From Gammaproteobacteria bacterium (lineage in GTDB: Bacteria > Pseudomonadota > Gammaproteobacteria > Poriferisulfidales > Poriferisulfidaceae), in contig JAPPLD010000018.1 in NCBI GenBank assembly GCA_028819565.1, positions 1 through 64,000 on the forward strand: a stretch of 64,000 nt of DNA. The letters run 5' to 3'. Under the pieces are notes generated by a model. That model saw only the letters and a program-made list of their open reading frames with translations. It did no database searches and had not been told where the DNA came from. A program made the position numbers and the translations under genes. Below, one piece after another: positions 1 to 64,000 of the stretch. How positions within the stretch are numbered: position 1 is the stretch's first letter; each line of letters starts with the position of its first letter.

Positions 1-149
1 AGTCTCCTGCTGCCGCGACCCGCTGCTTATTCCGATATGTGTTTGAACCCGTACAATGGCGAAAAGAGGAGCTTTTTCGCGGGGACCCTGAGGTTACCCG
101 GCGAGTTGCCGGAGTTCGTGATCAGTTCACTTTATTCTGGCTGAACAAG
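1..149. other. Window edge without a recognised gene
   Basis: Plus-strand frame 1 is open from the window edge to a TGA near position 141, about 47 codons. It could be the 3' end of a gene lying outside the window. The translation matches no family I recognise, and an open frame of this length can occur by chance. No terminator hairpin is obvious before the minus-strand gene that ends at 150. Confidence 0.2.
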
Positions 150-3100
150 TCAAGACTGTCTTGAGACATCAATCACGAAAATCTGAATCTTGCTTTTCTC
201 TTCCTCGGAGAGCGTTTCAGGCAGGCGTTGTTTGAGTTCGTTGGCATTCTTGGGCCGGTTGCCGGATTCCGTTGCTTTGCAGTCTTCTTCTCTGAACCAT
301 AGGGCGAGGTAGATTCCGTTTCCATCGGCTCCTGGGTCACGAGTATATTTCGCAATCAATTGGCTCCTGATCGCTGTCCACAAATCAGGATGCATACTTT
401 TCTTGATTTCTATTGGCACGTTGAATCCATCGCAGAAAAGCCGAATATCCGAGCGTTTTTCATTGGCGTAACGACCCTCCGGTTGCGCGTCGATATCTAG
501 AGGAGTCAATAGTGGCCTTAGCTTAGAGAGTAACCGGTCTCTGCAAAAGTCTTCGTGCTGTGGAGCGTGGTCATTTTTCTCACTTGTCCAAAATGCTCGC
601 CAATCGGACGTGTTTCCGTCCTGTATGTCTCTGGCAATCTCCTCCAGTTTCATCATTGCGACCGTGGCCAAATCTGCCGGATTCTCGGGCCGTGCATTTT
701 CAAGGATTCGAAAGACTTCTTCGACAGCGTGGTGCTCAAAATTGTTATCGCGCCGGAGAATTTTTTGCTTATATGCCAGATCAGTCAGGTTTGGATGCCA
801 TGCGCGAAGCTGCTCATTTGCCAAGAGCAATTCAAGCGATTCCGTTGCTTCATGGCTCCAGGTCTGGGACAATTGCTCACAAAAGAATCGGACGCTATGG
901 GCGGCATCCATACCTAGCGTGACTAGACATCCCTCCATTGAGGAATCATCGGTGTTGTAGTAATGCGGACCATACGAGGAACCAAGCAAGCGGATCAGGA
1001 GAGATAGGACAGGAATGCTTGGAGAGTCGGGTAGAGCATCAAGGAACCGGCTGGTCATGATTTCCGCCAAGGCTCGGATCCGGGGTTCTTTCCCGGCGAC
1101 ATAGGACTCCAACCTGTCTTGGTACTGTTCCGGTGCGACGAACAGCCCGGCGGCTAGCCAGCGAACACGCTGGCCGACCTGCATGGTTCGGCTGGAGAGT
1201 TTTTCCTCAACAATGTTGAGGAGAGCCTCTTTCTCGCAATGGAGAACTGCTGCGGTGAGCAGATGGTTCAAGTCCTGCAATCGTTGCTGGGAGCAGCGTA
1301 CGGGGAATGCCTTGAGCAAGGGCAGCGATGCCATGCGGGCGACCTTCTCGTAGTCCTGAGAATGCGCTAGTTCATAAAGTCCCTTGATAAAGTCCGAAGA
1401 GCGACGCAGTTTTTTGCGTGTGGCCGCAACCAAGATATCTGACACCATGTCTGGCCGGGATTGCAGCAGTGATGGGAACCACTGCGGGGTTTCGTCTCCG
1501 GTGCGTGGGGGAAGAGGCCACAGGGGTACCGTGTAATAGAAGGCAAGAGCTAGGCGCATTCGTTCTTCACTGATTGAGAGACTTCTGTCTTGGGATGTTT
1601 CGCTGACTTCGTTCAGCCCCGCCATATACGGATAAGCCAGGAGAGGGGTCATGTTGTTAGCTTCAAGACGAAAGATTTCTTCGACACTTGGCAGATCTTC
1701 GCGGTTGATGGACATTCGAAATGCTTGCAGCACCTCCTCAATTAGGCTCTCGTCTTTGCCAAGGAGACTTTCCAGCCGTTCTTTCGGCGTGTCGCCCGAC
1801 ACATCTCCATAGCCACCGTAATACACCACGGCCAGTTCGTAGAGAACGTCACGACGGCACCGATTCGCCAGTAAGTCTTCTTTCATTGAGTTGAGTTGAG
1901 TATGCCACTCCTGCTGGCGCTCCAGAATCTCGGTGTCGTATTTCTCTCGGTGTTGTTTCGTCTCGGCATCGTTTGATGACGCGCCTTCTTGGTATTCCAT
2001 ATAGACCTTAAAAAGGCTTGGCTTTGTCGACAAGCGGCTTTTGACGACCTTCAGAGACAACCCGGCATCGTAATAACTGTTATGTACGCAATTTGCCGTC
2101 CATCGGACAAGATGCTTGGCAATTTCAGGATGTTTCGTGGCGATTGCCCGTTCGAGGCACCAAGCGCCAAAATTTTGCGGCATGCGAGCACTAGCAAGTC
2201 GCTCTCTTGCATAGTGCATGCATAGGTTAGTTTCTTCGGACTCTTTTTCTAACTCTTCACACTGCCTGACTCCCAAGCCGTAAATGTCCAGTAGTGTTTC
2301 AGGATGCTCCGAAAGCCACTCTCCGATTTTTCTGTAGGAGGGCCCTCCTCGGCTGGCACGGATGAGCTCCAGCCAGCAAAGCAGGCGGTATGGGTCGGGC
2401 GCATCTGCGAAATTTTCTAGGTAACATTCAAGCCATCGTTCCGGGAGGTTCCGTAGGTGGTTGAACTGGTCGAAGTTCTGTGAAAACTCTTCGGGAGATT
2501 GATCAAAGAGTTTGACAAGAAAATCCAGCAGTTCTCCGAGTTGCTCTCCAGTCGATTTTCTGGCAACCGTGTGGATCCAGAAGCGGCAATACGACCCGAA
2601 GTAATTTGCCCTTTTCGGGGGCCTTAAATAACGAACCACTTCGGAAGGCGAAAGAGCTTGGGGATAGGTTGCTTCCAACAGGCAGCCGCACAGGTCATCA
2701 CCGGGGTCGAATATTTCTCCTGTTTCAGTTGCCTTCAACAGTTCCATCAATATGTTGGCTCTCTCTTCGTTGTCCTCTATTTGACGAATGAACAGATCTA
2801 GGGCGACACGTCTGGCAAGCAATCCCCATAAGGGGTTTTTGAGTATTCCCAAGGCGAAATCCGACATGCCCGATATGCCAACTCCCGAGTTGAGCGCTTG
2901 CAGGCAGATAAGTGCGAGAGATTGTTGTGAGTCATCGGGTTCCGAAACCGAAAAATACTTCAGGAGTTCTTCTTTCATATCAGGCGTGGCGAAGCCCTCC
3001 CAGCTATGGTCGTACGAGAAGGCGTTCGCGAACCATGGATTTGCTTCGGCTTCACGTTTCAGGGCATCCAGCAAACGCGTTTTCTGGTTCACCGAGAAAT

Positions 3101-4232
3101 TCCGGATATGGCCATACGCGATGACCCCATAGGGGTCAAGTTCGAGCAACTTTTCGCGACTGACCAAACTATGTGTCGCGAGCCATGCCAACAATCCGCG
3201 GAACTCCGACACGATACCGCCACCAAAACCTGTCGTCAGAATCAGAATTCGTCCAACAGGTAAACCTTCCTTGATAAGTTTGGCGAGATATTTTGCACCG
3301 AGGAATTCAGCGACATGCCGGTGATACGGTTCTGCACGGTTCTCTTGTGGGACTCGAAATAATCGGCTGTCGAAGACATCGCGGAATTCGCTTCGGTTCC
3401 TATGAGGTACCCGATTCGGGGGGAGATATGTATCTGAATTTTCGTCGTTGTCTAGACTGTATCCTGCGCAACCGGTCAAGATCTGAATGGCGAATAGTTT
3501 GCCTGCCGCCATGAGCAGATCCGGTACACTTGACGAGCGTTGACGTCTACTTTTGCGGTCCGGGTTTCCTTCTTCCAGCAATTTTTCGCAGGCAAGGTCG
3601 AATGCCCGTTCTCTGTCCTCCGGCCACTGACCTCCCAGTTGGGCGACGGCCAGCGCCAGCATTTCGAGATTTTGGGGGTTGTCTAGGAGATACTCAAGTT
3701 CTTTTTGATTCGCGGACTCGATGAATGCCTCGGGATCTGCAACATTCAGCCGTTTTTTGAGGACTTCCCTGACATCCTCCAAGGATAATGGCTCTAGGCG
3801 TAGCACTAGGATTTTTTCATTGTTCGGGAGAAGCGTGTCTAGAGCATTCCTGTCGCTGGGCCCCAGCCAGTCGGCCGCCCGACAGGACAGGCGGAATTTT
3901 GGGGTCCCGAGGCGATGGAGTTTGCCGCGAATGATACCGAGCGGGGTCTGTGGGCCCGCGTCTCCGGCAGGAATTTCGTCCAGTCCGTCGATGAACAAGG
4001 TTTTCCCCATCCATTCGGAGTCCTTGTCGAAATCGAGGAAGTCGCGCGCAGGGATAAAGCAGCAAGTTTCTTCGGATCCAGCTTCTTGTTTGAATGCTGT
4101 GGTTTTTCCCGCACCGGGCTCGCCGAGCAGCACGTAGGCAGGTATCTCCTTGAAGTCGCCCAAATACTGCGGAAGTGAAGAGGATTCACCCTCCCTGATC
4201 TCGCGGCATTTCCGTTGAACTGCGAACGTCAT
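150..4232 (-). CDS. NACHT/STAND-like NTPase with C-terminal PD-(D/E)XK-like nuclease motif
   Basis: The protein has 1360 residues. A P-loop NTPase module lies at the N terminus: Walker A GEPGAGKTT at residues 37-45, Walker B LFIDGLDEIPAG at 79-90, and an SCRAADW segment near 116-122 that resembles the NACHT/STAND sensor arginine. A very long, apparently helical region follows, of the kind that senses ligands in STAND proteins. Near the C terminus D1262, E1275 and K1277 (IEIKK) form a PD-(D/E)XK-type pattern, suggesting a fused nuclease. The start codon overlaps the stop of the upstream ATPase gene (ATGA), so the two are probably translationally coupled. Base composition is more AT-rich than the neighbouring aceE operon. 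An antiphage or other defence role is inferred from architecture; I do not recognise it as a named system. Confidence 0.7.
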   Translation of the reverse strand: MTFAVQRKCREIREGESSSLPQYLGDFKEIPAYVLLGEPGAGKTTAFKQEAGSEETCCFIPARDFLDFDKDSEWMGKTLFIDGLDEIPAGDAGPQTPLGIIRGKLHRLGTPKFRLSCRAADWLGPSDRNALDTLLPNNEKILVLRLEPLSLEDVREVLKKRLNVADPEAFIESANQKELEYLLDNPQNLEMLALAVAQLGGQWPEDRERAFDLACEKLLEEGNPDRKSRRQRSSSVPDLLMAAGKLFAIQILTGCAGYSLDNDENSDTYLPPNRVPHRNRSEFRDVFDSRLFRVPQENRAEPYHRHVAEFLGAKYLAKLIKEGLPVGRILILTTGFGGGIVSEFRGLLAWLATHSLVSREKLLELDPYGVIAYGHIRNFSVNQKTRLLDALKREAEANPWFANAFSYDHSWEGFATPDMKEELLKYFSVSEPDDSQQSLALICLQALNSGVGISGMSDFALGILKNPLWGLLARRVALDLFIRQIEDNEERANILMELLKATETGEIFDPGDDLCGCLLEATYPQALSPSEVVRYLRPPKRANYFGSYCRFWIHTVARKSTGEQLGELLDFLVKLFDQSPEEFSQNFDQFNHLRNLPERWLECYLENFADAPDPYRLLCWLELIRASRGGPSYRKIGEWLSEHPETLLDIYGLGVRQCEELEKESEETNLCMHYARERLASARMPQNFGAWCLERAIATKHPEIAKHLVRWTANCVHNSYYDAGLSLKVVKSRLSTKPSLFKVYMEYQEGASSNDAETKQHREKYDTEILERQQEWHTQLNSMKEDLLANRCRRDVLYELAVVYYGGYGDVSGDTPKERLESLLGKDESLIEEVLQAFRMSINREDLPSVEEIFRLEANNMTPLLAYPYMAGLNEVSETSQDRSLSISEERMRLALAFYYTVPLWPLPPRTGDETPQWFPSLLQSRPDMVSDILVAATRKKLRRSSDFIKGLYELAHSQDYEKVARMASLPLLKAFPVRCSQQRLQDLNHLLTAAVLHCEKEALLNIVEEKLSSRTMQVGQRVRWLAAGLFVAPEQYQDRLESYVAGKEPRIRALAEIMTSRFLDALPDSPSIPVLSLLIRLLGSSYGPHYYNTDDSSMEGCLVTLGMDAAHSVRFFCEQLSQTWSHEATESLELLLANEQLRAWHPNLTDLAYKQKILRRDNNFEHHAVEEVFRILENARPENPADLATVAMMKLEEIARDIQDGNTSDWRAFWTSEKNDHAPQHEDFCRDRLLSKLRPLLTPLDIDAQPEGRYANEKRSDIRLFCDGFNVPIEIKKSMHPDLWTAIRSQLIAKYTRDPGADGNGIYLALWFREEDCKATESGNRPKNANELKQRLPETLSEEEKSKIQIFVIDVSRQS

Positions 4233-5509
4233 AGGCCCTCGGGAAGGTCGCGGGCGGGAATCGACAGGAATTTCGATAGCGACATGCCATTGGCGCCGAC
4301 TAAGACGGGAACCACGTCCTCGAAGCGTGTTTTGATTTTCCGAAGCCCGGGCGGATAGGATCGCTTGCGCCCACTCTTGACCTCGACTGCAATGAGTTTC
4401 GGGCCGCGTTTGAGTACAAAGTCAACTTCGTAGTCCTTCTCTCTCCAGTAATAGAGTTTGCTAGAGGGATTTTGGGTGTTATGCAAATGTGCGCCGACGG
4501 CACTTTCGACAAGACGGCCCCAGAAACTCCGGTCGGCCTGCGCTTCCTCGAAAGTGTAGTCGGAGAGTAGCGGAATGAACGCAGTGTTCAGCACGTTGAG
4601 TTTCGGCGAGGAGTGTTTCCTGAGATGAGGGGCATTGCTGTATTTCTGTAGGCCAGTAACCAGGTTTGATTTCGACAGCAGGTCCAGATAGCGGATTAAG
4701 GTGGTCGTGTGGCCTTTGCCTCTTAACTCCCCCAACATTTTGGTGTACGACATGATCTGGCCTGAGCATTCGACCCCGAGTTCGAATAGCAGTTTCAGTA
4801 GAGCGGGATTTTTTATCTGCTCCATGGCTAGGATGTCTCTTTCAATATTAGGTTCGATGATTGCGTCTGCAATGAATTTCCGCCACTGGCTTTGTTGGTG
4901 GATGTACGATGCGCCCCCCGGATAGCCGCCAAAATAGAGGTATTGCTCCAGGCTGAAACCAAATGCCTCCCGCATTTCCGTGAACGACCAGTGAGGAACA
5001 TGGACGGTGATGTACCGACCGGTCATGCTCTCTTTCGCCATGCCCTTCTGCATCAGCAAGGGGGCCGAGCCGAGGAGAATTACATGAAGCCGGGTTCCGT
5101 TGATACGGTCGCGGTCCCAAAGCCCCTTGACGGTCGGAGACCAATCCGGGATTTGCTGGATTTCATCGAATACTAAGACAAATCCGTTTTCCAGACGACG
5201 GGCTTGCTCCCGTGCCTTTTCCCATAGGCTCCTTATCCAATTCGCGCCTGGTTCGCCGAGGAGCGTATCCACGGTTTCCGCCAAAGGGCCCTGTGGTGAT
5301 CCGGTCTGACCGGGAAAGGCGGGCAATGTGCCCTGTCCCGGCTCATCAATCGGGATATACTCTCTATTGGAAGGGGGAATGTCCGCCAAGGCTTGGAGGA
5401 CGAGAGTGGTCTTCCCAGCCTGACGGGGACCGGTCACGAATATCATGCGACTGGGCGGGCTGCCCAATAGCGACTGAATTTCTTTTACTTGCTGGCGTTT
5501 GTAGTGCAT
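4229..5509 (-). CDS. AAA ATPase with DUF4143 domain
   Basis: The protein has 426 residues. The N-terminal AAA_14-type ATPase shows Walker A GPRQAGKTT at 27-35, Walker B VLVFDEIQQIP at 111-121, and a VILLGSAPLL sensor-like strand at 143-152. The C-terminal half matches the DUF4143 layout, ending with D363 and E376-V-K378, the PD-(D/E)XK-like core of that family. Such ATPases are common in bacteria, often in accessory regions, and their role is poorly defined. It is the first gene of a two-gene operon, with a 4-base overlap to the large NTPase-nuclease. An 8-bp inverted repeat sits just upstream of its start and may be an operator. Whether it acts with the downstream protein or is an independent toxin-like element cannot be told from sequence. 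Confidence 0.8.
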   Translation of the reverse strand: MHYKRQQVKEIQSLLGSPPSRMIFVTGPRQAGKTTLVLQALADIPPSNREYIPIDEPGQGTLPAFPGQTGSPQGPLAETVDTLLGEPGANWIRSLWEKAREQARRLENGFVLVFDEIQQIPDWSPTVKGLWDRDRINGTRLHVILLGSAPLLMQKGMAKESMTGRYITVHVPHWSFTEMREAFGFSLEQYLYFGGYPGGASYIHQQSQWRKFIADAIIEPNIERDILAMEQIKNPALLKLLFELGVECSGQIMSYTKMLGELRGKGHTTTLIRYLDLLSKSNLVTGLQKYSNAPHLRKHSSPKLNVLNTAFIPLLSDYTFEEAQADRSFWGRLVESAVGAHLHNTQNPSSKLYYWREKDYEVDFVLKRGPKLIAVEVKSGRKRSYPPGLRKIKTRFEDVVPVLVGANGMSLSKFLSIPARDLPEGL

Positions 5510-5521
5510 GGCGACACTATA

Positions 5522-5555
5522 TTACTATATCTCTGAAATTTACGAGGTATAGTAA
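5522..5555. promoter_or_regulatory. Inverted repeat upstream of the ATPase operon
   Basis: TTACTATA at 5522-5529 and TATAGTAA at 5548-5555 are perfect inverted 8-bp arms separated by 18 bases, 13 bases upstream of the minus-strand ATG at 5509. The placement suits an operator controlling the two-gene operon. No regulator gene lies beside it. Confidence 0.45.
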
Positions 5556-5669
5556 CACAAATTTAGAAATACCGCAATCTAGGTTTGAATCAAGGTACAG
5601 GCGCAACGCACAGAATGAATCTATGCAAAGAATCTTCTTTTTGGTTGCAAGGCGAATCGACTCTCTTCC

Positions 5670-5698
5670 TTGACAAGATGCAACTTGATGGCTTTAGA
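5670..5698 (+). promoter_or_regulatory. Possible aceE promoter
   Basis: A consensus -35 TTGACA at 5670-5675 is followed 17 bases later by TTTAGA at 5693-5698, a weak -10. It would give an untranslated leader of roughly 70 bases before aceE. No PdhR-type site was recognised. Confidence 0.3.
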
Positions 5699-5747
5699 GT
5701 GTATCTACCGTTTTCCGCATCAAAAACCGGTGGGCGATAATAGGGGT

Positions 5748-5761
5748 TGATTCTGGAATCA
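5748..5761. promoter_or_regulatory. Palindrome just upstream of aceE
   Basis: TGATTC-TG-GAATCA is a perfect 6-bp inverted repeat with a 2-base centre, ending 14 bases before the aceE start. It could be an operator half-site pair or a leader hairpin near the ribosome-binding region. No clear Shine-Dalgarno sequence is visible between it and the ATG. Confidence 0.35.
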
Positions 5762-5775
5762 GATTCATCGGTCTC

Positions 5776-8441
<2,666 letters not shown>

Positions 8442-8445
<4 letters not shown>

Positions 8446-9713
8446 GCCAGGAAGTCCGGGTCCCCGACATGGGGGACGTCGAAGAAGCGGAGGTCATCGA
8501 AGTCTTCGTACAGGCCGGGCAGTCGGTTTCGGCGGACGAGCCGCTGATTACCCTGGAATCGGACAAGGCCGCGATGGACCTGCCGTCGCCGTTCGCCGGC
8601 GTGGTGGAGACCGTGCACGTCAAGGTTGGAGACATGTTGGCGGTAGACGCACTGGTCGTGACCCTGACCGACCGTCCGGACGACTCCGAACCGGAGCCGG
8701 AAACGCCCGAGGCCGAATCTGCGCCGCCTTCGGAGCCGGTTGCTGCGGAGCCAGTTGAACCCGTTGCCAGTCCGGTCCCTCCGCCGGTTGCCCCGGAACC
8801 TCGCCGTCTTGGCACCTTGCCCCACGCCGGGCCTGCCGTACGCCGTTTCGCGCGTGAACTCGGGGTGGACTTGGAGCAGGTCTCCGGCAGCGGTCGCAAA
8901 GGCCGGATTACGTACGAGGATGTCCAGCTTTATGTCAAGGCGATCCTGACGCGGCAACAGGAGCCAACGGCAGCCACCCGACCGTCCGGACCACCGGTGG
9001 ATGCTGAACGATTCGGCCCGACTCGGACCGAGCCGCTGACCCGTATCCAACGGCGTTCTGGTGCCAACCTTCAGCGCAATTGGCAACTGGCCCCCCATGT
9101 GGCCCAACACCATAAGGCGGATATCACGGAACTGGATCAACGCCGGAAGGAATTGCGCGGACAGGAAGGGTTCGAGTCCCTGACGCTGACTGCCTGCGTG
9201 CTTCAGGCCTGCGCCCAGGTGCTGAAGCAGTTTCCCCGCGTCAATGCCTCGCTGAGCGAAGACGGGCGAGACTTGATCGTCCGCGAGTACGTCCACATCG
9301 GGTTCGCGGCGAACACCGACGAGGGTTTGGTCGTCCCGGTGATTCGCGATGCCGACCAGAAATCGATTTCCGTTCTTTCCGGAGAGGTTGCGGTCTTGGC
9401 CGAACGCGCCCGGACCCAGCAGCTGACCGCCGAGGACATGCAGGGCGGCGGCTTCACCTTGTCCAATCTCGGCGGCATCGGGGGCGGGCATTTCACCCCT
9501 GTCATCAATCTGCCCCAGGTGGCGGTGCTGGGCATCTCGCGTGCGGTGCAGGAGCCGGTCTGCATTGAAGACCAGGTCGAATCCCGCCTGATGATGCCGC
9601 TGTCGCTGTCCTACGATCACCGCGTCGTCGACGGGGTGGAAGGAGCCCAGTTCGTGATGGCGCTGGTCTGGTTGCTGGAACATCCCGACGAGTTGGACTG
9701 GGGAGAGGGGTAA
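8442..9713 (+). CDS. aceF: Pyruvate dehydrogenase E2 (dihydrolipoyl acetyltransferase)
   Basis: E2 forms the core of the pyruvate dehydrogenase complex and transfers acetyl groups from lipoate to CoA. The protein has 423 residues from the ATG that overlaps the aceE stop. There is one N-terminal lipoyl domain with the modified lysine in ESDKAAM (K42), then a Pro/Glu/Ala-rich linker, a peripheral-subunit-binding domain near residues 127-165 (VRRFARELGVDLEQVSGSGR), and a catalytic domain with DHRVVDG at 392-398 containing the active-site His. E. coli AceF carries three lipoyl domains; a single one is common elsewhere. Confidence 0.96.
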
Positions 9714-9716
9714 TCC

Positions 9717-11129
9717 GTGAAGACGATCGACTTGGTGGTGATTGGCGGCGGCCCCGGCGGCTACAGCGCTGCTTTCCGCGCGGCGGATCTGGGCATGAAA
9801 GTAATGCTGGTGGAACGTTTCTCGCGACTCGGCGGCGTATGCCTGAACGTCGGTTGTATCCCGTCCAAGACTTTGCTGCACGCGGCCGGCCTGATCGAGG
9901 ATGCGGCCGAATGGCGGGACCGGGGAGTGGTGTTCGACCCACCGCGGATTGATTTGGACGCATTGCGAGATTGGAAGGAGAGAGGCGTGGCACAGCTGGC
10001 CGACGGCCTCGGCGCGCTTGCCAAGCGCCGCGAAGTCGAAGTGGTCACCGGCCGGGGAGAGTTTGTGTCCGCACATACGTTGGCGGTCGAGACCGGGCAG
10101 GGGAGAGAGGAAGTACGTTTCGCGCAAGCGATCATCGCTACAGGTTCCCGGCCGATCAAGCTTGAGCTGTTTCCGGACGATCCACGCATCCTGGACTCCA
10201 CGTCGGCCTTGGACCTGGAGGAAATTCCGAAGCGCCTGCTGGTGGTCGGGGGTGGCGTCTTGGGTCTGGAGCTTGCCACGGTGTTCCGCGCCCTGGGGTC
10301 GCAGGTGACCGTGGTGGAGGCGCTGGAACAGATGATGGGCGAAGCCGACAAGGACGTGGTGCGGGCGTATCTCAAGCGCAACGCGAAGCGGTTTGCCGCA
10401 TTGCATACGGGCACCCAGGTGCAGAAAGCCGAAGCGAAGGATGACGGGATCCTGGTGCAGTTCGAGGGTGCGGATCGCCAATGGGAAGAGTCGTTCGACG
10501 CGGTGCTGGTGGCGGTGGGGCGGGCCGCCAACAGCGAGAACCTGGGATTGGAGGATGCCGGGGTCGCGGTCGGCGGGTCCGGGGCGATCCCGGTCAACCA
10601 CCAGCAACGGACCAATATTCCCCACATCTTTGCGATCGGCGACGTGACGGGTGGGCCGATGCTGGCGCATCGGGCTTCTTACCAGGGCCGGTTGGCGGCG
10701 GAAGTCGCGGCCGGCATGAAATCCGCCTACGAGGCGAGGGTGGTGCCCTCGGTGGCCTACACCGACCCGGAAGTCGCCTGGGTGGGATTGACCGAGCGCG
10801 AAGCCAAGGCCCAAGGTGTAGCGTATGATCGCGGCATCTTCCCGTGGGCGGCAAGCGGACGGGCAGTCGGAACCTCACGCGTCGAGGGCATGACCAAACT
10901 GCTGTTCGATTCGGAGACGAAACGTCTCATCGGGGCGGCCGTGGTGGGTGTGCACGCCGGAGAGTTGATAGCGGAGGCGGCGCTGGCGATTGAGACCGGG
11001 TGTGAAGCGGAAGATATTGCCGGAACGATCCATCCGCACCCGACGTTTTCGGAGACCTTGGCGCAGGCCAGTGAAGTAGTCCAGGGGACGGTAACGGAGT
11101 TGTTTCTAGGGCGTAGCCGAGGTCAGTAA
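9717..11129 (+). CDS. lpdA: Dihydrolipoyl dehydrogenase (E3)
   Basis: E3 reoxidises dihydrolipoamide on AceF, using FAD and NAD+. The 470-residue protein begins at a GTG placed 3 bases after the aceF stop, with a purine-rich GGGGAGAGGGG just upstream. FAD-binding GGGPGGYSA lies at 10-18, and the redox disulfide is C42/C47 in GGVCLNVGCIPSK. The NAD-binding VVGGGVLGLE stretch is near residue 176, and the C-terminal HPHPTFSET holds the catalytic His. No lipoyl domain is fused to it. It is the last gene of the pdh operon. Confidence 0.96.
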   Translation: MKTIDLVVIGGGPGGYSAAFRAADLGMKVMLVERFSRLGGVCLNVGCIPSKTLLHAAGLIEDAAEWRDRGVVFDPPRIDLDALRDWKERGVAQLADGLGALAKRREVEVVTGRGEFVSAHTLAVETGQGREEVRFAQAIIATGSRPIKLELFPDDPRILDSTSALDLEEIPKRLLVVGGGVLGLELATVFRALGSQVTVVEALEQMMGEADKDVVRAYLKRNAKRFAALHTGTQVQKAEAKDDGILVQFEGADRQWEESFDAVLVAVGRAANSENLGLEDAGVAVGGSGAIPVNHQQRTNIPHIFAIGDVTGGPMLAHRASYQGRLAAEVAAGMKSAYEARVVPSVAYTDPEVAWVGLTEREAKAQGVAYDRGIFPWAASGRAVGTSRVEGMTKLLFDSETKRLIGAAVVGVHAGELIAEAALAIETGCEAEDIAGTIHPHPTFSETLAQASEVVQGTVTELFLGRSRGQ

Positions 11130-11134
11130 ACGAC

Positions 11135-11154
11135 TGCCTTTGACTTGAAAGGCA
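11135..11154 (+). terminator. Hairpin after lpd, possible weak terminator
   Basis: TGCCTTT at 11135-11141 pairs with AAAGGCA at 11148-11154 across a 6-base loop, directly after the lpd stop. No U-rich run follows, so it is not a convincing intrinsic terminator and may instead stabilise the 3' end of the mRNA. Confidence 0.35.
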
Positions 11155-11417
11155 TTAAGTGAGATCGATTCTACGGCCTGTGGAATGGTCCCGCTCAATC
11201 GAAGAATCTTCGCCGACAAACGGGGACGAACGGAGAAAGTCGAATAATTCCGCGCCGGTTCGCGTTGGTTTTGTGCGCGTCATATCGGCCGTCCGGACAC
11301 GATGTCGCGTGGCCCGTATTTTTGATTCTGTGTCTGTCGATGATTTGACCATTTGGATTCGTTCTGGAAATGCGATAGCACTATATACTAGCCATAATCA
11401 CGGAGGGGCTTGCTTGC

Positions 11418-11768
11418 ATGAATTTTTGCGACTTCATTGAAGACGGGATCTTTTCCCCAACATTGATTGCGGCGGCTCTTAAGACCACCGAATCTGAGAT
11501 GGCCAGCACTTTGGGTCTAGGTCAGAGCGCGTTTTCCCGTGCAAAACGATTGCGGGCAAAGAAAACGCAGACTCGGCTACGGCATATGCTGGAAATATTG
11601 AGCCGCGCTAACCATTCAACCAGTTCACTCATCGAGTCTTATGTCTGGTACCGGACAGAGCCGATCGTCGGGTTTGGGGGCCAGACTGCCAGCAGTCTGG
11701 TGCGGGAAGGGAATGCGGATTACGTGAATGAGTATTTTGAACGCAAATGGGCTGGAGGACACGCCTGA
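11418..11768 (+). CDS. MbcA/ParS/Xre-type antitoxin-like protein (DUF2384), orphan
   Basis: The protein has 116 residues. The N-terminal half looks like a helical DNA-binding region (LIAAALKTTESEMASTLG). The C-terminal half has the pattern of the toxin-binding domain of RES-toxin antitoxins: a helix, then WYRTEPIVGFGGQTASSLV, then a short terminal helix. A GGAGG lies 10 bases before the ATG. No RES-domain toxin gene is adjacent on either side, so this appears to be an orphan antitoxin or a regulator derived from one. Family assignment rests on the C-terminal pattern only. Confidence 0.6.
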   Translation: MNFCDFIEDGIFSPTLIAAALKTTESEMASTLGLGQSAFSRAKRLRAKKTQTRLRHMLEILSRANHSTSSLIESYVWYRTEPIVGFGGQTASSLVREGNADYVNEYFERKWAGGHA

Positions 11769-11908
11769 CCGGGTCTTCCCTGATTTAGGCCCTGCTCGTG
11801 ACAGCGGGCATTCCGGTGCTGGAGCCGGTGATTCCGTGTTTTCCTGGTACGGCAGCAAGTAATCAGATCACGCCCATTGCGGGCGCATTCCAGCAAGAAA
11901 ATACTTTA
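11769..11908. other. Intergenic stretch between the orphan antitoxin and the hip operator
   Basis: No gene is supported here. A plus-strand frame stays open for about 40 codons up to the hip promoter region, but it has no start codon with a ribosome-binding site and no recognisable similarity. It may be debris of an earlier gene. Confidence 0.3.
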
Positions 11909-11935
11909 TTGCGTATATAATATAATTATACGCAA
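11909..11935. promoter_or_regulatory. hipBA operator/promoter palindrome
   Basis: TTGCGTATA (11909-11917) and TATACGCAA (11927-11935) are perfect 9-bp inverted arms around a 9-base AT-rich centre, 37 bases before hipB. The palindrome contains two overlapping TATAAT hexamers (11916-11921 and 11921-11926), so a bound HipB dimer would cover the -10 region. This fits the known autoregulation of hipBA operons; the operator sequence differs from that of E. coli. Confidence 0.65.
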
Positions 11936-11971
11936 AAGCGTGTTGTTGTTCTGTCGGAACAGGAGCTGACA

Positions 11972-12220
11972 ATGAATCAAATTGCCCGAACTGCGAAACA
12001 AGTTGGTGTGGCGGTGCGTCGCCACCGTCGTGCACTGGGATGGAGTCAAAGCGATCTCGGGTCAAAATCGGGTCTGCGCCAGGCGACGATTTCGACGCTG
12101 GAGAGCGGAGAACCTGGAACGCGTTTGCGCACACTGGTCGACGTCATGGTCGCGCTCGAACTCGAGGTGGTAATCCGGGATCGCTCCAAGGCTCCTAAGA
12201 GCGTCGAAGAACTGTTCTGA
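11972..12220 (+). CDS. hipB: HipB-family antitoxin, XRE-type repressor
   Basis: This 82-residue protein has an XRE helix-turn-helix (VGVAVRRHRRALGWSQSDLG, then KSGLRQATISTLESG at about 30-45), the fold of HipB. It should bind the palindrome upstream and neutralise HipA. The C-terminal strand (LELEVVIRDR) matches the HipB dimerisation strand. Its stop and the hipA start share one base (TGATG), so translation is coupled. Confidence 0.88.
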   Translation: MNQIARTAKQVGVAVRRHRRALGWSQSDLGSKSGLRQATISTLESGEPGTRLRTLVDVMVALELEVVIRDRSKAPKSVEELF

Positions 12221-13530
12221 TGGCGCGTCGACGAACCCACATTCCTCTTGATGTCTACCTCAATGCCCGTCTTGTCGGCCGGCTGCATCGGTCGGCGGGC
12301 GGAGCGATTGAACTCCGGTACGACGAGAGTTGGCTGGATTGGGAGGGTGCCCTGCCGGTTTCGCTCTCGCTGCCGCTGCGCGAGGAGCGTTACTCGGGTG
12401 ATGCCGTCATTACGGTTCTGGACAACCTGCTTCCGGATGACGAGGCGGTTCGTCGCCGGATCGCGGAGCGGGTCAGGGCCGAGAGCCACAGCGTTTACGA
12501 TCTCCTGGCAAAGATCGGGAGGGATTGTGTGGGCGCCTTGCAATTCCTGCCCCAGGGGCATGAGCCCGATCCGGCGGATGCAGTGGAGGGACACAGGATT
12601 TCCGACGCCGAGATTGCCCGGAGGATTCGCAGTCTGGCCATGACTCCGCTTGGCCTCGACGAGGAGGAGGCATTCAGGATCTCAATTGCGGGCATGCAGG
12701 AGAAAACTGCTTTCCTGCACTGGAAGGGGGAGTGGCACCTCCCGCACGGCACGACGCCGACGAGCCACATCATGAAGCCGCAGATCGGCGTGTTGCCGAA
12801 TGGCATCGATCTTGCGCAAAGCGTCGAGAACGAATACCTGTGCCTCAGGCTGGCTTCCGCATTCGGCCTGCCCAGCGCCCGCACGGAAATCCTGGACTTC
12901 GACGGGGTCCGCGTACTGGCGATCGAGCGCTTCGATCGGCGTTGGGATCCGGAGGGTCGATTGTTGCGGTTGCCGCAAGAGGACTGCTGTCAGGCTCTTT
13001 CCGTTCCGTCGTCCTTGAAATACGATGCCGACGGCGGCCCGGGAATGTCCGACCTTCTCGATCTGCTGAAAGGCAGCGATTCGCCGTCGGCGGACCGGCA
13101 GTTGTTCCTGAAAGCCCAGGTCGTGTTCTGGCTGCTCGGCGCGACCGACGGGCACGCCAAGAATTTCTCTATCTTCCTGAGACCGGGATCCCGGTTCCAT
13201 ATGGCCCCGCTTTATGACGTGATGTCGGCACAGCCTGCCGTGGATGCGGGGCAAATCAGGAAGAACCAGTACAAGTTCGCATTCGCGGTCGGCGACAATC
13301 GGCACTACGTCATGGGCACGATCCTGCCGCGCCATTTCATACAGACGGCGAGGGGCAGTGGCATGGAGGCTGCGGTCGTCGAAACGATCTTTGCGGACGT
13401 GATCGAGTCCGCTGATCGTGCAATCGGTGAAGTGCTGGATTCTCTGCCGGGGGATTTTCCCGACGGGATCGCCGAGTCGATTGCCCAGGGCTTGGGGGAG
13501 CGCTTGGAGTGGCTTGAGCGGACCGCATGA
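12220..13530 (+). CDS. hipA: HipA-family serine/threonine kinase toxin
   Basis: The protein has 436 residues against 440 in E. coli HipA. HipA phosphorylates glutamyl-tRNA synthetase and induces growth arrest; the substrate here is inferred from the family. Key positions are intact: the autophosphorylated serine in ISIAGMQEK (S155, E. coli S150), the catalytic aspartate in DGHAKNFS (D310, E. coli D309), and the metal-binding aspartate in LYDVMSA (D333, E. coli D332). The toxin therefore looks functional. It sits directly after hipB and ends before a separate vapBC promoter. Confidence 0.92.
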   Translation: MARRRTHIPLDVYLNARLVGRLHRSAGGAIELRYDESWLDWEGALPVSLSLPLREERYSGDAVITVLDNLLPDDEAVRRRIAERVRAESHSVYDLLAKIGRDCVGALQFLPQGHEPDPADAVEGHRISDAEIARRIRSLAMTPLGLDEEEAFRISIAGMQEKTAFLHWKGEWHLPHGTTPTSHIMKPQIGVLPNGIDLAQSVENEYLCLRLASAFGLPSARTEILDFDGVRVLAIERFDRRWDPEGRLLRLPQEDCCQALSVPSSLKYDADGGPGMSDLLDLLKGSDSPSADRQLFLKAQVVFWLLGATDGHAKNFSIFLRPGSRFHMAPLYDVMSAQPAVDAGQIRKNQYKFAFAVGDNRHYVMGTILPRHFIQTARGSGMEAAVVETIFADVIESADRAIGEVLDSLPGDFPDGIAESIAQGLGERLEWLERTA

Positions 13531-13565
13531 AAGGTTTCCAGCAGGCGTTTTTACTACTTTCAGCA

Positions 13566-13594
13566 TTGAATTATTCTTTATTTCCTCCTATAAT
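13566..13594 (+). promoter_or_regulatory. vapBC promoter
   Basis: TTGAAT at 13566-13571 and a perfect TATAAT at 13589-13594 are separated by exactly 17 bases, just after hipA and 21 bases before the vapB start. This indicates that vapBC is transcribed independently of hipBA. Confidence 0.65.
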
Positions 13595-13608
13595 AAGGAA
13601 AGGAGGAA
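13582..13608. promoter_or_regulatory. vapBC operator covering the -10 and ribosome-binding site
   Basis: TTCCTCC (13582-13588) and GGAGGAA (13602-13608) form a 7-bp inverted repeat. The left arm abuts the -10 and the right arm is the Shine-Dalgarno sequence. It could be the VapB operator. In the transcript the right arm is the ribosome-binding site, but transcription probably starts downstream of the left arm, so repression at the DNA level is more likely than an RNA switch. Confidence 0.4.
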
Positions 13609-13615
13609 TTTCGAG

Positions 13616-13870
13616 ATGCCTTTGAACATTAAGAATGTCTCGACCCATGCGTTGGCGAAAAAAATCGCAGCCTTGACTGGAGCGTCCATGACCCAAGTGG
13701 TCACCGAGGCTCTCCAGGAGAAATTAGCGCGAATGGAAAAAGCGAAAGATCGCATCGGACTTGCGGAAGAGCTTGACCGAATTTCTTTGCGTTGTGCGAG
13801 CTTGCCAAGGCGTGATGACAGGAGCCCTGAAGAAATCATCGACTATGACGATCGCGGGTTGCCGCAGTGA
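13616..13870 (+). CDS. vapB: VapB-family antitoxin (PSK/Rv0623-like)
   Basis: The protein has 84 residues. The start is the ATG preceded by AAGGAGG. The N terminus (MPLNIKNVSTHALAKKIAAL) and the following TGASMTQVVTEALQEKL match antitoxins of the PSK/Rv0623 type, which pair with PIN-domain toxins. The acidic C terminus (SPEEIIDYDDRGLPQ) resembles the tail that blocks the toxin active site. The stop overlaps the vapC start (GTGA). Confidence 0.85.
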   Translation: MPLNIKNVSTHALAKKIAALTGASMTQVVTEALQEKLARMEKAKDRIGLAEELDRISLRCASLPRRDDRSPEEIIDYDDRGLPQ

Positions 13871-14271
13871 TCGCGGTTGACGCATCCGCTCTCGTCGCGA
13901 TTCTGAGCGATGAACCTGAACGGGGTCGTTACAACCGGCTGATCGAGTCGGGGGAATCCACCTACGTCAGTGTTGCAAGCCTGCTCGAGGCTCGTATCGT
14001 TTTATTTTCCCGCTTTGGCGACCCGGGAGTTTCAGCACTGGATTCCTTCCTCCTGAAAAGCGGCATGACTGTTGTAGAGGTCTCACCCCGTATGGGCGAT
14101 ATTGCTTTCGAAGCCTATCAACGCTTCGGCAAGGGAACAGGCCATGGCGCATCTTTAAACTACGGAGACTGTTTTTCGTATGCCTTGGCAAAACACCTGG
14201 GTGCTCCGCTTCTTTTCAAGGGTGACGATTTTTCCAAGACGGACATCGCTTCGGCACCAGCGAACATGTAA
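13867..14271 (+). CDS. vapC: VapC-family PIN-domain ribonuclease toxin
   Basis: This 134-residue PIN-domain protein starts at GTG, overlapping the vapB stop. Acidic residues of the active site are visible: D5 in IAVDASALVAIL, a Glu in SLLEARIVL, an Asp in NYGDCFSYALAK and an Asp in KGDDF. VapC toxins cleave tRNA or rRNA; the target here is unknown. All acidic positions are present, so it is probably active and held by the upstream antitoxin. Confidence 0.88.
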   Translation: MIAVDASALVAILSDEPERGRYNRLIESGESTYVSVASLLEARIVLFSRFGDPGVSALDSFLLKSGMTVVEVSPRMGDIAFEAYQRFGKGTGHGASLNYGDCFSYALAKHLGAPLLFKGDDFSKTDIASAPANM

Positions 14272-14274
14272 GCA

Positions 14275-14558
14275 ATGGCCGAGGACTACAGGGTGTTGTA
14301 TGCTGAATTGGATTCACCCGACAAGGCGGCGTCGCCTATCACGATTTCGTGCGCGAGGCGGTCCGGCGTTGCGTACTTGAGTGGAAGGGTTTCCGGCCAG
14401 ACACTGTCAGGGCGATGGCAGTTGAGGCCGACATTCCCGAAGCCGACCGAGAGCCGGTCGTAGATTATGTTGGAAATGAATTTCGCGGACTGCATGAGGG
14501 CAACGTGATACGCTACCGGTTGAATCCGGAGGATCTCGCCGGAATCGGGAGGGATTGA
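14275..14558 (+). pseudogene. Small gene of unknown function broken by a frameshift
   Basis: An ATG at 14275 opens a frame (AEDYRVLYAE), while the longer coherent C-terminal part (IGFTRQGGVAYHDFVREAV ... LHEGNVIRYRLNPEDL) lies in another frame and has only a GTG at 14349 as a possible start. Restoring one A in GAATT around 14305-14308 joins the two into a 95-residue protein reading LYAEIGFTRQGGVAYH. It is followed after one base by a phd antitoxin gene, so it was probably part of that small operon. Function is not recognised. A sequencing error is an alternative to a real mutation. Confidence 0.5.
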
Positions 14559-14559
14559 G

Positions 14560-14814
14560 TTGTCTGTGCGTTATTCGATGACCGAGGCAAGAACCCGTTT
14601 CGGCGAATTGCTTCGAAAGGTTGAGCGTGGGGAGACCGTCGTGATTACCTGGCATGGACGGACGGTGGCGCACATGGTTTCGGACAAGGAGGCTGAATGT
14701 GAAGACCACGCTCAGGCGGTCGCCCGTTTTTACCGTCGCTTACAGGCACTGGAACCGACCGGCATGACCATTGAGGAAATACTACAGACACTCCATGAGG
14801 GGCATCGCTACTGA
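14560..14814 (+). CDS. Phd/YefM-type antitoxin, no partner toxin beside it
   Basis: The protein has 84 residues and starts at TTG, placed 6 bases after GGGAGGG; a GTG two codons later is less well spaced. The N terminus (RYSMTEARTRFGELLRKVE, then GETVVITWHGRTVAHMV) is the Phd/YefM fold, which binds operator DNA and a partner toxin. The C-terminal part (ALEPTGMTIEEILQTLHEG) matches the toxin-neutralising tail of such proteins. No Doc, YoeB or PIN toxin follows; the next gene is 186 bases away and unrelated. The preceding frameshifted gene may be its lost partner. Confidence 0.78.
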   Translation: MSVRYSMTEARTRFGELLRKVERGETVVITWHGRTVAHMVSDKEAECEDHAQAVARFYRRLQALEPTGMTIEEILQTLHEGHRY

Positions 14815-14949
14815 TCTTTAGTCAGGGCTGTAGGCATCAAGATCTTGCGGAACTTCCCGTGCTGATGGTTCCAAGGGGAGCATCAATTGGCGATTTTCCT
14901 GGTGTGCGGTTAGCCCTATTATTGTTGCGGGTGTCCGTTAAATGTGTGA

Positions 14950-14978
14950 TTGCGTCTCGATGAAGTTCCGGCTAGAAT
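14950..14978 (+). promoter_or_regulatory. Promoter of the DGQHR-nuclease gene
   Basis: TTGCGT at 14950-14955 and TAGAAT at 14973-14978 are separated by 17 bases. Transcription would begin near 14985, giving a leader of about 16-28 bases depending on which start codon is used. Confidence 0.5.
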
Positions 14979-15000
14979 TCTGCGATCGATCGATTGAATA

Positions 15001-17328
15001 GTGAGCAATGGTATGACAGAGGAGTATCTTGGCCCTCTTGTCTCGGGTGATGAGATCAATTCCGAGTTGAGGCGGCGGAAGAGTAAGGACTTGTTCAAGA
15101 CGATTTCGGAATCAAACGAAGAGCTTCGTGCCAAGAAGGTGCAACTCGAAGAAGAAGACGGCTGGTGCATTGTCAGGGAGAACGTCAAGTCTACACGGAT
15201 GGCCAAGCCCAAACCGGCGGATGAACAGCTTGAAGACGAGGTCTGGTCGATTCTAGTCCAGATGGGTTTCAAGGAGATGAGCAAAGGACGGCAGTTCACG
15301 ATTGCAGTTGAAAAGGATCTTCCACCCCGCCAGATTGATGTTTTCGCCAAGGACGACGAAAGCGTTGTCATTGTTGAGTGTACGCAGCGCGACGCACCGG
15401 GCAAGAAGAGCATGGCGAGCCTAATCGAGAAGATTAGGGCGATTCGGGAAAGTGTGCTGAAGTCAATCCATAAGGTATACGGCCAACAGACCAAGCTTAA
15501 GGTCAAGTTCGTCATTGCCACACGTAAAATCTCGTGGAGCAGTGTGGACATCGACAAGTGCAAGGAAGCGCAGATCGCTGTCATTACGGATGGTGAACTG
15601 GACTACTACGCGGCACTTGTGCAGCATCTAAGGCACGCTTCACGCTATCAGTTTCTTGGTCATATGTTTGAAGGCCAAAAGATCGACGGTCTGGTGCGCC
15701 AAGTGGTTGCTGCCCGCGGGAAGATGGGAGGGCATACCTTTTATTCGTTCTTGATCGAGCCCGATGAACTTCTGAAAATCGCCTACGTCGGTCACAAGGC
15801 GGGTCGTGACATTGACAATCTTAAGACATATCAGCGTATGCTCCAGCCCCGTCGGTTGAAGAAGATCGCCGAATATATCAATGGCGGTGGTCAGTTCCCG
15901 ACGAATATTGTTGTCAATCTCAAGACGAACAGAAGGTCAGGGCTTGAGTTTGAGACAAAAGAAAAGTTTGGCAAAAAGGCCTTGGGTGTGCTTCATTTGC
16001 CTCCCATCTATGCCTCGGCTTGGATTATTGACGGCCAGCACCGCCTCTATGGTTATGCCTATGCGCGTGATGCAGGAGGCTTCAATCAGGATTCCACAGT
16101 CCTGCCGGTGCTTGCCTACGAGAACCTGCCTGCTGAAGAGGAGATGAACCTGTTCATCGACATTAACTCCAAGCAGGTCAAGGTAAAGACCGGACTCTTA
16201 GTTGAACTCTATTCTGATCTCCATTGGAAATCCACCAATCCTGAAGAGGCCTTTCAGGCCCTGCTCTCGCGTATCGCGTCACAGTTAAACAGCGACCCTG
16301 ACTCGCCACTTTATAGCCGGATGGTCGTAACCGGGAAAAAGAAGACAAACTATCGCTGCCTTACGCAAACATCGATTCGCGACGGATTGTCGGTTGCTGG
16401 ATTATTGGGAACATTCAATAGGGGCACAATTGTGCCGGGCCCACTCTCCACTGCTAGGGCTGATGCCTATGACGCTAATCTAAAAAAAGGCCTTTCAGTA
16501 ATTTCGAATTGTCTAGGGATATTTTCGGCGAAGATGCCGACCCATTGGGAAACTGGTGATGGGCCTAACGGGTATCTATGTACGAACAGCGGCCTTCAGG
16601 CACTGTTTCATGTCATCCAAGACATTTCAAACTATATCAAGCACAGGAACGGGGTGGACCTTTATCTGCTTGGTGCTGTTGAGACATTTAAAAATATCGA
16701 GCCCTATCTTCAGGCTCTCGCTGACTTCTTCGAGAATGCCTCCGGCCAAGAAATACAAGCCTTTAGACGGATTGGTTCATCGCGATCCGCTTTTCGTCAG
16801 CAAGCCTATGGCATGGAAATGCACATCCAGAAAAAATTCGAAAATTTCAAGACAGCGGGACTTCAGAAATATTTGGAAGAGCTCGACGAAAAAGGCACCG
16901 AAGAAGCACAAAAAAAGGTCCGGCGCATTCAAACACGGTTGTTTGACTACGTTATTGGCACCCTGAAAAAGCAATACGGCACACAAGACCATGCTTGGTG
17001 GGTTCAAGGTGTCCCGGTAAAGATCAGGACGGATTGTAGCGCTCGCTGGGAGGAAAAAAGCCGCGAAGGTTCCGTGGAAAAACAACTTTTTCTGATTAAT
17101 TATGTTGACATCTGCATTAACAATTGGGACATTGTCAAAGATGTAATTTCCCTTGACGCCAAAGACAAGCAAGCGAAGACCGTCAATATAAAATGGATTA
17201 AACGGTTGAACGAAATACGAAACAAAGTTTTCCATCCTGAGCAGGGTGCTTTGAGCACCGAACAGGTAGCTTTCGTCGAAGACATCTATAAGAAAGTTGA
17301 GGAGCACTTTCCTGAAGGCGATGCATAA
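15001..17328 (+). CDS. Restriction-endonuclease-like / DGQHR (DndB-like) / HEPN-like multidomain protein
   Basis: The protein has 775 residues. Around residues 76-200 there is a restriction-endonuclease-like region: EDEVWSILVQMGFKEMSKGR, D113 in QIDVFA and E126 in VIVECTQ. The usual ExK lysine is Thr here. The middle holds the DGQHR signature (IIDGQHRLYGYA, 344-348) and INSKQVKVK, typical of DndB-like proteins linked to phosphorothioate or other DNA-modification defence. The C terminus carries R740-N-K-V-F-H745, the Rx4-6H pattern of HEPN ribonuclease domains. GTG at 15001 or ATG at 15013 could start it; neither has a strong ribosome-binding site. It stands alone after its own promoter, in an AT-rich accessory region, with no dnd genes near. 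A stand-alone defence role is inferred. Confidence 0.72.
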   Translation: MSNGMTEEYLGPLVSGDEINSELRRRKSKDLFKTISESNEELRAKKVQLEEEDGWCIVRENVKSTRMAKPKPADEQLEDEVWSILVQMGFKEMSKGRQFTIAVEKDLPPRQIDVFAKDDESVVIVECTQRDAPGKKSMASLIEKIRAIRESVLKSIHKVYGQQTKLKVKFVIATRKISWSSVDIDKCKEAQIAVITDGELDYYAALVQHLRHASRYQFLGHMFEGQKIDGLVRQVVAARGKMGGHTFYSFLIEPDELLKIAYVGHKAGRDIDNLKTYQRMLQPRRLKKIAEYINGGGQFPTNIVVNLKTNRRSGLEFETKEKFGKKALGVLHLPPIYASAWIIDGQHRLYGYAYARDAGGFNQDSTVLPVLAYENLPAEEEMNLFIDINSKQVKVKTGLLVELYSDLHWKSTNPEEAFQALLSRIASQLNSDPDSPLYSRMVVTGKKKTNYRCLTQTSIRDGLSVAGLLGTFNRGTIVPGPLSTARADAYDANLKKGLSVISNCLGIFSAKMPTHWETGDGPNGYLCTNSGLQALFHVIQDISNYIKHRNGVDLYLLGAVETFKNIEPYLQALADFFENASGQEIQAFRRIGSSRSAFRQQAYGMEMHIQKKFENFKTAGLQKYLEELDEKGTEEAQKKVRRIQTRLFDYVIGTLKKQYGTQDHAWWVQGVPVKIRTDCSARWEEKSREGSVEKQLFLINYVDICINNWDIVKDVISLDAKDKQAKTVNIKWIKRLNEIRNKVFHPEQGALSTEQVAFVEDIYKKVEEHFPEGDA

Positions 17329-17577
17329 ATTCAGGTGATTGCTTCGGTGGGTTCAGGGCCCTGCCTCCGCGCTAGGATAATTGCGGTCGACAACGCTATC
17401 TCTGCAGGGATGAAACGCGAGTCGATGCATGCAGGTTAAAAACATCTGCTTGTTGTACCGGAGGTCTGATTGTTTTGAAGAGGTGCGCCAACCAGTAAGT
17501 GCTACCGACTAAACGAGAGTCTGCAAAGAGTTTTGTACGCTATACTTGCCGCGCTTTCTTGCCATGCCGCTATTCCA

Positions 17578-19503
17578 GTGCCTGTCGTAACCCTTCCTGA
17601 CGGTTCCACCCGCGAGTTCGCCCAGCCGGTCACGGTGATGCAGGTCGCCGAGGACATCGGCGCGGGTCTCGCAAAAGCCGCATTGGCCGGCCGGGTCAAC
17701 GGGCGGCTGGTGGATGCCTGCGTCGAGGTGGACGAGGACGCCGAAGTCTCCATCATCACCAATCGCGACGAAGAGGGCATCGAGATCCTGCGCCATTCGC
17801 TGGCACACATGCTGGGACAGGCAGTCAAGCAGTTGTATCCAGATGCCCAGATGGCGGTGGGCCCGGTGATCAAGGATGGGTTTTACTACGATATCGCCCG
17901 CGAAGAGTCCTTCACCGAGGAAGATCTCGAAAAAATCGAGGTCAAGGTACAGGAACTGATCGCGCAAGATTACGATGTGCTGCGTGAAGTGGTGACCCGC
18001 GAGCGGGCCCGTGAAGTATTCGAGGGACGCGGCGAGACCTACAAGGTTCAGATCGTCGACGAGATTCCGGAAGGCGAGGAAATCGCGCTGTACCACCACC
18101 AGGAATACGTCGACATGTGCCGCGGCCCGCACGTCCCGAACACCCGCCACCTGCGGGCGTTCAAGCTGACCAAGCTGGCGGGCGCCTACTGGCGGGGCGA
18201 CTCCCGCAACGAGATGCTGCAGCGCATCTACGGCACCGCCTGGCCGGACGCCAAGCAGCTTCGGGCCTACCTTCACCGGCTGGAGGAAGCGCAGAAGCGC
18301 GATCACCGCAAGCTTGGGCGCGCGATGGACCTGTTCCATTTCCAGGAGGAAGCTCCGGGCATGGTGTTCTGGCACGCCAACGGCTGGATCCTGTACCGCC
18401 AGTTGGAAAGTTACATTCGCGAACGCCTAGACCAGGCGGGCTACCAGGAAGTGCACACGCCGCAGATCCTGGACCGCAGCCTGTGGGAGCGATCCGGGCA
18501 CTGGGACAAATTCGGTGAGATGATCTTCACCACCGAGTCCGAGAACCGCGAGTACGCGGTCAAGCCGATGAACTGCCCGGGACACGTCCAGCTGTTCAAC
18601 CAGGGGCTCAAGAGCTACCGGGACCTGCCGTTGCGCATGGCCGAGTTCGGCACTGTGCATCGCAACGAGCCGTCGGGCACCCTGCACGGGCTGATGCGGG
18701 CGCGCCGCTTCGTGCAGGACGATGCGCATATCTTCTGCACGCCGGAGCAGCTGCAGGGCGAGATCGCCGAGTTGATCGAACTGACGCGCTCGACCTATAG
18801 CGACTTCGGGTTCGAGGACATCATCCTGGGCCTGTCGACCCGCCCGGAGCGGAGGATCGGCGAGGATGCCCTGTGGGATCGGGCCGAGGGGGCGCTCAAC
18901 GAGGCGCTGGCCGCGACCGGCCTGGACTTCGCCGTGCACCCGGGCGAGGGCGCGTTCTACGGGCCGAAGATCGAATTCACCCTGACCGACTGCATCGGCC
19001 GCGAGTGGCAGTGCGGCACGATCCAGCTGGACTTCTCCATGCCGGACCGGCTCGGCGCCCGCTACGTGGACGAGAACAGCGAGAAGATCGTCCCGGTCAT
19101 GATCCACCGCGCCATCTTCGGTTCGCTGGAACGCTTCATCGGCATCCTGATCGAGCACTACGCCGGGGACCTGCCGCTATGGTTGGCGCCTTGCCAGGCG
19201 GTGGTGCTGAACATCACCGACGCCCAGGCCGGCTATGCCGGGGAGGTGGTGGCGCGGCTGGAGGCGGCCGGGGCGCGGGTGCACAGCGACCTGAGGAACG
19301 AGAAAATCTCCTTTAAAATACGCGAGCACACGCTCGCGCACGTCCCGTACCTGCTGGTCGTGGGCGACCGGGAGCGGGAAAACCAGGAAGTCGCCATGCG
19401 TGCGCGGGACGGCGCGGACCTCGGCCCGGTGCCGCTGGATGAACTGGCGGAACGGTTTGCTGTTACAATTCGCGCTCGCCGATTAAATCTGATGGAGGAT
19501 TGA
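17578..19503 (+). CDS. thrS: Threonyl-tRNA synthetase
   Basis: ThrS charges tRNA-Thr. From the GTG at 17578 the protein has 641 residues and begins PVVTLPDGS, the expected ThrS N terminus (TGS domain); the frame is open further upstream but that extension is not conserved. The editing domain contains [19 protein letters not shown]. The catalytic core shows MNCPGHV with the zinc-binding Cys, and the C-terminal anticodon-binding domain begins after PLWLAP. It is the first gene of the thrS-infC-rpmI-rplT-pheST-ihfA block. TATACT at 17551-17556 may be its -10. No T-box-like leader was seen. Confidence 0.95.
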
Positions 19504-19508
19504 GTATC
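19494..19508 (+). promoter_or_regulatory. Ribosome-binding site deciding an AUC start for infC
   Basis: GGAGG at 19494-19498 lies inside the last thrS codons. The in-frame TTG at 19500 is only one base away, too close for initiation, whereas the in-frame ATC at 19506 is 7 bases away, the ideal distance. IF3 is known to be made from non-canonical AUU/AUC-type starts that it discriminates against, so the ATC is the more likely start. Confidence 0.65.
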
Positions 19509-20024
19509 AGCGCAGAGAAAGAGATTCGCCTCAACGAGGACATCAGCGTACCGCGTGTGCGGCTGATTGACGAAGGCGGCACCAACCGAGGAGTCATGGG
19601 TCTTCGAGAGGCCCGGCAACTGGCCACCGATGCCGACATGGACCTGGTCGAGATTTCCCCCAACACCGAGCCTCCCGTTTGCAAGGTCATGGATTACGGG
19701 AAGTTCTGTTTCGAACGAAAGAAAAAGGCCCAGCAGGCCCGAAAGAAGCAGAAGCAGATCCAGATCAAGGAAGTCAAGTTCCGGCCCGGCACCGAAGAAG
19801 GTGACTACCAGGTCAAGCTTCGCAACCTGAAACGGTTCCTAGGCGATGGAGACAAGACCAAGGTGACGATTCGCTTTCGCGGCCGGGAACTGCACCATCG
19901 CGAACTGGGAGAGCAGAAGCTGAGCCGAATTGAGGAAGATCTCCAAGAATACGGCGAAATCGAGCAACATCCGAAAATGGAGGGCCGCCAGATGGTCATG
20001 GTGGTTGCCCCTCGCCGCCGCTAA
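19506..20024 (+). CDS. infC: Translation initiation factor IF-3, likely AUC start
   Basis: IF3 binds the 30S subunit, prevents premature joining of 50S and checks the start codon. With the ATC start the protein has 172 residues and reads [12 protein letters not shown]; a TTG two codons earlier is possible. The N-terminal domain ([20 protein letters not shown]), the basic linker ([13 protein letters not shown]) and the C-terminal domain ([20 protein letters not shown]) are complete. An AUC start following an ideally spaced Shine-Dalgarno sequence implies autoregulation by IF3's own codon discrimination, as established for E. coli infC (AUU). Confidence 0.93.
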
Positions 20025-20049
20025 TCTGCCACAGACTCACCGAACGATC

Positions 20050-20247
20050 ATGCCCAAACTCAAGACCAACCGGGGTGCGGCCAAGCGGTTCCGCAAGACG
20101 GCCAGCGGCAAGTTCAAGTGCCGCCAGTCGCATCGCAACCACATCCTGACCAAGAAGAGCACCAAGCGCAAGCGTGCCCTGCGCTCTCCAGACCATCTCG
20201 AATCTTCGGATGCTGCCTTGGCACGGCGGCTGTTGCCCTACATCTGA
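20050..20247 (+). CDS. rpmI: 50S ribosomal protein L35
   Basis: The 65-residue basic protein begins [20 protein letters not shown], the standard L35 sequence. It lies between infC and rplT as in most bacteria, so L20-type feedback on the shared mRNA is possible. The frame is open upstream, but the family start is the ATG at 20050. Confidence 0.95.
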
Positions 20248-20253
20248 CCGGCC

Positions 20254-20619
20254 ATGCCCCGAGTTAAACGCGGCGTCACCACGCATGCCCGCCACCGCAA
20301 GGTGCGGCGGCAGGCGCGCGGCTACTATGGCGCACGCAGCCGGACGTTCCGTTCCGCCAACCAGGCGGTGATTCGCGCAGGGCAGTATGCGTACCGCGAC
20401 CGCCGCACGCGCAAGCAGGACTTCCGCCGGCTGTGGATCGTGCGCATCAACGCGGCGGCCCGGATGTGCGGCCTGTCGTACAGTCGCTTGATGCAAGGCT
20501 TGGCCCAGGCGGAGATCGAGATCGATCGCAAGATGCTGGCGGACCTCGCAATGAACGAGTTCGACACGTTTGCGCAACTGGCGGATCAGGCCAAGGCCCG
20601 GTTGTCCGCAAGTTCCTGA
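20254..20619 (+). CDS. rplT: 50S ribosomal protein L20
   Basis: This is a 121-residue basic RNA-binding protein ([20 protein letters not shown], later [19 protein letters not shown]) required early in 50S assembly. In E. coli it represses translation of rpmI-rplT; whether the same leader exists here was not determined. It starts 6 bases after rpmI. Confidence 0.96.
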
Positions 20620-23659
<3,040 letters not shown>

Positions 23660-23675
<16 letters not shown>

Positions 23676-23953
23676 CCAAAACCGACCTGGCTGCCCGCTT
23701 GGTCGATCAGATTGGCCTCAACCGGGCAGAGTCCCGCGAGTTGGTGGATGCCTTATTGAACGAGATCAGCACAGCCCTCTGTGAGGGCGAGGATGTCCGC
23801 TTGTGGGGCTTCGGCAATTTCATCCTGCGCGACAAGGCGGCGAGGCCCGGCCGCAACCCGCGTAACGGCGAGGAGACAGTCATTGTCCCTCGGCGCGTGG
23901 TGACCTTCCGCCCTGGACAGAAATTGCGCAAGAAAGTGGAAGGCCATGAATGA
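23660..23953 (+). CDS. ihfA: Integration host factor alpha subunit
   Basis: The 97-residue HU/IHF-family protein bends DNA as a heterodimer with IhfB (gene not in this window). The beta-arm with the intercalating proline is visible in ARPGRNPRNGEETVIVPRRV. The start ATG (GKTLTKTDLAARL) lies inside the end of pheT. Its position after pheT is the standard gammaproteobacterial arrangement. Confidence 0.94.
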
Positions 23954-24293
23954 GAATGGAAGAGAGGATCAGGCCGTCCTGCCAAACAAGCGATATTTCA
24001 CGATAGGAGAAGTCAGCAATTTATGCCAGGTTAAGGATCATGTGTTGCGGTACTGGGAAAAGGAGATCCCGGCACTGAATCCAAAACGCCGGCGCGGACG
24101 GCGGTACTATCAACGTGAAGACGTATACCTGATTCGGGAGGTTCAGGCCTTGATGCAGGAAGGATACACTCTGGAGGGTGCCCGGCAGAAACTCCAGGGA
24201 CGGTCTTCGGTTCCACAGGACACGCCGCAGACTCAGGCCATACGGCAGGCAGTGGCGGAACTCGAGAAAGTCGTCGAAGTGCTCAAGGAGTAG
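23946..24293 (+). CDS. MerR-family transcriptional regulator
   Basis: The 115-residue protein has an N-terminal MerR winged helix (RYFTIGEVSNLCQVKDHVLR, then YWEKEIPALNPKRRRGRRYY) and a C-terminal helix (AVAELEKVVEVLKE) for dimerisation. It carries none of the cysteine pattern of metal-sensing MerR proteins. A small MerR-like gene after ihfA is conserved in many gammaproteobacteria, with no firmly known function. It overlaps ihfA by 8 bases. Confidence 0.88.
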   Translation: MNENGREDQAVLPNKRYFTIGEVSNLCQVKDHVLRYWEKEIPALNPKRRRGRRYYQREDVYLIREVQALMQEGYTLEGARQKLQGRSSVPQDTPQTQAIRQAVAELEKVVEVLKE

Positions 24294-24346
24294 GGGTGAC
24301 GAAAAGGTTGGGCGGGAGAATGATCCCGCGGCGTTCGGATACGGGA

Positions 24347-24423
<77 letters not shown>

Positions 24424-24456
24424 GTCCCGCCGTGGAAGCCCGAGTTCAGCCTGACC

Positions 24457-25245
24457 ATGATTTGGGACTTGGAATTGATCCTGGTGGTGGCTACTGCCGC
24501 CACGGGCCTGATCTACTACGGCCATTCCTTCTGGTACCGCCTGCGCCGCCAGGCACCGCCGATCCATCGACCCTGGTTCGCCGAGTGGTCGCACGCGCTG
24601 TTCCCGGTACTGCTGCTGGTGCTGGTGCTGCGAACGTTCGCGATTGAACCGTTCCGAATTCCCTCTGGCTCCATGATCCCGACGCTGCTGGTCGGCGACC
24701 TGGTCCTGGTCAACAAGTACAGTTATGGTCTCAGGCTTCCGGTGTTGCACACTCGCATCTTGGAGGTGGGCAAGCCCGAACGGGGCGATGTGGTGGTATT
24801 CCGTTATCCGAAGAACCCGAACCAGGACTACATCAAGCGGGTAGTGGGGCTTCCGGGGGACGAAGTGGCCTATGTCGGGAAGCGCCTGATGGTGAACGGG
24901 GAGGTCTATCCCCTGACGGATCCGCGCCCGTTTCTGGATGCGATCACCGGTCTCCCGTACCCGTATCGCACGCAGTACACGGAAAGCATCAGCGGGCGTC
25001 AGCATGAAATCCTTCACGATGCCCTGTCCAAGAGTGTCCCCGAAAACTTCACGGTGCCGCCGGGTCACTACCTGGTGATGGGCGACAACCGTGACAGCAG
25101 CCGCGACAGCCGGGACTGGGGGTACGTGCCGGAGGGTCACTTGGTGGGCCGGGCTTTTCTGATCTGGATGAATCATAAGCTCTTGCTGCCATCGCTGACC
25201 AACCCGGAGGTTTCGCTGCTTTCCCGCCTCGGCAAGATCGAGTGA
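24457..25245 (+). CDS. lepB: Signal peptidase I
   Basis: This inner-membrane protease removes signal peptides from exported proteins. It has 262 residues from the ATG at 24457. There are two N-terminal membrane helices (about residues 5-21 and 43-61), then the catalytic serine in PSGSMIPTLLVGD, the catalytic lysine in DYIKRVVGLPGD, and GDNRDSSRDSRDWG. The protein is shorter than E. coli LepB (324), mainly in surface loops. The usual upstream lepA is not here; a tRNA gene precedes it. It is the first gene of lepB-rnc-era-recO-pdxJ. Confidence 0.94.
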   Translation: MIWDLELILVVATAATGLIYYGHSFWYRLRRQAPPIHRPWFAEWSHALFPVLLLVLVLRTFAIEPFRIPSGSMIPTLLVGDLVLVNKYSYGLRLPVLHTRILEVGKPERGDVVVFRYPKNPNQDYIKRVVGLPGDEVAYVGKRLMVNGEVYPLTDPRPFLDAITGLPYPYRTQYTESISGRQHEILHDALSKSVPENFTVPPGHYLVMGDNRDSSRDSRDWGYVPEGHLVGRAFLIWMNHKLLLPSLTNPEVSLLSRLGKIE

Positions 25246-25253
25246 ATCGCTGA

Positions 25254-25931
25254 ATGGCGCGGATCGAGAACTGGTTGCCGAAGGCGGTTCTGGACAGCCC
25301 CGAATATCGGACCGCCCGCACGCACCGCAGCGCCGGCTCGCCGCACAACGAACGGCAGGAATTCCTGGGCGACGCACTGCTAGGCCTGGTGATTTCGGAT
25401 TTCTTGTGCCAGCGCTTCCCGAATGTTCCGGAAGGAGACCTGAGCCGCCTGCGTGCGCACCTGGTCTGTGGCACCATGCTGGCGAAACTGGCGGAATCGG
25501 CCGAAATGGACCAGTTGCTGATTGCGGAGGCGTCGAGTGCGGCCCGGCCGCGCGCCCGCCGCGTCATGGCGGGAAATGCGCTGGAAGCGGTGATCGCAGC
25601 GGTCTACCAGGTGTGCGGGTTCGAGGAAGTGCGCACTTTCATTCTCCGCCTGTACGATCAGGTTCTGGAGGAGTTGCCGCCCTTGGAGTCCCTGCGCAGC
25701 GCCAAGACCGAGCTGCAGGAATTACTGCAGGCGAGGGGCCGGGAGCGTGCCCGCTATACGCTGCTTAAAGAACGACCAAAGCATTCGCCGCGCTTTGAGG
25801 TGCAGTGCGAAGTGAAGGATCCGAAGGTGCGGACCCGGGGCACTGGCAACCGCATCCGCGAGGCGGAGCAGAATGCGGCAGCGGCCGCGATCGCCGACAT
25901 CCAGCGCAAGCGGCCTGGATGGACATCGTGA
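25254..25931 (+). CDS. rnc: Ribonuclease III
   Basis: RNase III cleaves double-stranded RNA in rRNA maturation. The 225 residues cover an RNase III domain (signature NERQEFLGDALLG, 32-44) and a C-terminal dsRNA-binding domain (KTELQELLQARGRERARYTL; GNRIREAEQNAAAAAI). E36, D40 and E111 align with E. coli E41, D45 and E117. The position of E. coli D114 is N108 (MAGNALEAVIAA). The enzyme may still work, because this site varies more than E117. It overlaps era by 13 bases. Confidence 0.93.
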   Translation: MARIENWLPKAVLDSPEYRTARTHRSAGSPHNERQEFLGDALLGLVISDFLCQRFPNVPEGDLSRLRAHLVCGTMLAKLAESAEMDQLLIAEASSAARPRARRVMAGNALEAVIAAVYQVCGFEEVRTFILRLYDQVLEELPPLESLRSAKTELQELLQARGRERARYTLLKERPKHSPRFEVQCEVKDPKVRTRGTGNRIREAEQNAAAAAIADIQRKRPGWTS

Positions 25932-26809
25932 CCCGTTGCGGGTTCGTGGCGCTTTGCGGCAAGCCGAACGTCGGCAAGTCGACGTTGTTCAACCGTCTGC
26001 TGGAGAAGCCGCTGTCTGCCGCCACCGGCAAGCCGCAGACCACCCGGCACAACATCAAGGGCATTCTGACCGAGCAGGGCAACCAGTTCGTTTTCGTGGA
26101 CACGCCCGGCATACACTCCGGGCGGGTTCGGGCGCTTTCTCAATTGCTCAACGCCAACGCCAGCGAAGCCATGAGCCAGGTGGACGTGGCGGTGATGGTG
26201 GTGGAGGTTGGGGTGTGGAACGCACGCGACGAAAAGGTGCTGAGTGAATTGCGCGACGCGAAGATCCCGGTCATGCTGTGCGCCAACAAGATTGACCGCA
26301 TGCCTGACCAGGCATTGATCCTGCCGTATTTTGCCCAGCTGGCCGAGCACGAGTTCCTTGAGTACATTCCGGTCAGCGCGCGAACCGGGGAAGGTTGCGC
26401 GGTTCTCAAGGAGAACCTGGCGAAGCACGTCCCGGAACGGGAACACTTGTTCGAAGCAGACGCGCTGACGGACCGGCATGAGCGTTTCTTCGCGGAGGAA
26501 TTGATTCGGGAACAGTTGTTGATTCAGCTGGACAAGGAATTGCCCTACGTCATGCATGTCCAGGTGACCGACTTCCAGAACCAGGAAGAGCGTGTGCATA
26601 TCTCTGCGCAGATCCTGGTGGAGCGAGAATCGCAGCGCAAGATCCTGCTTGGTCGAAACGGCACACGCATCAGTGCCATCGGGCGCGCAGCACGGCTGCG
26701 CATGGCCGGGCTCCTGGATCAACCGGTGGTTCTGAAGTTGCACGTCAAGGTGCAACCGAACTGGCAGCGGGACCCGAACATCCTGGCCAGCTATCGCGGA
26801 GGCGTGTGA
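25919..26809 (+). CDS. era: GTPase Era
   Basis: Era binds the 3' end of 16S rRNA during 30S maturation. It has 296 residues from the ATG inside the end of rnc. GTPase motifs are visible: G1 GKPNVGKSTLF, G2 around GKPQTTRH, G3 DTPGIH and G4 NKID. The C-terminal KH domain ends the protein (RILLGRNG-like stretch KILLGRNGTRISAIG). The rnc-era-recO order is standard. Confidence 0.95.
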   Translation: MDIVTRCGFVALCGKPNVGKSTLFNRLLEKPLSAATGKPQTTRHNIKGILTEQGNQFVFVDTPGIHSGRVRALSQLLNANASEAMSQVDVAVMVVEVGVWNARDEKVLSELRDAKIPVMLCANKIDRMPDQALILPYFAQLAEHEFLEYIPVSARTGEGCAVLKENLAKHVPEREHLFEADALTDRHERFFAEELIREQLLIQLDKELPYVMHVQVTDFQNQEERVHISAQILVERESQRKILLGRNGTRISAIGRAARLRMAGLLDQPVVLKLHVKVQPNWQRDPNILASYRGGV

Positions 26810-27504
26810 TGCGGCAGGACGAACTGGTCGCGGCGTATGTGATCCAGGCGCGTCCTTGGCGCGAGACCAGCTTGCTTTACAAGGTGGTCGCACAGGATCA
26901 TGGGCGGGTCAGCCTGATTCATCGTGGGGCACGCAACAACCGCCGCGACCGACCGCTACCGACATTGACCCCGGTACGGGTGTCCTGGGGCGGGCGCGGC
27001 AGCCTGTACACCCTGCGCCACGCCGAGGTCACCGGTCCGATGACAGTGAAAGACCCGAAGCGGCAGGTCTACGCCTTGTACGTCAACGAGATCGTCAGCT
27101 ACCTGCTGCCGGACGATCGCTATTCGGACGAGATCTATCCGCTGTACCACGAGGCACTGGCTCATCTGGACATAGCCGCGGACCCTGAATTCGCACTTCG
27201 CGGAATCGAGATGGACTTGCTGCATCTGGCCGGTCACCCGCTGCAGCTAGACCGCACCGAACAGGGAAAGGTCGAACCGGGGCGGCAATATCGTTATCAC
27301 CCGGGTGCCGGGCCCACGGAACTTCCGGAGGGAAGCGAGACGGACGGGATCAGCGGTCAGACCCTGCTGACTCTTCAGGCCCGGCAGGAAATGGACGAGC
27401 AAACGCGGCGCGAAGCGCGTCGCCTGATGCGGCAGGTACTGGACTACTACACGGCCCCGAACGTGATTCGGTCGCGGGGCATCATGCAAGCCTTGGCAGG
27501 CTGA
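26809..27504 (+). CDS. recO: DNA repair protein RecO
   Basis: RecO loads RecA on SSB-coated single strands in the RecFOR pathway. The ATG at 26809 shares a base with the era stop (TGATG), giving 231 residues; a GTG one codon earlier is possible. The N-terminal OB fold (AAYVIQARPWRETSLLYKVV, then HGRVSLIHRGARNNR) is clear. The helical C-terminal half includes FALRGIEMDLLHLAGHPL. Like many gammaproteobacterial RecO proteins it shows no four-cysteine zinc finger. Confidence 0.92.
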   Translation: MRQDELVAAYVIQARPWRETSLLYKVVAQDHGRVSLIHRGARNNRRDRPLPTLTPVRVSWGGRGSLYTLRHAEVTGPMTVKDPKRQVYALYVNEIVSYLLPDDRYSDEIYPLYHEALAHLDIAADPEFALRGIEMDLLHLAGHPLQLDRTEQGKVEPGRQYRYHPGAGPTELPEGSETDGISGQTLLTLQARQEMDEQTRREARRLMRQVLDYYTAPNVIRSRGIMQALAG

Positions 27505-27594
27505 TTTCCGCACTCCCGAATTCTGGGAACTCGGGGTATTCCCGGAAAGCCTTTAGTGGTAGAGTGTCCATAGCAATAACTACTTCGCAGTACC

Positions 27595-28317
27595 GTGACG
27601 AACGTACGGTTGGGCGTGAATATAGACCACATAGCGACCCTGCGCCAGCAGCGCCACACGGACTACCCGGACCTGAGCGAGGCGATCCGCCGAGTAGAAG
27701 CGGCCGGGGCGGACGGCATCACCATGCACCTGCGCGAAGATCGGCGGCACATCCAGCTGGAGGACGTGGAACAGGCGCGCCGGCAAGTGAGCGGGACCCT
27801 GAACCTTGAGATGGCCGCGACCGACGAAATGTTGGATATTGCGGAGCGTATTCGCCCGGATTATTGCTGCCTGGTGCCGGAGCGGCGCGAGGAACTCACC
27901 ACCGAAGGCGGACTGGACGTCGTGGCGGGTGCAGACCGGATCCGGGAGGCATGCACCCGGCTGAAATCAGCGGGCATTCAGGTTTCGCTGTTCGTCGAGC
28001 CGACGCACGAGGTGATGGATGCAGCGGTCGAACTGGGTGCGTCAACCGTGGAGTTGCACACCGGTCCCTACGCCAACGCAACGGAACCGGAAGCCCACGA
28101 GGCGGAGCTGGAACGGCTGGTTTCCACCACGCAGTATGCGCGCGACCGGTTGACGGTCAATGCCGGACACGGCTTGCACCACGATAACGTGGGCCCGGTG
28201 GCTTCGATCCCGGGAATGAACGAACTTAATATCGGTCACGCCATCGTTTGCCGGGCGGTGATGGTGGGATTGGAGGCAGCCGTGCGCGAGGTGCGCGAAG
28301 CCATGGAGGCGTCATGA
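27595..28317 (+). CDS. pdxJ: Pyridoxine 5'-phosphate synthase
   Basis: PdxJ condenses 3-amino-2-oxopropyl phosphate with deoxyxylulose phosphate in vitamin B6 synthesis. The 240-residue protein starts at GTG ([20 protein letters not shown], with the conserved NIDH). HLREDRRHI and [12 protein letters not shown] are further family blocks, and [10 protein letters not shown] lies near the C terminus. The 90-base gap after recO suggests its own promoter, but none was clear. Its stop overlaps the cysM start. Confidence 0.95.
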
Positions 28318-29207
28318 GAGAGTATCCGACTATCGAATCCAGCATCGGCAACACGTCGCTGGTTCGTCTGCAGCGCATGGCGCCCGAGGGAGTCATGGTA
28401 TTGGCCAAGCTGGAAGGAGACAATCCGGCCGGCTCGGTCAAGGATCGCCCGGCCATCAACATGATCGAGGCTGCCGAGGAACGCGGAGACATTCGTCCGG
28501 GCGACACGCTGGTCGAGGCGACCAGTGGCAACACCGGGATTGCGCTGGCGCTGGCGGCGGCGATTCGCGGCTACCGGATGATCTTGATCATGCCGGAGAA
28601 CATGAGCCTGGAACGGCGCCAGACCATGGCGGCGTACGGGGCCGAACTGATCCTGGTCACGCAGGAGGAAGGCATGGAGGGGGCCCGCGACCGGGCGCTG
28701 GAGATGAACCGTGCGGGTGAAGCGTTCATCCTGAACCAGTTTGACAACCCGGACAACTCGGATTCGCACTATCGGGGCACCGGGCCGGAGTTGTGGCGGG
28801 ACACCGGGGGCGAACTGACGCATTTTGTGTCTTCCATGGGCACGACCGGGACCATCAGCGGGGCCGGGCGCTACCTGAAGGAACAGAATCCAGATATCGA
28901 GGTGATCGGCGTGGAGCCGGCGGACGGTTCCGCCATTCCAGGCATCCGTCGCTGGGCGGAGGAGTACGTCCCGAAGATCCTGGAGCGGGACGTGGTCGAT
29001 CGGACAATCGACGTTACGCGAGAAGATGCGGAAAACACCATGCGCGAATTAGCGAAGCGGGAGGGGATTTTCGCCGGGATCTCATCGGGCGGCTGCATGC
29101 ACGTGGCTCTGCAGGTGGCGGCGGAAGTCGCGCCGGGGTCGGTGATTGCCGCTATCGTGTGCGACCGCGGAGATCGCTACCTGTCTTCGGGGGTTTATCC
29201 ATCATGA
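28314..29207 (+). CDS. cysM: Cysteine synthase B
   Basis: This PLP enzyme makes cysteine from O-acetylserine and sulfide or thiosulfate. It has 297 residues; the PLP lysine is in [11 protein letters not shown], and the phosphate-binding loop is [15 protein letters not shown]. The stretch [18 protein letters not shown] is typical of CysM rather than CysK. It is coupled to pdxJ (ATGA overlap) and to the exonuclease gene downstream (ATGA). Confidence 0.93.
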
Positions 29208-30007
29208 TCGGAGACGTGCTGGCCTTCGACATCGAGACCATTCCGGATGCGAAGCTGGGCCGGCGTCTTTACGATCTCTCAGACGACCTCCCCGACGAGG
29301 ACGTGGTGCGTGCCATGGAACAGTTGCGCATGCAGAAGACCGGCGGACACCTGTTCCAGCCGTTGTACCTGCAGAAAGTGGTCTGCATCTCGGTGGTGTA
29401 CCACACGGAGTCGGTGTTGGTTGCGAAGTCCTTGGAGGACATCGACGCGGACGAACACACGATCATCCGCAACTTCTTCGATGGCATCGAGCGGGCCGCC
29501 CCGCGGCTGGTGACCTGGAACGGCAACGGATTCGACCTTGCGGTGCTGAACTACCGCGCCATGTATCACGGGATCTGCGCGGCGCGCTTCTGGGAGACGG
29601 GCGACAACGAGCGGGAATTCCGCTACAACAACTACATCAGCCGCTACCACGAGCGGCACCTGGATCTGATGGACGTGCTGTCACGCTACAACCCGCGCGC
29701 CTCGGCCGGGCTCGACGACTTCTCCACCATGCTGGGCTTCCCCGGGAAGCCGGAGGGGATGTCAGGCGGCGAGGTGTGGCCGGCCTACCGAGACGGGCGG
29801 CTGGCCGAGATCCGCGAGTACTGCGAAACCGATGCGATCAGCACCTACTTGGTGTTTCTGCGCTTCGAATTCCTGCGCGGCAACCTGCTGCGGGAGGAGT
29901 ATGTCGAACTGTGCGACCAGTTGCAGTCCTACCTGGAGGAAGAGGACAAGGCCCACTTCCGTGATTTCCTGACGCGGTGGGATCGCGCGAACGATCCGGT
30001 CGGCTGA
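29204..30007 (+). CDS. PolB-like 3'-5' exonuclease
   Basis: The 267-residue protein belongs to the predicted DEDD exonuclease family related to the proofreading domain of DNA polymerase B. The first acidic pair is in LAFDIETIPD (D9, E11 region), the second in VTWNGNGFDLAVLNYR, and the last in IREYCETDAISTYLVF. It has no polymerase domain. It is translationally coupled to cysM and ends 4 bases before the convergent dapE gene. Its substrate (DNA or RNA) cannot be told from sequence. Confidence 0.87.
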   Translation: MIGDVLAFDIETIPDAKLGRRLYDLSDDLPDEDVVRAMEQLRMQKTGGHLFQPLYLQKVVCISVVYHTESVLVAKSLEDIDADEHTIIRNFFDGIERAAPRLVTWNGNGFDLAVLNYRAMYHGICAARFWETGDNEREFRYNNYISRYHERHLDLMDVLSRYNPRASAGLDDFSTMLGFPGKPEGMSGGEVWPAYRDGRLAEIREYCETDAISTYLVFLRFEFLRGNLLREEYVELCDQLQSYLEEEDKAHFRDFLTRWDRANDPVG

Positions 30008-30011
30008 ACCG

Positions 30012-31139
30012 TCAGTCCAGCAGTTTCCCGATGATGGCGCGGTAAACCTCGACCAGCCGGTCGAGGTCCTCGACGGCGACGTGCTCGTCAATCTTGTGGA
30101 TACTGCGATTGATTGGGCCGAATTCGACCACTTCGGCACCGGTCGGCCGGATGAACCGTCCGTCTGAGGTGCCGCCTTCGGTGCTGAGTTCCGCTTCCGA
30201 CCCCAGCACTTCCGATACGGCGTCCTGGCAGATCTGGGTCAGGGTGCCGGGTGGCGTGCGGTAAGGCAGGCTCGCCTCCTCCCATTCGATTTGGTGCTCG
30301 AATCCGGCTTGCCCCAGAATTCCGGCAATTCGCTCTTGCAGTTCTTCGGCGGTGACTTCCGTCGAATAGCGCAGGTTGAAGTCCGTGGTCAGTTCGCCCG
30401 GGACCACGTTGGCGGCGCCGCACCCGCTGTTTAGGTTGGAAACCTGGAACTGGGTCGGCTGGAAATCCTCGTTGCCCTCGTCCCAAATGGTTTCGGTCAG
30501 TTCCACCAGCGCCGGTGCGAACCGATGAATCGGGTTATCGCACAGGGCCGGGTAGGCGATGTGGCCCTGGACACCGCGAACCGTCAACCGTCCGGACAAT
30601 GAACCGCGGCGGCCATTCTTGATGACGTCGCCGAGCCGTTCGCGGCAACTGGGTTCGCCGACGATGCACCAGGCAGGGATCTCCTGGCGCGCTTGGAGTT
30701 GCTCGATCGCGGCCCGGGTGCCGTTCACGGCCGGGCCTTCCTCGTCGCTGGTCAGCAGCAGGCCGATAGCACCGGGGTGGTCGGGCCGTTGCGCGACGTA
30801 TTGGGCGCAGGCGACCGCCATTGCGGCGACGCCGCCCTTCATGTCAGCCGCACCGCGACCGTACAGGAGCCCGTCGCGGATAGTCGGGCTGAAGGGATCG
30901 CTGCTCCACTGCTCGAGCGGACCGGTCGGCACGACATCGGTGTGTCCGGCGAACATCAGCAACGGTTCGCCCTCGCCGTGGCGCAGCCACAGGTTCTGGA
31001 CCTCGGCAAACGGCATGGATTCGGCGACGAATCCATGAGGTACGAGGTACTTGGCAATCAGGTTTTGACAGCCTGCGTCTTCCGGCGTGACCGACGGCCG
31101 TTCAATCAGCGCGCAGGTGAGGTCCAGGACTTCCGACAT
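30012..31139 (-). CDS. dapE: Succinyl-diaminopimelate desuccinylase
   Basis: DapE hydrolyses N-succinyl-LL-diaminopimelate in lysine and peptidoglycan precursor synthesis. It is a 375-residue M20 metallopeptidase fold. Zinc-binding motifs are visible: FAGHTDVVPTGP (His, Asp), GRGAADMKGG (Asp), SDEEGPA (Glu-Glu) and the late TSDGRFIRP. It sits with dapD on the same strand, the pair bracketing a small ArsC-like gene; glnD and map lie upstream. Confidence 0.95.
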   Translation of the reverse strand: MSEVLDLTCALIERPSVTPEDAGCQNLIAKYLVPHGFVAESMPFAEVQNLWLRHGEGEPLLMFAGHTDVVPTGPLEQWSSDPFSPTIRDGLLYGRGAADMKGGVAAMAVACAQYVAQRPDHPGAIGLLLTSDEEGPAVNGTRAAIEQLQARQEIPAWCIVGEPSCRERLGDVIKNGRRGSLSGRLTVRGVQGHIAYPALCDNPIHRFAPALVELTETIWDEGNEDFQPTQFQVSNLNSGCGAANVVPGELTTDFNLRYSTEVTAEELQERIAGILGQAGFEHQIEWEEASLPYRTPPGTLTQICQDAVSEVLGSEAELSTEGGTSDGRFIRPTGAEVVEFGPINRSIHKIDEHVAVEDLDRLVEVYRAIIGKLLD

Positions 31140-31140
31140 G

Positions 31141-31488
31141 CTACTGCTCCAGCGCTTGCGCCCAGGCCGTCTCGTCGAAGCCGACGCTCAACGTGCCTTC
31201 GGCATCGAGAAGCGGACGCTTCAGCAGGGTGGGGTGTGCAAGGAGCAACTCGACGGCAGTCGCGTCGGTCAGTCTGGCGCGTTCGTCCTCTGGCAGTTGA
31301 CGCCAGGTCGTGGAGCGACGGTTCAGCAACGTGTCCATCCCCAGCCGGGCGGCCCAGTCTTCCAACTGGGTGCGCGTCAATCCATCGGCGCGGGTGTCGT
31401 GGAAGCGGTAATCAATAGCTCGGCGTTCCAGCCACTGGCGTGCTGCCCGGACCCGGTCGCAGTTGGGGATGCCATAGACGGTCACCAT
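31141..31488 (-). CDS. ArsC/Spx-family thioredoxin-fold protein (YffB-like)
   Basis: The 115-residue protein begins MVTVYGIPNCDRVRAARQWL, which has the single N-terminal cysteine of the YffB branch of the ArsC/Spx family. A location between dapE and dapD is typical of YffB. The role is uncertain; it is often annotated as arsenate reductase but lacks evidence for that activity. The ATG at 31488 is preferred over an in-frame TTG two codons earlier. Confidence 0.85.
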   Translation of the reverse strand: MVTVYGIPNCDRVRAARQWLERRAIDYRFHDTRADGLTRTQLEDWAARLGMDTLLNRRSTTWRQLPEDERARLTDATAVELLLAHPTLLKRPLLDAEGTLSVGFDETAWAQALEQ

Positions 31489-31490
31489 GA

Positions 31491-32318
31491 TCAACTGTCA
31501 GTTGCTTCTCGCAGGAGCGCGTTGATTCCGACCTTGCTGCGGGTCTTCTGGTCGACCTGCTTGACGATCACCGCGCAGGCCAGGCTGTACTTTCCGTCAG
31601 AGGCGGGCAGTGAGCCGGGGACGACCACGGCACCGGCCGGGACTCGGCCGTAGGAGACTTCGTCGCGTGCGCGATCGTAAATCCGGGTGCTCTGGCCGAT
31701 GAATACGCCCATGGATATGACCGCGCCGCGCTCGACGATCACGCCTTCTACGATTTCCGAGCGGGCACCGATGAAGCAGTCATCCTCGATGATGGTGGGG
31801 GCGGCCTGCAGCGGTTCCAGCACGCCGCCAATGCCGACACCGCCGGAAAGATGGACGTTCTTGCCGATCTGGGCGCAGGAGCCGACCGTCGCCCAGGTGT
31901 CCACCATGGTTCCGGAGTCGACGTAAGCCCCGATGTTCACGAAACTCGGCATCAGCACCACGCCGGGCGCAATGAAGCTGCCGAAGCGCGCGGTCGCTGG
32001 GGGCACGATGCGCACGCCCCCGCCGTCCAGTTCCTCTTCGCTGCCTAGGGCGAAACGGCCCGCCACCTTGTCGCGGTAGCGGGTGTGCCCGCCGTCGATA
32101 ATCTCGTTGTCGGTGATGCAGAACGAGAGGAGCACGGCCTTCTTGAGCCACTCGTTGACGATCCAGCCGCTGTCGGCGGGTTCGGCGACCCTCAGACGGC
32201 CGTCGTTGAGGCCCTGCAGGACTTCCTGCACAGCGTCGCGAACGGGCTCAGGGGCGGAGTCCGGGGTCAGTTGCGCGCGTTCTTCGAACGCCTGCTCAAT
32301 GGTGGACTGGAGGCTCAT
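31491..32318 (-). CDS. dapD: Tetrahydrodipicolinate N-succinyltransferase
   Basis: DapD transfers succinate from succinyl-CoA to tetrahydrodipicolinate, the step that commits to the succinylase branch completed by DapE. The 275-residue protein has a left-handed beta-helix of hexapeptide repeats (for example [20 protein letters not shown], then [15 protein letters not shown]). The frame is open upstream, but the family N terminus ([15 protein letters not shown]) fixes the start. Confidence 0.95.
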
Positions 32319-32395
32319 GGGGAAAATCCGGGCAAAAGCACGCGCGTATGTTAACAAGAAGACGCGAATGAGGCTTCCGACAGGCAGCCGATTGC

Positions 32396-35038
32396 CTATT
32401 CGCGCAGGGAATCTCCGAGTTCCTTGATGTGCCGGCGCAGGGTGTCGGAGATCTGCGTCTGCATCTTGGGGTCGCGGATCGGGCGGGACTCGGCATCGGT
32501 AACGGTGAACACGTCCTGCACCTGCGCGCCCAGGGTCGTGATCCGCGCCTGGGTGATCCGGACCTGGCACGAGTCGAGAGCCCGGCTGACGGTCCAGAGC
32601 AGGCCCGGGTGGTCGGAGGTCGAGAGGTTGATCCGGGTCTCGGGCGGGGTTTCGCGCTGCACGAACTCGATTTCGGTCGGAAGGTCGAAATGTCGGGTCC
32701 GCCGTTTCGGTTGACGCAGTACCGGGCGGTCGAAGTCCCCTGGCGCCTGCGCCACGTTCTGCAGGGTCGTGCGCATTTCCTCCAGCGCATAGCGTTCGCT
32801 GATTGGATGACCGTCGACGTCGGTCACCAGGAAAGTCTGCAGGATGTAGTGGTCGCGGGTCTCGGTGATGCGTGCGTACAGCACGTTCGCACCGAGCCGG
32901 GCGAGCGCTGCCGTGAGCGGGACGAACAGGCGGGCATGGCTTTCGTCGTAGACCAGCACTTCCGTGCAGTGATGTTCGCCCTGGTGGCGTACAAACACCT
33001 GGGTCGGGATTCCGGGATCGCGGCCGACGATGCACTCGGTCTGCCAGGCCAGTTCGTCGTCGGTGTAGTGCAGGAGGTCGCCGTCGGACAGCGAATTCCA
33101 GAACCGGTGGCAGGCGGCCGGTTCACCGTGGGGGACTTTCGCGAGCGCCGAAGTCTTGAGGTCCTCGATCTGCTGTGCCGCGTCGAATGGCTGATCCAGG
33201 CCGCGCTGCAACTGCTGATCGGTCGCGACGTACAGTTGGTACAGCAGCGCTTCGCGCCAAGGTGTCCACAGTGCCGGGTTGGTGCCGCGCAAGTCGGCGA
33301 CCGTCAACAGGAAGAGACCGCGCAGGCGAACCCCGTTTCCGACCAGCATCGCAAACCGGCTCACCACGTCCGGATCGCTGATGTCGCGCTTCTGCGATGT
33401 TATCGACATCTGCAGGTGATGTTCGACCAGCCAGTGAACCATGCCAGCGTCGTAGGCACTCAGATGGTGATCCAGGCAGAACTCCCGAGCGAGTACGCTG
33501 CCGATACTGGAATGGTCGCCGTCTCGCCCCTTGCCGATGTCATGGAATAAAGCCGCGAGGTACAACAGTTCGGGTTTGGGGAATTGCAGGAACAGCTCGT
33601 GGTAGAGGGGATTTTCGCCTTCGTGGACTGTCTTGGTGATATGCCGCAACTCGGTCAGCACCCGCAGGGTGTGTTCATCGACCGGGTGGATGTGAAACAG
33701 GTCGTACTGCATCATGCCGACCACCTTCGCGAAGTCCGGCCAGTACCGACGAAGGACGCCGTAGCGGTTCATGCGGCGCAGTTCGCGGGCGACGTGCTGG
33801 GGCTGGCGCAGGATTTCCATGAACAGGCTCTTGGAGGCCAGCTGGGCGCGGAAGGTATCGTCGATGCGATGCAGGTTGGCGCGGACCAACCGGATGGTGC
33901 GCGCCCGCACACCCTCGATTTCGGGGTTTTGCTGTAGCAGCAGGAACAGCTCGAGAAGCCCTTGGGGGTGGCGCTTGAAGACCTTCTCGTTGCGGGTCTC
34001 CAGGTAGCCGTCCAAGACCTGGAAATAGGCGTTCAGGGGTCTCGGAGCATTGCGGCTGGGCGGTTGCAGGCTCTCGCGGTAATGTTGGCTGAGCACTTCG
34101 GCGAGGCGATCAATCTCGCTGGTCGTGCGATAGAAGTCCTGCATGAACGACTCAACGGTGTGATTGACGGTGTCGCCCTGATAGCCGAGCCGTTCGGCGA
34201 TCGGGCACTGGTAGTTGAACAGCAGGCGTTCTTCGGCCTGGTCGCTGGCCTCGTGCAGGGCGAAACGCACCTGCCACAGGAACCGCTCTCCCTCGTGCAG
34301 CAGTTCCAGTTCCTCGGGCTCGCAGAAGTCCGACGGGCTCTCGATGTCTTCGTGCCGCTTCAGGATCCAGTGCAGGGTCTGGATGTCGCGCAGTCCGCCG
34401 GGCCCCTCCTTGATGTTAGGCTCCAGCCGGTAGTTGCTGCCGCCGAACTGCTGATGGCGGGATTCCTGCTCCGTGACTTTGCCTTGGAAGAACTGCTCGT
34501 GGGTCCACAGGGGCGCCCGGAACAGCCCGATCCGGGGCTCCAGGTTGCCTTCCAGGTCGCGGGCCAACTTGGAATTCCCGCACAGGTGCCTCATCTCGAG
34601 CCAACTGGTCATCAGGGTGATGTCGTCGCGGGCGTCTTGGCGGCACTGGTGGACGGTGCGCACGCTCTGCGACAACTTCAGCCCGCCGTCCCACAGGGCT
34701 TGGAAGAACGGGCCCAATTCCTCCGGGGTACGCCGCCCCCGGTACAGGGCCAGGACGTCGATATCGGAATAAGGGTGCAGTTCACCCCGGCCGTAGCCGC
34801 CGACCGCGAGCAAAGCGAGATCCTCGATCTCATTCAGCCGATACTCGCGCCACAATACTTGCAGCATCCGGTCGATGAGTTCGGCCCGCGCGTGAATCAG
34901 TTCGGCAATGTCATGATCCGGGAAGCGTTCCGACAGGAACTGCTGGATGGCCTCGGTCCACTGCTTCCAGCTTGCGGGACCGGCATCCTGCGGCGAGGGA
35001 TGCGCGTTGAGGCAGGCCTGGGCTAGGTCGGCTCTCAC
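32396..35038 (-). CDS. glnD: Bifunctional PII uridylyltransferase/uridylyl-removing enzyme
   Basis: GlnD senses glutamine and modifies the PII proteins that control nitrogen metabolism. It has 880 residues (E. coli 890) from a GTG that overlaps the map stop (GTGA). The nucleotidyltransferase motif is [17 protein letters not shown], the HD hydrolase motif is [17 protein letters not shown], and two ACT domains end the protein ([20 protein letters not shown] in the second). All activities appear intact. The order map-glnD-dapD is common in this lineage. Confidence 0.96.
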
Positions 35039-35805
35039 GGAAACCGTTCGTCGGGCCGGGCGGTCAGCACCTCGAAGCCATCCTCGGTGACCAGGATGGT
35101 GTGCTCCCACTGGGCCGACAGGCTGTGGTCGCAAGTGACCACGGTCCACTGGTCCGGCAACAGCCGCACCTGCGGCATCCCGGCGTTGATCATCGGCTCG
35201 ATCGTGAAGGTCATTCCGGGTTTCAGCGCCATCCCGGTGTCAGCCTTGCCGTAGTGTAGGACTTGCGGTTCTTCGTGGAATTCGCGCCCGATGCCATGGC
35301 CGCAGTATTCGCGCACCACGGACAGGTTTTGACCCTCCGCGAAGCTCTGGATGGTATGGCCGAGGTCGCCGAGCCGGAGGCCCGGACGCACTAGGCAGAT
35401 GGCCCGGTGCATCGCTTCGTAGGTCAGTTCGACCAGCCGGCGGGCTTGCACGGACGGCTTGCCGAGAAAAAACATGCGGCTGGTGTCGCCGTGGTAGCCG
35501 TCCTTGATGACGGTGACGTCGATGTTGAGGATGTCGCCGCGCTTGAGCTTGCGTTCGGAGGGGATGCCGTGGCAGACCTGGTGATTGAGCGTGGTGCAGA
35601 CGGACTTCGGGAAGCCGAGGTAGTTCAGCGGGGCCGGGATGGCATCCTGTTCCTCCGTGATGTAGCGGTGGCACAGGTCATTGAGATAGTCGGTGGTGAC
35701 GCCGACTTCGACATGTTCGGCGATCATTTCCAGCACATCCGCGGCGAGGCGCCCGGCCGTGCGCATCTTCTCCACTTCTTCAGGGCTTTTGATGGTGACA
35801 GGCAT
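35035..35805 (-). CDS. map: Methionine aminopeptidase, type I
   Basis: Map removes the initiator methionine from new proteins. It has 256 residues from the ATG at 35805. Metal ligands and neighbours are visible in LNIDVTVIKDGYHGDTSRMF (two Asp), YCGHGIGREFHEEP (His), FTIEPMIN (Glu) and the terminal WEHTILVTEDG (Glu). In many gammaproteobacteria map is divergent from rpsB with only a short gap; here about 4.3 kb of accessory genes separate them. Confidence 0.95.
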   Translation of the reverse strand: MPVTIKSPEEVEKMRTAGRLAADVLEMIAEHVEVGVTTDYLNDLCHRYITEEQDAIPAPLNYLGFPKSVCTTLNHQVCHGIPSERKLKRGDILNIDVTVIKDGYHGDTSRMFFLGKPSVQARRLVELTYEAMHRAICLVRPGLRLGDLGHTIQSFAEGQNLSVVREYCGHGIGREFHEEPQVLHYGKADTGMALKPGMTFTIEPMINAGMPQVRLLPDQWTVVTCDHSLSAQWEHTILVTEDGFEVLTARPDERFP

Positions 35806-35927
35806 GGGGCTAGCAGGGCCGAAAATGGTGCGTAGAAACACATATTATGAGCCATAACGCCCAGCGAGGGCGGCACCGGACGTATGAAGCCGGTCGACCT
35901 AGAGAAGGCTATTCGCATCTAATATAG

Positions 35928-35945
35928 CATCATATGATGTATAAT
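35928..35945. promoter_or_regulatory. Palindrome and -10 element upstream of the second vapBC
   Basis: CATCATATGATG at 35928-35939 is a perfect 12-bp palindrome, followed at once by TATAAT at 35940-35945. A further CATCA lies downstream near 35951. This arrangement suits a VapB-controlled operator overlapping the promoter. No good -35 hexamer was found. Confidence 0.45.
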
Positions 35946-35974
35946 TTATGCATCATTCCCGGATGGAGGCTGGC

Positions 35975-36178
35975 ATGCGAACGACACTGAACATCGACGA
36001 GACCCTGCTGGCGCAGGCTCGGCTGCTTACCGACATCGAATCGAAATCGAAGCTGGTACGCGAGGCACTGAGGGCGCTGGTAGAAAGGGAGAGTGCCCGC
36101 CGACTCGCAAAACTGGGCGGCAGCCAGCCTGAACTTCTGGATATTCCGCGCCGCCGTCTCGCCGATGATCCTGGTTGA
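35975..36178 (+). CDS. vapB: VapB-family antitoxin
   Basis: The 67-residue ribbon-helix-helix protein reads RTTLNIDETLLAQARLLTDI, then SKSKLVREALRALVERE, matching VapB antitoxins of the type-II VapBC family with RHH folds. The start is the ATG at 35975; the open frame extends nine codons upstream, into the operator area. Its C terminus (PRRRLADDPG) overlaps the vapC start. It is the first gene of the accessory patch between map and rpsB. Confidence 0.85.
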   Translation: MRTTLNIDETLLAQARLLTDIESKSKLVREALRALVERESARRLAKLGGSQPELLDIPRRRLADDPG

Positions 36179-36536
36179 CACCTCCGTCTGGGTCGAGCAT
36201 TTCCGCGTCGGCAACGAGGCACTGGCCCGCCTGCTCGACGAACACCAGGTGTGGGTCCATCCGTTCGTGATCGGCGAGATCGCCTGCGGCAACCTCGAGG
36301 ATCGCAAGGAAATCCTGTCAGGGCTCACGCATCTTCCCGCGGTGCCGGTGGCGACGCATTCCGAAGCGCTGTTCTTCTTGGAGCGGAATCGGCTGGCAGG
36401 GCTCGGCATCGGCTATGTCGATCTGCACCTGCTGGCGTCGGCGTCGCTGGCGCCGCCGATGCGATTGTGGACGCGGGACCGGCGGCTCGGGACGGTGGCG
36501 GACAGCATGAAATGTGCTTATGGACGCCACCACTAA
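36165..36536 (+). CDS. vapC: VapC-family PIN-domain toxin
   Basis: The 123-residue PIN ribonuclease overlaps vapB by 14 bases. Active-site acids are visible: D5 in ILVDTSVWVEHF, Glu in VIGEIACGNL, Asp in GYVDLHLLASA and Asp in LWTRDRRLG. It belongs to a different VapC subfamily from the one at 13867. The toxin appears intact; its RNA target is unknown. Confidence 0.87.
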   Translation: MILVDTSVWVEHFRVGNEALARLLDEHQVWVHPFVIGEIACGNLEDRKEILSGLTHLPAVPVATHSEALFFLERNRLAGLGIGYVDLHLLASASLAPPMRLWTRDRRLGTVADSMKCAYGRHH

Positions 36537-36565
36537 AGTAAGGGATTTGACATGCATGTTCTACA

Positions 36566-38122
36566 ATGTGCTTTGTGCCGTTGCATAGACCCGTCAACCG
36601 TGCTGGAACAGGGCAGATGACTGCTGAAATTGGGCTTCAAATAGAAAATACGGGCCCGTTATCGGTAGTGGACCAAACCCGCCTAGAAGTATCAAGGCGC
36701 ACTGGTGCAGAAAAAAAATCATGCCTTGGGCAATTTCTAACACCTGCGAGCACGGCTGCATTTATGGCGGGACTTTTTCCCCGATCTCAAGGGGAATGCC
36801 GCTTGCTTGACGCTGGAGCCGGAATTGGTTCTCTTTCAAGTGCATTTTTGGAAAGGTGCGTAAATGGAGAAATGAAATTCGGTGCAGTCCAGATTACAGC
36901 GTTCGAAATTGATCCGGCAATCCAAGAAGAACTGCAACGTTCTTTGTCCTACTACACCGAGAAATGTCCTTTATCCTATGAAATCGTCGGCGAAGATTTT
37001 GTAGAAGAGGCGGTCAATTCGATCCAGTTTCAAAAATGCAATTTCACGCACGCTATTCTGAATCCTCCCTACAAGAAGATCCGTAGCAACTCTAGATACC
37101 GGGAACTTACGCGTCAAGTTGGGATTGAGACTGTCAATCTTTATTCCACGTTTGTAGCTTTGGCCATCGCGCTGACCCAACCGAATGGACAGATCGTGGC
37201 AATTATCCCTCGCAGCTTTTGCAACGGGCCTTACTATCGCCCTTTCCGTGAATTTATTTTTGCTCACACTGCCATCCAGCATATACACCTATTCGCATCC
37301 CGGGACAAGGCTTTCAGGGATGATGATGTACTTCAGGAAACGATTATTATCCGGCTTGAGCGAGAGGCTAAACAGGGGTCTGTGACAGTTTCCACATCGA
37401 CCGACAACACTTTTTCCGACCTGACCGAACACACATATCCGTTTGAGCAAATCGTGCAGCCAGATAATTCTGAGCGATTTATTCATATTCCCACTTCTTC
37501 TGCTATGGCCACGGGTCTTCCTCCGACCGTCCGCCACACGCTGGATGAATTAGGCATCAAGGTTTCCACTGGACCCGTAGTGGACTTTCGACTGAGGGAG
37601 CACCTGCGCGAGATGCCAGGTCCAGATTGCGCTCCCTTGCTCTATCCCGGACACTTCAGCAATGGCGGCATCACATGGCCTGCTACCGGAGAAAAGAAGC
37701 GAAATGCCATTAGGCGCAGTGCCGATACTGAAAAGTGGCTATATCCCTGTGGATTCTATTGCGTGGTCAGGCGCTTTTCATCCAAGGAAGAAAAACGTCG
37801 AGTCGTGGCTAGCGTGGTCGATCCCAGTCCATTTGGCGATGCGGAAGCACTCGGTTTTGAGAATCACCTGAATCTGTTCCATGAAAACAAGCGCAGTCTG
37901 CCACAAGCTCTTGCACACGGTCTCGCCGTATTCCTGAATTCGACTCTTGTCGATGACTATTTCAGACGTTTTAGCGGACACACCCAAGTTAATGCCACGG
38001 ATTTGAAGTTCATGAAATATCCGAGTCGAGGCATGTTGCTTAAGCTTGGCAAGTGGGCTATGCGGAATAGGAAAATCACTCAAGCTATGATTGATAATCG
38101 GATACATGCGCTTTTCACATGA
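36566..38122 (+). CDS. Type II adenine-specific DNA methyltransferase (PstI/BsuBI-like)
   Basis: The protein has 518 residues from the first ATG; an alternative ATG at 36617 would shorten it by 17. A motif-X-like GQFLTPASTAAFMA precedes the SAM-binding motif I LDAGAGIGSLS (81-91), and the catalytic motif IV NPPY is at 166-169, indicating N6-adenine methylation. The C-terminal half is the target-recognition region. It is coupled by an ATGA overlap to a PstI/BsuBI-family endonuclease, so it should protect the same site; those enzymes recognise CTGCAG. Composition is clearly more AT-rich than the flanking map and rpsB, consistent with transfer. Confidence 0.87.
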   Translation: MCFVPLHRPVNRAGTGQMTAEIGLQIENTGPLSVVDQTRLEVSRRTGAEKKSCLGQFLTPASTAAFMAGLFPRSQGECRLLDAGAGIGSLSSAFLERCVNGEMKFGAVQITAFEIDPAIQEELQRSLSYYTEKCPLSYEIVGEDFVEEAVNSIQFQKCNFTHAILNPPYKKIRSNSRYRELTRQVGIETVNLYSTFVALAIALTQPNGQIVAIIPRSFCNGPYYRPFREFIFAHTAIQHIHLFASRDKAFRDDDVLQETIIIRLEREAKQGSVTVSTSTDNTFSDLTEHTYPFEQIVQPDNSERFIHIPTSSAMATGLPPTVRHTLDELGIKVSTGPVVDFRLREHLREMPGPDCAPLLYPGHFSNGGITWPATGEKKRNAIRRSADTEKWLYPCGFYCVVRRFSSKEEKRRVVASVVDPSPFGDAEALGFENHLNLFHENKRSLPQALAHGLAVFLNSTLVDDYFRRFSGHTQVNATDLKFMKYPSRGMLLKLGKWAMRNRKITQAMIDNRIHALFT

Positions 38123-39069
38123 GTAGTGGAAACGACCACATTCAGGCAGCGCAGGAAATCATCATCTTCCTAGGTTTGCCAAAGGCTCAGCAGAACGAGC
38201 GTTCGGCATTATGTTTGTTGGCGTTGTTGAATTTAACCCCAGATAAAACATGGGCCGAATCGGAAAGCCCGCACATGGGCATTACTCCCATTATGGACTG
38301 GACGAGGGAACATTACGGCAGAGACTACGCTCCGAACACTCGGGAGACGTTTCGACGTCAAACGATGCATCAGTTTTGTGATGCGGGAATCGCCCTGTAT
38401 AACCCAGATGATCCTGATCGTCCGGTGAATAGCCCTAAAGCAGTCTATCAAGTTGCGCCAGCCGCTTTGGATTTGCTGCGCCTGTATGAAACTTCTGCAT
38501 GGGATGATGCTCTTATATCCTATTTGGATAGGCATCCAACGCTCATAAGTCGCTATGAGAAAAAGCGCGAACAAAATCTTGTCTCCGTCACAATTTCACC
38601 AAATCAAGAGATAACCTTCAGCCCCGGCAATCACAGCAAACTTATTCGAGACGTTATAGAGGAATTTGCTCCACGTTTTGCACCAGGAAGCGTTTTGGTT
38701 TACGCCGGTGATACTGGCAACAAGTGGGCTTATTTCGATACCGCCCTTATGGGCGAACTCGGTATTGATGTTGATTTGCACGGCAAGATGCCTGACGTGA
38801 TGTTGCACTATGCTGAAAAGAATTGGTTGTTTTTGGTCGAGGCCGTCACCAGCCACGGACCGGTGGACGGCAAGCGTTATGAAGAATTGGCCGAACTCTG
38901 TTCCGGAGTCAAAGCCGATCTGGTATATGTAACGGCCTTTCCCGACCGTTCTTCCATGCGAAAATTTCTTACTGAAATTGCTTGGGAAACAGAAGCTTGG
39001 GTTGCTGATTCTCCGTCTCACCTGATGCATTTCAATGGCACTCGTTTTCTTGGTCCTCATGACAGGTGA
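38119..39069 (+). CDS. Type II restriction endonuclease, PstI/BsuBI family
   Basis: The protein has 316 residues. The C-terminal half carries the family's conserved blocks: PDVMLHYAEKNWLFLVEAVTS (PD at 225-226, E241 as the nuclease core), VYVTAFPDRSSM, IAWETEAWVADSPSHLMHFN and GTRFLGP at the end. The N-terminal part is the helical region of this family. Members cut CTGCAG, so that specificity is expected but not shown. No controller protein gene is present. It overlaps the methyltransferase stop by 4 bases. Confidence 0.88.
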   Translation: MSSGNDHIQAAQEIIIFLGLPKAQQNERSALCLLALLNLTPDKTWAESESPHMGITPIMDWTREHYGRDYAPNTRETFRRQTMHQFCDAGIALYNPDDPDRPVNSPKAVYQVAPAALDLLRLYETSAWDDALISYLDRHPTLISRYEKKREQNLVSVTISPNQEITFSPGNHSKLIRDVIEEFAPRFAPGSVLVYAGDTGNKWAYFDTALMGELGIDVDLHGKMPDVMLHYAEKNWLFLVEAVTSHGPVDGKRYEELAELCSGVKADLVYVTAFPDRSSMRKFLTEIAWETEAWVADSPSHLMHFNGTRFLGPHDR

Positions 39070-39102
39070 CAAACTGCAAACCCATGAAAGAGCTATACAA
39101 AA

Positions 39103-39131
39103 TTGATTCTTAAGGCGAATTTAGTTATTAT
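39103..39131 (+). promoter_or_regulatory. Possible mrr promoter
   Basis: TTGATT at 39103-39108 and TATTAT at 39126-39131 are spaced by 17 bases, in the gap between the endonuclease gene and the mrr remnant. It suggests separate transcription of mrr. Confidence 0.45.
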
Positions 39132-39218
39132 CAGTTCCGGCATGAGCCGGGTCATCAATCCTCAACTATAGAGTCGCGCAACGCTTTGGTGGTCAGCGAC
39201 ATGATTGAGCGGTAGTCG

Positions 39219-40152
39219 ATGCCAATTCCCGACTTTCAGTCACTGATGCTACCCACCCTCAAGGCATTTAATGCCAGTGAGGAGATGCCGTTGTCGGAGG
39301 TCCGCAAGCAGATCAAAGACGCCGAGGGGCTATCTGCTGAGGATATCCGGGAAATGCTTTCGAGCGGCCGACAGACAAAGTTCGCAAACCGTGTGAATTG
39401 GGCTGTGATCTACATGGAGCGCGCCCATCTTCTTGCTCGGGTTCGCCGTGGCGTGTACCGGCTGACGCAAGAAGGTAAGCGCTTGCTTGTTCAGGCACCT
39501 CTACGCATCGACATCAACTTGCTTGAAGAAAAATACCCTGATTTCGCCGAATGGCGGCAACGAGCAAACACTTTGCCTCGCGGCAAGGATGAGGGGGCTA
39601 AGCAAAACGATAACATTATCGAGACACCAGAGGAAGTGCTGGAAAGAGTTGCACAGCAATTGCGCAGCGAGCTGGAAGCAGATGTGCTGAGTCGGGTTCG
39701 TGATGCAGAGTCAAGTTTTCTTTCTTGAGCAGATTGTTGTCGACTTGTTGATCGCGATGGGCTACGGTGGTGGTGATGCCGCGAGGGGCCAGGTAACTGG
39801 ACGTTCGGGTGATGGGGGGATTGACGGCACGATTCGGGAAGATGCGCTCGGTTTGGACGAGGTTTATGTGCAGGCGAAAAGGAACAAAGACGGCAACACT
39901 GTGGGCGAAGGAGATCTGCGCAATTTTGCTGGAGCGATTGATGCTGCGGGCACAACCAAAGGCGTGTTCGTTACTACGGCTGATTTTACGCGCGCTGCGA
40001 GAGAGTACGTATCGCGGAGCCCGAAACGAATCATTCTGATCGATGGTGCGGAACTTGCCCGCCTGATGGTCCAGCACGGGATTGGAGTACGTACACGAGT
40101 TCAAGAGGTTAAGCAGATCGACGAAGACTACTTCGATCAGGAAGCGATCTAA
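39219..40152 (+). pseudogene. mrr: Mrr-type restriction endonuclease, frameshifted
   Basis: The first frame (39219-39728, 169 codons) encodes the Mrr N-terminal winged-helix region (PIPDFQSLMLPTLKAFNA; FANRVNWAVIYMERAHLL; YRLTQEGKRLL) and stops right after the junction DAESSF. The nuclease domain continues one frame away (to 40152): FLEQIVVDLLIAMGYGGGDA, TGRSGDGGIDGTIREDALG, VYVQAKR and KGVFVTTADFT. Skipping one base in the run TTTTCTTTC near 39717 joins them as SSFFLEQIVVDLL, giving a normal Mrr. Mrr is a type IV enzyme that attacks certain methylated DNA. Alternatives are a sequencing error or separate translation of the second part from GTG 39700. Confidence 0.75.
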
Positions 40153-40170
40153 GGCCAAGCCCTTGCCATG

Positions 40171-40325
40171 TATAATGGCGCGCCGCAGGCTCGCCTGCGA
40201 AAATTCGCGTCCGGATCGACACGAGCGGTGGGTGCCCCCAGGGTTGCCGCGAGGGGTCCGGGCAAGTTGACAACCCGCAAGGCTTCGGAACCTGACAGCC
40301 CGGAGCCGCCATCAGGAGGGCCGCA
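40171..40325 (+). promoter_or_regulatory. rpsB promoter -10 and structured leader
   Basis: A perfect TATAAT lies at 40171-40176, with no good -35. The leader then forms a strong early hairpin (CGCAGG-CTCG-CCTGCG, about 40184-40199) and further GC-rich segments, ending in AGGAGGG ahead of the rpsB ATG. S2 represses rpsB-tsf through its leader in E. coli; a similar control is plausible here, but the structure was not folded. Confidence 0.45.
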
Positions 40326-41396
40326 ATGCCGTGTGCCACCTTGCGTGAGATGTTGGAAGCCGGTGTCCATTTCGGACATCAGACCCGGTACTGGAACCCC
40401 AGCATGGCGCCGTACATCTTCGGCGAGCGCAACAAAATCCATATCATCAATCTCGAAATCACCCAGCGCATGCTGGATGAGGCCGCCGAACAGGTGCGCG
40501 AGTGGGCTGCCGAGGGCAAGACGATCCTGATCGTCGGCACCAAGCGGGCAGCTCAAGACATCGTCAAGTCCAAGGCCGAGGAGTGCGGGATGCCGTACGT
40601 CTCGCAGCGCTGGCTGGGCGGGACGCTGACCAACTTCCACACTGTGCGCAACTCCATCAAGCGCCTGCAGGACCTCAAGCGTATGGAGGGCGAGAACCTG
40701 ATGGCGCGCATCAGCAAGAAGGAAGCATTGCGCCTGACCCGCGAAAAGCTCAAGCTGGAACGCAGTCTGGGCGGCATCGAGGACATGGAGCGGCTGCCGG
40801 ACGCCCTGTTCGTGATTGATGTCCGTTACGAGAACATCGCGGTGCGCGAGGCCCGCCGACTGAATATCCCGGTGGTTGCGGTGGTCGACAGCAACAGTTC
40901 GATCGAAGGCATCGACCGGATCATCCCGGGCAACGACGACGCGATCCGCTCGATTCGGCTCTACATGGACGTGGTCAGCAATGCAATCCAGGAAGGGGGC
41001 AAGCAGGCAGAGGAAGAAGGGGTCGCGGTGGAAGCGCCCGCTCCCCGGGGACCTGCCGTGAAGCGCAAAGGCCGACGGACCAAACTGCACGTCGAGTCGA
41101 AGGAAGACTCGCAACCGGAGGAGGCCGCCGACGAGGCGGCGTCCGAACCCGAAGCCGCGGCAGTGGAAGAGCCAGTCGAAGCTCCGGCGGCGGCCGACGA
41201 GGCGGCTGAGACCGAGGCCGTCCCTGAGACCGAGCCAGCTGAAGAGGACGTCCAGGCCGAAGCGGCCGGGAATGAAACCGAAGCCGAGGCTGCTGCGGTG
41301 GAGGAGCCAGCCGAAGCTCCAGCGGCAGCCGAGGCCGAGGCCGAACCTGAAGCCGAACCTGAGGCCGAACCTGAGGCCGAGACGGCTGCCAAGTAA
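40326..41396 (+). CDS. rpsB: 30S ribosomal protein S2 with long acidic C-terminal tail
   Basis: The first ~225 residues are a normal S2 ([20 protein letters not shown], then [40 protein letters not shown]). The protein then runs on to residue 356, beyond the usual ~240. After a short basic patch ([11 protein letters not shown], 244-254) the tail is almost entirely Glu, Ala, Pro and Val, with internal duplication ([16 protein letters not shown] and [16 protein letters not shown]). The tail is in frame without a break, so it is probably real. It is followed by tsf. Confidence 0.95.
41331..41393 (+). repeat. Tandem 12-base repeats encoding the end of the S2 tail
   Basis: About three and a half near-identical copies of GCCGAACCTGAG encode the repeated AEPE units at residues 336-353 of S2. 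Tandem repeats of a codon-multiple length allow in-frame growth and shrinkage, so tail length may vary between strains. Confidence 0.7.
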
Positions 41397-41420
41397 GCGG
41401 ACGGAACCGAGGAGTCATTC

Positions 41421-42296
41421 ATGGAGATTACGGCACAACTCGTCAAGGAACTGCGCACCCGGACCGGGGTGGGCATGATGGAATGCAAGCGTGCGCTCAG
41501 CGAGTGCGATGGCGACATCGACGCCGCCATCCAGCACCTGCGCACGTCTGGGCAGATGAAGGCGGACAAGAAGTCCGCTCGCACGGCGGCGGAAGGCTCG
41601 CTGGCCCTTGCAAAGTCGGGAGATGGCGCCCGGGCGCTGCTTCTGGAGCTGAACAGCGAGACGGATTTTGTTGCCAAGGACGAAGGTTTCCGGGCATTTG
41701 CCCAGACCTGCGTCGAGGCCGCGCTGTCATCGGGGACCGACGATGTCGAGACCCTGATGAACCAGACCGTAGACGGTGGCACGCTTGAAGAAACTCGCCG
41801 GGAACTGGTGGCTCGTCTAGGCGAGAACATCCAGGCCCGCCGCCTGCAGGGGCTTGATGCCGACGGCGCCTCGATCGCCTGCTACCTGCATGGGCGGCGA
41901 ATCGGCGTGCTGGTGGCGTTCGATGGGGAGCCCGAACTGGGCCGCGACCTGGCCATGCATATCGCAGCGTCCCGCCCGGTGTGCGTGAGCGAGGATGAAG
42001 TCCCGGAAGACCTTCTGGAGAAGGAACGCGAGGTGCTGACCGCGCAAGCACAGGAATCTGGCAAGCCGCCGGAGATCATCGAGAAGATGATTGCCGGACG
42101 CCTGCGCAAGTATCTGTCCGAGATCACGCTGCTGGGCCAGCCTTTCGTCAAGGACCCGGACGTCACGGTCGGCAAGTTGCTCCAGTCGAAGAATGCTTCG
42201 GTCCGGGCGTTTACGCGCCTGGAAGTCGGCGAGGGGATCGAGAAGAAGCAGGAAAACTTCGCCGAGGAAGTTCGAGCCCAGGCCGAGAAACACTGA
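41421..42296 (+). CDS. tsf: Elongation factor Ts
   Basis: EF-Ts exchanges GDP on EF-Tu. It has 291 residues. The N-terminal domain [20 protein letters not shown], then the EF-Tu-contacting [14 protein letters not shown], and the late family blocks [20 protein letters not shown] and [17 protein letters not shown] are all complete. It follows rpsB by 24 bases with GAGGAG upstream. Confidence 0.96.
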
Positions 42297-42309
42297 CCCC
42301 GACGCCGCC

Positions 42310-43038
42310 ATGTCTGCCGCATACCGCCGCATCCTGCTGAAGCTGAGCGGCGAGGCGTTGATGGGGGCCAACCGCTACGGGATCGATCCGGACACGGTAC
42401 GCCAGTTGGCCTCGGCACTGGCCGGGGCGCAGGCGCAGGGCGTGCAGATCGCGGTGGTGGTGGGCGGTGGCAACATCGTGCGGGGTGAAGGATTGGAAGC
42501 GGCCGGAATCGACCGCGTCACCGGTGACCAAATGGGCATGCTGGCCACCCTGATCAACGCGTTGGCCCTCCAGGAATCAGTAGAACAGAACCAGGTCCCA
42601 TGCCGGGTGATGTCCGCCATCCCGGTGCCGCAGGTGTGCGAGAGCTACATCCGGCGTCGCGCCGTGCGCCACCTTGAGAAAGGCCGCTTGGTGGTATTTG
42701 CCACCGGAACCGGCAACCCATTCTTCACGACCGATTCCGCGGCCAGCCTGCGCGCGGTGGAAATCGGTGCCGATATCCTGCTCAAGGCGACCAAGGTGGA
42801 CGGGGTGTATTCCAGCGATCCCTTCACCGACAAGGACGCACAGCGTTTCGATGTTATCGACTACGACGAGGCCCTGCACCGCAAGTTGGGCATCATGGAT
42901 TCGACCGCGCTGGTGTTGTGCCGGGACAACCGGATTCCGATCCGGGTGTTCGACATGTTCGAGGAAGGAGCCTTGATGCGGTTGCTGGCTGGAGAACCGG
43001 TCGGGACCCTGGTGCACGCGGAGGGCGCCCATGCGTGA
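42310..43038 (+). CDS. pyrH: UMP kinase
   Basis: PyrH phosphorylates UMP to UDP. It has 242 residues from the ATG at 42310 ([18 protein letters not shown]). The amino-acid-kinase-family glycine loop [13 protein letters not shown], the [15 protein letters not shown] stretch and the nucleotide-binding [16 protein letters not shown] are present. It overlaps frr by 8 bases. Confidence 0.96.
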
Positions 43039-43588
43039 GGAAATCCTGGCCGATGCCCGAGAGCGCATGCAAAAGAGCCTCAGCGTTCTGGGCGAGGCAT
43101 TGACCCGCATTCGCACCGGCCGTGCGCATCCGAGCCTCTTGGACCCGGTGAAGGTGGAATATTACGGGACCGAGGTGCCGATTGCCCAAGTCGGAAGCGT
43201 GACGGTCGAAGAAGGGCGTACGCTGGTGGTGCAGGTGTGGGAGAAGAACATGGTGGAGGCGGTCGAGAAGGCATTGCTGAACTCCGACCTGGGAATCACG
43301 CCGAACAGCGCAGGACAAGTGGTGCGCCTGCCGATGCCTCCGCTCACCGAGGAGCGCCGCCGGGTGCAGGTGAAGCAGGTCCGGGAAACCCTGGAGGAAG
43401 CGCGTGTCTCGATTCGCAATGTCCGGCGCGACGCCAACCACATGCTCAAGGACCTGTTGAAGGAGAAGGAGATTAGCGAGGACGAGGAGCGCCGTGATCA
43501 GGAGGCGGTGCAGAAACTGACCGATGACTCCATCCACAAGGCGGAGCAGATGGCGTCGGAGAAGGAAAAAGCTCTGCTGGAAATCTGA
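43031..43588 (+). CDS. frr: Ribosome recycling factor
   Basis: Frr splits post-termination ribosomes together with EF-G. The 185-residue length is typical. Family blocks are visible: [20 protein letters not shown], the hinge around [20 protein letters not shown], and [38 protein letters not shown]. It lies in the usual tsf-pyrH-frr-uppS order. Confidence 0.96.
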
Positions 43589-43603
43589 GATTTCGGGAGA
43601 GCG

Positions 43604-44314
43604 GTGCGCGAATTCACCCTGCCGCGGTCCGAGTTCCCGGCCCATATCGCGCTGATCCCGGACGGCAACCGTCGCTGGGCGCGCCAGCGCGGAAAACCCC
43701 ACGAGGACGGCTATCGCGCCGGCATCAAGGCAACCCGTGCTCTGGTCGAGCATGCCGCCCGGCGCGGGATTTCAACCCTGACCCTGTTCGCGTTCAGCAG
43801 CGAGAACCGCAGGCGGCCAAAGCCGCAGGTGGAGCTGCTGATGAGGTTGCTGGTCGAAACGCTGGACGAACAGGCTCGCGAACTCATGGAGCAAGGCATC
43901 CGATTGCACTTCATCGGCGAACTGGATCGGCTATCCACCAAGATTCGGTCGCGGATCCGGCAGATCGAGGCGCAGGCTCCGGACAAACCAAACCTGGTCA
44001 TGTACGTGGCACTGCATTACAGCGGCCGTCAGGACCTATTGGCCGCATTCCAGCATTGCCAGAAGGCGAACCTCGATGTCGTCGGCGAGGCAGAGGTGTC
44101 GAGGGCACTCGGTACCGGGGAACTGCCGGACCCGGACCTGTTGATCCGCACCGGCGGCGAGTTTCGGTTGAGCAATTTCCTGCTGTGGCAGATGGCCTAC
44201 ACGGAGTTGTATTTCACCGACTGCCTGTGGCCTGATTTCGATGAGGCGGCGTTCGACCGGGCGCTGGAGTGGTTTGCCGAACGGGACCGGCGTTTCGGGG
44301 GCAGTGCCGGATGA
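43604..44314 (+). CDS. uppS: Isoprenyl (undecaprenyl diphosphate) synthase
   Basis: UppS is the cis-prenyltransferase that makes the lipid carrier for peptidoglycan and O-antigen. It has 236 residues and starts at GTG after GGGAGAG. The active-site region is IPDGNRRWARQRGKPHEDGYRAG in aligned order: the Asp of PDGN (E. coli D26) is present, but the position of E. coli H43 is Tyr. SSENRRRPKPQVELL and RTGGEFRLSNFLLWQMAYTE are intact. The stop overlaps the cdsA start (ATGA). Confidence 0.93.
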   Translation: MREFTLPRSEFPAHIALIPDGNRRWARQRGKPHEDGYRAGIKATRALVEHAARRGISTLTLFAFSSENRRRPKPQVELLMRLLVETLDEQARELMEQGIRLHFIGELDRLSTKIRSRIRQIEAQAPDKPNLVMYVALHYSGRQDLLAAFQHCQKANLDVVGEAEVSRALGTGELPDPDLLIRTGGEFRLSNFLLWQMAYTELYFTDCLWPDFDEAAFDRALEWFAERDRRFGGSAG

Positions 44315-45117
44315 ATGAGCTCACGAAACGCACTGGCACGGCCGCAGTTCTGCTGGCAGTGGTGGTGGGGGCGCTGGCCCTGAACGAGGTCGGCGTAGGC
44401 CCCGCGCCCTGGATGCTGTTCGTTGCCGTGGCGTGCGGGGTGGCGGTCTGGGAGTGGGCCGGGTTGCTGGGATTGGGACGCCTGGGGCAGATCGCCTACC
44501 TGGCGGCCAGCGCGTTGCTGGTATCGGCCCTAATGCCGCCGGCTCTCGAGAATGCGGTTTGGCTGGCGTTCGGGCTGTGGATCATTGCACTCTTGCGCAT
44601 CGCGGGCGTCCCGTTCCCGCGCACCGCCGAGACCCTGTTTTTTGGTATGCTGGGATGGGTGGCTGTTCCGGTGGCGGGACTAACCCTGGTAGCTTTTTTA
44701 GGACCGTTTGTGTGGGCATTTCTTGTGGTGGTTATCGTGGCGGATACGGCTGCTTACTTCGTAGGCCATCGGTATGGGAAGACCGCATTGGCTCTGGAGA
44801 TCTCTCCGGGCAAGACGCGTGCTGGGCTTGTTGGCGCCCTGCTGGCGGTGGCGGTGGTTAGCATCCCGATTGCGTGGGGCCTTGGCCTCCCCTTGGCAAG
44901 CTGGTTCTATTTCGCCTGTCTGGCGCTGCTCGTGGCCTGCTTCAGCGTAGTCGGCGACCTAAGCGTCAGCCTGCTCAAGCGCCGGGCAGATGTCAAGGAC
45001 AGCGGTCGCTTCCTGCCTGGGCACGGGGGAGCACTGGATCGGGTCGACGGCCTGCTGGCTGCGGCACCCGTGTATGCTTTGGGCATTCAGGCGTTGCAGG
45101 GAGTACTGTTGATATGA
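44311..45117 (+). CDS. cdsA: Phosphatidate cytidylyltransferase
   Basis: CdsA makes CDP-diacylglycerol for phospholipid synthesis in the inner membrane. The 268-residue protein has many hydrophobic helices and the family signature SLLKRRADVKDSGRFLPGHG followed by GALDRVDGLL. It is slightly shorter than the E. coli enzyme (285). Both ends are coupled by ATGA overlaps to uppS and dxr. Confidence 0.95.
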   Translation: MNELTKRTGTAAVLLAVVVGALALNEVGVGPAPWMLFVAVACGVAVWEWAGLLGLGRLGQIAYLAASALLVSALMPPALENAVWLAFGLWIIALLRIAGVPFPRTAETLFFGMLGWVAVPVAGLTLVAFLGPFVWAFLVVVIVADTAAYFVGHRYGKTALALEISPGKTRAGLVGALLAVAVVSIPIAWGLGLPLASWFYFACLALLVACFSVVGDLSVSLLKRRADVKDSGRFLPGHGGALDRVDGLLAAAPVYALGIQALQGVLLI

Positions 45118-46280
45118 CTACGATGCGGCTGACGGTGCTGGGTTCGTCGGGCACGATCGGGATCAACACGCTGGATCTCGCCGCACGTCACTCCGATCAC
45201 GTCGAGGTATTCGCGCTGGCCGCGAATTCGGATCATTCGACCCTCCTCGAACAATGCCGCCAGCATCGGCCGCGCTATGCCGCCTTGGCCAATGCGGATG
45301 CGGCGCAAAGCCTGCAGGAGGCGCTCCGTGCGGAGCAACTCGATACCGAAGTGCTGCAGGGGGAAGACGAGTTGCGCGATTTGGCGGGCGATACAACCGC
45401 CGATTGCGTGATGGCCGGAATCGTCGGGCTGGCCGGGCTGGTGCCGACGCTGGCCGCGGTCCGGTCCGGGCGGAGAGTGCTGCTGGCGAACAAGGAATCA
45501 CTGGTGGCGGGAGGCCAGCTGTTCATGGATGAGGTACGTCGGCACGGTTGCGAACTGGTTCCGGTCGACAGCGAACACAATGCGTTGTTCCAGTGTCTGG
45601 CGCAGACCGACCCCGAAGCCATCGAACGTGCGACCCTGACTGCGTCGGGCGGGCCGTTCCGCGAGACCCCGCTGGAGCAACTTGACGCGGTCACCCCGGA
45701 TCAGGCGTGCGCGCATCCGAACTGGAAGATGGGGCGGAAGATCTCCGTGGATTCCGCGACCATGATGAACAAGGGGCTGGAGTTAATGGAAGCGCGCTGG
45801 CTGTTCGGTCTCGATGCCGACCGGGTCGACGCGGTGATTCACCCGGAATCGATCGTCCATGCCCTGCTGACCCTGCGCGACGGTTCCACGCTGGCTCACC
45901 TGGGGCCGGCCGACATGCGCGTGGCTATCAGTTACGCCTTGTTCGGCCCCCAGCGCCTGCCTTCCGGGGTCGAGTCCCTGAACCTGGCGGAATGCGCGCC
46001 ATTGAACTGGTATCCGCCGCCGCCCGGGCGCTATCCCTGCCTGGAACTGGCACGCCAGGCTATGCAGATGGGTGGGCCAGCGCCGATCATACTGAATGCG
46101 GCCAACGAGATCGCGGTTGACGGGTTCTTGAACGAGCGCATCCGGTTCCCGCAGATCGCGGATGTGGTGGAACGAACGCTGGAAGGGGGGCAATCCGGCG
46201 ACCCGAGTGGAATCGACGACATTATCGAGACGGATCGCGAGGCGCGTGCCCGAGCCCGACAGGCCATGGAAGCGCTGTGA
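45114..46280 (+). CDS. dxr: 1-Deoxy-D-xylulose 5-phosphate reductoisomerase
   Basis: Dxr performs the NADPH-dependent second step of the MEP isoprenoid pathway. It has 388 residues. The nucleotide-binding LTVLGSSGTIGINTLDLA, the LLANKESLVAGG block, PVDSEHNALFQCL (metal and substrate site), TASGGPFRETP and KISVDSATMMNKGLELMEA are all present. It provides precursors for the UppS reaction encoded nearby. Its stop overlaps the rseP start (GTGA). Confidence 0.96.
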   Translation: MTTMRLTVLGSSGTIGINTLDLAARHSDHVEVFALAANSDHSTLLEQCRQHRPRYAALANADAAQSLQEALRAEQLDTEVLQGEDELRDLAGDTTADCVMAGIVGLAGLVPTLAAVRSGRRVLLANKESLVAGGQLFMDEVRRHGCELVPVDSEHNALFQCLAQTDPEAIERATLTASGGPFRETPLEQLDAVTPDQACAHPNWKMGRKISVDSATMMNKGLELMEARWLFGLDADRVDAVIHPESIVHALLTLRDGSTLAHLGPADMRVAISYALFGPQRLPSGVESLNLAECAPLNWYPPPPGRYPCLELARQAMQMGGPAPIILNAANEIAVDGFLNERIRFPQIADVVERTLEGGQSGDPSGIDDIIETDREARARARQAMEAL

Positions 46281-47635
46281 GTTTCCTGATCAGCCTGGCG
46301 GCGTTCCTGGTGGCCATCGCCTTGCTGGTGACGTTCCACGAATTCGGGCACTACTGGGTGGCGCGCCGGTGCGGCGTGAAGGTGCTCCGGTTTTCGGTCG
46401 GCTTCGGCCGCCCCCTGTACTGTTACGTCTCGCCGCGCACCGGGACCGAGTGGGTGATTTCCGTCCTGCCGTTCGGCGGGTACGTGAAGATGCTGGACAA
46501 GCGCGAGGCGGGGGACATCCCGGAGGCAGAGCAAGACGTCGAGTTCACTGGAAAACCGCTGTATCAGCGGGCGGCGATTATCGCCGCCGGTCCGGCATTC
46601 AACCTGTTGCTGGCCTTCCTGCTGTATTCCCTGGTTTTCATGACGGGCGAGACTGGTCGTCGCCCGCTGGTCGGCCACGTGGCGGAGGGCTCTCCGGCCG
46701 CAGTTGCGGGCCTCCAGACCGGCGATGAAATCCTGTCCGTCGGCGGCCAGCCGATTCGCACCTGGCAGGCTTTCATCGTGCCGCTCTTGGATTCCGGACT
46801 TGGCGATGGCGTCATCGCCATGGAGGTGCTCCGCGAGGATGGCGATGTGGCATACCCGGTCATCGACGTGGGACCGGGACTGCTGAAGAATGAGAATGTA
46901 TTCGGTGCGCTCGGCTTGCACCCGCTGCGCTCGACGTCCATGCCCGTGGTTGGCACCGTTTTAGAAGGAGCACCGGCCGAGGCGGCCGGTTTGCGTGAAG
47001 GCGATCGCATCGTGCGTCTCGACGAGTCTTCGGTGGCAACCTGGGAAGGGATGTCGGGATATATCCGTGCGCGGCCAGGCCAGACCGTGACGGTCGAACT
47101 CGAACGGGACGGGCAGCGCATGTGGCAGGAGATTCGTGTCGAGGCGGTTGATGTTTCCGGCATGCCGGTCGGCCGAATCGGCGTGACGCCGTACCGGGAT
47201 CCGGAACTGGCGGAACACCTGAGCGTCATCGTGCGCCACCCGGTCGGGGAAAGCCTGTTGCTGGGCGCGGAGCGGACTTGGGACTTCAGTGTCTTGACCG
47301 TCCGCCTGATCGGGCAGCTGATCGTCGGCGGCGCGTCGGTTAAGAACATCAGTGGCCCGGTCGGCATTGCCGAATTCGCCGGGACGTCGGCCATGATCGG
47401 ATTTGCGGCCTTCGTGTCCATGCTGGCCTTGCTGAGCGTCAGCCTGGGAATTCTCAATCTCCTTCCGATCCCCATCCTGGATGGTGGGCACCTGTTGTAC
47501 TGTCTGGCTGAAGCCTTAACCGGTCGACCGGTGTCGCCGACAGTCGAAGCTGTGGGTCAACGTTTGGGCGTGGCCATGCTGGCGGCACTGATGGGGCTTG
47601 CCCTTTACAATGACCTTGCCCGATTGCTGGGATAG
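46277..47635 (+). CDS. rseP: Site-2 membrane metalloprotease RseP
   Basis: RseP cleaves the anti-sigma factor RseA in the membrane during envelope stress. It has 452 residues and starts at GTG. The zinc motif HEFGH is in LLVTFHEFGHYWVARRCG in the first membrane helix; two PDZ domains follow (HVAEGSPAAVAGLQTGDEIL; VLEGAPAEAAGLREGDRIV); the second metal-site motif is NLLPIPILDGGHLLY near the C terminus. It is followed by bamA. Confidence 0.95.
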   Translation: MSFLISLAAFLVAIALLVTFHEFGHYWVARRCGVKVLRFSVGFGRPLYCYVSPRTGTEWVISVLPFGGYVKMLDKREAGDIPEAEQDVEFTGKPLYQRAAIIAAGPAFNLLLAFLLYSLVFMTGETGRRPLVGHVAEGSPAAVAGLQTGDEILSVGGQPIRTWQAFIVPLLDSGLGDGVIAMEVLREDGDVAYPVIDVGPGLLKNENVFGALGLHPLRSTSMPVVGTVLEGAPAEAAGLREGDRIVRLDESSVATWEGMSGYIRARPGQTVTVELERDGQRMWQEIRVEAVDVSGMPVGRIGVTPYRDPELAEHLSVIVRHPVGESLLLGAERTWDFSVLTVRLIGQLIVGGASVKNISGPVGIAEFAGTSAMIGFAAFVSMLALLSVSLGILNLLPIPILDGGHLLYCLAEALTGRPVSPTVEAVGQRLGVAMLAALMGLALYNDLARLLG

Positions 47636-47638
47636 CCC

Positions 47639-49978
47639 ATGTTTCGCTCGAGATTCGGTCCGACTCTGCTCGTTCTTGCCCTAATGCTGGTGGTGCCGCG
47701 CGCATTTGCATTCATCGTGGAGGATATCGAGTTGCAGGGCCTGCAGCGCTTGGAGGCCGCGACCGTGTTTACCTATCTCCCAGTGGAGGTGGGCGAGGAT
47801 TTCGACGTGTCCCGAACCAGCGAGGTGGTGCGAGCACTGTTCAAGTCCCAGTTGTTTAGCGACGTGGAAGTGTCGCGCCGCGGCAACGTGCTGGTCGTCA
47901 GGGTGGTGGAACGCCCGGCCATCACTGAAATTGCCTTCGAGGGCCTCGAGGTTATCGAGGACGAAACCTTGGAGGAGGTGCTGGAGGACGCCGGCATCGC
48001 GACCGGACGGATCTTCAACCAGCCGTTGCTGGACCGCCTCAACAACGAGATCCTACAGCAGTACCACGCGATCGGCTTCTACAACGCGGAAGTCGCGGTC
48101 AGCGTCCACGACATGGGCGAGAACCGGGTGGCGATCCATATCAACGTGGTGGAGGGCGAGCCGGCGGCCATCCGGCAGGTGCACGTGGTCGGCAATGTCT
48201 CGTATACCGAGGAACGGCTGCTGGAGCTGTTCGAATCCTCCGAGCCGGCTTGGTACGACATCATGGGCAACACCGGCAAGTACTCGAAATTGCAGTTGTC
48301 GGGTGACCTGGAACGGTTGCGTTCGTTCTACTTGAACCGGGGATTCCTGAAGTTTCGGGTGGATTCGGCGCAGATTTCGCTGAGCCCGGATCGCGAGGGC
48401 ATTTACATTACAGTCCACATCAACGAGGGCCGACGTTTCGTGGTGCGCGAGGTCTCCCTTTCCGGCATCTTCATCGTGCCGCAGGCAGAACTGACCTCGT
48501 TGCTGACCATTCAGGCGGGCGAATACTTCTCCAGTTCGCGGGCACAGAATTCCAGTAGCCGGCTGACCGCCCGACTTGGCGAAGAAGGTTATTCCTTCGC
48601 CAAGGTCAACCCGGTCACCGATCTCGATGAGGAAGCGGGCGAGGTGACGGTCAACTTCTTCATTGATCCGGGTCAGCGAGTGTACGTGCGTCGGATTGAC
48701 ATCATGGGCAACTACACGACCCAGGATGAGGTGCTGCGCCGGGAGTTGCGGCAGATGGAGGGGGCCTGGCTGTCGTCTCCGAACCTGGAGCGCTCGCGCC
48801 GGCGTCTGCAGCGGCTTCCGTATATCGACACCGTGGAGATTACGCAAACCCGGGTCCCGGGCACCAACGACCAGGTTGATCTCACCATCACCGTCACCGA
48901 GCGGCTGGCCGGCAACTTCACGGCCGGCGCGGGGTTCAGCAGCGGAAGCGGCCTGTCGCTAGCGGCCGGCGTGGAGCAGGAGAACTTCTTCGGTACCGGC
49001 AACCGGGTCGGCATTCACTTTGACAACAGCGAGACCTCCACTCGGTATTCCTTCGACTTCTACAACCCGTACTACACCATCAACGGCGTCAGCCGCAGTT
49101 TCGGCTTCAGTACGCGAAAGGTGGATACGTCGGATGCCGACCAGCAGACCCAGTACGAGTCACGCGACTTCGCCGGCTATCTAAGCTACGGGATCCCGAT
49201 CGCCGATGACAGCACCTTCACTTTCGCCGCCCGCTTCCAGAGGATTAATTTCGATGCAGGCAGGAGTTCGTCCTTCCTGGTGCTGGACTTCCTCGCGAAT
49301 AACGACGGCGACTGCCTGTATGCCGGGACGGTTGCGAACACGCAAGCGAACTTGGTTTACTGCGAGGCCACGTACTACAACCTGTCCCTGATTGGCTCCT
49401 TCGCCTACGACACCCGCGACCGCAGCCTGTTCACGCGCGAGGGTTCGCTGCGCCAGGTGTCCGCCCGGGCGACGATGCCGTGGAGTGGGCTGGAATACTA
49501 CGTCTTGTCCTATGTTCAGGAGGAATATCTGAAGCTGACCGAGGACCTGACGTTCGCGATCAAGGGCGAGGCCGCCTACGGAGATGGCTACGGGGACACC
49601 GACGACCTGCCGTTCTCGCAGAAATTCGTGACCGGCGGCCCGAAGAGCGTGCGTGGCTTTGAAATCAACACGCTGGCCCCCCGTGATGAATTCGACGAGC
49701 CATACGGCGGCAACCTGAAGTTGGGCTATTCGTTCGAACTGTCGTTTCCGATCCCGTTCATCGACGAGGCCAACCTGCGCGGGGCCATGTTCCTGGATTC
49801 GGGCTACGTATTCGAAGAGGCAGAGGATTTCGACGTCAAAGAAATGCGTGGCTCGCTCGGCATCGGCCTGTCTTGGCTGTCACCGCTCGGGGGGGTGTCG
49901 ATGAGCCTGTCGATGCCGATCAATGACCATGAAACGGACAAGACAGAGTCGTTCCAGTTCAATCTAGGGTCGCTCTAG
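47639..49978 (+). CDS. bamA: Outer-membrane protein assembly factor BamA
   Basis: BamA inserts beta-barrel proteins into the outer membrane. The 779-residue protein has a signal peptide ending around RAFAF (residue 24), five POTRA domains (the first starts IVEDIELQGLQRLE) and a C-terminal barrel with the conserved VRGF motif (GGPKSVRGFEINTLAPRD). The last residues are SFQFNLGSL. The usual terminal aromatic residue of the barrel signal is Leu here. It begins 3 bases after rseP and precedes the periplasmic chaperone gene. Confidence 0.95.
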   Translation: MFRSRFGPTLLVLALMLVVPRAFAFIVEDIELQGLQRLEAATVFTYLPVEVGEDFDVSRTSEVVRALFKSQLFSDVEVSRRGNVLVVRVVERPAITEIAFEGLEVIEDETLEEVLEDAGIATGRIFNQPLLDRLNNEILQQYHAIGFYNAEVAVSVHDMGENRVAIHINVVEGEPAAIRQVHVVGNVSYTEERLLELFESSEPAWYDIMGNTGKYSKLQLSGDLERLRSFYLNRGFLKFRVDSAQISLSPDREGIYITVHINEGRRFVVREVSLSGIFIVPQAELTSLLTIQAGEYFSSSRAQNSSSRLTARLGEEGYSFAKVNPVTDLDEEAGEVTVNFFIDPGQRVYVRRIDIMGNYTTQDEVLRRELRQMEGAWLSSPNLERSRRRLQRLPYIDTVEITQTRVPGTNDQVDLTITVTERLAGNFTAGAGFSSGSGLSLAAGVEQENFFGTGNRVGIHFDNSETSTRYSFDFYNPYYTINGVSRSFGFSTRKVDTSDADQQTQYESRDFAGYLSYGIPIADDSTFTFAARFQRINFDAGRSSSFLVLDFLANNDGDCLYAGTVANTQANLVYCEATYYNLSLIGSFAYDTRDRSLFTREGSLRQVSARATMPWSGLEYYVLSYVQEEYLKLTEDLTFAIKGEAAYGDGYGDTDDLPFSQKFVTGGPKSVRGFEINTLAPRDEFDEPYGGNLKLGYSFELSFPIPFIDEANLRGAMFLDSGYVFEEAEDFDVKEMRGSLGIGLSWLSPLGGVSMSLSMPINDHETDKTESFQFNLGSL

Positions 49979-50018
49979 GCAACCGTGTAAAATGAGAGAC
50001 AACAGGAGCACTCAACTG

Positions 50019-50534
50019 ATGAAGAAATCATCCATTTTCTGGTCGCATGTGGTCGGTTTGGCACTACTTGCCATGGGTGGAACGGCTGCCGCACAAAACG
50101 CAAAAGTTGGATTCGTGGATGTCGGGCGCCTTCTGGAGGATTCTCCGCAGGCGGTGGCGGCTCGGCAGAAACTTCAAAACGAATTCGCACCCCGCAACGA
50201 CGAGTTGGAAAAACTTCACAAAGAAGTTACCGATCTGGCCCAGAAGCTGGCGAATGAGAGCGACGTGATGTCGGAAGAACAGCGGCTTGAGCAGGAGCGA
50301 GAGGTGCAGCGTCGGCGCCGCGACTTCGAGCGCAAGCGCGACGAGGTGCGCGAGGATCTGGCGATCCGCCGCAACGAGGAACTTGGCAAGCTGCAGGAAG
50401 AGGTCAATACGGTGGTCGCCGAGATTGCGAGCGAGGAGGGCTTCGACCTGATCCTCACCCAAGCCGTGTCCCTGTACGCCAGCAAGCGCATCGACATCAC
50501 GGAGCGGGTGCTCAAGAAGATGAATAATCCGTAA
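50019..50534 (+). CDS. skp: Periplasmic chaperone Skp (OmpH family)
   Basis: Skp is a trimeric chaperone that holds unfolded outer-membrane proteins before BamA. The 171-residue protein starts at the ATG followed by a signal peptide (KKSSIFWSHVVGLALLAMG, cleavage near TAAAQN). The body starts with the Skp strand AKVGFVDVGRLLEDSPQA and continues as long charged coiled-coil helices (EEQRLEQEREVQRRRRDFER). It sits between bamA and lpxD, as in E. coli. Confidence 0.93.
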   Translation: MKKSSIFWSHVVGLALLAMGGTAAAQNAKVGFVDVGRLLEDSPQAVAARQKLQNEFAPRNDELEKLHKEVTDLAQKLANESDVMSEEQRLEQEREVQRRRRDFERKRDEVREDLAIRRNEELGKLQEEVNTVVAEIASEEGFDLILTQAVSLYASKRIDITERVLKKMNNP

Positions 50535-50540
50535 CCGGGT

Positions 50541-51560
50541 GTGGTGTCACTGACCCTGGGTCAGATCGCGGAAATCGCGGACGCCCGGATTTCCGATCCT
50601 CCGCCGGTTCCGGATCTCCTTATTGATCACGCTTCTTCCCTGGGCACTGCCGGGTCCGGTTCCATTTCTTTCTACAGTCACGCCCGCCACCGGGCTGAAC
50701 TGCAACAGACTCAGGCAAGCGTGGTGCTGCTGCGCGAACCGGATCGGGCCGATTGCCCGGTTCCGGCGCTGTCCTGCAAGGATCCCTACCTCGGCATGGC
50801 GCGAGTTCTGCAAGCCCTGTACCCGATTCCCGAGGTGACGCATGCCGTCCATCCCGGCGCCCTCGTCGACGACAGCGTGCAGCTGGAGGCGCCGGTGCGA
50901 GTGGACTTCGGTTGCGTGGTGGGGGCGGATGCGCGCGTCGGCGCGGGCAGCGTGCTGGGTCCGCACTGTGTGATCGGCGAAGGCGTGACCTTGGGCGAGG
51001 GTTGTGTCCTACATGCCCGGGTTACCTTGCACGAAGGGGTCCAAATCGGTGACCGGGTGGAGTTCTGGCCCGGCGTGGTGGTCGGGTCCGACGGTTTCGG
51101 TTATGCCCAACAGGATCAGCAGTGGGTCAAACTGGTACACCGCGGCGGCGTACGGATCGGGGACGACTGCGAGATCGGATCCAACAGCACCATCGACCGC
51201 GGCATGCTGGACGATACCGTGATCGGCTGCGGGGTCAAGATCGACAACCAGGTACAAGTTGCGCACAACGTTCACATTGGCGACCATTCCGCCATCGCCG
51301 GCAATGCGGGTATCGCGGGAAGCGCGAAGATCGGCCGCTACTGCCAGATCGGAGGGGCAGCCGGAGTACAAGGCCACGTGGAATTGGCCGATGGGGTTAT
51401 CATTACCGGTATGTCCAAGGCGAATCAGACGCTGACTCGCGCCGGCGCATACAGTTCCGGCACGTCCATCCAAGAGAATGCGGATTGGTTGCGCAACGTG
51501 GCTCGCTTCAAGCAACTCGACCGGATCGTGCGGGCCTTGAAGCAAGGAGAAAAGCCGTGA
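50541..51560 (+). CDS. lpxD: UDP-3-O-acylglucosamine N-acyltransferase
   Basis: LpxD adds the N-linked hydroxyacyl chain in lipid A synthesis. The 339-residue protein starts at GTG and has an N-terminal uridine-binding domain followed by hexapeptide-repeat beta-helix coils ([20 protein letters not shown]). The catalytic His lies in [12 protein letters not shown]. It is coupled to fabZ by a GTGA overlap. Confidence 0.95.
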
Positions 51561-52015
51561 GCGAAGGTTTTGACATCCAGGAGATCCAGCGGCTGCTACC
51601 GCATCGCCACCCGTTCCTGCTGGTGGATCGGGTTCTGGAAATTGACCCCGGAGTGTCGATCCGGGCGATCAAGAACATCACGGTCGACGAACCATTCTTC
51701 CAGGGGCATTTCCCCGGAATCCCGATCTTCCCGGGCGTCCTGATCCTGGAGGTGATGGCCCAGGCTTCGGGTCTGCTGGTGTTTAAAACGCCGGAGTATT
51801 GCCCGGAGGACGACAACCTGTACATGTTCGTCGGGGTTGACAAGGCCCGCTTCAAGAAGCCGGTCGTGCCTGGCGACCAGCTGGAGGTCGGCGTGAAGCT
51901 GATGTGGATGCGCCGGAACTGTGCCTCGTTCGATGCCACCGCCTCGGTCGATGGCGAAGTCGTGGCCACCGCCGGGATCATGTGCATGTTCAAGGAACTG
52001 CCGTCAGAGGCGTAA
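51557..52015 (+). CDS. fabZ: 3-Hydroxyacyl-ACP dehydratase FabZ
   Basis: FabZ dehydrates 3-hydroxyacyl-ACP in fatty-acid elongation and competes with LpxA/LpxD for the same acyl-ACP. The 152-residue hot-dog fold protein has the catalytic His in [14 protein letters not shown] and Glu in [15 protein letters not shown]. The GTG start overlaps the lpxD stop. Confidence 0.95.
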
Positions 52016-52029
52016 CCGGACTTCGACGC

Positions 52030-52812
52030 TTGAGCATTCATCCGACGGCCGTGGTGGACGCCGGGGCGGAGATCGACCCCACGGCGGGAATCGGCCCGTA
52101 CGCGGTCATCGGCCCACACGTGCGCATCGGTGCCGACACTTGGGTCGGCCCGCATGCCGTGGTCACCGGGCGCACCACCGTGGGCCGGGAGAACCGGATC
52201 TTCCAGTTTGCCTCGGTCGGCGAGATTCCGCAGGACAAGAAGTATGCCGGCGAGGACAGCGAACTGGTCATCGGCGACGGCAACACCATCCGCGAGTTCG
52301 TGACCCTCAACTGCGGAACGGCCCAGGGCGAAAATTGCACCCGGATCGGGAACCGGAACTGGATCATGGCGTACGTGCACATTGCGCACGACTGCGTGAT
52401 CGGGGACGACGTGACGTTTGCGAACGGTGCAACGCTGGCGGGTCATGTCGAGATCGAGGATCACGCGATTCTGGGCGGCTTCACCCTGGTGCACCAGTTC
52501 TGCCGCATCGGGCGCCATGCGTTCAGCGGCATGGGCTCCGCCTTGAACAAGGATCTCCCGCCTTTCGTGCTGGCGTCGGGCAACCTGGCCCGCCCTTACG
52601 GGCTCAATCGCGAAGGATTGCGCCGGGCTGGCTTCTCCGAGGAGACGATGGAGGCGCTATCGCGGGCCTACAAGCTGCTGGTCCGCGTATCGGGCGGGCG
52701 GTCGGAGGACGAGATCCGGCAACTGGCCGGGCAATATCCGGAAGTGGAGCAGATGCGGGCGTTCATCGCAGAGAGTCGCCGCGGCATCATCCGCGAAAAG
52801 AATTCCGACTGA
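52030..52812 (+). CDS. lpxA: UDP-GlcNAc (or UDP-GlcNAc3N) acyltransferase LpxA
   Basis: LpxA performs the first acylation in lipid A synthesis. The 260-residue protein begins at TTG (SIHPTAVVDAGAEID), has the left-handed beta-helix and ends in the helical domain (REGLRRAGFSEETMEALSRA). The catalytic His is H120 in VHIAHDC (E. coli H125), and the Asp matching E. coli D74 is kept in EIPQDKKYAGE. The residue matching E. coli H99 is Asn (N94 in REFVTLNCGT). Because gnnA and gnnB homologues lie close by, the natural substrate may be the 3-amino sugar, giving an amide link; this is inference. Confidence 0.94.
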   Translation: MSIHPTAVVDAGAEIDPTAGIGPYAVIGPHVRIGADTWVGPHAVVTGRTTVGRENRIFQFASVGEIPQDKKYAGEDSELVIGDGNTIREFVTLNCGTAQGENCTRIGNRNWIMAYVHIAHDCVIGDDVTFANGATLAGHVEIEDHAILGGFTLVHQFCRIGRHAFSGMGSALNKDLPPFVLASGNLARPYGLNREGLRRAGFSEETMEALSRAYKLLVRVSGGRSEDEIRQLAGQYPEVEQMRAFIAESRRGIIREKNSD

Positions 52813-52863
52813 ATCGATTCGCCAGACGGTTTCCGGCGCAGAATGCCCGCCGCGCCTATGCTT

Positions 52864-52892
52864 TTGACAGCATAGAATCTACAAGTTATATT
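52864..52892 (+). promoter_or_regulatory. Near-consensus sigma-70 promoter
   Basis: A perfect TTGACA (52864-52869), a 17-base spacer and TATATT (52887-52892) form one of the best promoters in the window. It lies after lpxA and drives the small membrane-protein genes that follow. Confidence 0.7.
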
Positions 52893-52964
52893 ATGCGCAT
52901 GGGATGGTCAGCCGCGCTTGATTCGCCTGCTGGGCAGGAGTCCGGGATTCTGGCTGTCCCTGCT

Positions 52965-53421
52965 CTTGGTATCATGGGAGCGTCTTCATGGCTTTTGGGC
53001 GCGAAATCGAGATGGAGTTCGAGCGAGTGAAAGTGAGCCCCGAGATGGTTGGGATCGCGAGCGGGAGCGTGACCGTTCTCGCATTTATGCTGGCGCTGTT
53101 CGTGCTCATTTGGAATCTCGGTCAAAGCATAAGCGATCTGCGCATAGATATGAGCGATCTGCGTGTGGAACTGAAGGGCGATATTGCGCATCTCAACGAG
53201 CGCGTGGCGCGTGTCGAAGGCTTGCTCGAAGGCTATATCGAGCGGTCTCGAGCTGAAGATGTGGCGGTGACCACCGAATGACGCTTCAGCGGAAAGCCCC
53301 GGGCCAGGCAACTCGAAGGCGGCTTACCCTTGGTATCATGGGAGCGTCTTCATGGCTTTTGGGCGCGAAATCGAGATGGAGTTCAAGCGAGTGAAAGTGA
53401 GTCCCGAGATGGTTGGGATCG
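52965..53421 (+). repeat. Direct duplication carrying two small genes
   Basis: The 93 bases at 52965-53057 recur at 53329-53421 with only a few differences, an offset of 364 bases. Both copies include the ribosome-binding region GGGAG, the ATG and the first ~20 codons. Downstream coding sequence is also similar, though copy 2 lacks part of the linker. This is a tandem gene duplication. Confidence 0.85.
52988..53281 (+). CDS. Small membrane protein with coiled coil, copy 1
   Basis: This 97-residue protein is of unknown function. A short charged N terminus (FGREIEMEFERVKVSPEM) is followed by one membrane helix (about residues 27-43, VTVLAFMLALFVLIWNL) and an amphipathic, probably coiled-coil region (SDLRIDMSDLRVELKGDIAH, then LNERVARVEGLLEGYIE). 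GGGAG stands upstream of the ATG. The gene lies directly behind a near-consensus promoter and is duplicated as the next gene. I do not recognise the family; a membrane-anchored oligomer is the most that can be said. Confidence 0.7.
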   Translation: MAFGREIEMEFERVKVSPEMVGIASGSVTVLAFMLALFVLIWNLGQSISDLRIDMSDLRVELKGDIAHLNERVARVEGLLEGYIERSRAEDVAVTTE

Positions 53422-53603
53422 TCGGCGGATGGCTGACCGTTCTCGTGTTCGTGTGGACCCTAGGCCAGGATATGAGCGATCTGCGCACGGAGCTGAAGAG
53501 CGATATCGCGCATCTCAACGAACGCATGGCGCGTGTCGAAGGCTTGCTCGAAGGTTACATCGAGAGATCTCGGACCGGGGAAGATATTGCGGTAACCGAA
53601 TGA
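53352..53603 (+). CDS. Small membrane protein with coiled coil, copy 2
   Basis: This 83-residue paralogue is derived from the gene 364 bases upstream. The N-terminal ~20 residues are nearly identical. The membrane segment is shorter and less hydrophobic (WLTVLVFVWTLG), and one SDLR repeat is missing. The C-terminal coiled coil (IAHLNERMARVEGLLEGYIE) is retained. The upstream region of copy 1, but not its -35/-10 promoter, is duplicated, so both copies are probably co-transcribed. Function is unknown. Confidence 0.65.
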   Translation: MAFGREIEMEFKRVKVSPEMVGIVGGWLTVLVFVWTLGQDMSDLRTELKSDIAHLNERMARVEGLLEGYIERSRTGEDIAVTE

Positions 53604-53699
53604 TCCGACCAGACAGGTTTTTCGCCTTTGGGACGGAGCGGTTCTACTGAGCGAGCAAGAAAATAGATTTAGAATTCCGGGCAATCACCGAGAGTTTTT

Positions 53700-54053
53700 G
53701 TGGACAGAAAAACATCGAAGACTTTGGAGGAGGTGCTGAACCAGCTTTCTCCTGAGCAGCGCAAGAAAATCGACGAACGAACGGACGAACTGATCGCCGA
53801 AATCATGTCGCTGCGGGACTTGCGCAAGGTCCGGGAAAAAACCCAGGAGCATGTCGCCGAGGTGCTCGAAATCACCCAAGAGAATGTTTCGCGAATTGAG
53901 CGGCGCCGGGACCTCCTGGTCTCGACGCTCAGGCGGCACGTCGAAGCATTAGGCGGGCGATTGAGCCTGATCGCGAAGTTTCCCGACCGTCCTCCAGTGG
54001 AACTGACCGGCATCGCCGATTCGGATGATAGCAAGTCTCCGGCTCAATCGTAA
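53700..54053 (+). CDS. HigA-like XRE antitoxin/regulator without partner
   Basis: The 117-residue protein starts at GTG. The helix-turn-helix reads MSLRDLRKVREKTQEHVAEV, then LEITQENVSRIERRRDLLVS, followed by TLRRHVEALGGRLSLIAKFP and PPVELTGI, a pattern typical of HigA-type antitoxins paired with Gp49/HigB toxins. No toxin gene lies directly upstream; the preceding genes are the duplicated membrane proteins. It ends 42 bases before the convergent lpxB gene. Confidence 0.72.
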   Translation: MDRKTSKTLEEVLNQLSPEQRKKIDERTDELIAEIMSLRDLRKVREKTQEHVAEVLEITQENVSRIERRRDLLVSTLRRHVEALGGRLSLIAKFPDRPPVELTGIADSDDSKSPAQS

Positions 54054-54094
54054 AGCCTCCATTTAGGTAAATCTTTTCGCTGTTGCGCCAGAGA

Positions 54095-55249
54095 TCATCC
54101 AGACGTCGAAATCACCTGTTCCGCGCAGTTGGCCAGTTGGCGCATGCCGGCCGCCGGTCCCAGTCGCTCCTCGACTTTCTGCAGTTGCACACGCACCTGA
54201 TCAAGTTGAGCCGGATCGTCCAGCCACGGCGTAAGGGCGGCCGTAACCCGCTGGGGCGTCGCATCGGCCTGAATCAACTCGGTAACCAGGTCTTCGCCCG
54301 CGACGATGTTCGCGAGGCAATACCGGTCAATGCGCACCAGCAAGCGTGCCAGCAGGTAGCTCAGGTTCGCCAGGCGATAGATCATGCAGAACGGGACGCG
54401 CATCAAGGCCAGCTGCAAAGTGACCGTGCCGGAGGCCGCCGCCGCCATGTCGCACACCTGCATGGCGTCGTAGACCGGTTCCTGTAGGCATTTCACTTCG
54501 GGCAGGTCGCCGAGCCACGGGGCGTAGTCGTTCGGTTTCAGCCCGGGCGGCATCACCAGTGCGAACTGCGGTCGGGCGGGATGATTCCTCAGTTCGCGCA
54601 CCGCTCCGGCGCAGACCGGCATCAGGTGGGCGAGTTCGCTGCGCCGGGAGCCGGGGAAGAGACCGATCACGGGGCGTTGTGCGTCCAGTCCCCAGCGCTC
54701 GCGGACGGTATCGGGCGGTCGCGTCGGACTTGTTTGTCCGCGCAGGGGGTGTCCGACATAAGTGACGGGCACGCGATGTTTCTCGTAGAAATCCCGTTCG
54801 AACGGGAAGACTACCGCCATGTGGTCGACATGGCGCCGGATCTCGTGCACCCGCCAGGCCCGCCAAGCCCAGATCTGCGGACTGATGTAGAACAGCACCG
54901 GCACGCCGTGCCGATGCGCGAACCGGGCAAGCCGCAAGTTGAATTCCGGGTAGTCGATCAGCACCAGAAGCTGGGGCTTCCGGGTTAGGACCTGCGCCTT
55001 GAGGGTCTTCAATGCGCCGCGAATCTCTCGGTAATGGCGTAAGACCTCCACCAGCCCGACGACCGCAAGCTCGGTGGAATCGACCACCAGTTCAATGCCA
55101 GCTTCGCGCGAGGCTTCGCCGCCCATGCCGGACCAGGTCCACTCGGGATGCCGGGCACGCAATTCCTCGACCAATTCCGCTGCGTATCGGTCCCCGGAGG
55201 CTTCCCCGGAGACCAGCATCAGGTGGGGAGCCGCTTCAGGATTCGGCAC
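54095..55249 (-). CDS. lpxB: Lipid-A-disaccharide synthase
   Basis: LpxB joins UDP-diacyl-sugar to lipid X, making the lipid A disaccharide. It has 384 residues from the GTG at 55249 (PNPEAAPHLMLVSGEASGD), overlapping gnnB by 14 bases; an ATG at 55219 would remove part of the first strand. The conserved SGEASGD loop, FYISPQIWAWRAWR, PGSRRSEL and AASGTVTLQLAL (nucleotide-binding GT-B site) are intact. It is the last gene of a minus-strand operon with gnnA and gnnB, and convergent with lpxA rather than directly following it. Confidence 0.94.
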   Translation of the reverse strand: MPNPEAAPHLMLVSGEASGDRYAAELVEELRARHPEWTWSGMGGEASREAGIELVVDSTELAVVGLVEVLRHYREIRGALKTLKAQVLTRKPQLLVLIDYPEFNLRLARFAHRHGVPVLFYISPQIWAWRAWRVHEIRRHVDHMAVVFPFERDFYEKHRVPVTYVGHPLRGQTSPTRPPDTVRERWGLDAQRPVIGLFPGSRRSELAHLMPVCAGAVRELRNHPARPQFALVMPPGLKPNDYAPWLGDLPEVKCLQEPVYDAMQVCDMAAAASGTVTLQLALMRVPFCMIYRLANLSYLLARLLVRIDRYCLANIVAGEDLVTELIQADATPQRVTAALTPWLDDPAQLDQVRVQLQKVEERLGPAAGMRQLANCAEQVISTSG

Positions 55250-56333
55250 GAGCGAGACTGGCGCAGATTTGTTCGATCTGGGCGGGCGAAAGCTCCGGGA
55301 ACATGGGTAGCGACAGGCACTGGTCGCAGACCTGCTCGGCCGCCGGCAGCGAAACCCCATCCGCCCATGGCGTGTAGGCTTCCTGCCGGTGCAGGGGGAT
55401 CGGGTAGTAGATCCGGCTCTCGATACCGTCCTTGGACAGTTGCTCCTGGAAGGCGTCACGCTGCGGGCTCAGCAGGGTGTATTGGTGCCAGACGTGGCCG
55501 TCCGCGCCTGCGGGAGGCTGGATTCCGTCCAGTTTCTGGAGTTTTTCGGTATAGCGGCCTGCGGCTTGCCGGCGTTTCTCGTTCCATTCGGCGACATGGG
55601 GGAGTTTGACGCGCAGAACGGCGGCCTGGAGTTCGTCGAGGCGGCTGTTCAGGCCCAGCGTTTCATGGTGGTAGGGCTGGCTGGAGCCGTGGTTGCGCAA
55701 GGCGCGCAGCCGGGCGGCGAGTTCAGGGTCTCCGGTTGCCACGGCACCGCCGTCGCCGCATCCGCCCAGGTTCTTGCTGGGGAAGAAGCTGAAGGAGGCG
55801 ACCTGCCCGAACGTGCCGGTTGCCTGGTCTGCGGTTCTTGCACCAAAACTTTGCGCGCAATCCTCGACGATGGCGACATCCGGCCCGATTGCTTCCCGGA
55901 CGGCGGAAATGTCGGCCGGCCGGCCGTACAGGTGCACGACCACGGCCGCGCGGGTGCGGGAGGTAATCGCGTTTCGGCACGATTCGGGATCGACCAGGAA
56001 AGAGTCGGGGTCGATGTCCACGAAAACCGGGCGTGCACCGGTCAGGGCAACGGCCTCGGCGGGCGCGGCGAACGTGAAGGCCGGGACCAGGACCTCGTCG
56101 CCGGGCCCAACATCAAGTGCACGCAGGGACAGGCACAGTGCGTCCGTGCCGGAAGCGCAACTGATCACGTGGCCAATGCCGAGCATTGCGCCGAGTTCTG
56201 TTTCCAGGGCCTCGACCTCCGGACCGAGCACGTACCGGCCGCTGCGCAGCACGCGCAGGGCGGCGGCCTCGATATCCTCCTGCAGGGCCGCGTATTGCGT
56301 GGTCAGGTCCAGAATGGGGATGGTGGGGCTCAT
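55236..56333 (-). CDS. gnnB: GnnB-like PLP aminotransferase for UDP-GlcNAc3N
   Basis: The 365-residue protein belongs to the DegT/DnrJ/EryC1 sugar aminotransferase family. The PLP lysine is K187 in FFPSKNLGGCGDGGA and the PLP-pyridine aspartate is D158 in VEDCAQSFGA. Together with the adjacent oxidoreductase it matches GnnA/GnnB of Acidithiobacillus ferrooxidans, where the pair converts UDP-GlcNAc to the 3-amino sugar and the genes lie in the lpxA-lpxB region. Sequence alone could also fit another 3-amino sugar pathway, but the lpxB linkage favours lipid A. It is coupled to gnnA by an ATGA overlap and to lpxB by a 14-base overlap. Confidence 0.82.
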   Translation of the reverse strand: MSPTIPILDLTTQYAALQEDIEAAALRVLRSGRYVLGPEVEALETELGAMLGIGHVISCASGTDALCLSLRALDVGPGDEVLVPAFTFAAPAEAVALTGARPVFVDIDPDSFLVDPESCRNAITSRTRAAVVVHLYGRPADISAVREAIGPDVAIVEDCAQSFGARTADQATGTFGQVASFSFFPSKNLGGCGDGGAVATGDPELAARLRALRNHGSSQPYHHETLGLNSRLDELQAAVLRVKLPHVAEWNEKRRQAAGRYTEKLQKLDGIQPPAGADGHVWHQYTLLSPQRDAFQEQLSKDGIESRIYYPIPLHRQEAYTPWADGVSLPAAEQVCDQCLSLPMFPELSPAQIEQICASLARAES

Positions 56334-57277
56334 GGGGCGTCCGTCTCCCGCATTCGCTGGGTGACTTCCAGTGCGGTGCGCAAGGCGCGCAGGCCATCTT
56401 CTCCCCGCACCATGGGTTCGGTGCCCTGCCGGATGCAGTCGATAAAGTGGCGGATCTCCTCGCGCAGCGAATCGGTCTCCTGGAAGGCCTCGGTCGTATG
56501 CTCGATGCGTTCCGAGGGTGGGGCATCGCCTTCGCGCAGGCGGTAGCGGTCCAGTTCCCGCTTGTGCAGGTCGAGAGCGTAGCAGGAATGGTGCTGGAAG
56601 ACGCGCATCCGGCGCTCGCTGCGGCGGCTCAGGCGGCTGGCGGTGACATTGGCGACGCAGCCGCCGGGGAACTCGAGTCGAGCATTGGCGATGTCCAGGG
56701 TGTCGCCGATCACGGCGCCGCCGCTGGCGCGGATTTCATGGGGATCCTCTCCGACCACGGTCAAGGCCAGGTCGATGTCGTGGATCATCAGGTCCAGGGT
56801 CACGTCGATTTCGGCGCCGCGTGGAGTCCAAGGCGCCAAGCGGTGGACTTCGATGAAGCGAGGGGTCTCAAGCCCCTGCATCAGGGCGCAGAACGCCGAG
56901 TTGAACCGCTCCAGCAGGCCGACCTGAACGATGCGTTGCTTCTGGCGGGCGAGTTCGATCAGTTCAGTGGCTTCTTCGACCGAGGAGGTGAAAGGCTTCT
57001 CGACCAGCACGTGGCAGTCGGCTTCCAGGCAGGCCCGGGTAATCTCGTAGTGCTTCGCGGTTGGCACGACGATGCTGACTGCATCCACCTGACCGAGGAT
57101 TTCGCGGTAATCGGTAAAGCCGGGGACGCCGAGTTCTTCGCAAGCGGCGGTAACGCGTTCGGAATCGGTGTCGACCACGCCGACCAGTTCGGAATCGCCT
57201 AAGTCAACGTATTTCTGCGCGTGAAACCGACCCAGGTAACCGACCCCGATGACGGCGGTGCGAAGCGGGGAAGTCAC
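56330..57277 (-). CDS. gnnA: GnnA-like Gfo/Idh/MocA oxidoreductase
   Basis: The 315-residue protein starts at GTG. A Rossmann loop reads VIGVGYLGRFHAQKY (9-23) and the Gfo/Idh EKP motif is at 93-95 (VLVEKPFTSS); LMIHDIDLAL holds the expected His/Asp of the C-terminal domain. GnnA oxidises the 3-OH of UDP-GlcNAc so that GnnB can aminate it. It is the first gene of gnnA-gnnB-lpxB and is divergent from rnhB. Confidence 0.82.
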   Translation of the reverse strand: MTSPLRTAVIGVGYLGRFHAQKYVDLGDSELVGVVDTDSERVTAACEELGVPGFTDYREILGQVDAVSIVVPTAKHYEITRACLEADCHVLVEKPFTSSVEEATELIELARQKQRIVQVGLLERFNSAFCALMQGLETPRFIEVHRLAPWTPRGAEIDVTLDLMIHDIDLALTVVGEDPHEIRASGGAVIGDTLDIANARLEFPGGCVANVTASRLSRRSERRMRVFQHHSCYALDLHKRELDRYRLREGDAPPSERIEHTTEAFQETDSLREEIRHFIDCIRQGTEPMVRGEDGLRALRTALEVTQRMRETDAP

Positions 57278-57360
57278 GGGAGAAAAGGCGGTCGGACAGT
57301 GCGGCGCGGTTCCCGAAATTATAGCCCGCGGGACTTTCCGAGGCACGAATCCCGCCTTGG

Positions 57361-57377
57361 GTACAATGCGGTTGTAC
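57361..57377. promoter_or_regulatory. Inverted repeat in the gnnA/rnhB divergent promoter region
   Basis: GTACAA (57361-57366) and TTGTAC (57372-57377) are perfect inverted arms around TGCGG. The left arm overlaps TACAAT, a plausible -10 for rnhB-dnaE. The repeat could be an operator shared by the divergent operons. Positions 57278-57414 hold nothing else recognisable. Confidence 0.4.
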
Positions 57378-57414
57378 GCTCGATTTTGCTGTCTGACCTT
57401 AACTGACCCTGCCG

Positions 57415-58029
57415 ATGCCCGTCTCGCTGGAGTTATTGCCGACCCTGCCGGATCTTGGCTGCGTTGCAGGGGTGGACGAGGCGGGGCGGGGCGCGTTGGC
57501 CGGCCCGGCTGCTGCCGCCGCCGTGGTGCTGCCGGCGGATTGCCGCATCGAGGGCCTGACCGATTCCAAGAAGTTGACGCCGGCGCAGCGGGCGCGCGTG
57601 GCGGTGCAGGTTCGGGCCTCTGCCCGGGCGTATGCAGTGGCATTCGTACCGGCGCAGGAGATTGACCGCATCAACATTCTGCAGGCGAGCCTGCAGGCGA
57701 TGGCGGAAGCGGTGGCTCGGCTGCCGGACGGGATCGAGCACGTGCTGGTAGACGGTCGGCATTGTCCGGAATTGCCGTGTCCGGCGACGGCAGTGATTGG
57801 CGGAGATGCTCGGGTAGCCAGCATCAGCGCGGCATCGGTGCTTGCCAAAGAGGCGCGCGACGCCTGGATGCGCCACTATGACTTGCAGGAGCCGTGCTAC
57901 CGGTTCGCCCGGCACAAGGGCTACCCTTCGGCGGAACACCTGCGCGCGCTGTCCGAACATGGGCCCGGGCGACAGCATCGGCGTACTTATGCCCCGGTGC
58001 GCGCAGTTTTGGAGGAGCAGGCCGCATGA
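57415..58029 (+). CDS. rnhB: Ribonuclease HII
   Basis: RNase HII removes ribonucleotides from DNA. It has 204 residues. The active-site acids are in GVDEAGRGALAGP (Asp-Glu), DSKKLTP and VLVDGRH (Asp). It keeps its place next to dnaE, which in many gammaproteobacteria follows lpxB-rnhB. The stop overlaps the dnaE start (ATGA). Confidence 0.95.
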   Translation: MPVSLELLPTLPDLGCVAGVDEAGRGALAGPAAAAAVVLPADCRIEGLTDSKKLTPAQRARVAVQVRASARAYAVAFVPAQEIDRINILQASLQAMAEAVARLPDGIEHVLVDGRHCPELPCPATAVIGGDARVASISAASVLAKEARDAWMRHYDLQEPCYRFARHKGYPSAEHLRALSEHGPGRQHRRTYAPVRAVLEEQAA

Positions 58030-61000
58030 GCTTTGTCCACCTGCACCTGCATACCGAGTATTCGCTGGACGACGGGTTGGTGCGCATTGACCCGCTGATG
58101 GAGCGGGCGGCGGAATTGGCCATGCCGGCGGTCGCCCTGACCGACCGCAACAACCTGTTCGCAGCCGTCAAGTTCTACAAGACGGCACTGAACTACGGCA
58201 TCAAGCCGATCCTGGGCGCGGAGATCGACCTCGAGATCCCGGTCATGCACGACCGGTCCGCCCGGACGGTGCTGCTGTGCCAGAACCAGGACGGTTACCG
58301 GAATCTTTGCCAGTTGCTGAGCGACCGCTATCGGAAAGGGAGCGACCAGATCTTGCGCAAGGACCTGGCGAAGTGTAGCGAAGGGTTGATTGCTCTTTCC
58401 GGCGGCGTCGCCGGGGATCTCGGGCAGGCCATGATCGCCGAAAACCATCGGGCCGCGAGCGCGGCGCTGGAATACTGGAAGCGCCATTTTCCCGAGCGGT
58501 TCTACCTGGAGGTGACCAAGACCGACCGGGAGCACGAGGAGGATTTCCTGCAGTTCGCGCTGGAGTGCGTGAGCGAACACGATTTGCCGATGGTCGCGAC
58601 CAACGATGTGCGGTTCCTATCCAGCGAAGATTTCGAGGCGCACGAGGTTCGCGTATGCATCCGCAGCCAGCAGCGCGTCAACGATCCGGACCGGGCGCGC
58701 GAGTACAGCAAGGAGCAGCATCTGCGCTCGGAGATCGTGATGCGGGAGGCGTTCGAGAGCTACCCGGAGGCGCTTGAGAACACTGGGCAGATCGCTGTGC
58801 GCTGCAACTGCCGGTTGGACCTGGGGCGGACGCTGTTGCCTGCCTTCCCGACTCCCGACGGGGAGTCGATGGACGATTACCTGGACCGGTTGGCGCACGA
58901 GGGTTTAACCCGTCGCCTGGAGCGCCTTGAGACCAGCGGGCGGATGGTAGGGCCGGAGTCCGACTACCGGGAGCGGCTTGAGCATGAACTGGGTGTCATC
59001 CACCAGACCGGTTTCAGCGGTTATTTCGTGATCGTCGCGGATTTCGTGGAATGGGCGCGCGACAACGACATCCCTGTCGGCCCCGGGCGTGGCTCCGGTG
59101 CGGGATCGCTGGTGGCTTACGCCCTCGGAATCACGGGCCTCGACCCGTTGCGTTACGGACTACTGTTCGAACGCTTCCTGAACCCTGCCCGTGTCAGCAT
59201 GCCGGACTTCGATATCGATTTCTGCAACCAGAACCGCGACCGGGTGATCGAGTACGTGCGCAAGCGTTACGGGGAGGACAGTGTGGCGCAGATCATCACT
59301 TACGGCACGATGGCGGCCAAGGCGGCGATCCGCGATGTCGGCCGTGTGCTCGGCGCGCCGTACAACTACTGCGACCGCATCGCGCGCGCGGTTCCGAACG
59401 AACTGGGAATCACCTTGGCGAAAGCCTACCAGGACTCTCCGGAATTCCGGGAGCTGGTCAGCCATCCAGAAGACACGACGGGCGCGCACCTGTATGAAGT
59501 GGCACTGCAGCTGGAGGGGGTGGTGCGCAATGCCTCGCGGCATGCTGCTGGGGTGGTGATCGCACCGGGTGCGCTCACTGACTTCACGCCGCTGTATTTC
59601 GAGGCGCGGCAGCCCGACGTGGCAATCACCCAGTTCGACATGAAGGATGTCGAGGCGATCGGCCTAACCAAGTTCGATTTTCTTGGCCTGCGCACGGTGA
59701 CGCTGCTGCACCAGTGCCTGGGCACGGTCAATGCGCACCGGGAGTCGCGGGGTGAGCCGCAGTTGGACCTGGACACGCTGCCGCTTGACGATCCAGACAC
59801 TTATGAATTGCTGCAGCGGGCGCAGACCATGGAAGTATTCCAGTTGGAATCGGCTGGGATGCGTGACCTGCTGATACGGATGGGACCGGACTGCTTCGAC
59901 GATCTAGTGGCACTAGTCGCGCTATATCGTCCGGGGCCACTCAACTCGAAGATGGACATTGAATACATCCAGTGCAAGCACGATCCGAGCCGGGTCAGCT
60001 ACCTGCATCCGGATTTGGAACCAATCCTGGCACCGACCTTCGGCGTGATCCTGTATCAGGAGCAGGTAATGCAGATCGCTCGCGAACTGGCAGGCTATTC
60101 GCTCGGCGAGACCGACCTGCTACGCCGCGCCATGGGCAAGAAGAAGCCGGAGGAAATGGCGGAACACACCGAGCGCTTCCAGAAGGGAGCCGCCGAGCAT
60201 GGCTTGGCCCCGCTCGTGGCACGGAAGATCTTCGACCTGATGAAAGAATTCGCGGGATACGGGTTCAATAAGTCGCATTCGGTCGCGTATGCGCTGCTGG
60301 CGTACCAGAGCGCCTGGTTCAAGACGCACCATCCGGACGCGTTCATGGCGGCGGCGATGTCCAGCGAGATCGACGACACCGACAAGCTCGCGCTGCTGTG
60401 CAAGGAGGCGCGTGAACTCGAGTTGACGCTGAAGGGACCGGACGTGAACGAGTCCGATTACTACTTCACAGTCCCGGCAGAAGGTGAGATCCGTTACGGA
60501 CTGGGCGCGATCAAGGGGGTCGGGCAGGGCCTGGTGGCGCGCCTGGTAGAGGAGCGCGGAGAGACGCCGTTTGCCAGTTTGGAGGACCTGTGCCATCGCT
60601 TGGATACCCGCGACTACAGCGAGCGGGACCTGCGTGCGTTGATTCATGCAGGTGCGCTGGACGGATTCGATGCGAGCCGCCGAGCCATGGCGGAGGCGGC
60701 CGGTCGCTTCAAGACCCAGGCCCAGCGGGTTCAGTCGGACCGGGACGTGGGTCAGGATTCGTTGTTCGCACAAGAGCCAGCCGCAGAGTTTTGTGCACTG
60801 CCGCAGGCCGAAGAGGAATACGAGACGTCTGAGCGATTGGCGTACGAGTTCGAAGCCTTGGGGCTCTATTTCAGCGGGCATCCGTTCCTGCAGTACCGGC
60901 AACAGGTGACGCAGGTGGTGACGCAGTCGCTGTCCCAAGTGCGGCAGGCCGCTGAAGAGGCGGTGGAAGCCGGGCGCGGACGGTCGTGGGAGATACGCAC

Positions 61001-61493
61001 CGCCGGCGTGGTGATGAAGATCTCCTATCCGCGCAATGGTGAGGTAGCATTCCTTGATCTTGAGGATGACCAAGAGCGGCTGGAGATCGTCTCCCAGGAT
61101 CCGAGACGTGCGAAGGATTTCGAGGTGGGAGACTTGGTGCTGGTCCAGGGCGAGGCCCGGGTTCAGCCGAAGGCGGAACGCGGCGAACGCCTCCGGATCC
61201 GGGCAAAATCACTTTATTCCCTGGAACAGGTGAACCAGCACTGGGCGAGACGGGTGCACATCGTCCTCAACGGCGACAGCGGTCCGGACACGGTGCGTGC
61301 CATCAAGCAGGCATTGGCCGACCACCGGGGCGGCTGCGAGGTCAGCGTCGAATACGTGGGACAACAGGGCCCCAGCAAGTGGGTGCTGGACGAGGATTGG
61401 AGGGTTTCCGCGGACGAAGAGGCGCTGCAGGCGTTGCGGGGCGTAGCGGGCGTGGAATCGGCAAATGTCCTATACTCGCCGATTGACCCCTAG
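58026..61493 (+). CDS. dnaE: DNA polymerase III alpha subunit
   Basis: DnaE is the replicative polymerase. It has 1155 residues. The N-terminal PHP domain starts SFVHLHLHTEYSLDDGLVRI. The catalytic aspartates are in MPDFDIDFC (about residue 393), with GPGRGSGAGSLVAYALGI upstream and the fingers-domain block AMGKKKPEEM after it. HhH, OB and C-terminal tau-binding regions follow. The start is fixed by the overlap with rnhB. Confidence 0.97.
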   Translation: MSFVHLHLHTEYSLDDGLVRIDPLMERAAELAMPAVALTDRNNLFAAVKFYKTALNYGIKPILGAEIDLEIPVMHDRSARTVLLCQNQDGYRNLCQLLSDRYRKGSDQILRKDLAKCSEGLIALSGGVAGDLGQAMIAENHRAASAALEYWKRHFPERFYLEVTKTDREHEEDFLQFALECVSEHDLPMVATNDVRFLSSEDFEAHEVRVCIRSQQRVNDPDRAREYSKEQHLRSEIVMREAFESYPEALENTGQIAVRCNCRLDLGRTLLPAFPTPDGESMDDYLDRLAHEGLTRRLERLETSGRMVGPESDYRERLEHELGVIHQTGFSGYFVIVADFVEWARDNDIPVGPGRGSGAGSLVAYALGITGLDPLRYGLLFERFLNPARVSMPDFDIDFCNQNRDRVIEYVRKRYGEDSVAQIITYGTMAAKAAIRDVGRVLGAPYNYCDRIARAVPNELGITLAKAYQDSPEFRELVSHPEDTTGAHLYEVALQLEGVVRNASRHAAGVVIAPGALTDFTPLYFEARQPDVAITQFDMKDVEAIGLTKFDFLGLRTVTLLHQCLGTVNAHRESRGEPQLDLDTLPLDDPDTYELLQRAQTMEVFQLESAGMRDLLIRMGPDCFDDLVALVALYRPGPLNSKMDIEYIQCKHDPSRVSYLHPDLEPILAPTFGVILYQEQVMQIARELAGYSLGETDLLRRAMGKKKPEEMAEHTERFQKGAAEHGLAPLVARKIFDLMKEFAGYGFNKSHSVAYALLAYQSAWFKTHHPDAFMAAAMSSEIDDTDKLALLCKEARELELTLKGPDVNESDYYFTVPAEGEIRYGLGAIKGVGQGLVARLVEERGETPFASLEDLCHRLDTRDYSERDLRALIHAGALDGFDASRRAMAEAAGRFKTQAQRVQSDRDVGQDSLFAQEPAAEFCALPQAEEEYETSERLAYEFEALGLYFSGHPFLQYRQQVTQVVTQSLSQVRQAAEEAVEAGRGRSWEIRTAGVVMKISYPRNGEVAFLDLEDDQERLEIVSQDPRRAKDFEVGDLVLVQGEARVQPKAERGERLRIRAKSLYSLEQVNQHWARRVHIVLNGDSGPDTVRAIKQALADHRGGCEVSVEYVGQQGPSKWVLDEDWRVSADEEALQALRGVAGVESANVLYSPIDP

Positions 61494-61505
61494 TTTTTCG
61501 CCGCC

Positions 61506-62462
61506 ATGAACCCGGATTTTCTCGACTTCGAACAGCCGATCGCCGAACTGGACGCAAAGATCCGCGAACTCCGCCACATGGGGGCGGAGAGCGACCTGGA
61601 TCTCGACACAGAGATCGAGCGCCTGCAAGGCCGCAGGCGGGCGCTGGCCGAGGACATTTTCTCCAACCTGTCAGCCTGGCAGGTCACGCAACTGGCCCGC
61701 CATCCGCAGCGTCCCTACACTCGCGACTACCTGCCGCACCTGTTCAGCGAGTTCCATGAACTGCACGGCGATCAGGCGTATGCGGACGATCAGGCCATCC
61801 TGGCCGGGATGGCGCGCCTGGACAGCACGCCTGTCATGGTGATCGGGCACCAGAAAGGCCGGGACACCAAGGAGAAGCTGGAACACAACTTCGGCATGCC
61901 GCGGCCGGAGGGCTACCGCAAGGCGCGCCGCCTGATGCAGATGGCGGAGCGTTTCCGGATGCCGATCATCACGTTCATCGACACGCCGGGCGCATACCCA
62001 GGCATTGGAGCAGAGGAACGCGGGCAGAGCGAGGCCATTGCCCGAAACTTGGAAGTCATGGCCGAATTGAGGGTGCCGATCATGAGTGTCGTGATTGGTG
62101 AGGGCGGTTCCGGCGGCGCACTGGCGATCGGCGTTAGCGATCACCTGATGATGCTGCAGTACAGCATTTATTCGGTAATTTCCCCGGAAGGCTGCTCGTC
62201 CATTCTCTGGAAGAGCGCCGAAAAGGCGCAAGAGGCTGCCGAGGCCCTGGGCCTGACGTCGGAGCGCCTCAAGCAGCTTGAATTGATCGACGAAATCGTG
62301 GAGGAACCGCTGGGCGGTGCGCACCGTGACCTGGAGGCAATGTCTGCCACCCTGAAGCAGGCGTTGGCGAAGGGCTTGGCGGAACTCGGAGCCCTGGATC
62401 CGGTAGCGCTGGTTGACCGTCGGGAGGACCGGTTGCTGCAGGTCGGGATGTACCAGACATGA
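61506..62462 (+). CDS. accA: Acetyl-CoA carboxylase carboxyltransferase subunit alpha
   Basis: AccA with AccD transfers the carboxyl group from biotin to acetyl-CoA, the first step of fatty-acid synthesis. The 318 residues match the E. coli length (319). [20 protein letters not shown] opens the protein; the crotonase-fold glycines lie in [18 protein letters not shown] and [12 protein letters not shown]. It follows dnaE and is coupled to tilS (ATGA). Confidence 0.96.
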
Positions 62463-63724
62463 CGCCGTCCGCTCTTGCCGTCGCGAAAGCCCTGGAGGCG
62501 CTGCCGGAACTCTGTCCCGGCGTGCGGACTTGGGTCGTGGCCTACAGTGGGGGCCGGGACTCGACCGCACTGTTGCATGCCACGCGCGCGTTTGCCGCGC
62601 AGCGCGGTGATGCGGTTCGGGCGGTGCACGTCAACCACGGGCTTCAGCCTGCGGCCCGGGACTTCGAACAACACTGCGCGGCAGTCTGCCGCGAGTGGGA
62701 AATTCCACTGGAGCGGATGCAACGGGAGGCAGATCCGACCCCCGGACTAGGCCCGGAGGCGCAGGCACGCGAGATCCGCTACCAGGCATTGCGTCGGCAC
62801 GCGCGTCGCGGGGTTGCGATCCTGCTGGCGCACCACCGGGACGACCAGGCGGAAACCCTGCTGCTGCAGTTGCTGCGGGGCGCCGGCGTGGCCGGGACCG
62901 CCGCCATGCCATTGTGCCGGGACTGGGGAGAAGGGAAACTCGTGCGCCCGCTGCTGGACGTGTCACGCCAAGAGATCGAAGACTATGTCCGCGGTCACCG
63001 TTTGACGTTCATGGAGGATCCAAGCAACTTCGATACCGGAATCGAGCGCAACTTCCTGCGCCGCGAGGTGCTGCCTCTGCTGGAGGAACGCTGGCCTTCG
63101 GCATCGCAAACATTGGCCCGCTCGACCCGGCATCATGCACACGCCGCGCGCCTGCTGCAAGAGCGCGCCGAACAGGACTTGGGCGACGCAGACACGATCG
63201 AGGTGGAATTCCTGGCCTCGCTCTCGCAGGACCGGCAGATCAACCTGGTGCGCTTCTGGATTGCCCGACAGGGGTTTCCGGTTCCAAGCGAACGGCGGCT
63301 TTCGCGGTGGCTGGACACGGTGCATGCCGCCGGCACCGACCGCGTGCCGGCGGATATCTTCGAGACCTACCGGATGTACCGTTGGCGCGGCCATCTGCAT
63401 CTTGTGCCTCGGCTGCCAGTCGTCCCGGAGGGGCAGTGCTGGCACTGGCGCCGGGGGGAAGCGCTGGTTCTTCCGGAATTGGATCTGGAGTTGCGCTGGG
63501 AGTCGCTGCAGGCGCAACTGGGCGAGGAGGTCGAAACGGACCTTGAAGTGCGCCTGCGTACAGGCGGGGAACGCTGCCGACCCGAAGGCCGGCAACATCG
63601 CCATTCATTGAAAAAACTGCTACAGGAAGCGGGTGTTCCGCCGTGGCGCCGCGGTCGGATCCCGCTGGTCTACCAGCACGCGAATCTCCGGTTGGTCTGG
63701 GATCATTTCGCGTGCCGGCCGTAG
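62459..63724 (+). CDS. tilS: tRNA(Ile)-lysidine synthase
   Basis: TilS converts C34 of the AUA-reading tRNA-Ile to lysidine, which is essential for AUA decoding. It has 421 residues. The PP-loop is [16 protein letters not shown] near the N terminus, followed by HVNHGLQ and [20 protein letters not shown]. The C-terminal tRNA-recognition domains are present, ending with LPVVPEG and a basic domain with [18 protein letters not shown]. The accA-tilS order is seen in many gammaproteobacteria. Confidence 0.95.
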
Positions 63725-63740
63725 CAGCCAGGGATCGGGG

Positions 63741-63923
63741 CTACTTGCTGGAAATCCCGAATATCTTATAGACTGGGCAGTTCCCGACTAGGCCGGTCAC
63801 CAGCGGGATTAATCCCAGCCATGCCCACCAGGCCGCGTCGTACATCTCCAGTCCGACATACAGGATCACGACTCCGGCAACCACCCGAAGGACGCGTTCC
63901 ACGATATGCACGTTAACTGTCAT
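63741..63923 (-). CDS. Small YgaP-type transmembrane protein (DUF2892)
   Basis: The 60-residue inner-membrane protein starts at an ATG preceded by GAGGAGG with good spacing; the frame is open 13 codons further upstream. Two hydrophobic segments (VLRVVAGVVILYVGLEM and WWAWLGLIPLVTGLVGN) precede CPVYKIFGIS, the usual DUF2892 ending with its conserved cysteine. The same module is the C-terminal anchor of YgaP rhodaneses; here it stands alone. It is convergent with tilS. Confidence 0.87.
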   Translation of the reverse strand: MTVNVHIVERVLRVVAGVVILYVGLEMYDAAWWAWLGLIPLVTGLVGNCPVYKIFGISSK

Positions 63924-64000
63924 GATGTTCCCTCCTCTTGGAGTAATTTTCATGCCCGTCATGCGGACATGAACTCAGTATACTCTTGGACGGAATTTTT

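Follow-up and report, generated by a model that had tools for sequence, protein, structure and literature searches.

A protein joining PD-(D/E)XK-like, DGQHR and Swt1-like HEPN domains in an lpd-thrS defence hotspot

Introduction

DGQHR and ParB domains have been discussed as modification readers or as NTPases for GmrSD and DndB (PMC4619093, PMC10853773). The ParB-like domain of GmrS shares a DGQHR-type motif (PMC4619093), and DndB is reported to be an ATP-modulated regulator in Dnd systems (PMC4507180; reviewed in PMC10853773). In terms of fusions with HEPN domains, a 2013 survey by Anantharaman et al. lists "ParB (Saro_3948), mostly active" among the Swt1-like HEPN fusions; the accessible part of that survey gives ParB and HEPN only, with no mention of an N-terminal nuclease fold or of partner genes (PMC3710099). 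GHKL (HATPase_c_3) ATPases are found beside restriction-type genes in the paraMORC/GHKL-linked restriction-modification neighbourhoods, where the partners, in the accessible part of the source, are response-regulator-like and histidine-kinase-like and no cluster of radical SAM and DGQHR genes appears (PMC8011034).

The protein considered here, P0001, is encoded in a window of 64,000 nucleotides, the whole stretch of DNA that was analysed. It resembles Saro_3948 in joining a ParB/DGQHR domain to a Swt1-like HEPN domain (PMC3710099). With DndB, DpdB and DGQHR_dnd_1 proteins it shares a DGQHR domain with YQR, DGQHR and FxxIN motifs, but it scores far under the equivalog cut-offs, has no dnd or dpd neighbours and carries two extra fused domains. 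With GmrSD and SspE it shares a ParB/Srx-type domain fused to a nuclease, an arrangement associated with modification sensing, and in a sister species the hotspot that holds P0001 contains a GmrSD gene; P0001, however, has DGQHR in place of DUF262 and PD-(D/E)XK-like and HEPN domains in place of HNH, and neither GmrSD_N (DUF262) nor GmrSD_C (HNH) gave a Pfam match in P0001. In 11 relatives the gene with the nuclease fold lies next to, or overlaps, one for a D12 adenine methyltransferase, much as in type II restriction-modification systems; the differences are that the window copy has no adjacent cognate methyltransferase and that the R-like protein includes ParB-like and RNase-type HEPN domains. 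In the literature searched, mostly outside subscription papers and preprints, we found no description of the nuclease-DGQHR-HEPN architecture, of its pairing with a methyltransferase or of the radical-SAM cluster. Beyond the 2013 listing, the same literature appears to hold no account of the nuclease domain, of either partner type or of the hotspot.

Results

The gene for P0001 (15001..17328, forward strand, as are all features within it) is an intact open reading frame of 775 residues, free of frameshifts. The first methionine of its relatives aligns with residue 5 of P0001, and the start codon is therefore probably the ATG at 15013, which gives a protein of 771 residues. Profile searches, Foldseek and hhalign confirm that a single protein combines a nuclease-like, a DGQHR and a HEPN-like domain, as the preliminary description had proposed; that description had also given the gene its own promoter, a claim that was not confirmed, as no sigma-70-like site was found upstream, where about 190 bp 5′ of the gene are gene-free. 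A sequence search of the PDB with P0001 and family profiles as queries returned nothing significant. Purifying selection on P0001 is strong (dN 0.20, dS near saturation and dN/dS ~0.06, pairwise against the L001 homologue), a value that averages the whole branch to L001, along which selection may have ceased after partner loss.

The central DGQHR/DndB domain, of the ParB/Srx type (residues 237–542; 15709..16626), matches TIGR03187 with an E value of 6.9e-58 and a score of 196.6 bits, against a curated cut-off of 58.85, and PF14072 with an E value of 1.4e-11. The DGQHR motif itself (residues 344–348; 16030..16044) is invariant in the family, as are the YQR and FxxIN motifs (14 of 14 members). 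The specialised profiles fit far less well: P0001 scores 60.5 bits against the DpdB equivalog, which requires 300, and 84.9 bits against DGQHR_dnd_1, with its cut-off of 450, and does not match the DndB equivalog profile at all.

The C-terminal region (residues 643–758; 16927..17274) is a probable Swt1-like HEPN domain, predicted to act as an RNase, whose R-x4-H motif is intact. P0001 matches HEPN_Swt1 (PF18731) with an E value of 8.5e-5 and 23.3 bits, below the Pfam gathering score of 27.5. A reference HEPN profile was built from nine independent Swt1-HEPN regions, all PF18731 matches in other genomes, and the family C-terminus aligns with it in hhalign at 97.3% probability and an E value of 2e-11, with the catalytic arginine and histidine columns lined up. 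With the wider family the probability is 98%, and E values overall range from 1e-11 to 1e-13; other regions of the same proteins, used as negative controls, score 0–0.4% against the same profile.

The predicted catalytic motif, RNKVFH (R740-x4-H745; 17218..17235), retains R740 and H745 in 13 of 14 members at 25–71% identity and is degenerate only in L029. A bare Rx4-6H pattern is worthless on its own, since 93% of shuffled P0001 sequences have one; the weight of the motif comes from the position and conservation of RNKVFH. AlphaFold2 models (mean pLDDT 79.4 for the full length and 78.8 for the C-terminus, with 10 and 9 sequences, respectively) give an all-helical C-terminal domain in which a long helix has RNKVFH at its C-terminal end. 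Foldseek with the isolated C-terminal model (pLDDT ~79) matched HEPN entries only at E values of 3–5. The models and the profile alignment do not contradict the earlier reading of RNKVFH as a HEPN motif: they place it at a helix end within the region that hhalign matches to Swt1-like HEPN.

For the N-terminal domain (residues ~60–225; 15178..15675), Foldseek with the full-length model matches VC1899, Card1, Cdn1, Can2 and AF1548, all nuclease-fold entries, with a probability of 1.00 for Card1, Cdn1 and AF1548 over domain-sized alignments (E 5e-4 to 0.1), and the core PD-(D/E)XK fold is predicted in the model of P0001. At the sequence level, the N-terminal 225 residues give only weak matches to Csx1, Card1 and NERD profiles across the family. 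A QxD...EC pattern is conserved among the 14 aligned members: Q111, E126 and C127 are invariant, and position 113 is aspartate in 13, the exception being L025 with asparagine.

The complete D...E-x-K active site is absent from P0001, in which D113 and E126 are present and the lysine is replaced by threonine (E126-C127-T128; 15376..15384). The same position holds threonine in L001 and L004 and arginine in L003 and L025, so that the motif reads ECT or ECR in the window copy and the copies linked to a radical SAM enzyme and usually ECK elsewhere. A clean rule in which lysine goes with a methyltransferase and its loss with a radical SAM enzyme was rejected: the lysine is kept in 10 of 11 methyltransferase-linked copies, with arginine in L017, and because only 15 of 16 loci fit, a count that places the window copy with the radical-SAM branch, the split is a trend. 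The alignment offers K144 in the following helix (15430..15432) as a candidate migrated catalytic lysine, since all five window and radical-SAM-linked members have it; it is also found in L040, alone among the other aligned members, which retains the canonical lysine, so migration is a hypothesis only. Judged from these residues, the catalytic lysine may have migrated or DNA cleavage may have been lost.

Relatives of full or nearly full length occur in a Terriglobia metagenome-assembled genome (71% identity), on plasmid pNL1 (L003, 62%) and on Rhizobium/Agrobacterium plasmids (41%), with more on IMG/VR contigs and in other genomes; E. coli genomes gave no DNA match. The pNL1 homologue is probably Saro_3948 itself, the Saro_ prefix being the locus tag of Novosphingobium aromaticivorans.

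Sixteen loci, one of them split across two contig ends, were compared for partner genes. A D12 adenine methyltransferase overlaps or adjoins the gene in 11 (−50 to +275 nt), an assignment confirmed by PF02086 for eight of the 11 enzymes; the methyltransferase ORF of L016 is short. These linked enzymes form one family, with 37–90% mutual identity, compared with ~30–38% and 23–29% to two other D12 enzymes. In four further loci (L001, L003, L004 and L025) a radical SAM enzyme lies beside the homologue. All four of these enzymes have the CxxxCxxC motif, and one also matches a B12-binding domain. A GHKL/HSP90-like ATPase accompanies three of them (L001, L003 and L004), and L003 and L004 additionally carry a short DGQHR protein and a pair of PIN_8 and second GHKL genes. 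In L004, PADLOC matched neither the radical SAM enzyme nor the PIN protein of this cluster. The window copy alone is partnerless, the other 15 loci having either a D12 methyltransferase or a radical SAM enzyme. The preliminary description had the gene standing alone, which is true of the window copy and peculiar to it. It was right that the window holds no dnd or dpd genes near P0001, and no annotated dnd or dpd operon surrounds any relative examined, as opposed to homologues always embedded in complete dnd operons.

In L001, positions 2142–6700, upstream of the homologue, encode a SNF2-type helicase of 1033 aa and an actin/Hsp70-like ATPase of 486 aa, separated by a transposase-like gene, and the GHKL ATPase of the same locus (L001:12079–13638) weakly matches phage RIIA in PHROG (E 1.4e-7).

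Five further plasmids (L058–L062; rhizobial and Roseomonas) carry the radical SAM, short DGQHR and GHKL genes without the long protein. A group of ParB and DEAD/DEAH helicase genes lies near this core on four of them, and the fifth (Bradyrhizobium sp. 187) has a DEAD/DEAH helicase and hypothetical genes there. Such a constant core with varying neighbours suggests interchangeable modules. PIN_8 and a second GHKL gene often accompany the plasmid cluster.

In a tree of the family, the window copy is sister to L001 (support 100/98) and nested among the radical-SAM-linked copies, which do not form a single clade in this unrooted tree. L025, with a radical SAM enzyme, and L040, with a methyltransferase, are sisters, and the partner type therefore switched more than once. 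No relative of the radical-SAM partner was found in the host genome (31 contigs, 96.7% complete), in a search for which the L001 genome served as positive control; given this state of the assembly, the partner could be missing from it. A search of the host genome for a GHKL relative, run without a positive control, was also negative. Within the window, tblastn found no partner remnants; a segment at 55214–55438 with 35% identity to the long DGQHR protein is out of frame with an aminotransferase-like ORF and was set aside as a chance match. Hidden reliance on a close D12 methyltransferase elsewhere was likewise discarded, as none of the three distant D12 enzymes in the host genome exceeds 34% identity to the linked family. 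The view of P0001 as self-contained is accordingly doubtful, since 15 of 16 loci have a partner and the window copy, itself partnerless, belongs to the radical-SAM-linked branch.

The identity between the window and a sister genome of the same genus (G180; locus L056) runs up to 13541 and picks up again at 17536. The intervening segment (13542..17535) is specific to the species and contains an antitoxin/VapC pair, a Phd antitoxin and P0001. Its GC content is 46–54%, compared with 62–68% in most flanking core genes. The HipBA pair between lpd and thrS is common to both species; where the window has this segment, the sister species carries a D12 methyltransferase with a DUF6996/6997/7226 protein and GmrSD (L056 5875–12365). 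The interval between lpd and thrS is a defence hotspot whose restriction and toxin-antitoxin cargo differs between species, and the window gene was acquired into it horizontally. A toxin-antitoxin array (Xre/HipA, Rv0623-like antitoxin/VapC and Phd) lies upstream of the gene in the window at 11899–14814.

Discussion

We think there is an even chance that P0001 is a stranded restriction-type anti-invader effector with a predicted HEPN RNase arm. The DGQHR core, which is DndB-like and of the ParB/Srx type, would read nucleotide or DNA-modification status and gate both arms of the protein. The PD-(D/E)XK-like domain would engage DNA, although its catalysis is in doubt in P0001, where threonine replaces the lysine of E-x-K, and the Swt1-like HEPN domain would cleave RNA when the sensor fires, leading to growth stop or abortive infection. 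We also infer an anti-phage role. In relatives, the protein would work beside a D12 adenine methyltransferase or a B12-type radical SAM enzyme, which in most cases has a GHKL ATPase with it. The window copy comes from the radical-SAM-linked branch and was acquired horizontally into the hotspot, and no such partner was found in its genome. As the window copy is partnerless, the ancestral mechanism may not apply to it.

The partnerless state, combined with an intact and conserved gene, is also what would be expected of a self-sufficient, type-IV-like enzyme, which, like GmrSD or SspE, would need no cognate modification enzyme and would recognise a modification of invader DNA through the ParB-like domain before cutting DNA, RNA or both. 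The DGQHR-type motif in the ParB-like domains of GmrS (PMC4619093) and the sister species' GmrSD gene at the corresponding position are consistent with this alternative. A partner is nevertheless kept in 15 of 16 loci, mostly a dedicated methyltransferase, which would be superfluous for a type IV enzyme, and we regard this alternative as possible but unlikely. Alternatively, P0001 could be a decaying orphan that lost its partner after its nuclease and is now inert or a DNA-binding regulator only, as might be suggested by the threonine at E-x-K, the absent partners and the additional change of the motif aspartate in L025. The lysine-to-threonine or -arginine change is, however, common to the partnered L001, L003 and L004 and is thus not decay specific to the window; with the HEPN and DGQHR residues all intact, no frameshift and the low dN/dS, decay seems improbable. 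A role like that of DndB, in which P0001 would regulate transcription of a DNA-modification operon and use its nuclease-like domains for binding only, would fit the homology to DndB, a reported ATP-modulated regulator (PMC4507180, PMC10853773), but the lack of dnd genes in the annotated neighbourhoods, the retention of the HEPN catalytic residues across so divergent a family and the fused nuclease fold make it very unlikely.

Returning to the stranded effector and its ancestral partners, we tentatively raise an idea that we consider rather doubtful: a B12-type radical SAM enzyme would have replaced the adenine methyltransferase at least twice (in L025 relative to L040, and in the pNL1/L001 group) and would introduce a novel modification of DNA or of nucleotides that is read by the DGQHR domain and policed by the nuclease and the HEPN RNase. 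If so, the radical SAM-DGQHR-GHKL-PIN cluster of rhizobial and sphingomonad plasmids would be an undescribed modification and defence system, and the window gene an effector that escaped from it; were DNA the substrate of the radical-SAM partner, its product would amount to a self/non-self mark of a new type. The question of modification is directly testable with pNL1 and the Rhizobium and Mesorhizobium plasmids. The family links one effector to two different SAM-using partners, and it would extend restriction-type effectors to a DNase fold and a HEPN RNase arranged around a ParB-like sensor.

Short DGQHR proteins also occur near D12 methyltransferases (L040 9558–10688; L041 8158–9309; L031 1689–4160). 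In L031 a small hypothetical protein lies between the two and there is no long protein. The methyltransferase-linked pair of the long protein is found on IMG/VR contigs (L028 7044–11196; L024 7788–10996; L029 7152–10256), where it looks like prophage cargo, and in L028 it directly follows tail-type genes.
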